64,000 nucleotides of DNA, from the NCBI GenBank assembly GCA_963575645.1, contig OY754464.1:47296192-47360191 (forward strand). The letters run 5' to 3'. Origin of the DNA: Xanthostigma xanthostigma (lineage: Eukaryota; Arthropoda; Insecta; Raphidioptera; Raphidiidae). Shown here piece by piece: positions 1 through 64,000 of the stretch (positions are counted from its first letter, which is position 1; the number at the start of each line of letters is the position of its first letter). Under the pieces are notes generated by a model. That model did not search any database. It was not told where the DNA came from and was given only the letters and a program-made list of their open reading frames with translations. Both the position numbers and the translations under genes were made by a program.

Positions 1-3000
1 CATATTTTCCTGCTGTTGAAGCGTTTGTGGCTCCGTTTCCTCCAGCAATTTCTTTTGCAATTCTTCCTGTTGTTTCTGTTGGGCTTGCTCTTGAGCTCTT
101 CGTAGAGCGTCTTGGTTCGTTGTAGTCGGAGCACTAGCTACGGTAACCGGCTGACCAAGAGTCGGTGTGACAATTGAAGGCGGAGGAATGCCGGCTGCAA
201 CTGTCGATACAACAGTGGGAGCTACAACTCGAGGTGCCTGGAAAGACGGTTGTGGTATTGCTAGTCCGGGCGGTGGGATTAATCCTACAGGCGTCGGTAC
301 CGTTGATGAAATAGTCGGAACTATACCGGGCATTGTTGGAATTATAGGAACTGACGCAGTGGTGGTCAACTTAGACAGTCCAAGAGCCATTGCATTGCTG
401 GCGACGGCATCGAGAGCCTGGATTTTTGCCGTCGCAGCAGCAGCTGCTACAGCTGTTGCAGTTGGCATTATGCTTGAACCACTTGATGGACCCATCAACG
501 CATTGGGCGGTGTTATTGCACGACCGACTCTCAAATATTGACCACCCAGATCGAACAGATTCATCGAAGCAATCGCTTCCTGTGCTGCTTGGGCAGTTTC
601 GTATTCAATGAAACCGTAACCTTTATGTTTGTGTGCTGAACTTCCCTGAGCAAGCTTGCAATAAATTATCGGGCCGAACGCTTCAAAAACACTGAAAATA
701 AAATATAATATCGGTATTTTCTTTCGTTTTTACAAACTGTTTACAGCTGAGATAGCCGAATGACTTACCTTTTGATGTCATCTTCTGTCAAATCAGGATG
801 TATCGATGCAACATAAATTCGGTTGTAGTGTTTGGCCTCTTCCTGTATTTCATCGATAACCGCCTGCGCTTGCGGCATATTGCTTGGTCGACCAACAACT
901 TTGATATTGCGTCCCCCAATCATAACGCCATTCATTTGTTCCAAAGACAATTGAGCGGCCTCCGGAATCTCGTATTCTACAAAAGCAAATCCTTTGTGCT
1001 TCTGCGTAATCGGATCCCACGACATGTTGATTGATTTGATTGGTCCGAATGGTAGAAAAGCTTGGCGAATTGTGTCTTCTTTTAATTCGAAACTAATGCT
1101 TCCCACATACACTCTACATGAAAACGAAACGTATGTTCAATCTTTATAACGTAAACTAATAGGGTAATTATTAGCATTCTTTTATTCCACAATCAGTATA
1201 TTTTGTTTTTTTAATCACATGTAACGAATACATGTCATATAATACATGCAAACCATCATATTGTGAAAAAAAAAATAGTAAATTAAAAATGTATCTGAGA
1301 TTTTTTGCTATTTTAACGTTTTCATATTACAAAGGCTATAAAAATAAATGAAAACAGAATAAGTAGTGTTGAACCAAACTATGCTGTTATTGTTTGAGTT
1401 TATTAAAAAAAAAAAAAAAAAAAACTAAAGATGCATTAAAAACAACAGAAAAACAATTTAGCAAACGGCTATTTATCAAAAATCTACCAAATCTAAAATC
1501 AGTTAAAACAAAAAACGATTCTACATCTAATACAAAACATTAGTTCTGTTCCAAGCTGCTTGAGAACGGTAACAGAACTGTCAGTCTTGCGCAGTAGCTC
1601 AAAAATCGATACAAACAGTTTCGTCAGCGGGTTCCACTTTCTCATTTGACTCCAATCTATATTCATACCACAACAACAAAAATAATGTTTGAGAATGAAT
1701 CAAGTGGTAAGAGTGGTGTCATTGATTAAAATAATAATGGTGAATTTTAGACATATATTTATTAACTTCTATATTGCTAGTGGCCGTAAGTGGAAGCGTG
1801 GCCCATGAAGTGAGACAGCAAATTACTGTTTTTTATCTTTTTATTTTTACTTGACCCGTTGTGCGCAAGTGTCGCGTCTGTAGTGGGGCAATTAGTAAGT
1901 GGAATAGAGCAAACCACCTCCCTATCACAGCTTAGTTCCATGTGTAAACAGACGCGCATCCATTCACGGACAAGCGCATGAGTATAATAACTGAGACAGA
2001 CGTATAAATGTCTGCATTGTGGCCGTTTTCCAATTACAGCACTAAAGCGCTTTATGCGGCATAATGCTCAACGTTGAATGTTCCAACTATAGCAACGCTT
2101 CGCATAATCGAGCACCAGAAAAACCTTAGCTCTCGGATGCTGTGCGCAAGTAGTACCACAATAAGCTAATAAAAAATTCCAATTTTTTTTCTTCAAGTTG
2201 ACATTTTTGACAATTTAAAATTGTTGTTTGATTTAGATCATTATTACAACAGTGTCAAGACCAAAAACAGAAAAATTATTTTTTCATAACTCATTTTAAA
2301 ACTTAATTCAATTAAAATTTTGGACTTATTTAGCTGTATGATTTATAGAAAAATCGATTGTTGAAATAATTATTATCAACTAATTTTAACAAATATACTT
2401 TTGTTTACAAACAAATGGATATCCACATTGAAGAATGCAAAACTTATGATTTTTTTCTGAATCTTTCAGTGAGTCCAATGCTCTCTACCGTCGCATTTAA
2501 AAACTAATTTGTTCCAATTGAACACGCGCACAATGCGGCATTATGCGGCATTTAGTCGCACTCGCAATGGTAATTAGAAAACGGGCTGTAGTGTTATTAT
2601 AACGCGAGTCTCATGCGCATGCCCGTGGACGGATGCACGTCAGTTTGCACATGGAACTAAGCTGTAAAAGTGAGGTGGCTTGCTCTATTTCACTTACTAA
2701 TTGCCCCACTACAGACGCGACACTTGCGCACAACGGGTCAAGTAAAAAGAAAGGGATAGAAAACAGTCATTTGCTGTCTTACTTCATGGGCCACGCTTCC
2801 ACTTACAGCCACTAGCAATATAGTGGAGTGGATTAGGAATTTCAAACCGATATGTCTCGAATAAAAAAATGTTTCCTACAAAAACTGTAGAGTCGAGTTC
2901 CCCCAACATTTTTGTATAGTTTGTGACCGCATGTCGGAGGGGGCGGCGAGAGATATGCCGCTTTAAAGTTCCGGAAAACCCGTTTTTGCTCCATAACTCG

Positions 3001-6000
3001 GCCATTATTATCGGAGGAAAAAAAATGTTTCAACAAAAGTTATAGAGAAAAAAAATCCATGTAAACTCGTTCCAGACCAGATTTGATCAGACAAACCGTT
3101 CGCGAGATATCGCTATTTTAGTGCGCGAAATTTTGACAAATTGGATGCCATTTTTTAAAAAACCATTGCAGCTAGGAGCTTAATTTTCTTTTCATAACGA
3201 GGGTTCTAAAGACTAGTTCTTTGCACCGGAAGCTGGACGCGGTGGGTGAATTAGAACCGGCATCAAAATTCAAATAAATTTTGCTGCGTAGCTAAGGAAA
3301 AGTAATTTTGACGACATAACATAAGAGAGAGACAGTTTATGTAGCAATACTTTATTTCGCACACCAGCAGTTGAGTTTGAAAGGAATTTGTTTTTTCACT
3401 TGTTACACAAAAGTAGATAAAAAAACGGAAAAAATGGCGTAGGTTTAGGTCGATACGTCAATTAGAACAAAAAATATGGAAGATTTACAAAAATTCTTTT
3501 ACCCCCTCTCCCATCCCGTCCAGCAAAGAAGGGGTCTTTAGTACCTTTGCTATAAAAAGAAAATTAAGCTCCTAGCTGCAACGGTTTTTTAAAAAATGGC
3601 ATCAAATTTTTCAAAATTTCGCGCACTAAAATGGCGATATCTCTCGAACGGTTTGTCTGATTAGACTCGGTCTGGAACGAGCTTACGTGGATTCTTTTTC
3701 TCTATAACTTCTGTTGGAACCCCCCAGTCCCCCCGATAATAATGGCCGAGTTATGGAGCAAAAACGGGTTTTCCAGAGCTTTAAAGCGGCATATTCCCCG
3801 CCGCCCCTTCCGACATGCGGTAACAAACTATACCAAAATGTCATGGGAGCTCAACTCTAAGTTTTAGTAGGAAACATTTTTTGATTCGAGACACACCGGA
3901 TTCAAGGCTTTTTTTTCCCAATCCACTCCACTAATATAGAAGTCATATATGACTTTAGGTAACCTCAAAAATAATTAATTCAAGACTACGTGCTGAACAC
4001 AACATTGAAAAATAGTGATGGTGATAAAAGAAATTGTTATAAACTATTATGAAAAGCGATTGTGTACTAAAATGAATCAAAATAAACTCAGCTGGAAAAA
4101 GAGGCTACCACCGCTTACTGATATTTAATTACTTTTTGTTACTTTTAGTTAGTTACTTTTTTGTCAAATTTAACTCAGGTGGTAATACTTTAGGATTTAA
4201 TATAGTCAAATAAGGGTCCTATCTAAAAACATTGAGTGTCAACCCACTGAGTTTCGTTTTAGCTACTGCGCAAGACGGTGACGGTTCTGTTACCGTTATC
4301 AGACAGCTTGGAATAGAGCTAATAAAAATAAAATTGACGGATACACGAAATTTTAAAAATTGCAATATAAAAATAATCAAATCGGCCAATAACGCAACGT
4401 TAGCCTAATGCTTTTCAGACAAAAACTAAGCTACATCTATAATTCAGGCAACAGGAAGAGATCAAAAACGTAAACAAAGATGTTTGTCCACCAATGCCAT
4501 GTTGATTCTTATTTTCACGATACGAAAATAAAGTTTCCAAATCCATCACAATAAGAAATTGATTTTGCCTAATTAATAATTAAACAACGATTCTAAGGGG
4601 CGTTAAGGACGCCAAAAACATTAGCTGTCGAGCGTCAATAATCTTTTTCTCATAGCGTTGTAAATTACCCAAACACGTATTTAGTTCCGCCGTTTTCTAA
4701 GTACAGTAGAACTCATGTACTTTCAACATGTTGGAATTTATCGCTTAATGTATTTTCAACTTCTCCTTCCTCACTTTGTGGCATTCATAGTCAAACGTAT
4801 TTTTTTAATGACTGAGCAGCGTAGAAGGAGACACTTTGCATGAAAAGTAGGGATTAAAAATTTGAAAATTCAACAGTATCTGCTTATGCTTTCAAATATT
4901 AACTACTAATGACTGTTCTCGAGAATAAAGATTATCTATCAATCTATTCAAGATTACCTCCTTTGTTTACATGTTTTGATCTCTTCTAAATACCTAAGGT
5001 TTAGGACAAATGATCTAACCTGCACATGAGGGCGAGAGCCTGCTGTCTCTGAACTTGTGTCCTCTGACTAGCCATTTGCTGTAACAAAGGACATGTCACT
5101 TATAACCATACATTATTATAATATCATTGTCGAATAATCCATTTCACAACCGACCATAATGCCGGAGAGTTCACATTTAAAATCCACTCATATTGATGAC
5201 AAATGAATCACGAGAGCGTTCGGTACATTACTACGTATTTATAAACCACGAGAATAATCAGAAGTATAACTCTATTACGCGTTTTATTAGAATAGAATAG
5301 AATAATAATTTATTGCTAAGGCAATCGGACCAGATTCAATCCATACGAAATGGTCTTCCATCTGTCCTTAAAATACATAAAAGTAACAGAAAAACAATAA
5401 AAATTAAAAAAGATTAAGTAAAGGTCAATAAATTTTGCCGATTTACGAGCTTCGTATTAATCACCTTAATAAAAGTTTTCATTTGATTGCGATGTGAAAT
5501 GGCCTGGTTTATGATAGTGCTGTCAAGCTCATTTAGTAATTTAGGAGCCAGATAAGCAAATGCTTTTTTTAAACCTGAGTTTCAATCCTGAAACAAAGTG
5601 CTGTACCTTCAGTGTTTGAAGGTTTGCAGCGAATTGGTTCTTAGAAGTTGGGTTTAATAAGATATTTTATCTAGTTACTTTATCTATAGTCGTTTTTTGT
5701 TTTTTTTTGACGTGATAACGTCTTATAAATTGATGAAATAAATTGATGAAACACCGGCTGCATGCACGAAAAAGTGTCACGTTCCGCGCACGATCGGCCC
5801 AAGTTTGACAGCTACTAAAATTTAGGTTATGTATTATTCGAGCGGAATACGTTATCACGTAAAACTATCGTCCGTAAACCGACTTTACAGACAACCAATT
5901 TTTTTAGTGAGGAACTAAGAGGGAAGTTTGATAATTTGAGTTGTTTTTGGTTAATTAATTGAAAATTAAATATTCATTTTCATAGAACTCGTTGCCATCG

Positions 6001-9000
6001 ATTTTTTTAATATGGAGCTGTCGAAATAATTTCAACAAAGAAATGTGTTTGTAGGAACAACTAATAAAATAAAAAACAGTACAGAAAAAGAAGCATATTA
6101 TGTTGAAATCAAAGCTAAAACTGTGTTTTGAAAAGAATTTTCCTTTTATTGAAAGAGAATGACGGAAAGTGACACTGATAAAAAAATTTACATTTACAAC
6201 ACCCATTTTTCAGGCAACAGTAGGGTCTTTTCAGTGCTGGATTAACCTATAAGCAAAATAAGCAATTGCTTAGGGCATCACGTCTCAGGGAGCACCAAAA
6301 ATCAGAACTCAGAAATGAACAGTACCTCACCAGACCATGTCATCAATTTTTTGTGTCATATTTTCAAAAATTTGATCTACTGTCTTAGGAAGTACAGAAG
6401 TTAAAAATAATAATTTATTTTTGAAAATGAAAACAATTTTTTTTTAACTTTAAAGTTTTGTAACTTTTTTCAATTAACTGTATAAAAATGCCTAAGGACC
6501 AATTTTATAAACTGTCAAATTTTCAATGAGAGCATTGTTCGTAAAATTCAATTTTTTCCCTAAAATTCAATGCTTTTTAACATTTTTCTATCAATTTTAA
6601 GTTTGACATACACAATTTGAAAAAAAAAATGTTATACGCTTAACATGACATGATAGATAGATAATATTAGAATTAGACTGCTGTTAGAGATGAGGGCCCA
6701 TAGACAAGAAATGCTTAAGGCATCAAGGAGTCTTAATCCGGATTGCGTATGTTCTGTCTTAAAATAAATTGCTTTGTTGTCAGTATCATGCATATCAAAG
6801 ATTATAAGTAGTTCGTTCTTTTGTTTGTTGGTATTATCTTCATATGTTTAAAATAAAATAGTATTTTGTCAGCTCAGCTGCTTTGTGATAGTATGAAAGT
6901 TTGATGATCAGTTGTAAATTACATATATGTATGTATGAGTAGTTCAGAACAAAAAAGAAAACGCGTCTCTTAGCGAAAATCGCAATTAGGTAGAGGAGAG
7001 AGAGAGAGTCCACTCTCGCCCCCGTGGCTTGGTTCTCCGGAGCTAATCAAACGCCACTAACCTGCACATTAAAGATAATACCTGATGCCTTTGAAAAGTT
7101 CTATTTTTCTGTAAGAACAATTTTAACAAAAATTAATTCCCGGCCAAGTAATATTACAAACCTGATTGAAACAAAAAATATACAGTTAAAACCGTTTAAA
7201 ATGACATTGTATAGAACAACATACCGGTTATATTGACCAAAATCATAGGTCCCAGCTAAATACTATATGACCGCCTTATAAAAAACACTGCTTTTTACGG
7301 CATACCTGATTAAGCGACTACATTTAACTAATATCTTCGGAGAATTATATCTGTTAGAACGACCAGTTGTATTGTAAACAATTTGAATAGGTCCACATCT
7401 GGCACAATATAATGGTCAATAACAAAATTAAACAAAAACGTGTCGAGTTTAGGGTCTCTTGTAATTTTCAAAAACAAAATTGACCAATTCTTAAACAAAA
7501 AGCAAACGATTTTGCTCAGCGTTTTGGTGAAGATTTCGTTTCCGGACTCAACACTGTATCGTCGGCGGGAAAATGAGTGGTAAAGCTGCCAGTGTTGATA
7601 ACGGTGTTGTAGAAGAATGAATGTTGTAAAAGTGGCCTACGTTATACAAAGGCTACGGGCCAGATGACATTTTAAACGCACACAAAAAAAACCGGACTTT
7701 TTTACAATATGACACCAAACAGAACTTTAAAGTTCAAAGGAGAGAATTGTTCTGGTGGAAAAATGTCTAAGACTTTGTACCTCGAAAACATCACCGGTTG
7801 TTATGACTATTAGTTTTTACTGTTTGGTTTTATCTGTCGTTATAACAGATTTTGACTGTATATACATATATGTTACCCGACGCTTGTATAACATTTCAAA
7901 ATCGATATATTATTCAATTAATTTCAATTTGATTATTATGAAACGAAACGATCTAATTATAAGAAATCTTAAATTATTAACGTTATCTATCTTCAATTCA
8001 ACCTTTCAAAACCGAAAATCCTAAAAAAAATTCAATGGGAAAAAAACAATAATCAGTACCTGCTGTTGATGAGCTAGCGTTTGTTTCATCAATACCATTT
8101 TGATACTTTGTTCCATCGCATATTTCTTCGCTTTGTTAACATAATCGGTTTGATCTGATGACAGTTTTGGAAGCACACCACCCAAAATACCTGCGATGGT
8201 GTTGCTGCGTGCACCGGGACCTAAAAAAAAAAAACAGAATGTTACAATAGCTCGCAAACAAAAATAAAACACAGATAAAAACAATATTTAGAAGTCTATC
8301 AGATCTTATCAGCCAATTAAAATCATTTGTCGGACATCGGTACTGATATCAACAACAGTTCAACAATTAGTGATCATCATTAAAAAAAAAGCTTGTAATT
8401 AATGTTTTCGTATCCGAACGGTTTAATTTCCTTTATGTTCCTAATTAAAAATAAATACAGTCAAGTCGCGATATTCTGGCCCCCGTCTATTTGGGCGCCT
8501 ATTATAATCAGGCATCGTCAAACATTGGCGCAGGTACAGATCCGACACAGTGAGAAGAGATAGAAATTTGTTTCTGTTTTTAAGATAATCAACATATGTT
8601 AAAATTAATAAATATTTGTGACTTGGTTTATTATTCTCACAGTAACTTACTGTGTACTTGATTTTTTGATCCGTTCAAAAAAAAAAAAAATAAATAAACA
8701 TTTAAGGTAGTAATGTTGATACCACAAGTATCAAATGTGTGCTTAGACATATTTGACTTATGTAGTATTTAGATTTGACAACGCCACGTAAAAGTAAAGG
8801 AGATAGAGGTATACTAACAGTAAGATAATATATAAGAAGGTATTCCAATCCTGCAATGCATCATGGGAAATGTGTCAAGCGGTGGCGCCACCACGAGTGT
8901 GTCAGATACACTAGCCATCCAATCCTGCAATGCATCATGGGAAATGTGTCAAGCGGTCGCGCTAAAGATACACTAGCCAGTAACTAAAGTATTTTCATCC

Positions 9001-12000
9001 TAACTCTTGAAATAATAATAAATATTGTTTATTAATTAGCGCCTAAAAAATCTAAAAAATTTTTTAGGCGCTAATTAATTAATAAACAATATTTATTATT
9101 ATTTCAAGAGTTAGGATGAAAATACTTTAGTTACTGGCTAGTGTATCTTTAGCGCGACCGCTTGACACATTTCCCATGATGCATTGCAGGATTGGATGGC
9201 TAGTGTATCTGACACACTCGTGGTGGCGCCACCGCTTGACACATTTCCCATGATGCATTGCAGGATTGGAATACCTTCTTATAATTATCTTAACTAACAG
9301 TAACTCCGTTTCACTCAAAACCGCAATTTTTAAAATAACGAAATGTTTGAAAAATGTTTTTCTTTCTGTTGTTATAAAATTCAGTGAAATCTGAACGGTA
9401 CTTTTTATGAAATTTAAAAAATCTGTGATTTCTCATTAGGTTCAATGTTAAATGCAAAAAACGTTTCATATTAATTACATTTTTTTGGTTCTCTGTAGCT
9501 TTTTGAAATTTTAGGTGGTTCATTATTTTATTAAAATCTACCAATATGCCAAGTTTCATTTAATTCTGAACAGTAACTCTCTAACCGACAGTACTACCTT
9601 AAGAAATTATCGACCAATTTTTCAGACAATTATATTAACAAAAATATATAATTCAATACAATAACGTTAATATAATTGTCTGAAAAATTGGTTGATAATT
9701 TTATTTATTGAAGAGTTCTAATCAGACGTTAATTCAAAGATTTAAATAAAAATTAGTTACCTGCCACAACATCACCGCTCTGCATTAAATCATAAATAGG
9801 CGTTTCAATGAACGACGTTTTTGCCCCACCTACAACAAAAAATTAAAAATGAGACCTAAGAATGGTAGAAGAAGACTGTTTGGCCAAGAGGGACGGTGTT
9901 TGCCTTTTGTTTCCTTGTTTAAATTGCCTTTGGCGTTACGTTCCAAGCCAATATATAGCAATGTTAATTTCTTAAGACTTAATAAACCGTATTCTGTATT
10001 TCAACTGTTAATTCTGGCCACTACAGTCTATTTGAATTGCTACATTATTTCGGATTACCTGCAAATTTTCTTTTCTTTTCTAACATAATACACCTGATCA
10101 TTTTATCATTCAGTTATGCCCCGTACCAATTAAAAAAATAATTTCTATGTAAGAAGCATTCGTGGAAATTAACTGAAAAATGACGTTTAAAACGATGTTA
10201 ATCTTTCTCTCATTGGCAACTTATTTTTATTTTTTAATCGTAATATTAAATAAAAAATGAATTGAAGCTATACATATAGCTGCAGTTATTGTTTTGGGGT
10301 GAATATGTCGAGCGTATTTGCCAAGTTACAAGAAAAGTCTCTACAAAGCGTCAACAACAGCTGTAATAATAATTAATAGACATTTCATAGATAAAATTTT
10401 TTTGTGCGCATGCCTCAACTTTCGTCATACTTTTCGGGCACTTTTCATTTGACGAGAGAAAAGTTACTGATTTTAAATAGCAATTAAATAAGAAACATAT
10501 AAGGATGTTATACAACACCCCAGAAAAATATTTCACCATTTTTTAAGAGAAACATTTTACAATCAACGATTAATAACAGGTAGGATCGTACCCTTTCAAC
10601 CAGTTTTCGTTTACTTCCACCAGTTTTTTCGCTCGTGGTAAATGCTTTGGAATTCCATAATTTAGTTCTGACAATAGAACTGAAATCAAGTTATTTAGTG
10701 TCATCAGTCGTCACCTGACTTAACAAGACTAAAAATATATTTTTAACTTCTTAATAAAATCCCACGAATTCTTCTTACGTCGAATTTTTAATACAAGGAT
10801 CAATCTCTACATATTTTGGAAAAGTGGTCGATACAAACTAGCACGTGTAATGCACCTTTGGTTTTTGTTCTACCAGACTTATTTTTGCCTAGTACCAATT
10901 AATATTTTCAATTTATGACTATTTTTAAAAACGAACTGATAATATCAATGTTACGTTTTCACCAGTTTTCGAATCTGGGAGCTCCCTTTATCTTTAAAGT
11001 GGTCATAAGGGTTCGTCCATAAACCACGTAACGTTCTTTTTATCCAGTGCCGACTTTAGGAAGAGGCAACTCGATAATGTTAAGAAAGAAAAACTTCACC
11101 ACAAAACATGATAAAAATTAATAAACTTGTGAATTCTGATTATTTTCTCCGTTTTTAATCAAATAACTATTTTATAGTATAAATTCTAAGTTTAATTTTC
11201 TAATTATGTAAAATTACAATTCAATAAAACGCGGAACATTATCAATTTACAATTAATTTTATAATGTACGATAATTTTACAACCCTGATACGATGACGCT
11301 TTTATCCTGAGAACGCTGATTCTGCCCGCAAATCGCGGGAAAAACTAGTTAAAATGAAGAAATAATAAATAAGCGCTGAAGAATATCTCGCTCAGGACGC
11401 CTAGATGGCTAAGGTCGGCGCAATTTTTACTCTTTCCTCCTACATAAAACTTATTATTCAAATGTTTGGTACTAGTAATGTGATGTAACAATGATAATTA
11501 AGCCACCTTCCTTTTTTTGTAACGGCGAGTCGATTTTGAGGGTAACCCCTTCCTCCACCTCAAGAGCGTTAGATGGTTTATGGACCGACCCCTCAGACTG
11601 GAAATTCTTTAAGACAAGAGACAAAAAAGTATGAAAATGAACAAAAACGAGGGCAATACACTGCTGAATGTACAGAATCGTGTTTAAGTATTTGCGGCAA
11701 GGAAACGATCGAAAAAATAGAGGAGATAATATTTATGTATATATTCAGGTAGAGGAGACGTTTACCACTAGGCCGGGTCGGTTCATTAGACAGATATCCA
11801 ATTCGGCCAACGCTCCGTTCACGCAAGAGTCACACCGGTATATACGCGCGCAGCATCTCACAACCTCTACTGTTTGTACCCATGTAAAAACATACAAGAA
11901 CACAAGACCAAAACATTATGAACGGCTATTATAACAAAAAAAAAACCTTCACATATGGCAATTATAACTGGAAAAGTTGATCGATACATACAAATATCGA

Positions 12001-15000
12001 TAAACGATAACTATCTGAAATTGTGATTTTGTATTGAAAATAGGGTTGGAACTGTTTACCAATATATCGATGTTATCGATTAACTGCAATTTCCCAATAC
12101 TGCAACGAAAGCAAATATCAGACATTTAAACTGGGTCTGTTTTTAGCAAATCAATATAATTTTATAAACTGACATCACTTGGCAAATAATCAGGTCCGGT
12201 ATTATAACAAAATAATGTTAAAAACAATACTGGAATTGTTTATCAGTGAATTGATATATCGATGTATTTTTTATGAACTGACAATCATTTAACAAAAATT
12301 TACAAATCTGTATAAAAAAAATTACTGTAGGAAAGACTAATAATTGTTTATCAATGAATTGATACATAAGCAGTAATGCTAATTTATGAAATCTGTTACC
12401 ACAAAATTATACACTGCAATGAGGATTTTATCAATAGTGATTAACAATAATTGCTTAATGTATTTATTACAAAAAAAAAAAAAAATGTGTCAAAACCGGG
12501 CTATCAGCATTATCAAATTCGTTTTTTTTTTTTAATTCCTTTTTGAATTTCAATTCAGTGCAACTTGCATTCAAGTTTATGTATCGAGTGTAAAACACAA
12601 TTTAAGCATCGACATTTTCTATTGTCTTCTCAAACGATGATTATAAAAAACATTTCAAGAGCAAAAATTAAAAAAAAATCCTGAAATGGCGCAATTATCT
12701 CCTCGCAAAGAGTACTGCAATAATTTCTATGAAGTACAAGCTCTCGTTATTGTTGAAACTGCTCGTTTAAATGGCTGAAAACATAAAAGCAGAAAAAATA
12801 ATTCTCCAACAAAATTTTATAAACCATTTGTCAATTTGGATTATATTGACAAGAAAACCTTTCAACATTGTAATTTCCAGAACTTGATAATGGATAATTA
12901 TCATCGGACATATGCCTTCAATTTTTTATATATTGATGAAAACTACTTAAACCCCGTTGTGGATAATAAATGTGGTGTTACCAAATCGCTGCATTAATGC
13001 AATAGTAGGACGTTTCAAAAATTGGTGTTTAGGAATATAATAACATGACGTAATATGGAAGTAAAGTCAAATGTTACGAAGACAGCTGTCGATCGTTTTG
13101 GAATGATATACGCATATGCTTATATTATATTAAATATATATGTTACGGTTAATACAAGAAAGTAGTTTATTCGCGAATTAACCGGCTAATACCCGAATTA
13201 ACCAACGTCAAGGATTGGTTAATTCGGGTAATTAGCCGATTAATTCGCGGATTAACTACCTTCTTGTATTAACCGTAACATATATACCTATATCTGTTTT
13301 CGCCTGTACAATTGTACTTGATTTTAACATTACCTACATGTTATTAACCGAAAGCATTAATTATTGAAATGTTCCACTATTTGACTGAATCAGCGAAATG
13401 TACGAACATTAATTTTGAGAAAAATGCTCAGGCCAAGTGTCAAAATGTCAAATCGCATTTTTTTTTTAATTGTAAAATTTCATGTTATTTCCTTTACTTT
13501 GATTACACAAGTTTTGGTTTATAGGTTATATTTGGACACTGCTGACAGCTTCTGGGAAATTTAGACTGTTTGTCCTGAATTACCACTGAAATAATAACAA
13601 GCAAAAGGTCCTTTCTCACATTACAACTTCCCAATTATATAATGTAGTATACATTTGTAAGATTTTTTCCGCCTAGAAAACTACTTGTCGAAGTCTGTCA
13701 GTCAAATTTAGTAACGTTGTATATATACAGTTAATGAAAAGGTATACAACCGACGGTTACCAAGAAATTAGACAAGTTGAGATTCAAATTATAAATAAAG
13801 TGCTTAATATTTGCTTATAAACAGGGTAAGCATAGAAGACAAGCGTACTCGATTAATCTGAAAAGTTGAAATTTTAATACAGTAATCCCCAACCTAACAC
13901 TCTTAATTAGCGCTTCCCTCCACAACACCATAGGCGTTGGCTTACCAAAGGTCTACTGTATTGAGATCAGAGGTGACATCTGATTGGAAGTGCAGTAAGT
14001 GCTTGACATCAGCGCTATAGCAATAGCAATTTGCATGGAATTTTTAGTGAAACATGTTTTTGCACTAGCCTTTATAAAATAGCTGCATTATATGTATGTA
14101 GGCCAATGAGCTGTAAATATGCAGACAATTATAGGTAACGTTTGTTTCAAAAAATTGGAAATAGGCGATATGCGCAAAAATACCATATATATACCTCGTG
14201 CGCAATGGTATTACGATTCATGTGACTATTAAAACTCGATGGAGTTCGTTTTAAATACATCTTATCTCGCCCAAATATAGTTCATTACGATATTAGGTAA
14301 ACAATCTACTATCGCTCGCGACAAAAAATTCCATTCAAGTTGCCTGTTATATAGTGTAAAACTAAAAACCGCGCTAAATTGATAAATTCAATGTTCCTAA
14401 GCCAATCCTGTTTATAAACAAAGCTTAGCAGCTTCAGTTATAATTACATACATATTTTAAAAACCAAAATCATGTTTGTTCACACAATAAAACATATTTC
14501 CTGAAACAGAAGTTTAAAAACGTGGAACAGAGTCCGAGGTAACGTCTTGCGCATGAGTGAGACCTAAACAAGCGACTGAAGAAATTCTTTCTGACATCTG
14601 GAAACACAAAGAGAAAATAGAAATGCTCAGAATGTTTCATTGTTTCATTTGTTATAAATAACAACACATTCATTTGTTTGTTTTTTTTTATCAATCAATT
14701 GTTATTTTCCTTTAGACTTTTCGTTACTACCAAACTAATCAATTAAATTTACTGGATTTATGTTAAATACTGAATATTTAAAAATTAAAAACCACTTTTC
14801 CATATTTTTTCTTTACATAATTATTACTCTAAATGATAACTCTAGGAGTTTCAACAACAAAAAATAAAAGTAACTAGGATCCACATCATATAAAAATAAA
14901 ACTATAAAGTATTCAAATGTAGACGCTCTGTAAATGTACTCATCTCTTTTGGGAACTAGGTATTAAATGTAGGTTGTCAACCAAAAATAAGTTTCTACTG

Positions 15001-15933
15001 TCCAGGACAAATCGGCAATTGGATTAATTATCGATTTTGACGCTGTCATCCATAATTTTGAATATGCACAAAAACCCAACTCTAATTACTGTCTTAGAAT
15101 TATATGGAAAAGAAGCTTTGTAATATTAAAACAATAGAAAATATAAACAACAAAAACGTGTAGATATATTTGTTTTACTAGAGACCAAAGAAATTCTTTG
15201 TAAAAAAGTTATTAAAAAATTAACAAATAAACTGTTCTATTATTAATTGTAAGTAGGTGATCCTACCAAGTAACCTACTTGGGTTACGGCTACGGTAATA
15301 TGTCTGATTCATTTTATCTGCCGCTCGGTTCTTTAGCAGACTAGCAGACTGACCCTCTCACTCTGTAACAACTTAAGCAGACCGAAAACAACCCACATTA
15401 GTATAGCACATTTCGGCTTACTGTCTTTTGTAGGCATACTAAGTCAACAAAATTAAACTGACTTACCTTCAAACTTCATTCGTTTCATGGATGGCTCACC
15501 GCTGCTTACTGTATCGCCGCCTCCCGTATTAATCTATAAATTAATAATAGGTAATTAAAATTATATTTTCGATAATGACCTCAGTTGTCAAGCGTCTATA
15601 ATCCAGAATATTACATGCTATTGAACTCGGTTAACAGTAAAATGTGGCAAAAATTGACAAGCGTAAAAAAGGAAGAGGGGAGGATATTTTGTGCAGAGGA
15701 TACCAAGCTTAGATATTACCTAACTCTCCACAAGTCATTTGAAAAATAGGCAAACAAAAATGTTGGGGCTTATTTCAACATAAATAGCGGTCTTCAAATT
15801 TTTTAGACAGACGTCGTTGTCAAAAGTAGACTTTGTGTTCTAAATTTGTCATTATACTATTAATAAATACGCAAAGAATGATTAATACCTGTGTTAGATT
15901 TCCATTTGATAAACTTCCTGCTAATGCTGCCAT
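1..15933 (-). CDS. PUF60: PUF60 / half pint, poly(U)-binding splicing factor (5' part; C-terminus beyond window)
   Basis: Coding exons on the minus strand, 5' to 3': 15889-15933, 15467-15533, 9761-9829, 8060-8220, 5020-5078, 769-1113 and 1-691 (open at the window edge). All junctions are GT-AG and keep frame. The start is ATG at 15931-15933 ([12 protein letters not shown]). Exon 4 has the family signature [13 protein letters not shown] and the helix [10 protein letters not shown]. Exons 5-6 hold RRM1 (RNP2 VYVGSI, RNP1 KGFAFVEYE). RRM2 runs from IYVASI in exon 6 to KGYGFIEYE in exon 7. An Ala/Pro-rich linker follows and then a Gln-rich stretch. The family's C-terminal UHM domain must lie to the left of the window. 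PUF60 binds U-rich tracts near 3' splice sites and assists U2AF and the U2 snRNP in the nucleus; in flies half pint controls alternative splicing. Its introns are large and full of mobile elements (1114-5019, 5079-8059, 8221-9760, 9830-15466). Small ORFs on the opposite strand in exons 6 and 7 are shadows. Confidence 0.96.
1765..3943. mobile_element. Long palindromic element B, interrupted by element C
   Basis: The left arm begins ACTTCTATATTGCTAGTGG. The right arm reads as its complement once the C insertion (2821-3933) is removed. Arms are about 220 bp (1765-1990 and 2590-2820). Two 60-codon ORFs, one in each arm on opposite strands, translate to near-identical peptides because they are the same inverted sequence, so they are not genes. 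The central part (2000-2590) is AT-rich spacer. Confidence 0.75.
2821..3933. mobile_element. Palindromic element C, copy 1 (AGTGGAGTGGATT termini)
   Basis: The termini are TAGTGGAGTGGATT and AATCCACTCCACTA. Arms of roughly 300 bp flank a loop near 3230-3540. It splits the right terminus of element B and duplicates the target: read as AGTGG...CCACT it is flanked by AATAT on both sides, and read with one more base per end the duplication is ATA. A second copy is at 44154-45045. No intact ORF is present; short ORFs in the arms are mirrored by the palindrome. Confidence 0.8.
5707..5905. mobile_element. Family G element, shortest copy
   Basis: It starts TTGACGTGATAACGTC and ends with TTATCACGTAAAACTATCG, CCGACTTTACAGACAACCA and poly-T. 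The interior contains GGCTGCATGCACGAAAAAGT. Longer copies with the same ends are at 28651-29213 and 37945-38620, so this one has an internal deletion. It is non-coding. Confidence 0.65.
6224..6742. mobile_element. Degenerate hAT-like MITE (CAGTGCTGGATTAACC end)
   Basis: The left end CAGTGCTGGATTAACCTATA resembles the left end of the element at 32910-33297, and the right side has TTAATCCGGATTG. The remainder is AT-rich and non-coding. I could not find a clean target-site duplication, so the borders are approximate. Confidence 0.4.
8821..9292. mobile_element. Near-perfect palindromic MITE with 8-bp TSD
   Basis: The 472-bp element folds on itself around 9058 with arms of about 235 bp that differ at very few positions. 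Target duplication ACTAACAG flanks it (8813-8820 and 9293-9300), and the termini are TAAGATAAT / ATTATCTTA. An 8-bp duplication fits the hAT superfamily. Each arm has an internal direct duplication of a segment containing CCTGCAATGCATCATGGG. It lies in PUF60 intron 8221-9760. Confidence 0.85.
9598..9755. repeat. Family R repeat, copy 1
   Basis: It contains the inverted pair GACCAATTTTTCAGACAATT / AATTGTCTGAAAAATTGGTT and then the conserved tail TTTATTGAAGAGTTCTAATC plus AGACGTTAATTCAAAGATTT. The tail or its complement recurs at 24825-24963, 27405-27795 and 35038-35372. Confidence 0.6.
10385..10660. repeat. Dispersed repeat F, copy 1
   Basis: About 270 bp align in the same order with 54000-54285: GTGCGCATGCCTCAACTTTC, CAATTAAATAAGAAA, AAAAATATTTCAC, TTTACAATCAAC and CCAGTTTTCGTTT. 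It is non-coding, of unknown class, and lies in the 5.6-kb PUF60 intron. Confidence 0.55.
13138..13283. repeat. Short palindromic MITE
   Basis: An inverted repeat of about 145 bp centred near 13212. The arms run from TATGTTACGGTTAATACAAG to the complement at the right, with internal CGAATTAACC blocks. The flanks are TA-rich. It lies in PUF60 intron 9830-15466. Confidence 0.6.
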
Positions 15934-16243
15934 TTCGATGTTCCAAATAATCTTTTAATCACAAAAATTATAAATTATCATTCACTGCGTTCACAAACGT
16001 CGATATTTTCCAGAAAAGCATACCGGAAGACGACTCGGAAGTAGAATAGCCAAGCTAAAGATTTTTAAAAACCCTTTTGCCACAAAATACCATAGATGTT
16101 AATACAGAACGTTTGAATCTAAAAGTTACTAGATCATGACATATGTCAAAAATGTGTCAAGTTTGAGTTGAAAATACATTTGTAAAAAATATAAATAGTT
16201 AGCTATTAATATTGTGGAGTGTCTTTGTTATATTGATGAAAAA
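15934..16243. promoter_or_regulatory. Divergent promoter region between PUF60 and HPS1
   Basis: Only 310 bp separate the PUF60 ATG (minus) from the HPS1 ATG (plus). The interval is AT-rich with no obvious TATA box placed for either gene. A shared bidirectional promoter is inferred from spacing and orientation only. Confidence 0.5.
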
Positions 16244-19200
16244 ATGAAGTGCATAATTATATTCGATCATTTAAATGATATAATATATTCAAAATATAAT
16301 AAGAAGTTTTCGAAACATATTCGAAATGTCGCTTTATTGCAAGGACTTGTAGAAGAAGACGATGTGAGAACCCTTTTACAGAGATCGTTTGTTAAAAATA
16401 ATTTAACCTGTTATTACTTCGGTCATAAAACACTTGCCCCTATTTTTTGCTTTCTTACTTACGAAAAAAAACATTTTTTTCAGTTAAAAAATGATCAGGA
16501 CAAAAAACTTAATCCTAACGTTATCATGCAAATTTTTTCGCCTCTTGTCACATCACAAAGAATTATGAGTTGTCAGTTTGGAAATTCGTATACGTCAGTA
16601 CAGTGCCAAGACGGATTAAATATAGCTTTTGATGAGGTATTTAAAAATAAATAAATTGACTAAAAAAATTCCGATATAATATTGTATTTGACAAATTTTT
16701 AGTACATGGGATATCTTTTTGTTAATATCGGCAATCAATCTATCGACTTCTTAAAACGGAGCTTAGGAATTTGCATATCCTTTGTAAGACATCTGTGTGG
16801 ACCAGATGTAACTTTGTACGTATCAATTAATACAAATGAATAAATTGGTAACTGTAACTAATTGTTTAAAGATATAGTTTTTAATTTATAGGCTCTGTAT
16901 TATCCATTTTCAGAGTTTTTGTCCGTCTGTTTTAAAAACATCAGGGAATAGGATAGAATAGAAGAATAGAATATAATTTATTATCCATATTAAGCGGATA
17001 CGTGAAAACACCAAATTACAAACTACTAAAACTTGGCTATAATAAGGTGTAAACAGCGTCAATCTCTTAATAATTAGTAATAACCGATTACCAAATTACA
17101 AAACAATCAATTTAGACATTTATATCGGCGGTTATAAAAATTGGACAAATGAGGAATATTGTGCCTTTTATTCTCTTTTGCGAAATTGTAAAAAAAAAAT
17201 AGATTTTTACTGGAAATTTAGATTTTAAGACTTAATTGACACCCCTACTATATAGTATAGACCAGGTCTGGGCAAATGGCGGCCCGCGGGCTGGATTCGG
17301 CCTGCGCAGCACAACTTTGTCCGGCCCGCGAAGCATTTTATAAATTTTAGAAAAATAGTAAAGAAATAGCAAGGGCGCCCCAGAAGAGACGAAAAGGAGA
17401 TATTTTTTTTTTGCTCTCCAAATGCGGAAATACAATGTGAAGACCACCAAATGTGGAGTTTTTAAAAAAGCAATTCCGGGGTGAACGATAAAGGGGTATG
17501 CGAATTGTCTCGCAGTGAAACGGGAAGGGGTAAATGTGGAGTTTTTAAAAAACAATTCCGGGGTGAACGATAAACGGGTATGCGAATTGTAATTCCGGGG
17601 TGAACGATAAACGGGTATGCGAATTGTAATTCCGGGGTGAACGATAAAGGAGTATGCGAATTGTCTCGCAGTGAAACTGGAAGGGGCAAATGTGGAGTTT
17701 TTAAAAAAACAATTCCGAGGTGAACGGTAAACGGGTATGCGAATTGTAATTCCGGGGTGAACGATAAACGGGTATGCGAATTGTAATTCCGGGGTGAACG
17801 ATAAAGGGGTATGCGAATTGTCTCGCAGTGAAACGGGAAGGGGTAAATGTGGAGTTTTTAAAAAACAATTCCGGGGTGAACGATAAACGGGTATGCGAAT
17901 TGTAATCCCGGGGTGAACGATAAACGGGTATGCGAATTGTAATTCCGGGGTGAACGATAAAGGGGTATGCGAATTGTCTCGCAGTGAAACGGGAAGGGGT
18001 AAATGTGGAGTTTTTAAAAAACAATTCCGGGGTGAACGATAAACGGGTATGCGAATTGTAATTCCGGGGTGAACGATAAACGGGTATGCGAATTGTAATT
18101 CCGGGGTGAACGATAAAGGGGTATGCGAATTGTCTCGCAGTGAAACGGGAAGGGGCAAATGTGGAGTTTTTAAAAAAACAATTCCGAGGTGAACGGTAAA
18201 CGGGTATGCGAAAAAAAAAATGATGTAATGGGTTTGTTGGCCACTAGTTATTAGATATGCGTTCATAAAAAAGATTTCGTTTTAAATAGACTTAAATTGC
18301 TGCCAAAATTAGAATATTTTGAGGTAACTATTTTGCTGTGCATATTAGTATTTCTGATTGTCATATGGATTTTATTTGTATTAAAATTCCAGGAATATTG
18401 ATTTGCAGTTAAATACCACCCATATTTTTACATTAATTTGATCAATTATACTTAGAAAAAGCCAATTTAGTCGCGCCAAGTTTTTAAATACATACAAACA
18501 AGTAAAAAACACGAAATATCAGAGTAATTGTTTTGTTTTTTTGACAATTCAGTTGTTTTTCGTAAATAGACAAAACTCAATATTATATATGATTCGTATA
18601 TATAAGACTATTTAATGAGTAATATACACAGTTTAACTAGTAAAAAATTTCAGATTGAAATCAAACAGATCTCAAGCCAGTTTATTATCAAGACTTATAG
18701 ATACGTGGATTGCATTAAGAGAAACGGATCAAGCGATTTTAGTGGAAGCTGTTGAACAACTTATGGTCAATTCAGATCTAGCATCTGCCACTTTACAAGC
18801 ATTGCAAAGTGCAACCGATAAATTAAAAACTCAGGCCGATTTTAGCAGAGTGCACGCTATGATTTTAGTACAAAATAAATTTTTATCTTTGTATTCAAGG
18901 TAAGAATTCTAAAAAAAATAGTTACCGTTGAACCATTTTCGTGCGATACCTCATTCAGCCGCGAGAGGCAGCACTTGTAGGGACATATTCAAAAGCTTCC
19001 TCTTATCTCATTACATGTAAGCTCTGTTCCAACCTCTCTGCAATCGGTAATAATGCAAAGTCGACGCATGCGCACAAAACTGATACAAACCAGTTTCGTT
19101 TTAGCTACTGCGCATGACTGACGATATTACCGTTCGCAGAGAGGGTTGGAACGTAGCTTTAATTTGCAGAGTGTCAGTATATTTTATTTACAGTGTGGAA

Positions 19201-22200
19201 GAAATACTGTGCTTTGGCATATTGTACGTCAGATAGTTGATATTAAATTCAAATTTTGAAGTCTCATTCGAAGGGGTTAGATATCCATAAAATAATTTAG
19301 AGATCAGATAAATAAAATATGTAAAAAACATTTCAAGTTAAACGGTTTTTTCCATGGTGTATTAAAAGCTAGAAAATAATGATGGGGCCTTGATCAGATT
19401 AAAATAAAATCGTGGAACGCATCTAGTAAAAAACTGTCTTTTGTAGGAAATCGGAAATCATAATATCTGACTTTCGACTGTTTTCTGCGACCTTATTACT
19501 TATATTTAGTAATATTAAGAAAGTTTCCTACTAGATGCGTCGCACAACTTTATGGCTTTAGTGCATCTTATTTTTAAGTTTTTATTGTGCTTTATTTGCT
19601 TAGTTCGATTTTATTTTATTTTATTAGATTATCCGATTCACTGAAACGCTAAGGGAGCTTAACCTTTAAGCTGTTTTAGTCGCGTTATTTTCAAAAAATT
19701 CATATTTTGGTTTGCTAGTTACAAAGGACGCAGATTTCTGATCCTCTCCAACTTTCTCAGTGCCTCATTATTGCAAGGTTATTATCATCGGATCTACACA
19801 TGTGTGCAAAATTTCAACTCAATCGGTTAACGGGAAGTAAGTGAAAATTTAAAAGTGCGATTCGCACCCGGACGAAGCCGGGCTGGTCAACTAGTTACCA
19901 TAATATTGTATGTATTGTCATCGGAACTACATACACATGTGTGAAAAATTTCAACTCAATTGGATAACGAGAAGTCGGTGAAAAATCGGTTTCAAGATTT
20001 GAAACAAATATAGTTGGTATAAATAAATATACAGAGCGTGAACTTAAATGAATTCGTTTAAAAATACGAAATTACGTATGCTTGCCTTAAACTGAAACAT
20101 TTATTGGACCTGAAAGTCAAGCTATGGAAATTTACAGATTCTATCACAGACCTGACCTTTAAAATTAGTAAATTTATTGTTGCTGAGTTTGTTTATTTAT
20201 GTTTTCCGCTACTATTTTTACATAAAAGCCAATAGAACTTTTTTGCACCTACCATACCATTTGCGCCACAAGTGAGCGATTTTTCATTCAAAATGGTCCA
20301 TTCTATTTCTAATAATATGCCAAATTGCCTAAAGTGGATTGATCCTATCTAGCAAAAGTAATAGATGCTTCCGGATGCGCGCGGATGGCGGGCTTGCAAT
20401 GACATTCAAAAAAATATATATATTATAAAGTCCGTATATTCTGCCCTAAAAAGGCAAAGGGCAGTAAGTGACATTTGTTGAAAAATGAGTTCATACTGAA
20501 ACCAACGACAGCAGTAAGTGCTGCAGCAATAATTTTATTGTCTTTAAAAAATGTGTCTCCCATGTTTTGGTTTCCATAATCTAAAATTCTGGACGGTCAA
20601 TACATTTTTAGTAAATCTTGATTTACTCAAATTCATAAGTTGGTAACTTCTGCCTTTTGCCTTTTTACGGCAGTATTATGGTGTGTAGAAAGATCTCAGT
20701 TATACACAACCCTAAGGATTAATAATGTGGTTCTATATTTTAGTCGAAATGCTCAAGATCTGTCAGCAACAGATATGCTATTTATCACCGTACTGTGTGC
20801 AGCATCAGTTGCGAATGAAAAATTAATTCCTGCTGAAGCCGATACGGATACCGATGGCAGCGAGGAATATTTCAGTCCGTCGACCAGTCCGCAAGACAGT
20901 CCTATTAAAACGAATAAGCAATTCATATTTGGCGCAGAAATGAAAAGCGAACAGAGTTTCATAAGTCATTCTGTACTTTTAATGGGAAATAGTACAACAT
21001 CAGCATACATACCACATGTGATACACATTACGTCACTTACTGACGGCGTTCACTTGTTATTTATGATCGAACACGGAAATATTACAATATCTTCCGGACT
21101 GTATGAATCGTTCAACACTTTTAGTATATTACAAACCGTTCAGATGCAAAAAGATAGCGATTCGTTGAAATCGGCTTTTGAAAATGTTGACTCGGCTCTG
21201 AAAAAAACAACGGATATTTTTAAAAAAATGAAAAACGTCTTACCAGAAGTTGATACATGCCAAAAAAAACTTGTTGCCAAATGGGAATTTATTCGTAAAA
21301 AATATATTGAATTGTTTAAATCTGGTGATTCGGATTGCAGTTTGCGAATTGAATCGAGTACAGCTGGCTTGTTGGAGAATATGAAAGAATTATTACAATT
21401 AACCTGTTTCGATCCGAGTATACTTTATCGTAATACTGAAACAATTATGGAGATCACAGATCAAGTTAAAAACAAGCTGTCAAACTTCAGTGATTTTTTA
21501 AAAGTCAAAGCGTTACGTAATTTCACGCTTGGGTCATATCCTTTTGGTTACAATATAATAACTTATTTTTGCATGACTTCGCTTTTTTTTTTCAAGCTTA
21601 TGCCCTTGGGCTTGGATATAAACAAATAATATAGAATCGCAATATAAATAAAGTAATGTGCATTATAATCAGTTTTCCTAAGAAAACGTTTGCTAAGAGT
21701 GACGTTCCTCTTAAGTCTGTCTTTTAAGAGAGCCGAAATTTAAAAATGTAAAACTGATTTTTCTAAACCTCAGCCGTAAAAATTTCAAAATTGTACTTTT
21801 CTCGAAACGATTCGGCGTATTTTTGAACCCTCGTAATTTCAGTCTGAATAACACTTCAGATCTCTCAGGATAGGATAAGGTTACCATACTTATGTAATGT
21901 ACCAAATTTTATTTTTATAGCTATTCTACTTTAGATTTTATTAAACCTTTAGAGTATTTTTTCTTAGTCCTAGAAAGCTGAAATTTAGTGTGCAGGCTGG
22001 GTTTCACGTCCAAGTAATGAAAAAATTAAAAAAATCTGTTATTTTCCCCCTTCAACCTCAAAGTGGAGGGTTGTAGATTTCTATGGATATAAAAAAGGCA
22101 GGTAGCACACACTGTCGAAGTAAAACCATTGGTAAAACTTCAAAGTTGGTATAATATTTTCCTACAAAAAGAATTAAATTCCCATCAAAAACATTTCATC

Positions 22201-25200
22201 TAAAAAATGTTGCCAAGTCTTGGCGTTGATAGTCAATTAAAAATATAAATGTGAAAAAAGAGGCCATACTCAAACATAAAACATGAAAACTTGCCTCCTT
22301 TTTAAATCTCAATTCTTTTTGAACTGACTCAGTTCAAAAAGAATTGAGAGTTCAACTGAGTATATCCACTTTTTCACATTTATGTTTTTAGTGAACTATC
22401 AACGCGAAACTTGGCAACATTTTTTATGAAATTTTTTTGATGGAATTCTACTATTACGTTTTCAATTTCATTAAAATCGGATTACTTGTCTGAGATAATA
22501 ACAGATTCAAGATGGCGGAGTTTCTCAATTTAATTTGTATACCTTCTCGCAAAAATGCTGTCTCACATAAAAACACAAAGAAAACTGCATCTCTTCTAGA
22601 TGCTTATCAGAACGCAGGATAAAGATCTTTCAGAGCATATAAATGTTAAATTCAAACGCATTAGGAAGCTCGGATCTATCTGAATATAAAACTGAACGTG
22701 TCCGTTGTAAGAACACAGTATTTTCGATCTTTGTTTGATTTTTATCTGTACCGTTTACAACACTAGCACCTCTGAGGATCAGAACCCAAAGCTACAGTAG
22801 AACCTTGTTTATCTAATGTGTGGAGGAGGTACCTCGGAAAAGCGAAAACTCGGATAACATGAAAGAAATAAAAAATTCGAATATTTTAATCGTTTTTTAT
22901 GAATATATATAATGGTAGAATAAAATTTTATCACAAAAGTGTATAAATAAAAGTGTTGCACAAATAAGCAGCAAAGAGGGAAAATATTACGCGCGTACAG
23001 TATGGGCATAGCGGCTTCATCCGTTTTATCCGAGTTTTTAGGTATTATCCGAGCATACACCTCGATTAATGCGGAGTGGTCGGATAAGTCCGTTGCCTCG
23101 GATAACGTGAAGACTCGGTTGATCGAAGGCTGAATAAACGAGATTTTATTGTAGTTCAAAAAATAATTTCCTGACATTGCGAAATATAATGTATGCATTA
23201 ATCAGGAGCTATGCTTTGCTAAATTGTAAATTTTGGTGCAGCGACAGCATTTTAAGAAAAAAAAAAAATTATGCATGTCATTAAACAAAGTTTATATTAG
23301 AGGTATAAGGTAATGACTTGTTAATATAGTAAAACCTCTTTAAGTCGAACCTTGATAAGTCGAAAACTTTCCAAAACTCGAAAAAATGTTTTGTTCCCTT
23401 CCCGTCAAGCCCCAAAACCTCCATTACTCGAAATCTCAACCGTCTATAGGTCTAAATAATTAGTGAGTCCCTACAAGCAATTGCAGTACATATTTTCCCT
23501 CCATAACTCGAAAAAATAAATCGGATTTCTGTATCTCGAACTTATATACTCAAAATTAGTTAGAATGAATCTTAACCTCTACAAGTCGAATATTTTCTTA
23601 CAAAATCCGCCTAAGTCGAAAACTCTATAACTCTAATTGTTTGGCGTCTCCCTTGAAGTTCGACTTACAGAGGTTCTACTGTATAATAAATTTCTCACAA
23701 AAATACAAACACTTATATCTGCTTATATCATGTTATAAAAAATTATTTGAGATATCTTCTTTTCTGCACCGAAATTCTACGTAACATAAAATCTAAAGTA
23801 CTTTGATCTCAGTCAGTTAATTTCCTATAGACCTTAACACAGCTGTGTTAATTGTTGGGCTAACCTCGCCCTTAATGGACTACTTTTTATTTTTGTGTGA
23901 AGTTTTCAAAGAAGCTATAGTAGCTTGTAGCTTTAAAAATCTGCTTTTAACATTTAAATTCCCCTAATTTGCAGGGCAATAATTATGTCAACAAAATTAC
24001 TTTCTTCTCAAAAATTCTGGCTATTACCATTGACTAAAATATTACATACCTTAATCAATGCTATTACCTACTGTTAAATTGTCATAAATGTTAAAAATCG
24101 CAGAGAATTAGACAATTAAAACAAGACATTAATACTTCTTTTGCCCATTGTCCAATTCCCTGCGATTTTTAACATCAGTAAGAAGACTGTACGCGAATAT
24201 ACTAACTTCTTGTAATAAATTCAAATGTCACCGCCGGGACTTGGACCAGAAATTCAGTAATGTCCTCAACTAATAAATGCATTTTTCAAAATTTGATTTT
24301 TGATTGACCTAATCCATATTGTAACAGAAATGGTGACGCTTATTTAAATAATAAGAAAAAAAAATTGCTGGTATTTTAAAACTTAGAATATCTTTGTAAC
24401 TATTATTTTAATGATAAACTTCGTTTCAAAGTATCGGCGAATTTTCGTTCCAAAGAATCGTCATTTCTGTACCGCATGTTGATGAATTTATGTGCTCGCT
24501 ATGTGTCGTTTTGACCTTAATTCCGTAGCACTAGAGCTTCCCTAACAATCAACAAGTATTTGGAGGAGTTCCCTGGACTAGTGCACTTTCTCTACATAGA
24601 CAGAACTTCGCACAGGGTTACTGCACCGAGTCTAGATTTCAATTCCGAAGAAACAGTTACGCTAACGAAAAAAAAGGTAATTCGTTTTGAATTGACTTTT
24701 TTATTGTTGGAATCTAATAATTGTTTAAAATAATTGAAAAAATAAAATGGCGAACTGTGAACAGCTGATTTTGTTGTGTACTTAATAAAGAAGTTATGTA
24801 TTTATGAAATGATATTAAGAATACAAATCTTTGATTAACGTCTGAATAGAACTCTTCAAATAAATAAAATTGTCGACCAATTTTTTTTATGTTATATTTT
24901 TATATTTTGTCAATATATATTGGTCTGAGAAAAATTGGTCGACAATTTTATTTATTTGAAGATATTAAGAATAGGTGTAAAAAATCAATTAATAAAATGA
25001 AACTGTTAAATTGATTCCAAACCAAAATCACTAACTCTTTTGGAAATTTAAAGGCGGTTAAAGAGTAAATTTAATTATTACTAGGGAACAAATTTTAAAG
25101 TTCTATATATGTACTTGAGTCACCAGTTACCATTATAACATTTTTTTGTTGTTTTATTTGAAGATATGGTCGATGATTGAATTTTCAAGAAGTCACCTGC

Positions 25201-27182
25201 AAGAAGGCCATCTTGCGTTTATGTGGAAGGATACAACTTTTAATTATGCATACTTCCTTTGGTTTGAAGATATGGCTGGATCACCTCTTAAGCCAAAAGT
25301 GTTTCCGGCTACTGGTTCAAAATTATTACCCCTACCTGGAATATTAGCAAGCGATTTTTATCCGTAAGTTGTGATATATATTCACAGTTAAATTATGACT
25401 GAATAGGTTTCAATGAGTGATTTGAAATCTCTTTACTTGTGAAAAAACCTAATTATTAGTGTTGGGAAGAATCGTCTTTTTTGAGAATCGAATACTCCGT
25501 ACTCGAATACTTTTAAGAATTGAATACTTAAAAGAGTACCGAGTACTCGAGTACTGTCTAAACTCTAAAATGACCTTCTCATTGCATGCAGTTGATAGTC
25601 TGTCAGCTGCTTAGAATCGATGCTAACCGAATACCGTCAGCTCGCACTTTAACTTGTGCTTGAAACACTGAAATACTGAATGATGATTGGCCGTGCAATT
25701 TTTATGCATGTTATATTGTTATAACCGAAAAATTTAGATATCATAATATTTTTAAAATAAGATTGAATTTAGTACACGTAAAATACATAATAATAGGGCC
25801 CCTTTAGTCGTCACGCAGTTTAATACCTCAAGTGAATAATACCAGTTTAAAATTTTTAGAAAAATTTTAAATACCAACAGGTTACCGTCAGGACTCAAAC
25901 CTGAATTTACCAATTTCGCGTTGGTTGATTTATCATTTAATCTACAGTAACCGATGTACATCGGTGATTTGAACTTTTATTTCTGTCACCGTAAATACCA
26001 TTTATAAAAGTTCAAATCACCGATGTCCATCGGTTACTGTAGATTAAATAATAAATCAACCAACGCGAAATTGAAATTCAGGTTTGAGTCCTGACGGTAA
26101 CCTGTTGGTATTTAAAATTTTTCCAAAAATATTAAACTGGTATTATTCACTTGAGGTATTAAACTGCGTGACGACTAAAGGGCCCCTATTAATATTTTTA
26201 AATACTTATTGTCGTTAAAGTTACTCTATCTATTTTATTTTTTAATCTAAATGTCATTTTGTTTATATGTCAAACGGAGAGTTTATTTATTTTTGTATTT
26301 TTTAATAAATAATTGCAAGTAATGTTTTTAGTTACCCTAATAAAAATATTAAAATCAAAATAAGTAAGTACGTGCCCCTTCTCACTATGTAAGTACGTGG
26401 CGTTTCTCACTGAATGTTTATATTAATGTTGACGAAACGCCTAATATCTATAAATAGGTATAGGTTGTATTCGGTATTTGAGTAGGCACAGAATCGCATT
26501 AACTGTAAAAAGAATTCAATCCCTGCAGTGTGTATTTGAATACCAGTGTGTATTCGCGCAGGTGCAAAAACGCATCAACTGTAGAAAGAATTCGTTTACT
26601 GTACTGCTATGTGTACTCGGTCTCCAGTCTTCGAATACCAGTTACAAGTACAGCGAGTACTGAATCGATTCTTGTACTCGAGTACCCCATCACTACTAAT
26701 TATAACTGGGACTGGACCCTTGAAAATTGTTTGAGTTAAGATGTTTTGCTGTACAAAATTTACGGAAAAAATTCGTTTCTAGGACGAATTCGTAAACTGA
26801 AAATTTATTTTACGAGCCAGCATAACTCTTTCTTACAACTAGACATGTAGTTTAGAAGTATTTATTATTGTAGTTAACAATCCTATTTTTTATACAAAAA
26901 AAAATTCTTTTATCGGGACTTGTCTCTATTTAAACATTAGTATTAAACAAATGATTATAATTACTGAAATACATATAGTGACTAAATTTTCTTTGTTTTT
27001 GCAGGAAACTAATTGAAATTTGTTTTCCGAAAATGGCACCCAACAAAGTACGATGTTACGAATTATTTTGTATTCATTTAGGTCTAGCCACGTCTTCTTG
27101 CGTCTTAGAACATACTCGAAGATTAGCCGCCACCATATGGGAAGTTACAGGTGTTCCAAATAATCCCGCCGATTTGTTGTAA
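16244..27182 (+). CDS. HPS1: HPS1 homologue, BLOC-3 subunit
   Basis: Exons: 16244-16636, 16703-16815, 18654-18899, 20744-21535, then exon 5 starting at 24535 or 24556 and ending 24676, 25164-25363, 27005-27182. The product is about 680-687 aa (human about 700). The start at 16244 gives MKCIIIFDHLND, aligning with human MKCVLV; the in-frame GTG at 16214 is not needed. Colinear matches run along the whole protein: LRETDQAILVEAVEQL (exon 3), GSEEYFSPSTSPQDSP (exon 4), EEFPGLVHFLYIDRT (exon 5), YAYFLWFEDM (exon 6) and VRCYELFCIHLGL (exon 7). HPS1 pairs with HPS4 to form BLOC-3, the guanine nucleotide exchange factor for Rab32/38 in biogenesis of lysosome-related organelles (pigment granules in insects). 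Exon 4 ends in a U12-type 5' splice site (see findings). Introns carry a satellite (17453-18211), pogo-like elements and an hAT element. Confidence 0.94.
17262..17350. mobile_element. End of an hAT-like element (GGCCCGCGGGC type)
   Basis: The sequence from CAGGTCTGGGCAAATGGCGG through GGCCCGCGGGCTGG and CCGGCCCGCGAAG is GC-rich and unlike its AT-rich surroundings. It resembles the common ends of hAT-type MITEs. The matching other end is not visible; the satellite begins about 100 bp later. Confidence 0.35.
17453..18211. repeat. 37-bp satellite with a 156-bp higher-order repeat
   Basis: Fourteen 37-bp units (consensus starts AATTCCGGGGTGAACGATAA and ends GTATGCGAATTGT) are arranged mostly in threes. 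Six copies of a 45-bp linker carry CTCGCAGTGAAACGGGAAGG and GTGGAGTTTTTAAAAAAC. Three units plus one linker make about 156 bp. On the minus strand it is stop-free across 17232-18266, because 156 is a multiple of three and the 37-bp unit has no stop in any minus-strand frame. It lies in HPS1 intron 16816-18653. I regard it as a non-coding minisatellite. Confidence 0.9.
19020..19158. mobile_element. Compact MITE related to element A
   Basis: The ends AGCTCTGTTCCAACCTCTCT and the complement of AGCTACGTTCCAACCCTCTC are inverted. The interior has GATACAAACCAGTTTCG and TTTTAGCTACTGCGCATGAC, shared with element A at 1540-4322. It is about 140 bp and lies in HPS1 intron 18900-20743. Confidence 0.65.
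22184..22447. repeat. Palindromic MITE in the HPS1 U12-type intron
   Basis: An inverted repeat centred near 22325 (TTCTTTTTGAACTGA / TCAGTTCAAAAAGAA). Arms of about 130 bp begin at CCATCAAAAACATTTC and end at its degenerate complement. It is non-coding. Confidence 0.65.
22795..23151. mobile_element. pogo/Tigger-like MITE 1
   Basis: Left end CAGTAGAACCTTGTTTATC, right end GAATAAACGAGATTTTATTG, flanked by TA on both sides. Subterminal CTCGGATAAC motifs are repeated in both halves. The CAGTAGAACCT-type terminus and TA target fit pogo/Tigger elements of the Tc1/mariner superfamily. The interior encodes no transposase; a 129-codon minus-strand ORF across it is not conserved-looking. Confidence 0.7.
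23327..23681. mobile_element. pogo/Tigger-like MITE 2
   Basis: The ends are TAGTAAAACCTCTTTAAGTC and GACTTACAGAGGTTCTACTG with flanking TA. The interior repeats AAGTCGAA and ACTCGAAA motifs many times. It is 176 bp downstream of pogo-like MITE 1 and related to it only through the termini. Confidence 0.7.
24825..24963. repeat. Family R repeat, copy 2
   Basis: It begins TTTGATTAACGTCTGAATAG, then ACTCTTCAAATAAATAAAAT, and closes with the inverted segment AATTTTATTTATTTGAAGA. The interior holds the inverted pair GTCGACCAATTTTT / AAAAATTGGTCGAC. It lies in HPS1 intron 24677-25163. Confidence 0.6.
25457..26695. mobile_element. hAT-type element with 8-bp TSD, containing a nested palindrome
   Basis: The termini are TAGTGTTGGG and CCCATCACTA. 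The duplicated target CTAATTAT flanks it exactly (25449-25456 and 26696-26703), as expected for hAT. Subterminal regions are rich in CGAGTACTCGAGTACT-like motifs. A separate palindrome is nested inside (25790-26194). There is no transposase. It lies in HPS1 intron 25364-27004 and resembles the element at 56187-57068. Confidence 0.85.
25790..26194. repeat. Long palindrome nested in the hAT element
   Basis: Arms of about 190 bp are centred near 25990. They start AATAGGGCCCCTTTAGTCG and end with the near complement. Both arms carry AGGTTTGAGTCCTGACGG or its complement, and CGATGTACATCGG / CGATGTCCATCGG near the centre. Few differences separate the arms. Confidence 0.75.
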
Positions 27183-27404
27183 AATAAAATTTTTTGACCC
27201 TTTATAGTATTATGAACGGTATTATTACAAGTATATTTCTGATAATAAGCAGTAAAAAATAAAAAAAAAATAATACTAAACGAAACTTCAGATTGCTCAA
27301 AGATTTCGAGTTATTTATTTACAAAAAAATCAATAATTGAATGATTAAACGACTCATATGTATTTAATTTATAAATCGTAAATAGAATAAGTTTTTCAAA
27401 TCTT

Positions 27405-27795
27405 AGATTAACGTCTGAATAGAACTCTTCAAATAAATAAAATTATCGACTAATTTTTTTAGACTATATTGACAAAAAATTATAATTCAATAAATAATCT
27501 AAAAAATATAAAAAAGAATTAGTATCTACTTATTTGCTAATAGAATTAAGATTGAATTTTTTATTTTTAAAAATTAATGAAATGTTAAAATTTTTCATTA
27601 ATTTTCAAAAATAAAAAATGAAATTTTAATTCTATTAGAAAATAAGTAGATACTAATTCATTTTTATATTTTTTAGATTATTTCTGAAAAAGGTCCAAAT
27701 CCAGACCGAAATTTCATTTATTGAATTATAATTTTATAATTTTTTGTCAATATACAGTCTGAAAAAATTGATTGATAATTTTATTTATTTGAAGA
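27405..27795. repeat. Family R repeat, copy 3 with internal palindrome
   Basis: It starts AGATTAACGTCTGAATAGA and ACTCTTCAAATAAATAAAAT, and ends in TTGATAATTTTATTTATTTG. The middle (27520-27665) is a palindrome with TAGTATCTACTTATTTG and its complement. This internal inverted structure also appears, with different sequence, in copy 4. Confidence 0.6.
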
Positions 27796-28650
27796 ATAAG
27801 TTTTTCATAATTTCAACAACAAAATTTCCCATTTTCATTTCAAATATTTATTAATGCACCAGTATTTTGTTTCCCAACTACTTTTTAGTCTAATATATTG
27901 ATTGTTGAATTTGATGTACATTTTTTTAATTAAATATAGAAACATTATACGTAATCGTAACAATTTTTAATCGAAATGAGTGTTTTGTCCTGTAAAACGA
28001 ATGAAGTGCATGAAAATCATTTGAATTCCGTCATTCTGATTAGATATACAAATATATATAGTTATTATGAAACACCCATTGTTAAACGTTACAATGAAAT
28101 AATATAATAATAATTTGTATAAGTACAGACAATGCTGTTCACATAATGCGAGAGCTAATGTTCATATTCGGTATCGCTAATATTCACTCAACTGAGAGCT
28201 AAGAGGGACTCAGAGATTATGCAATTTATCTATTAATATAACTAAACTAACTATAGCCCCTACCTGCTTAACAGTAACAAAAAATATTGATAAATATATG
28301 TTGATAATCTTATTTAGGTTAGGGAGCGTCCGTTAATTACGTGACGTGTTTTACCATTCCAACTCACAAGTCGAGAAGGTACTAGTTTAGGTCAAAATTG
28401 TACAATATTTTTTCGGTTTGAGGTTACCCGAATCCAAAAAACATATTTTTGTAAAAACTCTGTGCGTCTGTTTGTGAGCACGATACAGGTCAAACTCAGA
28501 GAACATACACTTTGTCAAACTGATGAACGAATTGAAACCAAATATTGGGCGGATGTTTGATATGCTAATATAAAGAGCCCTATTGTTTTTGAGAAAACTT
28601 TTCATAACGGTTTATTATTCTATTTATTTTTCCGAGAAAGTTTTGTGAAT

Positions 28651-29213
28651 TTTTTTTGACGTGATAACATCTTATAAATTGATGAATCACCAATCTTATA
28701 AATTGATAAAACACCGGCTGCATGCACGAAAAAGTGTAACGTTCGTAACGCGTAACGTTCCGCCTGACCCTGTGCGTGCTTTTTGCTAATTTCTCGCTCA
28801 ATTTAAATCAGATCGGTTTGAAACCAGTCTTAAACGAAAGAGGAGAACATTTTACATAGATTTCGTATAACAGAATTTGCCTAAACAGTTTTTTTATACA
28901 AATTTATATAGAAAAATAGCTGTATAAATGCAACATGAAAACGGCTGCATTTCTAATGTTTAATTCAATTTTTTGACATTAGTATTTTGTGAAATGCAAC
29001 GCCTTCTAAGTTAAGTATTGGAATAACTAATTATTATTAGAACATAATACTTTGACAGTTGCAAACGTCACTTTTGACATTTCTTATCATTCCGACACCA
29101 AGGATAAGCGGATTGAAACCAAATTTTGGGAGGTTTAGGTTATGTATTACGGAATACGTTATCACGTAAAACTATCGTCCGTAAACCGACTTTACAGACA
29201 ACCAATTTTTTTT
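28651..29213. mobile_element. Family G element, copy 2
   Basis: About 560 bp, beginning TTTTTTTGACGTGATAACAT and ending in ACCGACTTTACAGACAACCA plus poly-T. It is near-identical to 37945-38620 apart from an extra block of about 90 bp in that copy and a few small changes, which implies recent mobility. The terminal GACGTGATAACGT and ACGTTATCACGT are inverted. It has no coding capacity. Confidence 0.7.
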
Positions 29214-29754
29214 CTATACTTTATAGTTTCGGAAATATTTTGGAAATAAAAAAAAATCAGCGGTGTTTTTTTTAATACAAAAACGCGCTCAGCTACAAAA
29301 GGCTATTTTGTAGATTTGTGAACATATTATGTAGATAACCATGGCAACGAATAGCAAATATCATATTGAATACTAGCTATTACTCGCGTCACCTCACGCA
29401 ATATCAGAAATTTTATTTTCTTTGTTGTACTATATCAAATGTCAATATTTTTGAAGTTGAAGTAATTCCGTCGCCCAATGGATTTTTTTTCAAAATTGGT
29501 CCCCCCTTCACCCTTGGTGATATTTGATAAGATGTGGTGGAATCCCCCTCCCCTCACGTGAGATTTACCCTATAGTTTTTAAATGTTATCTGTTATACTA
29601 ATGTATACTAGTGGCCCGGTCCGGCTTCGCCCGGATTTGTAGATTGCCTATAAAAGAGAATAGCCGTATTTGTAGAGCGTTGTCTATTTATTAATAATAG
29701 CCATTACCCGCGGGTTCGCACATGATTGAGACGAAACGTAGCAGTGACAACTGT

Positions 29755-29925
29755 AGTGGAGCCATCGGCACCACTATATTAGTCTTGCCTCACGGGGCGG
29801 CGCCCCGCCCGGCAGCACCAATACTAGTTGACTTTTCGGCTCCATCGTATTACAGTCTTGCTTCACGGGGCTGCGCACTGCTCGGCGGTAATAGTAGTAA
29901 AGCCTTCGGCTCCACCATATTCCAA
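29755..29925. repeat. GC-rich imperfect tandem duplication
   Basis: Two or three imperfect copies of a unit with TCGGCTCCA, TTGCTTCACGGGGC and GGCGG motifs lie in an otherwise AT-rich region. They are preceded at 29620 by a short segment (CCGGTCCGGCTTCGCCCGG) similar to blocks at 19865-19895 and 34905-34930. The 101-codon ORF across it looks like a by-product of GC content. Confidence 0.4.
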
Positions 29926-31869
29926 ACAACAGTATCTAAACCTGTTTTTAAAGCATACGCACAAAAATCGTTCCTACGTTTACTGGTTTTACAGGCGCTT
30001 TTTAAAAGTAACGTTAATGAAGGTTAAAATTGATAATCTGTATTAATTTTAAAAATATAATATATTTGAAAACAAAATTGAAATTAACAATTGTGTCATA
30101 GTTCTGATACATATTTACACATAAATTATATAAATTCTGATTAAATAAGGGGCAATCCTTCGTGGTCACAGTGTACTTAAATATTGGGAGTGCACCCAGG
30201 ACTCAATTGTTACCTAGTACTCGGCCATTTTACGGAGTGTATCAGCCGGGAATAAAGAGCCGACATTTTTAAAAAATTAAAGACAAATTCAGCTTTGGGG
30301 AGCAGAAATACTTATAATGTGTTTATTTTATGGTATTTTTTTTATATGGCACTCAGATGGACATTGTTGCCCATATATCGGAACATTCTTTATAGCGTAA
30401 AAACCACTCTCAATAGCGAAACAAAACGTCATTATTTAGACCCAACAATGGGATTCTTAGAAATGTGTTCATTTGTTTGTTGTAATTATTATTAGAAAAA
30501 TTCTTTTTATTTAAGGAAGATGATCCCACTATATCCCAAGATATGAATAAAATAAAAGACGCTATTAAAATACAGCCATAGTAAAAAACGACAAAAGTTA
30601 ACAGATTATAATTTTGTTATGCATACATTTTTTCACTTAATTTAGTCAAAATTAAAACCACTTATTCGTAAAATTATATTGTTTTCTTTTACTCACCGTT
30701 TAATGAAAAATCTTTATAACGCAATACCCGATCCCTTCAATTTCGCTATACAGTTTACATTTGGTAATTCAATCATGCAAACGCTTAAGCGAAACGCATC
30801 ATGGGAATAGACGCTGATAAAATTAGATGTCGAGCGTCGATAATCTAGGTACATATATATAATAATTACTATATGCAGAGAACAGGAAGCATTGCCTATT
30901 TACTCAATGTGGGGTTAGCGAAGGCTTATCGAAAATATATCTGCGTCTCTTTTTTCCAAGTAATTCCTTAGTTATTCTGGCGACATATATTATATTAGCG
31001 ATCCGTCCCGGTTCACCCAGGTGCGATAGATATAATTCTGCAGCATGTATTTCGTTTGCGGCCCGGCGTCTGACCTAATAGCTTTGAGCAAATTCTTCCA
31101 GATTTGCTTCAGAACTAATAGCTTTGAGCGAATTCTAACAGATGTAACTACTTGGTATTAAAACAGTTTTTTATATATACCTATAGATATATTAGCATGG
31201 AGTATATCTCTCTTTATGATTCGATTGCGATTTTATTTCTATGCTCGGTACCTATATAATAACAGTATATGATAGTCTACAATCCCTCTCTTTTTTGCAG
31301 CGTGGGAATAGGTGTCAAGTTGTGGCGCAATCATTTGTGTGTCAAGAAAATTAAACATAATCAATAGCGGCGCCGCGCCATGGTTAATATACTAAATTAA
31401 CGAAATTTGGTTTAACGTATTTAATCAAAATGCATTCATTCTAATTAAAAAAAAAATATTTTTGGCAAAAAGTTTTTACTCTGTATTAATTATTCTGATT
31501 CAGAAAGGATTGTAAAAATTTTGATTTGATAAGGACCTTAGATTGTGCTCATATACCTAATTAGTTTTTATACACGAAGGAACAGTCTGTTGTCGTGAAA
31601 CTCCCTGTCATGTAGAACATTAGATGGTACTCATAAAAAAAAAACAAATTATAAATCTAAAAAAACGCTTTTCAAGTCAAACTTTTATCTAAATGCGAAG
31701 AAAGACGTTATTTCATAGTGGAAATTGCGCAGAAATCTGAAATATACATACAGGTGGCTTTTTAAAACCCGTATACTCTTTTTTTTGCATATAGGAAGGG
31801 TTTGGAGTTCCAGCCGACTTGATTAAAAGTTGTTTTACTTAATGTTTTCCATAAGACATAAGTGTTTAT

Positions 31870-33697
31870 TACAGGCGAGCGGCTTTTGCTATTTTTGCGT
31901 TAATTGGGTGACAATTTTTTTTAATAAAAGATAACCGGTTGAAACCTTTTGTAAGTTGTTCCTTATACTTTTCTAAACATTTTCTGAAAAAAAAATTTTT
32001 TTGTTGTGTGGGCCGAAAGTTGTTATTAACAATTTGTTTGTTTATTAACAAAAGCTGATATTTTGGGTCAGTAATCAATATTTTAGGTAAATTGGCCAAA
32101 AATAAACGCTTTTTGTTCTTTGTGTTTTTTCGAAAAAATGCTTCCCTGCAGAGTTATAGCCAATTTTTTATTTAAAAAATCGGAAATTCATACTTTTTAT
32201 TAATAATTTTTTTCTCGCTTATTTTCGGTCAAAGAAAAAATAAAAAATGAAGAGCACAACCCACACTTTAACACGGATTTTTTTTCTGTGTCGTAAAATT
32301 AATTATGCCCCGAAAACAGCTGATTAAATGGCGTTTTTTTGCGTGAAGAAATAAACAATATACTCCCTACGGCGCGCGCGCGCGACGCAAAAGAACTCAA
32401 CGCAAGGCGCGAATCTTGCATGGCTGTTCTAATTTTAAATTTCTTGATCAGTCACAAATTCGTTGCCACATATTTTTTATTTACGTTTCTTTCGAATCAA
32501 TTCTTTAAATTTTCTTAATTTGAAGCTTTCGAAAATATCTGTAGAAAATCAAACTAATAAAACTTTATATTTCTTGTCACGATGCACAAGACAAAAAGAG
32601 AAATTGTTTCATTTTTACCATCGGAATTTTCAACAAATAATGAATGAACATGAAAAGAATAAATTATTCTAAAATAATTTTGGCAGCGATTTTCTGACGG
32701 GTTATGATTTTAAAAAATGTAAACAAAAGTACGTTATGAAGCAGAATATGCGTGTTCACGTCAAGTCTCTGCGCACGCGCGCTCCTTGCGGGGAGTATAT
32801 TCTTTATTTTTTCATGCGAAAAAACGCATTATTTAATCAGCTGTTTTTAGCACCATAATTAATTTTACACACGGGGAAAAAATATATATATTAAAGTGTG
32901 GGTTGTGCTCAGTGCCGGATTAACCTATACGCTAACTACGCTGAAGCGTAGGGCGGCACTCGTCGGAGGGGCGGCAGGGACCGGTCGCAAAAAAAAATAA
33001 AATGATTTCTAACTAACGAAATGACGGTCTGTCTTGAACCTCCAATCGGAATCAGATATTACTGATATAATATTAATATACACAGCACGTTATCAGGGGC
33101 GGGAGGCAACGTTTTCCCTCGAACATGAGTCTTGGTAGGATAAATGAGAACCTAGTTCAAACCTGGTGTATTTGCGGGCTACTAAAGCAAATATATGTGG
33201 AATGATCGAATGATTTGAAAGTCGGGAAAACGCTAGCCTTAAGTGGGCGGCAAGCCTGTTTTAGCGTATAGGCGGCACTTGGTATAATCCGGCACTGGTT
33301 GTGCTCTTCATTTTCCTTTTTTTATTTTTTTTTGAAGACCGAAAATAAAAAAGAAAAAAATTATGGAAAAGTATGAATTTTCAATTTTTTGAATGAAAAA
33401 TTGGCTATAACTTTTTAGGGAAGCATTTTTTTTGAAAAAATACAAAGAACAAAAAAGCTTATTTTTGACCAATTTACCTAAAAAATTGATTCCCGGTCCA
33501 AAATATCAACTTTTGTTAATGAACAAATAAATTGTTAATAAAAATTTTCGGCCCGCACTAACAAAAAAATTTTTTTTACGAAATGTTCAGAATAGTTTAA
33601 AGAACAATTTGCAAAAGGTTTCAAGTGGTTATCTTTTATTAAAAAAAATTGGTCAGTCGATTCCACGCCAAGCGCTTAAAATGCCAAAAGCCGCACG
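31870..33697. mobile_element. Long palindromic element H
   Basis: The left arm (about 31870-32400) and right arm (about 32760-33697, minus the insertion at 32910-33297) are inverted copies with moderate divergence: GAGCGGCTTTTGC against GCCAAAAGCCGC, ATAACCGGTTGAAACC against GGTTTCAAGTGGTTAT, and ATTTAATCAGCTGTTTT against its complement. The loop, about 32400-32760, is unique. It is non-coding. Confidence 0.7.
32910..33297. mobile_element. hAT-type MITE nested in palindrome H
   Basis: Termini CAGTGCCGGATTA and TAATCCGGCACTG form a perfect 13-bp inverted repeat. The target GTTGTGCT is duplicated on both sides (32902-32909 and 33298-33305), an 8-bp duplication typical of hAT. It is 388 bp, non-coding, and related to the degenerate copy at 6224-6742. 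Confidence 0.85.
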
Positions 33698-33714
33698 TCT
33701 ATTAAGTCAATATA

Positions 33715-34528
33715 CAGGGTGTTTCATAAACATTGCGCCAAATTTATAGAGGTTATAGAAGGCATCAAAATAAGCAATTTTGGTCAATAAACCCCTGTCC
33801 GAAAATGTACTATTTTGGCTCTAAAGGAAATCAAAGATTTTTGGTTTCTTTTACACATCAACGGAGTTTGTATTTTGTTAAGTAGCGTATTTCAATCAAG
33901 AGCGCCTTGAAACAATTGACAAGATGTCAGTTGCATTAACAATTAAGTATAGTGAATTAATTTGTTATCAACATGGCCCAATTTTCTTATGCCGAACTCG
34001 CCGACATGCATTTTATTTACGGAAAAGCTGAGGGAAATGGAAGACGAGCCGAACGGTTGTATGCCGCGAGATTTCCAGCACGTCGCCATCCTGATCGTGG
34101 CATCTTTAGCAGGATTCATCTTCGTCTTTGTACATTGGCCCGCAAGGTCTCCGGACCTCACCGCACTTGACTTTTTCCTCTGGGGCCATGTTAAAAGTTT
34201 GGTGTATGAGACACCCATTCCCAACGCTGAAAAACTGCTGGGCAGGGTGATGGCCGCTTGCGCACATGTTTAAGATATGCCTGGGATATTTTACAAGGTT
34301 CGGACATCAATGAACAACCGTGCCCAGCTGTGCATGGAGCAAAATGGACGCCATATTGAGCCGTTGATGTTGTAGTTTGCATTAATAAATTAATAGAACC
34401 TTAAATTTATCATTTAACCTACCGCCAAAACGGCACATTTCCGGACAGTGGTTTATTGACCAAAATTGCTTATTTTTCTGCCCTCTGAAACCTCTATAAG
34501 TTTGGCGCAATGTTTATGAAACACCCTG
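33715..34528. mobile_element. Internally deleted Tc1/mariner-like element
   Basis: The termini CAGGGTGTTTCATAAACATT and AATGTTTATGAAACACCCTG are inverted and flanked by TATA / TATA (a TA target). TIR similarity continues through TTGGCGCAA-type sequence and AACCTCTATAA. It is 814 bp, too short for a full transposase. The remnant coding sequence is described separately. Confidence 0.85.
33973..34375 (+). pseudogene. Transposase pseudogene: DUF4817-type N-terminus joined to DDE C-terminus
   Basis: Reading from ATG at 33973, FSYAELADMHFIYGKAEGN and YAARFPARRHPDRGIF look like the DUF4817 helix-turn-helix region of insect mariner-related transposases. A different frame at about 34080-34272 then gives HWPARSPDLTALDFFLWGHV, the conserved end of the DDE domain. 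After an in-frame TAA near 34270 the same frame continues DMPGIFYKVRTSMNNRAQ to a final stop. The central catalytic part is missing and the frame is broken, so this is a dead, deleted copy. Confidence 0.75.
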
Positions 34529-35037
34529 TATATTATAGTTAGGGAACTGACGCGCAAAAAAGCAATGTCTCCCAACATTCTGCCACCTGGTACATAAGCT
34601 ATTTGAAAAGTTTAAAGTATTTTTTCTTATATGATATATAGACGAAATCTGGACCCATTTTAAGATAAGGGGGATAAAAAATGTCAAAAATGGTAAAAAT
34701 TTTAAAAAACTTCTGTCGCTTTCTTAGGAGTGGCTTGGAGAGGGTGCAATTGGTCAAAAATTTCTGCCGCTGGTATTTACCGGTTATTTAGCTCTAACAG
34801 AACCTAAAAACGAAGAGGCAGGAATTTTAACCATTTTTTTACCATCCTTGACATTTTTTATCCCACTTATATTAAAATGGGTCTAGATTTCGCCTATATA
34901 TCATACTAGCGGTCCCGCCCGGTAACGCCCAAGTGGAAAAGAACGAATGGGGGGGAGGGACATGAGTACGCAAAAATTTTTGTCGGACGGGCAAATTTTG
35001 AGTTACACTTTGTAACATTTTTCATTGATGCTCCGCT

Positions 35038-35372
35038 CCTAAAAAGTAATTAATATATAGTTTCTATTTATTTTTAATGAAATTCGTCAAAGATTTTTTA
35101 ATATGTATTGAAATATTGAAAAAATAATAACAAATAGGTTTGTTATTATTTTTTCAATATTTCAATATTAAAAAATCTTTCACGATATTCATTAAAAATA
35201 AATAGAAACTAAATATTAATTACTTTTTATATTTTTAGATCAGTTCTGAAGAAGATCCAAACGTTAATGTATTAATTATAGATATATTTTTTTGTTAATA
35301 TATTGTCTGAAAAATTGGTCGATAATTTTATTTATTGAAGAGTTCTAATCAGACGTTAATCAAAGATTTGAA
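35038..35372. repeat. Family R repeat, copy 4 with internal palindrome
   Basis: The left 190 bp form a palindrome (TAATTAATATATAGTTTCTA against its complement near 35200). A family tail follows: ATTGGTCGATAATTTTATTT, then AAGAGTTCTAATCAGACG. The flanking sequence at 34905 has a GC-rich CGGTCCCGCCCGGTAACG block. Confidence 0.6.
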
Positions 35373-36095
35373 TGATATTATATAGCCTTCCTTGATAAAT
35401 GGACTATCCAACAAAAAAAAATTTTTTCAATTCTTGCCCGTAGTTCCTGAGATTAGCGCGTTCAACCAAACAAATTCTTCAGCTTTATATATTCAAAAAA
35501 TGCTGTAAATTACTTAAATAGTTTATGTACCAGGCGGCAGAAAGTTGAGACAACATGGCTTTTTTACGCGTCACTAGTATGTTTGGGAGAAATTTTTCAT
35601 GTCGATTTGAAATTTTGTACACATTTGTACACATATGTATTCCGGATGACGTGATTTGAAGTTACAATATTAATGCTATAATAATGATAATATTTGACAA
35701 TTACACTTCAAAAATTTAGTCCCAATCGAACTTTTTTTATCCAATTTCTTTCAGCTGTAAATTTCAAAATAGCAGTCAAATTATAACTAAAATTTACGAG
35801 ACATCGTTAAGAAGATATAAGAAAAATGTTTTTTAATAAAGCCGATACTTGGTAATTTGCGCCTCCAATTTTTTTTAAAATTTGCCTTGGTAGTCATTAC
35901 TCGGTTTTTTAAAGAAATGAATCTTTGGTGCACTCCCTATTGAATACTACCTCTTCAGTGGATGCATAGATTATATTTATTGTTATGAGCTGTCCACAGA
36001 AGAGTGAAAAACACAAATAAAAAATATTAAACATAATACCTACAATTAATAAGCACACCACAAAACATATAAGGCACGTATTATATTTTTTAAAT

Positions 36096-38933
36096 TTAAT
36101 TTTTTTCAACATTTTTATTAGATTTTGAATTAACAGAAACATCTTTTATAGGCGCACTTGTCTTTTCTTTAGCAGCATCAGCAAAACTTTTCCTTTGAGG
36201 AGTTTTTACAATCGGTGAATTATTTATCAAGCTTTCATTACTGATTTCACTACTTTTCTTTGCTTTAGGGGAATTTTTCCGCGTTTCGTTCCGTGGACTC
36301 TTCGAACTATAATTTTCTGTTCCACTATCATGAGCCACATTTATTATATGACTTTTAGATCTGTTTTCACAATTTAAGTCTTTTCTGACGGGTGTCTGCG
36401 ACATTTTAAGTTTCACATCATTTACAAAAGAAAAACTATCATCTATGGCGTCACGTAACGAACTATTTGCTTTTGAAACATCTCCAACTTTCGTGTTATT
36501 CATAATAACTTCTTGATCCGAATTTGATTCATTAACTACATCAATTTTTTTCTCATTACTTACATCATATTTTACCTCGCTCTCATTCGAATCACTTAAA
36601 TTATTAATATCGTTATCGCTATTCGTAAGGTCAATTCTATTTCTGTCATCTTTTATCCTCTGTTTCCTTTCAATCAATTCACAACGTAATCTCGCTACTT
36701 CCATTTCCAGATTAAATAACTTTTCTTCATATCTTACCATATTTTCAATTGATTCGTTTAAATTAGCTTGAACGACATTTTGTATCTGATCAATAATCTG
36801 GACACTTGAAACACCTGCATTGGTATTTACATTTTTAATAAGTTTACTAAACGAATCAGTATCTTTAGGTCCGTTTTTATAAGCATTATATGAATTGCCT
36901 AAATTTTCAATTTTCAATGGAATTTCTTCAAACAACTTATTTCTGTATCTGAAAAACGTTTGATTGAAAAAGAAAACTGATCTTTTATCATTTAATGTTG
37001 AATTTAAAATGCAAATTGAAAAGTTCGTATCAGATATATTAAACAGTTGTGATAATCCCTTATGAACGATTTTTTCACGTAATGTTAGTCCTCTTGTATC
37101 TGAATGATGGTATCGATACCATCCCACAACATTTTCCCATTTATCTTTAAGGTAACTCTTTATCTTGTCATGGTCAATCGATCCGACATTATTATTAAAC
37201 TGGTTCAGCAATGGTAGAGGAAACACTGCGTTGATGACAATTCTTTGTTTCGTTTGTACATTATGGATGTCTGAATCAGTTACTGTGCTTACTATTTCTT
37301 TTTTGCACGAACCCAGAAGAAATCCTTCCTGAAAAAAAAAAATGGGAACATGTTTGTATAAGAACATAGTAATAACATAAAAACAATATAGAAAAACAAT
37401 ATTACGTTGAAATCAGACGTATAAAACAGTGCTCTGAATACGAATTTCCCATTTATCGGGGAAGGATTGAGGAAAAAGCACCCATAAAAATGTTGCTTTA
37501 CGTTAGATTTTATAATGGAACTATTTTTAATTTATAAAAATGTACATTTACAAAACTCATTCTTTAAACATCCCTATAGTATGTATAGGTGTGGACATAG
37601 TTTTTACCGTTTTTACTAAAGAGCCGATTTTCAAAAAATCCCAAATTACAATAACAATGTAACTAAAGTAGCTCTGGTTTCTCACACTAAAAAAATAGTT
37701 TACTGAAGCAAGTCGATAAAAAACAGACCTATTTGAGGCTTTCATGGCATACGCTACTTAAACCATTAATGCAATGTATCGAAGAATTGTTGGGCTAATA
37801 TAATTATATACTATAAAAAAAGCAACAGCCTATCTCAAAAATTGGATGGAATGGACTGTTGGTAAAACAAAATCCTATGTTTATAGTAAAATATCAACTC
37901 CTGTCAAATATTAAAATATGTTGTCTATTATACATTGGCACATCATTTTTTGACGTGATAACGTCTTATAAATTGATGAATCACCAATCTTATAAATTGA
38001 TAAAATACCGGCTGCATGCACGAAAAAGTGTAACGTTCCTAAATCCTAACTTTCCTAACGTTCGTAACGCGTAACGTTCCGCCTGACCCTGTGCGTGCTT
38101 TTTGCTAATTTCTCGCTCAATTTAAATCAGATCGGTTTGAAACCAGTCTTAAACGAAAGAGGAGAATATTTTACATAGATTTCGTATAACAGAATTTGCC
38201 TAAACAGTTTTTTTATACAAATTTATATAGAAAAATAGCTGTATAAATGCAATGTTGTCTAACGCATGGCGCGACGCGGTCGGTCGTCTTTGTTTGCCGT
38301 ACATGGAAATTAGAAGATAACGTATGTCTTGTCTTTTAACATGAAAACGGCTGCATTTCTAATGTTTAATTCAATTTTTTGACATTAGTATTTTGTGAAA
38401 TGCAACGCCTTCTAAGTTAAGTATTGGAATAACTAATTATTATTAGAACATAATACTTTGACAGTTGCAAACGTCATTTTTGACATTTCTTATCATTCCG
38501 ACACCAAGGATAAGCGGATTGAAAACAAATTTTGGGAGGTTTAGGTTATGTATTACGGAATACGTTATCACGTAAAACTATCGTCCGTAAACCGACTTTA
38601 CAGACAACCAATTTTTTTTTAAAAAACATTAGTTTGCATAAGCAAGTATCAAATAAAATTTCTGTTACCAAATTATATAAATTAAGATAAATCGCGATTA
38701 TTTTAAAAAGTTATTGAGACAATCATTTCTTAGCAGTTACTTCTTGACGGAAGAGTAGTTAGGTTAAGTTTGTATCCGTTCTGTTTAGAGTTGCAAGTAA
38801 GGCAATTCAAAAATATTAAAAAAAAATTGATTATAAAACAAAACTTTACCTGGTGGTCTAACGACTTTATGTTCTCGTACAATAAAAAAGAAAATGCTGG
38901 ACCAGAAATTGACACATACGCACCATCAGCCAT
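36096..38933 (-). CDS. ABRAXAS: Abraxas/Abro1-family MPN-minus scaffold of a BRCC36 complex
   Basis: Two exons on the minus strand: 38850-38933 (ATG at 38931-38933) and 36096-37328, giving 438 aa. Exon 1 encodes YVSISGPAFSFLLYENIK and joins GT-AG in frame to EGFLLGSCKKEIVSTVTDS, colinear with human Abraxas SISGYTFSAVCF...EGFLLG. VVGWYRYHHSDTRG and LREKIVHKGLSQLF follow, then YEEKLFNLEMEVARLR, a coiled coil, and a long Ser/Asn/Lys-rich tail. The JAMM metal motif (HxH...D) is absent, as expected for this scaffold. Abraxas proteins pair with the active deubiquitinase BRCC36 in the BRISC or BRCA1-A complexes, which cleave K63-linked ubiquitin. The C-terminus (NVEKN) lacks the pSxxF motif that binds BRCA1, so a BRISC-like role is more likely. 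The 77-codon ORF at 35909 is 3' flank. The intron 37329-38849 carries family G copy 3. Confidence 0.88.
37945..38620. mobile_element. Family G element, copy 3
   Basis: Same ends and order as 28651-29213, but with an additional segment of about 90 bp at 38251-38339 that is richer in CG (GGCGCGACGCGGTCGGTCG) and absent from copy 2. It lies in the Abraxas intron. It is non-coding. Confidence 0.7.
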
Positions 38934-39235
38934 TTTTATTGACTCGCGTAAAAAGAACCGCGGCGCACCATAGATATATATTATATTTATGCGGCACACA
39001 CACGGAAAAACAGTGGAAAACTACCAGATTGTATTTTTTTATAATGGTGGTAGGCCCGACTCTTGTCTTTTGTCGATCCATAGAGTTACTCCTGTTATGC
39101 GGACCGACTATCACATGTGCCATTGCGTATATAATATCTATAGTCCAAACTTGTAAAGTGTGTGAGGAAAATTATTTTGAAAATACAAATTACAAATACT
39201 TATAGTTTGGTCAATGAGTGCTCATAAGGGGAATG

Positions 39236-40878
39236 TAGATGGAAAAGTCGAAAGCAGAACGTTTGACTTAGGAACTTTGTTTGGACTAGTTAGGAGATAA
39301 ACATACTAAAAGTCCTTACCCCTCCGAGGTACGCCCGAAGGGGGGGAGCACAAAGAAGGTCCCGTTTTTTGTTTTTTTGCTTTCATCTCGAAAACGGTAC
39401 GTCGTACGAAATTTTGTTGTAATACATATTGAAAGATGATGAAATTCTCTATAACTTTAGTTTTCACACTTTTTATCTATCTCCAATATTTGCCTAGCTA
39501 TGAGCTCCGAAAAATTAAGTATATGAAAAACTAGTTCAATGATGATTTTTGTTTTAAACAGTTTAGGTACTTAATATACCATTAAATTGCAGTTTTATAT
39601 ATTTAAATTTACCTAAACATGCTGAAATCGAAAAGCCTGATTTTCGGGCGAGAATAGAGTAGCGTCGCGCATACAAAAGCTAATAAGCAAATAGGTGTTC
39701 TAGTCAGTCATTCGCAATAAATATGTTTTTCGGTAATGAATATCTAGGGTTACCAGACGTCCCGGTTTTCCGGGACATGTCCCGTTTTCGCCCTCCTGTC
39801 CCGGTGTCCCGGAATTTTTTCAAAATCTATGCAAATGTCCCGGTTTTGCAAAAAATCAGTGACTCGAAAAAATATTGTTAATCGACCAGACTGTTTGTGT
39901 CTCGAAGTATATTTTACACATGATTGATGTGTTATGAACAAATAAACATACTGACCACTATAATTCTCTTTTTTCACTATATTTTTATCCTCAAATTATT
40001 CAAAATCGTGTTCGTCTCATATTAAATTACACGATTTCGATAGATATCGATTGTGGATTGATACACACAGCACACTTCAGGTGTTTCATCAATTTTTGTC
40101 TGAAGAAGGGTTTTTTATTTAAAGTTATTATTAGGGTCGGAGGATTTTTCGTTCCAGACAGTTGCTCGGTACTGAGATAGAAGTGTAAAAATTGGGAACT
40201 GATAGATAGGAATAAAAAAAAATAATTTTTTTGCAACAAATTTTTTTAGATTTCAGAAATTTCAAAAATATTTTTTCATTCTTCAATTATCAATAGGGGG
40301 GGGGGGGGGGTGTGTCTGTAAAATGTCCCGTTTTTTCATTCAGACCATCTGGTAACCCTAGAATATCGATTATCGTTTGGTGATCTGGCAGGAACTAGGG
40401 GGTGCCTATCGGTCGCGGGGCCCTGGGCACGTGCCCAGTGGGAAAGAGGGCCCTGCGTGGAGGTACTCCCAGCTTATGTTATTTTTTAATAGTGTGTGGG
40501 TGTTTTTAATAGTGTGGATGAGCAATACGAAATGATTTTGACAAATTCGTATTGTTACAATGTGCTACAGAGAATTTAACACATTTTTGAAAATTGACCA
40601 TTTTTCGGAGCTCATAGCTAGGCAAAGATTGGAGATAGATAAAAAGTGTGAAAGCGAAAGTTGTAGAGAATTTTATCAGCTTTCATTATGTATTACAACA
40701 AAATTTCGTACGACATACCGTTTTCGAGATGAAAGCAAAAAACCAAAAAACGGGACCTTCTTTGTGCTCCCCCCTTCGGGCGTACCTCGGAGGGGTAAGG
40801 ACTTTTAGTATGTTTATCTCCTAACTAGTCCAAACAAAGTTCCTAAGTCAAATGTTCTGCTTTCAACTTTTCCATCTA
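39236..40878. mobile_element. Long palindromic element O
   Basis: The arms, about 300 bp each (39236-39535 and 40600-40878), begin TAGATGGAAAAGT and are highly similar. Both contain CCCCTCCGAGGTACGCCCG and GAGCTCATAGCTAGGCAAA, or their complements. The loop contains element P and a GC-rich stretch near 40410-40455. The 82-codon ORF at 40560 lies in the right arm. Confidence 0.75.
39745..40360. mobile_element. Element P (TAGGGTTACCAGA termini) nested in palindrome O
   Basis: The ends TAGGGTTACCAGACGTCCCG and CATCTGGTAACCCTA are inverted. GAATATC is duplicated on both sides (39738-39744 and 40361-40367). The interior has repeated TGTCCCGGT/TTT motifs and a run of 15 G at 40296-40310. The 7-bp or imperfect 8-bp duplication suggests hAT-like transposition. 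Confidence 0.75.
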
Positions 40879-42040
40879 GAAATTATTCGTTGCTTAAGCT
40901 ATGTGTACGTAGCATTTTCTTTAGCCACGATAACTTTCAAGTAACCATTTTCCAAATCCTGGAATAACAAAATCTTTAACAAATGCTAGAACCTAAGAAG
41001 TTTCACTTGTAACGCTCTTGAGTCTCACACTTATTTTTTTACATAAGATAATATTATGTCAAATTTTTAATCGTTTATTTATTGATATTTTTGATAGATC
41101 CACATAAATTTCAAAATAAATCAGATTTTTAAAAAATACCCAATTACAACAAAACAGTAATCAAAATAATCAGCTCTGGTGCTTCACACAGAAAAAAACT
41201 GACTAAAACATAAAACACTGACAACCATATTATTTTGAAATAATTCATTCAACAACAAAATAGTCTCAAATATTAATTTTAATTAAACTTGTTTTTCAAA
41301 ATTTTCGTAGTATACACTATACACTTTGTAAGGCCTGATGAGCGTGACGAAGACGAAACTATTAAACCCTTTGTCCCTGTCTCTTTCTATCAGAACTTGG
41401 TATGGGTAGACCAGACTCTTGGACCAGACTAGCAGCCTATCTTATCCAGGTCGTTGATAACCCCCCCCCCTTCTTTGAAACAGACGCTAAATAAAGGGCG
41501 TATATATGGAGGGTAATCTCCCCCAGGATGATAATAAAAAATATAACTGAAAATAATACAAATACCTGGCTAGAAAATAAAATTTAAAAATACTTTTTAA
41601 AAGGAATTTGTAAAATTAGATTAGGAATCAATATTTTGCTTGACACCTTCCTTCGTGAGTATGTTTGTGTGATATTAATAAAACTTAAAAAAATATTGAT
41701 TTTTTTGTTTTACAAGAAAAAAATATTTACGCACTTGTGCTCAATATACCAAAAAAAATTATTACCGAGGATCGTTTTACATTGTTACTATGTACTATGG
41801 AGGGTACTATGTACTTACATATGGGAAAGTTGCAAGTTGCACTTGTAGCTCTAAATTTTCTGTTGTCAAAGGCTATCCATTTTTATATTAGTCAAGGGAT
41901 TAATTGTCTTATTTTTTTCTATGTTGGCAAAAAATATTGCGAAGCTCACAACGGTATCTCATGTGACAAGAGCTCACCTGACTTGGCTGTTGACAGGAGA
42001 TTTTATTATAGGTGTGGATTTTTCGAAAAATTTCTGTAAA

Positions 42041-45000
42041 ATGGGCGCTTCAGCAGTACCATTCATTATATTTACACTTATTTGGGGTGGAGTGGGCATT
42101 GTTTTGCCTGTAATAATACCAAAAGGTCCAAACAGGGGGTAAGTATATTTTACATTTACTATTTATATTGTCTGTCTTATCAAATTGTATTTTTACAATA
42201 TTTTTAATATCTACAGATATAATTACAAGATAATGATAAAAAATGTTTATTTAGTATTTTTATCAATTAAAAAACGTATTTGCGTAAATTTTCACTCAAA
42301 TAATCATACGTCTCTTTTTCAGAATTTTACAAGTTGTTCTAATGCTAACTGCAGCGACTTGTTGGTTATTGTAAGTGTTAGCTTTGTTCAAATTAAAGAA
42401 TAAGTTTAATCTAATTTGTTTTTATCAATAGATAAATTCTCGCAATTCTTTTTAAATAATAAGTATTATCCACTGGATTCAGAATTGTATACATAGTATG
42501 TAATTCAGTGATTATCGTACCCAGTCCATAATTGAAAATATTTTAAACAAAGATTAAGTACGTTTTATAAGAGACGATACCTGCGATGTTCATAGATCAT
42601 AGTGTGTGACCTTGAAACGTTTAACCCTTCTAAATTGGTTATAAAACAATCGAGTAAAAAAAAACACGGAGTAAAGATCAATCCACAATTTCTATAATAC
42701 GGGTTACTACATCAAAGTTGCAATTAAAATACGAATCAGACAAGTTACAGATACTTGGTAATACGCGATGAACTAGGTATTATGCAAGTTGAAAAATTTA
42801 TAAATGCAGATTAAATTCTGTAATAACATTTTAACGTCGGTAGTGTTTTCCTGCTCAATGACGTTGAAAACAAACATTATCATTTGTTCTAAACTAAAAG
42901 TAAATAATTACTGATCACTAAATAATTACTCTTTTTCGTTATGAACATCGTGGCATAGGCTCCTTATACTGGACCGGTAAGTTATATGCTGTTGTGTCGC
43001 CTCTTGTAGAAAACCTACTCTTTGTTTTAAGTTAAATAGAAAATACATTTTTCTATTTTTTTATTGGAGTCCAATTAGTATAATATTTATTTTGACAAAA
43101 ATTCTGTTTTAGCTGGTTATGTTGTTATATGGCACAGATGAATCCGTTAATAGGACCAAAACTTTCTAATCATACGTTGCTCTTGTTGGCGAAAGAATGG
43201 GTATGTATCAGTTTCTTTTAAAATGCAATAACTGCTACAAGTCGAAAAATACTTATTGTTATGCACAACCTGTAGTCCGAGAGCTACCAACGTTTTCGAG
43301 AAAGAATTTTAGACGGCTGATCTTTTGATATTCCTTTTCTTATTGAAGTTTGGTGGGCATGCGGCACGTCTGGCTGCTGGGAGCGGTTGCGTTTACCTGT
43401 GCGCATCCCATTTGTACAGGTACAAATTATAATTTATAAGTCATTTGCTACTTTTTAAGATGGCGTCGTCCTAGTAACTGAATGTTTGTTATTATGTTTG
43501 CCAAAGTGGGAAGCCAAATTTCGTCGTGATAAGTAACGAAAAAGAAAAATATGTTTATGTGAAGACAAAAGTGAAAAAATAATTATAATTAGTTAACCTT
43601 TCATCAAAATTAACTTAGAGTGCCAGACAGTTTTGTCGTTGCTAACTCCGTGCCAGATACAATTTTAATAATTAAAAAAAAAGAAAACATTCTCAAACCA
43701 TTTTAATATAGCTGAAATTTTAACATGATATAGTTACGGTATCAAAGAACCTAAAGTTAATGTGCCAGGTAGATATTAAGTTGTTTAATAAGGAGCAAGA
43801 CCGATTTAAGTCTTGGAGTAAATGATTTTGAATTTTAAATTGGTCTTGCTCCGTATTCAGCAACTGAATTTCTATCTGGCAAATGAATTTTAGATTCTTT
43901 GATACCGTAACTATATTATATTAAAATTTCAGCTATACTAAAGTGGTGTAAGAATGTTTTTTGTAATTACTAAAATTGTATCTGGCACAAAGTTAGCAAC
44001 GACAAAACTGTCTGGCCTTTAAGTTAGCAATATTAACTTAAAGTTAATATTGCTGAAAGGTTATTGTTCACTTAATATTTTTCCACTTTTGTCTTCACAA
44101 AAACATATTTTTCTTTTTCTTTACTCATCAAAATGAAATTTGGCTTTCCACTTAGTGGAGTGGATTGGGAATTTCAAACCGGTATATCTCGAATCGAAAA
44201 ATGTTTCCTTCAAAAATTGTAGAGTCAAGCTCCCCCGACATTTTGGGATAGTTTGTGACCGCATGTAGGAAGGGGCGGGGGGTGATATGCCACTTTAAAG
44301 TTCCGGAAAATCCGTTTTAGCCCCATAACTCGGTCATTATTATCGGAGGAAAAAATGTTCCAACAAAAGTTGCAGAGAAAAAGAATCTGCTTAAGCTCGT
44401 ACCAGACCGGGTCTGATCAGACACCCGTCTGCGAGATATCGTCATTTTAGTACGCGAATTTTGGAAAAATTGAATGCCATTTTTTAAAAAACCATTGCAG
44501 CCAGGAGCTTAATTTTCTTGAAATTTCATGGCAAAGGTACTAAAGACCCCTTCTTTGCACCGGAAGCTGGACGCGCTGGGTAAATTAGTACCAGCAGGAG
44601 AGGGGGAAAACGATTTTTTTAAATCTCCCATAACTTTGGTTCTATTGACGTATCGACCTAAACCAGACGCCATTTTTTCCTTTTTTTATCTACTTTTATG
44701 TGACAAGTGAAAAAAAAAATTCTCTCAAACTCAACTGCAATGGTTTTTTAAAAAATGACATTCAATTTTTCCAAATTTCGCGTACTAAAATGGCGATATC
44801 TTGCGAACGGGTGTCTGATCAGACCCGGTCTGGAACGAGCTTACGCTGATACTTTTTCTCTATAACTTTATGGGGCAAAATTTCCGAAACTTTAAACCGG
44901 CATATCCCTCGCCACCCCCTCCGACATGCGGTCACAAACTATACCAAAATGTCGGGGAGCTCAACTCTACAGTTTTTGTTGGAAACATTTTTCGATTCGA

Positions 45001-48000
45001 GACATACCGGATTCAATGTTTTTTTTTTCCCAATCTACTCCACTCCTTTGGTAAACACAATTAATAACATAATAACTAACATTCAGTTACCAGTGCGACG
45101 CCATCTTAAAAAGCAGCAAATGACATAAATTACCTATAATTTGTACCTGTACAAATGGGATGCGCACAGGCAAACGCAACCGCTCTCAGCAACCAGACGT
45201 GCCGCATCCCCACCAAACTTCAATAAGAAAAGGAATGTCAAAAGATCAGCCGTCTTAAAATTCTTTTTTTCGCGATGTTGCTAGCTCTTATACTACTGTG
45301 TATGTCATAAGACGCCTGCAAGGATTGTTTCCATGGTGACTTATTTGAGGGAACTAGATAACGCAATATTTATTACTTGTGAAGAAACTGTCTACCAGCG
45401 CATTATGGCCGATTTACACATTGGGAGCTGCTGACCTGATAGTATTGTGTACTCGCACGTCAGTAGTTCACTTGTGCTGTCCACATAATTTGAGTAGCTG
45501 CCCAGTCTCATGCGAGTTTTCGCGATGTCGGGTCAGCGTGCTTTAATTAATAAACCGCTCGCAATCAAAGATTCTGGCAACTACCTGGTGTCATTGGCGA
45601 GCTACTGTCGACGCGTCTGAACGATGCTGTCAGGCACTAGGCGAGTGAAAACAAAAAATGTTGAAGTAACTCGCATGCGAGCTACAGTCAAACCCGCACG
45701 TGCAATAACTCGTAAGATACGTCCATACGGTGCGAGTTACTGCACTTCAGACCAACTCGCACGCTGGCTCGCAAAGTGTAAACCAGCCATTATTTAGTGT
45801 GCTTGTTGACGTTGAAAAAACATACTTGCGTAGTGTTCATTTGACATACCAGATAGCAAGCTGGTAAACAATTTCTTATTTGGAAAGAATCTGGCAAGCC
45901 ATAATTTTAATAATAATAATAATAATGCAATATGTTGTTATGGCATGTTAACGTCATCAGTTTATTATTACGACAAGACAATGGGCGTGTTTGGCAGAAG
46001 TAAGTACTTACTAAACTTAGTAAGCCAGTTAGTATAAAAAAATTAAAATCTTACAAGCTGACTATAGCGCTTTTCGGCCAGAACAGACTTACTGGCTTGA
46101 CATAACTCAAAACACTGGTTTACGTTATATCCCGTACATAACCTCATAGACAGAAAATAATTGACAGTACTAAATTTATCAATATAATTTAATTCATGTA
46201 AATAGTTGCAAATGGATAAATGACAGATCTGTTCCTGTCTGTTTTGTTTACATCATCAATAAGCAAAATGGCGTCTTATATTAAGCCATGCTTACTGCGT
46301 TAGCACTTATTTTGTGTTCCGACCGAAAATTTTGTAAGTATAGTAAGTGACTTACTAAATTTAGTAAGTACTTACTTCGGCCAAACACGCCCAATGATAA
46401 ATTGATGGGCTTGAGAATAGTCTGGCGTGTAGAAATGCCATTGTTTATATGGCATTTATGGCTCCTCTGTTACAAGAACCTATAGTTCTCAAGTTTTAAT
46501 TTATTCCGAAAACTGGTAAAACTATTAGATTTTTAATTTATTATTAAAAATATAATAAAATAATTCTAAACTTAAATAACCTTAGCTGTCGGTGGCTTTA
46601 AAAGAAAAAATAAAATGGATCTCACAATATATTCAGTTTAGACTAAAAAGATAGAAAAATTGCTCCTGGTATGTCACCGTTTTCTTTCCCAGCAGCCCTA
46701 TAAGGGGCCATTCATTAATTACGTATGGACGATTTTAGCCATTTTTGACCCTTCCCCCTTTCCCCATGTAAGAGCAAATAACATTTCTCTGACTCCCCCT
46801 GCCCCTTCTTACGTAAGATTTTATCTGGTTTTAGAAAAGGATTAATTGCACTATAATATTAATAATTTGACGTAAACCAATAATTTTTATTCTTTAAAAC
46901 ATAATTTAGATTATACCATTGGGATTTAGATTATGATTAGTATATTATTATTATTTTATTAGTTGTGAAATGATAGTATGAGTAAAATAATATGCAATTG
47001 TGACTAATAATTTAATGCTGTTATTGCATGATAATAAAAGAATTTTGTCTTTCTAATAATTAAAATAAGATTAATATACGAAGAGAACGTGAATAATTTT
47101 AGAAAATGAACATTAAAGGTTTTGAAAAATTAATACGCAATGAAAATTTTCAAAATAAAAATAAGTATGTATAAATACATAATATTGTATTTTGTATTGT
47201 ATTAATTGTACATTTAAAAAGAAAAAATAGATCTCATAGTTGTTTCTCGTAACACTAAAATATTACGTAAGATTGGCTTTGGCCCGTCCTCCCCCTGAGA
47301 TAAGGGCATGTAAAGATTTTGAGAACCCCCCTCCCCCTCGGAACCCTTACGTAATTAATTAATGGTCCCTAATTGATAACTAAAAATTCATGATTAATTA
47401 ATCAAGTATTTTTATTTATCAATTATAGAACCGTGAAGAAGTCTCAAATTGTAGACGAAATTGGCAACAAAAATAAAGCTATTGTATAGGCTAAAGTTCC
47501 ATTTATTCCCGTTATTATATTATCTAAATCACATAAGGGGAACAATAACCAGATTGAATATTAAACATAACCGAATGAAAAATTTGAAATATTTTTTAAA
47601 ATTATTTATAGGTTTCACTTTCGACATAATTTTTTGTCACATAAAAATTCCCATATTTTGTTTTTTTTTTTTATTGTAATTTTTTTTATAGGTTTCTGGA
47701 ATATTTTTTCGTTACATATAATTTATTGAAGAAAAATAAAACTAATATTTTTTTTCTATGATGTGCCTAATATTAATATCTGGAAAATTTTTATGTGATA
47801 AAAAATGATGTCAGAAATCACGAAGTCTGTAACTAGGAGACCTAGCTTCCTATGCTTGCTGTGTTTCGAGATGGACCGTTTTCTGGCGCACTACCTAGGA
47901 AAACTTCGGTTCCTTCCATCTGTTTTTGCCATAGCTACCAAAGTTGTTTAACCGCACAGACACTACACACATGTAAGCCATTAACGCGTGTGCGTTACCC

Positions 48001-48222
48001 AGTAGCTGACGCCATATTGGTTTATGCGACAGATATCGGTCCAGCGCTACTCTCGAGCTGGGTGACCTGATTACAGAGTTCGTGGTTCTAACCTAACTCT
48101 TACTAGAGTAAGCTCTGCCTTTCTGGGCGGAGTCTATACATTAATTTTAAATTATTACAGGTGCTTATCATGCTTATATTAAAATTAGTTTCTATTTTTT
48201 TTAGGGAAATCCAATTGATTAA
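42041..48222 (+). CDS. ATP6V0E: V-type proton ATPase subunit e (VhaM9.7 / ATP6V0E)
   Basis: Four exons: 42041-42138, 42323-42370, 43113-43200 and 48205-48222, giving 83 aa. The start MGASAVPFIIF begins the first of two membrane helices. IPKGPNRG is the conserved loop, and LMLTAATCWLF with LCCYMAQMNPLIGPKL forms the second helix and lumenal end. Exon 3 ends at AKEW before a GTATGT donor. The last exon supplies GNPID and stop, matching the EWGNPI ending I recall from insect homologues. Subunit e belongs to the membrane-embedded V0 sector of the proton pump. The last intron (43201-48204) is 5 kb and holds palindrome D with a nested C element, a 410-bp MITE, a 670-bp element and repeat M. If the last intron were retained the protein would end six codons after W. 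Upstream in-frame ORF extensions lack support. Confidence 0.93.
43250..45315. mobile_element. Long palindromic element D, interrupted by element C copy 2
   Basis: With C (44154-45045) removed, about 1.15 kb folds into a hairpin with arms of over 500 bp centred near 43830. Pairs include CCATCTTAAAAAG-type sequence at 43455 and 45105, GCGCATCCCATTTGTACAGG and its complement, TGCCAGACAGTTTTGTCGTT and its complement, and AGCCAAATTTCG against AAATTTGGCTTT. The outer borders are approximate because the arms diverge there. It is non-coding. Confidence 0.7.
44154..45045. mobile_element. Palindromic element C, copy 2
   Basis: Starts AGTGGAGTGGATTGGGAATT and ends CCCAATCTACTCCACT. It is colinear with copy 1 (2821-3933), including CGACATTTTGG, CCGCATGT and CCGGAA blocks, but about 220 bp shorter. 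CTT occurs at both borders, and removing the element restores the palindrome of element D. The 60- to 64-codon ORFs inside are arm sequence. Confidence 0.75.
45983..46392. mobile_element. MITE with GGGCGTGTTTGGC termini
   Basis: The ends GGGCGTGTTTGGC and GGCCAAACACGCCC are inverted, with AAT on both sides (3-bp duplication). AAGTAAGTACTTACTAAA blocks are inverted just inside, and AGTAAG is repeated throughout. A 3-bp duplication would fit a PIF/Harbinger-like origin, but no transposase is present. It lies in the V-ATPase e intron 43201-48204. Confidence 0.7.
46703..47370. mobile_element. Element with AGGG(A/G)CCATTNATTAATTACG termini
   Basis: The left end AGGGGCCATTCATTAATTAC and the right end GTAATTAATTAATGGTCCCT are inverted. 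Pyrimidine-rich CCCCTTCCCC tracts occur in both subterminal regions and the interior is AT-rich. Single ends resembling this type also occur near 11008 and 28320. It is non-coding. Confidence 0.6.
47821..48062 (+). repeat. Dispersed repeat M, copy 1
   Basis: It contains ACTAGGAGACCTAGCTTCCT, GACCGTTTTCT, CACTACCT and GGAAAACTT, then TACCCAGTAGCTGACGCCAT, GATATCGGTCCA and CGCTAC. The same series occurs in reverse complement at 60130-60375. The class is unknown. Confidence 0.6.
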
Positions 48223-48981
48223 ATAATTCATCATTCCAATCTATTATATTATTCTCAACTAATTATAATTGAAAAATTATTCTCGTTGATCTGTGTATTG
48301 TATTATAGAGTTGTGGTATTTTAATGTAACAAAATTATTCATTTTATTTATTGTTATGTTTAATTTTTAAGTTTAGTTAAGATTGGTGGAATATTGAATT
48401 ATTTGTATATAATATACATTACTAGCTGACATACGCGTTCTTTGCTTGAGAGTGCCCCAAACTTCCTATCATAAAAACGAAGAGACTAGAGAGGAGAAGA
48501 ACGAACAGTTATTGTAGCACTGGCCGCCTAAGACAAAATACGGCAGTGCACAAATTGCCGGTGCGAGCGTTTTCGAATCTGCGCAAGGTATGAAATTCGG
48601 TACTCTGCGCAGTAATATGGAGCCCGACCACATTTCGAAACCTAAGCTTTGTCTGAGAACGGTAACATAACAAGCAAAACAATTATCTATTGTAAATCAA
48701 AGAGGTTAATTAGAATATTAATGGCTTGTACAAACTGCTGCTCTTTAACTTAAATTGTTTCTGTTATCGGTGTTTACATATCTATCATATTAATTTAAAA
48801 GTATTAATATTGATTTTGAATAGGCACGTTTGAAACATCGATAGTTTCGATAAATCGCGATCTATCGTGAACCCCTACTCCCAATAGTTGCATCATAATT
48901 AATATGAACACAAATAAATAATGGATTTCTTCAACATGCAAAAAAATTTGAAAAGAAGTTTGACCCTGCAGGCCATCCCTG

Positions 48982-50167
48982 TAACTTCCCGCTATTTTCG
49001 AGTTCAAAACGCTCAAAAATATATAAAATATAGCAAGAAGTTTATTTTTTAGCTCTTCGAGCTCAAAAAAAAAACACTTTGTTACGAAATTTTCGTTCAC
49101 TATATCTCATGAACAAATGAACCGATTTTGATGCGATTTGCGGCAGTCGACTCAATTTTTTATCCTAAAAAAGTCATTTATTACAGAAAAATCGATCTCA
49201 TAGGAATTTTACGAGCAATTTAAAAAAAACACTTTTTTACAAATTTTTCGTTCATGATATCTCGTAAACAAATGAGCCGATTTTGATGCGGTTTGCGTCG
49301 ATCGACGCAGTTTTTTTAACCTAAGAAAGTAAATTATTACAAAAAAATCGATTTGATAAGAATTTTACGAGTAATTATAAACAATTACTTTTTTCCTAAT
49401 TTTTCGTTCACGTTATCTCATGAACAAATGAACCAATTTTGATCTGGTTTGCGGCGATCGACGCAGTTTTTTTAACCTAAGAAAGTAAATTATTACAAAA
49501 AAATCGATTTGATAAGAATTTTACGAGTAATTATAAACAATTACTTTTTTCCTAATTTTTCGTTCACGTTATCTCATGAACAAATGAACCAATTTTGATC
49601 TGGTTTGCGGCGATCGACGCAGTTTTTTTAACCTAAGAAAGTAAATTATTACAAAAAAATCGATTTGATAAGAATTTTACGAGTAATTATAAAAAATTAC
49701 TTTTCTCCTAATTTTTCGTTCACGTTATCTCATGAACAAATGAACCAATTTTGATCTGGTTTGCGGCGATCGACGCAGTTTTTTTAGCCTAAGAAAGTAA
49801 TTTATTACAAAAAAATCGATCTGATAACAATTTTAAGAATCATTTTAAAAAAACACTTTTTTACGATTTTTTCGTTCACGGTATCTCGTGAACAAATGAA
49901 CCGATTTTGATGCGGTTTGCGGAAATCGACGCAGTTTGTTAAGGAGAAGAGCTGATTAGATTTTGGAATTATTCGGTTTAGTAGTTTAGAAAATATTTTA
50001 CAAAAACAAATTTTAAACAATTTTTGAAACTTGTTTTTTTAAGATTTCTCAAAATTTTTTGGGCCGAATCGTTTCAAATTTTCAGGAAGTCTAAGTTCAC
50101 CAAGATCACGTCAGATGCCGCAAACCGCGTTTCAGTCGGACACTCCGTTCAAAAGATATAAAAGGTT

Positions 50168-50201
<34 letters not shown>

Positions 50202-50370
50202 TACATACAGCCCTACGGACATCATCGCCAAAATAGTTTTAATAGCTTCCTAGGACCTCAAAACGTCGAGATCTGGCGAAAACTCGATTTTCGAAAATCG
50301 GGGTGAAACCAATAACTTCCCGATTTTTGAAAAAAAAAAATTTTTTTTTTTTTTTTAAAGCGGGAAGTTA
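48982..50370. mobile_element. Element L (TAACTTCCCG termini) with internal minisatellite
   Basis: The ends TAACTTCCCGCT and the complement of TAACTTCCCGCTTTAAA are inverted. A TA target is possible (GTA|ACTTCC and GGAAGT|TAA). The interior holds six tandem units of 155-156 bp (49080-49950), a CA microsatellite (50181-50200) and a conserved-looking right end (GACCTCAAAACGTCGAGATC, GAAAATCGGGGTGAAACC). The ORFs of 63-98 codons are within repeats. Confidence 0.7.
49080..49950. repeat. Six-unit tandem repeat, about 156 bp per unit
   Basis: TTCGTTCA recurs at 49092, 49247, 49403, 49559, 49715 and 49871, giving spacings of 155, 156, 156, 156 and 156. Each unit holds TATCTC(A/G)TGAACAAATGA, CGATTTTGAT and GATCGACGCAGTTTTTTTA. 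The middle units are almost identical while the outer ones diverge, as expected from unequal exchange. Confidence 0.9.
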
Positions 50371-50662
50371 AAAACAATTTTACAACAAAACACGAATTTC
50401 TATGACAGTATATTATTATGATCATTTGTATTAATCACAGAATAGCTTACAGTAAATTATTAATTATAACAAGTTGATAACCATAACCAGAATGGTAAGA
50501 TCTGACTTTTTCATGTATCTAAATATATGATTTAAATATACGTTCGCTGATTTTTTTATACTATTGACTAATAGTTTGTAAAATTACTAAGCTGAACTTA
50601 AAAAAAATACAGGCATTTCTGGTGCGTTCCTAAAAATCACATCTTTTTTTAATCGGTTAACC

Positions 50663-53600
50663 TTATTCTAGAGATTCACTGCCCAGTTCATCACCGTTGC
50701 CCGTTTTAAGCTTCATCAAACATTTATGGAGTTTTTTAATGAATATATCTATATCATCATCTGTTATCCCAATTGCGGCCGAAGCTGTCAAATAAGGTCT
50801 CGGATATGAGCTACAGTGGGAACCCCAACCTGAAAACAATATTTGTATATTTTAGACAAAAGTAATAATAATAATAATATATCTTTATTCCATCATACTG
50901 AGTACAGTGTAGAATGGGTCAACATTAACAATTTCCAAGAGAAAACAATAAAGAATAATATCAATATGGCCGACTAAAGTATTCGTTCATACTTCATAAA
51001 ATAAGTAAATTTTGAGCTCTTGCTTGAACTTTTTTATTGGTATTTTTGCGTATGGAACTGGAGAGCCGCAACTTTACACCAAAAGAGCTGCAGGTTGCCG
51101 ACCCCTGGTCTAGGGGGTAATTTGTTATAAACCTTTAAAATTTTATTTGTTACGCCGACGTTAACATAAGTTTGGTTTAGAATATATTTTTTTTTATCGC
51201 GCGTGTTATGCTCATGAGTTTTTAAGTTTCGTTCGAAAAGCGAGTTATTGGTTTTAACAAAAACAGCGCATTCTAATATGTATAGATCATAAATTGTTAA
51301 CAGCCCATGTTTCCTAAATATTGGTTTGCAGGACTGTCTTGCACTAACATTTTCAACAGCTCTGAGACACCTCTTCTGAGTTTTAAACAAGTCCACCAAC
51401 TTCGTTGATGAATCCCAAAATATTAGGCAAAAACGGAGATTTGACTCCACAAAGCCATGATAAATATTTAAAAGAATAGCTGGTGGTACAATTTTATTGA
51501 TTGCGCGAATCATATAAATGTACTTATTTATTTTTTTACCTACGTGCTCGATATGTGTATTCCATTTTAAATTTAATAAGAGATCAAGTAAGCAATAAAT
51601 AGTCAAATTTTCATTGGAATCGCTCACCTTTAAATTCGTATTCTCCAATTTTCTTTGTTTCTTTACCTGTAATGACTCGTGTACCAGAAATATTTCTCAA
51701 AAATAGCATTGATCCCAGTTGAGTAATATTTTCTTGTTTTAATCCGGTTAATGATAAGGCTGAAAATTGTGCCAATTATTAAAAAATGGCATTCAAAATT
51801 TAACCAGCAAGTGAAGTTTCTGAGTAGGTAGCTCATTTTTTTAACTAAATATTAAAATAAAATACGTTTTACTCCAGTGAAGTCTGAGATACCAAATTTT
51901 AAAAATTGAACAGAATATTAAAGTGTAAATTGCTGATTGAATAGGCAATCTTGTTTTTGAAATTAGTTTACAGTTAGAATTATAATACAGTGTGTCCCCG
52001 GATTGAGTTCACAATAGGTGAGATTGACCAAAAATTTTCGAATTAGAATTTCATATTTTGGGATTCCGCCCTGCTTGGTCTGAAACTTATTTTTAGTTTA
52101 CTTTCGATTTTTTAAAATCAAGTAGGCCTTAAAGTTGAGCAAAACCTCTTTTCGTTTCAGGTAAAGTACCTTTTCCGTTCATAGTACGCAAAAGTGTCAC
52201 TAAGAAAAGTTGTTCACAATGAAAAATTATGGCGTTATGCAAATTTTCAGAATGATCGGCCTACTTTGATAAAATCCGCTTTTGTTTTGTTTTGTTTGAA
52301 AAACAATCGCGTAGAGGAAGCCAAATAGAGTAATTGGAGTTTAATTTATTTTTTTGATAAACTGTAAAAATTTGAATGTTAATTTGAACATTTCTAATCA
52401 CCCTGTTTTCTCATCTAAGATTTATCATGTAATCGTTAATAATAAATATTTTTCTACTTCTATTATCAAAGTAGGCCGATCATTCTGAAAATTTGCATGA
52501 CGCCATAATTTTTCATTATGGACAACTTTTCTTAGTGACACTTTTGCGTACTATGAACGGAAAAGGTACTTTACCTGAAACGAAAAGAGATTTTGCTCAA
52601 CTGTAAAGGCCTACTTGATTTAAAAAAATCGAAAGTAAACTAAAAATAAGTTTCAGACCAAGCAGGGCGGAATCCCAAAATATGAAATTCCAATTCGAAA
52701 ATGTTTGGTCAATCTCACCTATTGTGAACTCAATCCAGGAACACACTGTATAATCTTTAAAAATGATTTTTTGTCACAAAAATTATACTATTCAGTGATA
52801 CACTATAGGTACCATTGACTAAGGTATTCATTATTAATTATACTAATATTTTAATCAATGACTATACTCTATTTCATGAACCGATAAAGCAATAAAACTG
52901 CGTACTCAGTATCTGAGTGGTAGCCTGAAACTCAACACAGCGGAATAACCTATCATATACTTTGGGTCTTCCTACAGAGCATGTGCTGATCACGTGACAG
53001 CTATATCTGATGGTGGGAAAGACAAAAAAAATTTAAAGTAATGACAGCGCTTTTTCTGAGTTATTTCCACCCGACTATATTGTACCAATACTTTTATGTC
53101 AGGAATTAATTCTATGTTATTAAACCTACCTAAAGAAATATGATTGTGGGGAGTATTAAGTAATCTTCCAACAGAAACTCTTGTTAATAAATGTAGCTGC
53201 TCTCGTAAATATTTAAATCTTTCTTTACGACTTCGAATTAATTCGGAATAACCATGCTGGCCAAGCGATAATAAAGTTATAAATACGTCTATTACGGGAC
53301 TTGCCGAAGCACGACCTGTAAAATGCCAAATTTCTTATCAATTTTTTAACTGTAACTGAAAAGTGAATTTCGACATAAATTAGTACCATTCCCCACTTAT
53401 GGTACTGGAATGGTAAACAATGTTGGTATATACTGGTATATATAATGATAAAGTTCTGAAGGTGTGTAATTTTATTGAGTTGTTGATATACGTTTTTACA
53501 TTTTCAACCGAAAGTAAAAAACGTTAATAATAATCGGATTCAAAATATACCTGGATATATTTTTGAAACATCTGTTACTAATTCTTTTTCAAAACCCGCC

Positions 53601-56600
53601 ACAATAGAGCCCCCTACAGGAACTAACAAGTTTTTGTCAGTACTTTGGACAAACAAATCAACTCGTCCTTTTCTGAAAATATAAAACATTTTTAAAATTT
53701 CAAAATATTTTGGTAACGAATTAAAATGAATTAAGTCATTACTGATTGATAATACCAGCACCGAAAAAAATATTGTTAAAGAAACTATACTATCGTTAAG
53801 CACAGAAATTCATGCAAAAAAACGCTACAGAATTTAGAAAGAAAAGACTATAGATAGATGCTTTCAGTTTATCTGACTCCCAGCGAATTTAAGGTCAAGT
53901 TGTGTCGACTCATGTCGATGCCAAATGAAATGAAGTGCTAAATTACCTATGTCTTATGACATAACACTGGGGATAATTTAATCACTTATCCACATTTTTT
54001 TATCGCAATATATGTTTTCATAGTTGAAATTGTTTTGTGCGCATGCCTCAACTTTCGCTATATTTTTTGGATACGTCATTTTAACAGAAGAAAGTGATTG
54101 ATTTTGGAAAAAATAAATGGTAATTAAATAAGAAATATTATTTAAAGAGTGGTACAACACCGTAGAAAAATATTTCACTACATTTGAAGATCAAGTTTTT
54201 ACAATCAACAATTTACGGCAGGTATGACTATTTCAACCAACCAGTTTTCGTTTTATTTCTATCAGTTTTTCCGATCGTGGCACTTCAACCACCCTCCTAA
54301 CTGAGCACAAGTATGTTTTTTTACTGTTTTGTGCACTAATTTAGCATAATCAATAATATGTTCATCTAAATTATCATTGAAAAACGTTACTGGGTCAGCC
54401 TTGCGGCAAAAAGTGCCCGAAACTTTTGAATACCGTGTTCATAACCATGGCGGTGAAGTGCGCGCGAAAACGATGAAAAGCCCTATTCGCAACTAACCGC
54501 GCATTTTTCCTCAACTCTTTTAAGTTAGCCAGGCTCAGCTCATCTCCTCTATAGAGTTGCTAAGAGTCAGCAACACAAATCGAATGGAAAACTCTTTTTG
54601 TGACACAAGTTGACTTGTGTTAACTCATGTTACTGAATGGAAAGCATCCATTAAAAGAGATTCAGGACAGCGAACATTACAAAAACGAAACATATATATT
54701 ATATACTTCGCTGCTTGTTGTATTCTATGCATGCTAGTTGTAGTTTGCAAACCATATGCATTATTAATTAAATGAGGCACTTTGTGCTTATTGCAGATCT
54801 CTGCTATCTCTTCAACAGAATCACACGCTCTCGGGGCAAAACAGCTCGTTGTAGTCATTACACAAACTATCTTTTCTGGAGTTAATAAAAGTATTTGACG
54901 TTCTATTTCGCTTACATCGGTAACTAATTCATCATTTAAAAAATTTGTATCAACGATTACAGGTTTTAACCCTAAAAAGCAAAACCAAAAAATAATCGGT
55001 TGTTTTTTTTTTTTACTTACAACTGTTAAATAACTATATGGGACTTTTTTACTATAATTTTACAATTACCTGCCGTTAGAATACTTTTGAAACAAGCCTT
55101 TTGATCGATACGTGACCAGATCACATATTCTGATTCTTTACGATGCTGTCTGATGGCAAGCATGCATAAAACAAGACTCATTCCAGTTGCTACTGGTACC
55201 AACAAACAATCTGCACATTTTACTCCTGAATGAACAAAACATAAAATTGTAATAATTTAACTAACATTTTTCGAAAAATACTAAAAGATAAATTCTATTG
55301 TATTGGAAGTAACAGGTTTTTAATGAAATCACTTACCCATAAAACTAATGACATCATGAAGTAAAGAATTAGTGATTTTTTGCATCAAACTAGAACCGGC
55401 AGCTTTTGGTTGCGGTTCTGTTAAATCACCAGAACGGCCTATTCCATGTCCAAAATGAAAATGTCTACGAGCCACAAGCTCTAAAAAATATAATAATAAG
55501 TTTTATATTGAAAAATAATACAACTGTGTACAAATTGAAAATGTATTGCAGCGTTCCAAAGTCTGATGTTTTTTAAAATAATTAAAAAAAATTCTCAAAT
55601 AGGTACTTAAATACGAAATAAAGATTAAAAAACAAAAGAAAAAGTCGCACTACAGTGTTCCAAAAGGATATTAATTTCTCATTAAAAATAGAGTGCAGAT
55701 TTCGTTTTTACAATAAAACGGAAAACATGAAATATTGTAACATACTAGGTACCTACTTGATGCAAATCGTGCTTCTCTTTCTCCGAGTCCGCAGTTTGTG
55801 AGAAAGTTATTGCTGTCCATTAACGATAACTGCGAGAGAAGAATTTCAATTGTAGAATCATCCCATCCATTCTGAGGCCACTTTTTCTGAAAAACAATTC
55901 CTTTTATTAAGATAATATTTATTACGTGAATAACAATATTATAAGGTAGGTAAGTAATAACATTTTATTGTACACAATTTTGACGAATCAAAAAAATGAT
56001 CTTTCAGATACGTTTATAATTGACCATATTTGTGGAAAAAACACGTTGAAACCATTAGGCACACGCAGTTCTATACGTATTTTATATTTTTTTTTTTGTT
56101 ATCAGAGTTTACAGATTTTTTCCTTTGAAAAAAATGACACCCACATATTGTCTGATCTATAAAAGATACAGATCTGTGTTTATGTCTAGTGATGGGAATA
56201 TCTCGAAATAAAATACAGAATCATTCGATTATTAAAATATCTCGAGAGGTTATTAAAAATCACTCGAATGATTTTTAGTAAGTATATACTAAGTAGTAAC
56301 ATCTTCTATCTGCCTCTGTTCTATGAAGCACTGCATTCAGGTTACTCTATTGTATTAGCTATTAAAGTCTAAAGAATCGAAACCTCTAAGTCGAGATGAA
56401 TGCAAACTTCATTCAGAATGTGTTTATACTGCGAATGAATTCAATCGAAGCTCGATGCCTCGAACTAATATTTTAGGTCGAATGAAGTTTCATTGTGTAT
56501 TTGTCTTCACTGCTCACGGCTAGCTTACGGTAACCAGTAACATCGTTCGAGAACGTCCTAAACCACTCGAAATATACCTTTCGAGATATACAATGAGTGA

Positions 56601-57279
56601 ATTCTGTCCGCGAGAGAATTTTGTCCAATCTCTCAATTGGTTTTATTGCAGTGTTTTGCGTAATGCGTTTACGACTACCAGAAATAGATGTACACACTAC
56701 ACAGTACCACACTACATTTTATAGTTTATTAATTATTTAGTAAAAATAAAAATATAGTATAAATTGAAAGATTGCTATTGAAATGGAAAGATTTGTTTTA
56801 TATAATATATATTATTATGTATTTCTTCCAGTTAATTATTTTTGCTAATGAAATAAAAGTTTGTGTGTTAATGTGTGCTGTAATATATTAGTATTAAGGT
56901 GGGTAAGTAGTAACTACCTATAGTAAACTAAATACTACGAGAATATTTGTTATACTCATTATAATGAAACATCTCGAAGGTAACATTTCGAATGAATCAT
57001 TCGATTATCAAAATCATTCGAGTAGCAACCTTTCGATTATTAAAATCATTCGATTATTCCCATCACTATTTATGTCCACGAGATTCAGTGTACCTTTTTC
57101 TATAAGGCCGAATAATTTTAAAAGTATCTGTGAATATTTTTATGTAAAAAAAATTATACATATACATGTTCTAATAACTGCTGTATAAGGCTTTCTCTTG
57201 TGCGTTTAGCATCAGCAGCTTGTTTTATATAACTTTTTGGAATTAATTGCTCTGCTATTTCCCAGCTTCTAGCATTCAT
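50663..57279 (-). CDS. SEPSECS: SEPSECS, O-phosphoseryl-tRNA(Sec) selenium transferase
   Basis: Nine minus-strand exons, 5' to 3': 57166-57279, 55757-55886, 55337-55480, 55070-55225, 54707-54971, 53551-53672, 53130-53315, 51667-51759, 50663-50829; 458 aa (human 501). All junctions are GT-AG and keep frame. Start [17 protein letters not shown] aligns with human MNRESFAAGERL. The active site looks intact: [20 protein letters not shown] (phosphate/substrate loop), [45 protein letters not shown] with the PLP-binding lysine, and GRASASP. This PLP enzyme converts phosphoseryl-tRNA(Sec) to selenocysteinyl-tRNA(Sec) using selenophosphate. The protein is shortened between RVITG and ASAAIG and lacks the acidic C-terminal tail of vertebrates. 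Introns carry an hAT element, repeat F, a mariner-like palindrome and a non-LTR fragment. It is head-to-head with ARV1. Confidence 0.96.
51034..51648 (-). pseudogene. Non-LTR retrotransposon reverse transcriptase, C-terminal fragment
   Basis: The 204-codon ORF lacks an RT catalytic core. It has the region after it typical of insect jockey/R1-type elements: [52 protein letters not shown] and [19 protein letters not shown]. It is truncated at both ends, inside SEPSECS intron 50830-51666, and points in the same direction as that gene. At its 3' side (51087-51112) CAGGTTGCCGACCCCTGG resembles an hAT MITE end, so another insertion may have cut it. Confidence 0.75.
51988..52748. mobile_element. Long palindromic mariner-like MITE
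   Basis: The ends CAGTGTGTCCCCGGATTGAG and CTCAATCCAGGAACACACTG are inverted and flanked by TA. Arms of about 290 bp match closely (GGGATTCCGCCCTGCTTGGT and AGTAGGCCGATCATTCTG with complements). The loop of about 180 bp is unique. It is non-coding and sits in SEPSECS intron 51760-53129. Confidence 0.8.
54000..54285. repeat. Dispersed repeat F, copy 2
   Basis: Same orientation and order of blocks as 10385-10660 (GTGCGCATGCCTCAACTTTC and others). It lies in SEPSECS intron 53673-54706. Confidence 0.55.
56187..57068. mobile_element. hAT-type element with perfect 8-bp TSD
   Basis: The termini are TAGTGATGGGAATA and TATTCCCATCACTA-type sequence. TTTATGTC is exactly duplicated on both sides (56179-56186 and 57069-57076). 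Subterminal repeats of CATTCGATTATTAAAAT occur at both ends. It is 882 bp with no transposase and sits in SEPSECS intron 55887-57165. The shared TAGTGATGGG-type end links it to 25457-26695. Confidence 0.88.
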
Positions 57280-57484
57280 AATCTTAATTTAGTTCAGCGG
57301 ACACTTATCACAATTAAAAAACTTCTTAATCCGGATCTGTAATTTATCAGTATAGGCACAGGTATAGGATACCAACTGTCATAAAACTTTTGTTGTCAAA
57401 ATCCAGAGAAGCAACACCAATTTTTCTGAAAATTAGAGAAATTGTCATCGTTTGCAACGAACTTCTTAAGTAATTATCAATAAA
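57280..57484. promoter_or_regulatory. Divergent promoter region between SEPSECS and ARV1
   Basis: Only 205 bp separate the two oppositely oriented ATG codons, too short for two independent conventional promoters with long 5' UTRs. Bidirectional use is inferred from spacing. I saw no clear TATA element. Confidence 0.55.
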
Positions 57485-59794
57485 ATGGATAATAATTTTA
57501 CTTGCGTGAATTGTGGTATTTCAGTGAAGGAATTATACAGAGAATACAGTCCGACAGTTTTGAAGGTTATGCAGTGTGTAAGTAAAAATTTGTATTTAGG
57601 TTTATGTGAATGGTAGCGCTGCGATGTCAAATGTGAGAGACGGACTGTATTTTTTTTCAAATATTGGCATTTTTTAGGGGAAATGCAATAAAGCAGCAGA
57701 TAAATACATTGAATTTGATCCTGTAATAATAACAATAGATTTAGTACTTCTTGATAAGCAAGCTTATCGTCACGTCCTTTACAATACGAGTTTCAAGGTA
57801 ATTAAAAGGCAAAAACACTTGTGTAGAGTGCTACAATCAAGCATTCTTATTCTATTGTATTACTTAGTTTTATTTATTTTAGACGCATTGGAAACTAGCC
57901 ATTATTCTGCTTCTAATAGAAACATATTCCGAATGGATATATACATCACCGCATTTATATTACTTACCAAAGAATTTTTCACTCCATTCATCTGTTTCAA
58001 ATAACTTTCATAAAGAATGGAGGTTTTATCTTATATGTCTTCAAGTAATTTTCAGTAAGTATTGTTTCAAAAAGACACGCAAATAAGTCACAGCTCGCGG
58101 GGACTAAATTAATATATTAATACTTACACCTCTATATTACTAGGCCGCCTGTCTTCCCTGTACACTGATCATGTACGGCCAGAATGAGATAGATAATGCC
58201 TATATTTGGAAGTAGGTGTACTTAAAGGCCATTGTGCATGTAGAATACTATCGTAGCAAGGTGGGGGATCTACTTAGTAAGGAGAGTGGGAAAATCGATC
58301 GTTAGCGGCGTGACTTGTAATTTCAGGGACAATGTTATAGGCGGTATTTGTAGTGTCAGTGGTGCGTCTCGACTAGCGACAAACCACAGAATGACCATAT
58401 TCATAGAACCATCACTCGTTAGAAAATATAGAACCGTCCAACTGGAAACTCTTTTGTGCACAGAAATGATGCTACTGTCTTCTTTGGGTGCGTTCTGATA
58501 TTCACTGTGAGTACTGACGACGTGACGTCAGGCAGTAGAGCTGCAGAGTCGTTCCGATATTACTTAAACATCCTCCATCCTACAATGTCACTGCTATAAC
58601 GGAACGCAATCCACAGTAGCTGCTGTGGATGCCTCATGTCGCGAGCGGCAGTAATCGCAGCAGGAAGTGACGACAAAAACAGTGACGTCATAGATCACGA
58701 AAACGATCTGAGAGTTTACTGTGGCATATATCGGAACGGCATTCGTAGTGCTCAGAGTACCGGCCGTGAATATCGGAACGCACCCTTTAAACAATACTAC
58801 TCTACCTACAAGTGGCCTGAAAAACAACCGCCTAAAATTGAAAATTCGTATTCGAAATTATAATCAACGCATAGTAACTCCCGTTCCAATCGTTTTCTTT
58901 TTTTTTAGATATTGAAGCATAACGTTCTGAATTTATTTGATTTTTGTACATAAAATTAATAATAAATAGGTGCTATCAATTTTCTTTTATAAATAAATTA
59001 TTATTTCAAATGTACTTCATTGCAGGTAGTATTGTCTTTGTTGGAGCCATTTATTTTTTAACGCTTCTTTGTGAACTAAGACAAATTCGAACATTGCGCT
59101 TGAAGAAATATGAAAAGAAATGTTTGAATTTTGTTTTAATATGGAAATCTGTGACATTATCTAGTTTTGGCCGTTTTTTGTATTTACCAGCGTTGATATG
59201 GGGAGACAGTCACATAGCCGAAACACATCTTATATTTGTGTTAGGTTATACAATGTTATCGCAGTTATTAGTGTATACAGGTAAACAAAATATTTTATTA
59301 ATTCTAATCACATTGTTCATAACAGCACGTCTGAACTGGATCGATAAACAACTGTACAAAATGTGCCAAGTGTATAATAATAATATACAAAAAAAAAAAA
59401 AAAAAAACACATAATATATTCCTTAACAACCGATTCTATACAGGCGTGACTATCGACAAATTCTTTTTTCCCGAAAAACATTAATTTTTGGCAGAGGAGC
59501 ACAATTTTTTTATTAATTTTTCTAGATTATTTGGTCCCTAAATAATCAAAATAAAAAAAAAGAGTTTCGCCGGTTGTAAAGGATTAAGACAAGATAAACA
59601 TTAATAAATCTTGAAAAATATTTTACTTATAACGTTAATTATACAAATTATTTTTATTTTTAGTGGTGTGCAACTGTTCGAGACTAAGATCAAGTCTTAT
59701 AATATTAACAGCTTATATTTTGAAAATGTACAGTAACAATATTTATTATACTGGGTTAAATTTCGTATACGATACATTTGTAAACATTGTGTAA
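57485..59794 (+). CDS. ARV1: ARV1, ER lipid/sterol homeostasis membrane protein
   Basis: Five exons: 57485-57577, 57678-57797, 57883-58054, 59026-59280 and 59664-59794, giving 256 aa (human 271). All junctions are GT-AG and in phase. The N-terminal ARV1 homology domain has two CxxC pairs (CVNCG and CGKC) around KELYREYSPTVLKVMQ, then ADKYIEFDPVIITIDLVLL and KQAYRHVLYNTSFK, close to human KELYRDYNHGVLKI and VDKYIEYDPVIILIN. Hydrophobic membrane segments follow (LAIILLLIETY, SIVFVGAIYFLTLL, SSFGRFLYLPALIWGDS). ARV1 is an ER membrane protein needed for sterol transport and GPI-anchor synthesis. Intron 58055-59025 holds a 300-bp MITE. ORFs seen in the intron, and the 156-codon read-through of exon 4, are not alternative genes. 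Confidence 0.95.
58486..58785. mobile_element. MITE N (GGGTGCGTTC termini)
   Basis: The ends GGGTGCGTTCTGATATTCAC and GAATATCGGAACGCACCC are inverted and TTT lies at both borders. Further inverted pairs occur inside (GTGACGTCA-type, CTGCTGTGGA). It is GC-richer than its surroundings, non-coding, and lies in ARV1 intron 58055-59025. Confidence 0.65.
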
Positions 59795-60129
59795 CTGTAA
59801 CCATTTCAATATACATTGAAGTAATGTTCGAAAGCTTACCGTAAAAATAATTATGATATAAATTACATTTCCCGAAATTATGTTTAGGACCGAAAAAGGC
59901 CTAATTTACGAGCGTCTATAATCTACAAATTACAATATATATCTATCTGAAAACAATGCTTGTTATTATGAGCGCGAAAAAATAACAGAAAAAACAATAT
60001 GTTAAAATTGATTAGCTGTTCACCGTCTGCCATGACCTCGGTTAGTAACTTTTTTACGTCTTTTCGATTCACGCATTTTAAATTCAAATGTAATTTAAAA
60101 GTTCATACCACTCAAGTCATAATAAGGAG

Positions 60130-60375
60130 AACCAGCTTGAGCGTAGCGGTGGACCGATATCTTTCGCATGAAACAATATGGCGTCAGCTACTGGGTAACG
60201 CACACACACGTTCATGACTTTCATGTGTATAGTGTATGTGAAGTTAAACAAGTATGGCGAAAACAGGTGGAAAGAACCAAAGTTTCCCAGGTAGTGATAA
60301 CAGCGCCATCTCGCGTGCGTAGAAAACGGTCTATCTCAAAGCATAGGAAGCTAGGTCTCCTAGTTACATACTTCG
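60130..60375 (-). repeat. Dispersed repeat M, copy 2 (inverted relative to copy 1)
   Basis: The reverse complement matches 47821-48062 block by block, including ATGGCGTCAGCTACTGGGTA and AGGAAGCTAGGTCTCCTAGT. It carries an extra segment with GCGCCATCTCGCGTGCG not present in copy 1. Confidence 0.6.
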
Positions 60376-60403
60376 TGGTTCATACATTAACTGTACATAT
60401 ATG

Positions 60404-60899
60404 CTAGGAAAGTATCTTTGACATGCGATCTTTGCGCCATCTCGTGTTTGATTGTTTAAAATATGGTTCACTCAAAACTTACAAACACGTGGAAACCAGC
60501 TTTATTCTTAACAATAAAAAAAATATTCACGCACAATGTCAGTAAAAATTTCAATTTTTTTAATCTTATATTTGTTAACAAAATAACAATAAATTATGAT
60601 ATTTTTCATGTATTTAATAATGATTACAGACGTATTATAAAATTTAATTACCTACCCTCTCTAATTCATAAGAAAATTCAGGAAAACGGTGGAATTGTAA
60701 TTCTGGATTTTTGGATGGTGTATGTTTACAATCGACAACACAGCACTTTCGATTTGATAGCTTTTTACCCATTTTATTCAACAATTAATCCTTATTAAAA
60801 TGCATGTACAACGACACTAAGGTTTTGGCTGAACCATAATGTAAAAAAAAGAAAACACGAGAGGGCGCAAAGATCGCGTGTCAAAAGATACTTTCCTAG
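60404..60899. mobile_element. MITE with CTAGGAAAGTATCTTT termini
   Basis: The ends CTAGGAAAGTATCTTTGACA and the complement of CTAGGAAAGTATCTTTTGAC form an inverted repeat of about 45 bp that includes GATCTTTGCGCC. The flanks are TATAT-like. It is 496 bp with an AT-rich interior. Confidence 0.75.
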
Positions 60900-60995
60900 T
60901 ATATATAAATTAGAAAATATGTAAAGTTTCTTATTAAAGGGCTTTTCAACGTTTTGTAGATGACGCGATCACAGTATAGAATATTTATTTTATAG

Positions 60996-61332
60996 TAATA
61001 TTATATGGGTGCCTATATTTATGGTGGCAGACATTTCCTCCAGTTGTAACACCCCGGCAGACACAATAAAAAGTCCGCTGTATGAGTGCGATGATATTAT
61101 GCAAGCATATGAGTGCGAGTGAGAGCGTTTAAGAGAGAAAAATTCCATGGAAACAAATAAACAGCCTAAACATGAAGCTGTCAAAAAAAGCCTTTGGATG
61201 CTCTCACTCTCACTCATATGTTTTACACAATAATATCATCGCGCTCATATAGCGAACCTTTTATTGTGTCTGCTGGGATGTTACAACCGGAGGAAATGTC
61301 TGCCATCATAAATATGGGCTTATAATATTACT
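60996..61332. repeat. Palindromic MITE
   Basis: Arms of about 140 bp contain GGTGGCAGACATTTCCTCC and complement, GATGATATTAT and complement, and CATATGAGTG/CACTCATATG. The centre is near 61160. It is non-coding and begins about 100 bp after the previous element. Confidence 0.7.
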
Positions 61333-61573
61333 TTAAATAACATATAAAAATTTCATGTTTGTTAAAATATGTGTTGTCATCCGGCTACTGGCTCTTAAAG
61401 TGGGTAACCAGAATGATCAATCTGTTTTTTTGTTTTTTTAATTTTTTGTGTACCAAGAGGAATTGTTTAAAAATCGGACAGTGTTGCTGTGGTAATATAA
61501 GTATCACATTGTTCGCCTTTTTATTACATTTGACAGTTCTTGGTTTATTTCTCATACCTTTTTGGATTTAAAG

Positions 61574-63858
61574 ATGGAACCACTCGATACAAGGCCCAAA
61601 AATGGACATTGGCAGTGGGATACATGTTTTAACCAATTAAATTTTATAAGGTACACTTTTTGTTTAAAAAGTAGGTACATTTGTAACATTTAAATATCTA
61701 AGAGTGATCTCTTAACGCCTAGTCGTGAGAACAGGAAAAAAAAGAAACAATTAGTGCACGACTCAATAATCTTTGACCAAAGATTGCACTTTTATTAAAA
61801 TAATCAACTCTGCTGCAGTCGAAGGTCCATATGCTTAGTGCTGGCCAACATCCGAAATATCCATGGGCGTACCCAGCTTTTGGCTAGGGAGGGGGGGGTG
61901 GCAAATCAGAAATTTCTTAAGTCGGGTCCCCCCTCTTGTTTGGGCCTACACACATCACGAAGACACCTACACGAAACATTAGGTGTATGTAGTGTGCAGG
62001 GGAAACGCCCGCGGGAGTTTCTGTTTTATAGGTAGTCAAATAAATAAACATAAATATTAAATATGCATTTATTTAATTTAAATTAGACATTTATTTTAAA
62101 AGTAATTTTCGAGGATCTTCAGCAAAACGGTTTATGACGCCTCCCAAAAGCCAGGGGGGCAGCTGCCCCCCTCTGCTCTTCCCTGGGTACGCCCATGGAA
62201 ATATTGTTATGTGTCTTTTTACTTTACTTTGGTATTATTGAAAAGTACATTACAACAAAAAATATCCTTGTCGGATTTTGACACAAAATAAAATGTGAAT
62301 TGCTAAAAATAAATAATAAGAAAAAATTCGCAGGTTTGTGGACAAAAGTTATATTTATAAATGTACGACGTTTCGTCTATAAATTTAGACTTTTTCAAGT
62401 ACTTGAAAAAGTCTAAATTTATAGACGAAACGTCGTACATTTATAAATATAACTTTTGTCCACAAACCTGCGAATTTTTTCTTATTAATTATTATTGATG
62501 GACACGATATCTAATATAGGTATGCTAAAAATAAACTGTTAAATTGTTTTACTTTTTTTTTTGTTTATACAAATCCATCAGCTTCGACTAAATGTAGAAA
62601 AAATTTGGATTCGGCTTCTAGTAATAATGCATAATTTGGTTAAATATTGCTCAAAAGATGCTGTTTAACAATTAATTATTGGCATATGGAGTGCCAAGGC
62701 ACTTGGGTCCATGATGATACCGTTAAGCCAGAACATAATTAATGAATTAGTTTATTTATTGACAGCAATATAGAACAAATGTCAACCAAAGTCATGGCTC
62801 AAAATTCAGGGTCTTCAACTGTACAAAAAAGCAAAGCTGCTGAAGGAATGCATTCGAAACTTAACATAAAATTTAAAGATACAGTCGATGCTCTAGAACA
62901 GGTAAAAAAAATAATTTTTTGACTGGTCCAAAAATATCACAACAAAAGAAAATGTTACGTTTGTTGTAAAAACTGTATTAGTAAGTTGTGTAGTGGTTAG
63001 TGTGATAGCCTCCGTATCACACTATTGTGATTTCCACCCGATCCCTCTCTAGTTACACCTGTCTATGTGACTCTTTTGGGATCGTCTATTATTTTCGTAG
63101 GTCATCTTTCTTCTGTCATTCATCTTCCATGTCTGTACCGAATAAACTGGTTTTGGAGTAACATTTATGTCGGCTTTTTTAATTTTATATTTTTGAAATA
63201 ATATTAGGCTGTACCTACTATTAAGAAATAATATTTTATGTAGGTTCGATTTAGAAGACATTGTCAAAGAAAATGTTCCCCGAATGAACCAGAAGTAATT
63301 ACATTGCAAGATATAAAAGATGTTGCTTTGTATCTTGGGCCCATTCATCATTTGAATACTGAATTTATCAACTTTTTTCATATTCCTACAATGGACAGGT
63401 TTCTTCGCTCTCTTATTTTATATTTTCAATTTTATATTCAGGTAATTTTAACGACCTTAACATATTCTTACGGGTACTTGCATGCAATTTTTTTATAGCA
63501 TTTTATTTTGAAAAACGCTAAACTAAGTATACCTACTTAAATCGTTAAAGCACAAAATTTATTTAAACAGAAAACATGCGATGTCAAAAAATGTGTAATT
63601 TCACAAATAATATTGCGTGTGATATATCTATGCGAGGCTTAAAGAAATTTTTATTAGAAATCGGAATGAAGTGCTTTAGGCCTTAGGGTGTTATTTAGTT
63701 TAAAATTTACTGCTCTATTAATTTAGCACAAAGTAATCATGGCAAGTACCCTATTAGGTAAACATATATTGTGCACTTGGTTCGATTTTAATTTGATAAG
63801 TAAAATACAACTATTAACAGTCGAAGGAAATCAGTGTCCGGAACCGAATCTGGTTCAG
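61574..63858 (+). CDS. 5' part of an unrecognised multi-exon gene (continues past window)
   Basis: Four in-phase exons: 61574-61650, 62766-62901, 63244-63441 and 63727-63858, 181 codons so far with an open end at a GTATGT donor. Start ATG at 61574 gives MEPLDTRPKNGHWQWDTCFN. Later segments include QMSTKVMAQNSGSS, an acidic/charged helical part LNIKFKDTVDALEQVRFRRH, then ITLQDIKDVALYLGPIHHL, FFHIPTMDRFLRSLILYFQF and STLLGKHILCTWFDFNLI. No domain, signal peptide or catalytic motif is recognisable. Support comes from four consecutive GT-AG pairs that keep frame and from coding-like composition. The first intron contains two inverted-repeat elements. The product appears helical and soluble; I do not assign a function. 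Confidence 0.7.
61861..62198. mobile_element. MITE with CCATGGGCGTACCCAG termini
   Basis: The ends CCATGGGCGTACCCAG and CTGGGTACGCCCATGG are a perfect 16-bp inverted repeat. AAATAT is duplicated on each side (61855-61860 and 62199-62204). Inside are G-run and C-run blocks (GGAGGGGGGGGTGGC; CAGCTGCCCCCCTC). It is 338 bp and non-coding. Confidence 0.85.
62308..62494. repeat. Near-perfect short palindrome
   Basis: The sequence is symmetrical around 62400 (TTTTTCAAGTACTTGAAAAA). Arms of about 93 bp contain CGACGTTTCGTCTATAAATT and complement with almost no mismatch, so the structure is recent or maintained. It lies in the first intron of the unrecognised gene. Confidence 0.8.
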
Positions 63859-64000
63859 GTATGTCTTTCTGAAGAAAGAGAACTTCTCCATGCAGTGTGA
63901 CCAGATTAAATTTTACAAAAAAAACCGAAGCACATTAAAAAAATACTGAAATATACCAACTTGCACAGGGAAAATATACCAATAAAAATACTGACTTTCA

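Follow-up and report, generated by a model that had tools for sequence, protein, structure and literature searches.

Minor (U12-type) introns with AT-AC termini make up about 22-26% of human minor introns (PMC8280824, PMC6717393, PMC7367187). Termini listed as 'other' account for 5.2% of U12-type introns in human, reach at most 14% in certain vertebrates and stand at 0% for the three insects of the same table, where the share of AT-AC introns ranges from 8.3 to 47% (PMC7367187 Table 2). Among orthologous minor introns of animals, non-canonical termini have been reported at ~3.8%, with AT-AA as the commonest non-canonical type (PMC10639083), and introns of the AT-AA / AT-AN class are reported to depend on CENATAC in human cells (PMC8280824). 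A distance of 11-13 nt between branch site and 3' end is described as optimal (PMC3584512). By its title, the paper of Feng et al. 1997 (cited in PMC9526055 and PMC7818423) assigns a rare AT-AC intron to the mouse pale ear gene; neither the letters nor the number of this mammalian HPS1 intron were found in the accessible parts of the literature that connects HPS1 or Hermansky-Pudlak syndrome with AT-AC, U12 or minor introns. In human HPS1, exon 17 is reported to begin at c.1599, i.e. with the third base of codon 533, which places the junction at c.1598/1599, and a human HPS1 minigene yielded bands of 408 and 263 bp (PMC11355033).

The window analysed here, a stretch of 64,000 nt from Xanthostigma xanthostigma (C1:47296192-47360191 of the 623-Mb assembly), contains an HPS1 gene with seven exons on the + strand (16244-27182). 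Its predicted protein has 680 residues if the intron that follows exon 4 ends in AA at 24555, and 688 if it ends in AC at 24531. Three Fuz/MON1/HPS1 longin domains (PF19036, PF19037 and PF19038) score above their Pfam cut-offs, and the sole PDB match at E values up to 0.001 is the human HPS1 of BLOC-3 (8zwc_A, E 5e-46), which served as the human reference for alignment. The exons and the 5' splice site under study are as follows.

16244..16636, + strand: HPS1 exon 1, coding from the ATG, with the first longin domain
16703..16815, + strand: HPS1 exon 2
18654..18899, + strand: HPS1 exon 3, aligned with human HPS1
20744..21535, + strand: HPS1 exon 4, with a phase 2 end within codon Ser515 (human alignment)
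21536..21544, + strand: U12-type 5' splice site ATATCCTTT directly after exon 4, by sequence
24556..24676, + strand: HPS1 exon 5, the portion common to the U12 models, homologue of human exon 17 (human alignment)
25164..25363, + strand: HPS1 exon 6 (human alignment)
27005..27182, + strand: HPS1 exon 7 including the stop codon (human alignment)

A search of the genome for a second HPS1 copy or retrocopy that would record the splice found none: the C-terminal protein query returned four matches, all from the gene in the window, and each of two DNA queries, covering 21460-21535 and 24480-24676, had a single match, at the HPS1 locus itself.

A preliminary description of this DNA had placed a perfect U12-type AT donor directly behind an HPS1-like exon 4 and had let the homology resume in exon 5, and both points were borne out. 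Exon 4 ends with KVKALRNFTLGS (protein ...RNFTLGS). The sequence directly behind it, from 21536, is ATATCCTTT, which agrees with the 5' splice site consensus RTATCCTTT at 9/9 positions and starts exactly at the edge of the homology to human HPS1; the alignment is taken up again by exon 5 with YLEEFPGLVHFLYIDRT from 24557. As ATATCCTTT occurs three times in the window when both strands are counted (2.3e-5 per position; the other copy on the + strand lies at 16775, inside exon 2), the donor owes its weight to its position where the homology ends and not to its rarity. The exons up to 21535 sum to 1,544 nt, so that the intron interrupts codon Ser515 between the second and third base (phase 2). 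The sequence supports the assignment of the HPS1 intron at 21536 to the U12 type, as an A-type intron with an AT donor.

With the AA end, the human alignment contains no gap between R508 and RNITMVS-YLEDFPG, so that the junction serine is residue 533. Since human exon 17 starts at c.1599 within Ser533, human intron 16 interrupts the same codon in the same phase 2 as the intron in the window; the comparison with human intron positions that had been proposed in the preliminary description thus ends in a match of both codon and phase. The next HPS1 intron is likewise co-located with its human counterpart, in phase 0. From the minigene bands of 408 and 263 bp it follows that human exon 17 measures 145 nt and ends at c.1743 in phase 0, like exon 5 here. 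It is longer than the exon with the AA end by 24 nt, owing to an internal stretch of eight residues, and that the exon with the AC end is also 145 nt long is a coincidence. Judged by its position, the AT-AC intron of mouse would correspond to intron 16. As for the AT-AC intron that the preliminary description had ascribed to human HPS1, the title of the 1997 paper supports one in the mouse gene, and for human the agreement is one of position and phase. The intron in the window thus resides in the same gene as the AT-AC intron of mouse Hps1 and shares codon and phase 2 with human intron 16, but would differ from the mammalian intron in its 3' end, which here would be either an AC shifted 24 nt upstream or an AA. 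Inheritance of this minor intron from a common ancestor with vertebrates would best explain the shared position, and HPS1 would then be a case of a minor intron whose codon and phase have stayed the same in this animal and in human. The intron, which probably ends in an ordinary way, is a well conserved element of a known kind and no strange new type.

A genome search gave one match each above the gathering score for the U11, U12, U4atac and U6atac snRNAs, and the animal's own U12 snRNA carries GTAAGGAA. In the search for a CENATAC homologue, the best match reached 21.5 bits, below the cut-off of 25.3, and contained one stop.

The ambiguity that the preliminary description had seen at the 3' end is supported. 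Several ends keep the frame, and two of them are accompanied by candidate branch sites. The ends beginning with A that are in frame and open are AG 24528, AC 24531, AG 24534, AC 24546, AT 24549, AA 24552 and AA 24555. Three of these (AG 24527-28, AG 24533-34 and AA 24554-55) had been named before, and the AC at 24552-53 had correctly been set aside since, by count on the sequence, it breaks the frame; AC 24530-31, AC 24545-46, AT 24548-49 and AA 24551-52 had been missed. The two ends with candidate branch sites are these.

24513..24521, + strand: candidate U12 branch site GACCTTAAT, adenosines 24519/24520, 12/11 nt to 24531
24530..24531, + strand: in-frame AC end (TAGCAC/TAG)
21536..24531, + strand: preferred intron, AT-AC, 2,996 nt, putative
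24538..24546, + strand: second candidate branch site TTCCCTAAC, adenosines 24544/24545, 11/10 nt to 24555
24554..24555, + strand: rival AA end, with a gap-free fit to human HPS1

Both spacings lie at or near the published optimum. Compared with the branch consensus TTCCTTRAY, neither site is perfect: GACCTTAAT agrees at 7/9 positions and keeps the core intact (CCTTAAT, 24515-24521), while TTCCCTAAC agrees at 8/9 but carries a C for T that breaks the CCTT core. Pairing with the animal's own U12 amounts to 6/8 for the upstream and 7/8 for the downstream site. The corresponding pairing energies (-4.9 kcal/mol for GACCUUAAU, -3.8 for UUCCCUAAC and -7.4 for the consensus) cannot discriminate branch sites, because unrelated 9-mers from the same intron go as low as -5.9 kcal/mol. 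Pyrimidine content (12/20 in the last 20 nt before 24531, 11/20 before 24555) separates neither intron types nor ends here, because the five GT-AG acceptors of HPS1 range from 8 to 14/20, and the Pfam scores of the three models (AA 86.8, AC 86.6, GT-AG 86.8 bits) are equally uninformative because the matched domain begins downstream of the junction.

In our judgement, the acceptor used is somewhat more probably than otherwise the ordinary AC at 24530-24531, which would make this an AT-AC intron; this weighting and those of the alternatives below are judgements and not the outcome of a fitted model. Ordinary termini, an intact branch core and near-optimal spacing speak for this AC, and the downstream site can be explained as its relic predecessor. 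Against it stand one fewer match to the branch consensus and one fewer pair with U12 than at the downstream site, as well as eight residues, RASLTINK, which it adds at a conserved place where human HPS1 lacks them and which go along with a weaker human match across the stretch (119.4 bits versus 131.9 with the AA end, from queries of unequal length). Because an in-frame AC with near-optimal branch spacing is available, the non-AC end considered in the preliminary description is not required. Nor would such an end be as unusual as had been thought there, given the standing of AT-AA among the non-canonical minor introns of animals (PMC10639083).

That standing is one of the points in favour of an AT-AA intron, 21536-24555 (3,020 nt) with TTCCCTAAC as branch site, which we regard as rather unlikely, though as the next most probable reading. 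It would yield S/YLEEFPG, whose exact fit to human the preliminary description had already seen; the protein is colinear with human HPS1 and aligned to 8zwc_A without a gap across the junction, and the branch site is good both in consensus and in spacing. Yet the branch core is broken, AT-AA is far rarer than AT-AC, and the CCTTAAT...AC pair upstream would be left as a coincidence. With an end at 24555 the intron would belong to the AT-AA / AT-AN class (PMC8280824), with the difference that here an in-frame AC is also available.

How often such pairs arise by chance was counted over 127,680 positions on both strands of the window. An in-frame AC preceded at 10-14 nt by a branch site of at least 7/9 with the CCTTRAY core, within 30 nt upstream of a junction, occurs at 42/127,680, this strict criterion having been set after the site had been seen; under a looser criterion that admits any 7/9 branch the figure for the upstream pair is 1,536/127,680. 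A branch of 8/9 that lies 10-14 nt before a fixed junction, as found for the AA end, occurs at 325/127,680. Both pairs exceed chance, and therefore both units look real or once real. Together with the frame, which both preserve, this is what recommends a use of AC and AA as tandem U12 acceptors, each with its own branch site, so that one isoform would contain RASLTINK and the other would lack it. We nevertheless consider simultaneous use improbable, since a review describes U12-type introns as hardly ever alternatively spliced in human and their alternative 3' ends as possibly errors (PMC3584512).

Slightly less probable again is the remainder, namely a U2-type GT-AG intron at 21517-24536 or another U12 end (AG 24528, AG 24534 or AC 24546). 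All of these keep the frame, but the GT-AG intron (21516 joined to 24537) loses the conserved RNFTLGS, as the preliminary description had already noted, and its donor TAC/GTAATT has no G at -1 or +5. As to the U12 ends, AT-AG is described as disfavoured (PMC3584512); the distance to the intact branch core is 26-27 nt for AC 24546 and no more than 8-9 nt for AG 24528.

Complete AT-AC introns of the same genome offer a calibration; seven genes were examined for them, and two, STX6 and ZNF830, yielded one each. The STX6 intron has 696 nt (ATATCCTTTT...ATCCTTAAC...CCATAC, spacing 13/12) and that of ZNF830 920 nt (ATATCCTTTC...GTCCTTAAC...ACATAC, spacing 11/10), and their removal gives proteins like those of human. 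Both resemble the HPS1 intron in the ATATCCTTT donor and in a branch-to-end spacing of 10-13 nt. They differ from it in that their CCTTAAC core is intact and their AC end coincides exactly with the homologous junction, without added residues. The calibrators therefore favour the upstream HPS1 unit by their core and AC end, its CCTTAA core being intact, and the downstream unit by their lack of added residues.

In NAA60 a third A-type donor, ATATCCTTTTT, was observed after GGHPPWGVY (reverse strand, 5370 of the stretch examined), and no acceptor for it was found within the stretches examined. The remaining genes did not serve as calibrators: PHB2 has GT-AG at those of its junctions that were displayed, KCMF1 shows no U12 donor at the exon ends examined and a weaker ATATCTTTT inside an intron, SMYD2 is without a clear orthologue, and in prospero the junction in the conserved domain is GT-AG. 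The latter junction, within NFREFYY (C8:6203035-6233979), reads gtaagtcg...tttcag. For prospero of the fly (a twintron) and PROX1 of human an AT-AC U12 intron has been listed (PMC2831892), and a change from U12 to U2 may have taken place if the positions are equivalent.

Under the preferred AT-AC reading of the HPS1 intron, recognition of ATATCCTTT at 21536 would fall to U11 and U6atac, U12 would pair with a branch site shortly before exon 5, and the AC at 24530-24531, 11-12 nt past CCTTAAT, would serve as acceptor. The product would be an HPS1 that carries eight additional residues, RASLTINK, in front of longin domain three. The TTCCCTAAC...AA site, which lies at the ancestral junction and 24 nt further downstream, may be the decayed old acceptor or a minor alternative; as it stands it would be two substitutions short of a perfect TTCCTTAAC...AC. 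With somewhat less than even confidence, we suggest that the two in-frame branch-acceptor units, 24 nt apart and ending in AC and AA, represent either tandem isoforms or an acceptor in the course of moving upstream whose ancestor is still readable. The HPS1 intron could in this respect be a natural case for U12 acceptors that shift or that tolerate a non-AC end.

In the orthologous human intron, the variant c.1599-16T>G falls into the region in which one would look for a U12 branch site. It is reported to cause skipping of exon 17, an effect predicted by no software (PMC11355033). Two results limit this evidence: splicing was normal in RT-PCR from blood, the authors' explanation being that the variant transcript decays, and exon 17 was also skipped in part by the wild-type minigene (PMC11355033). 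In a word search, the main text of that report contained none of the terms 'U12', 'branch', 'AT-AC' and 'minor spliceosome'.

Other introns of the HPS1 gene contain repeats. Intron 2 harbours a tandem array (17472-18212; period 156, 4.7 copies, 96% matches, 37-nt units), and intron 6 a near-perfect palindrome (25787-26195) with arms of 122 and 70 nt that are 97% complementary, which is perhaps a mobile element. Further downstream, the - strand of the window holds an open frame of 438 aa at 36096-37412 with an Abraxas-like MPN domain (PF21125, E 1.4e-41).
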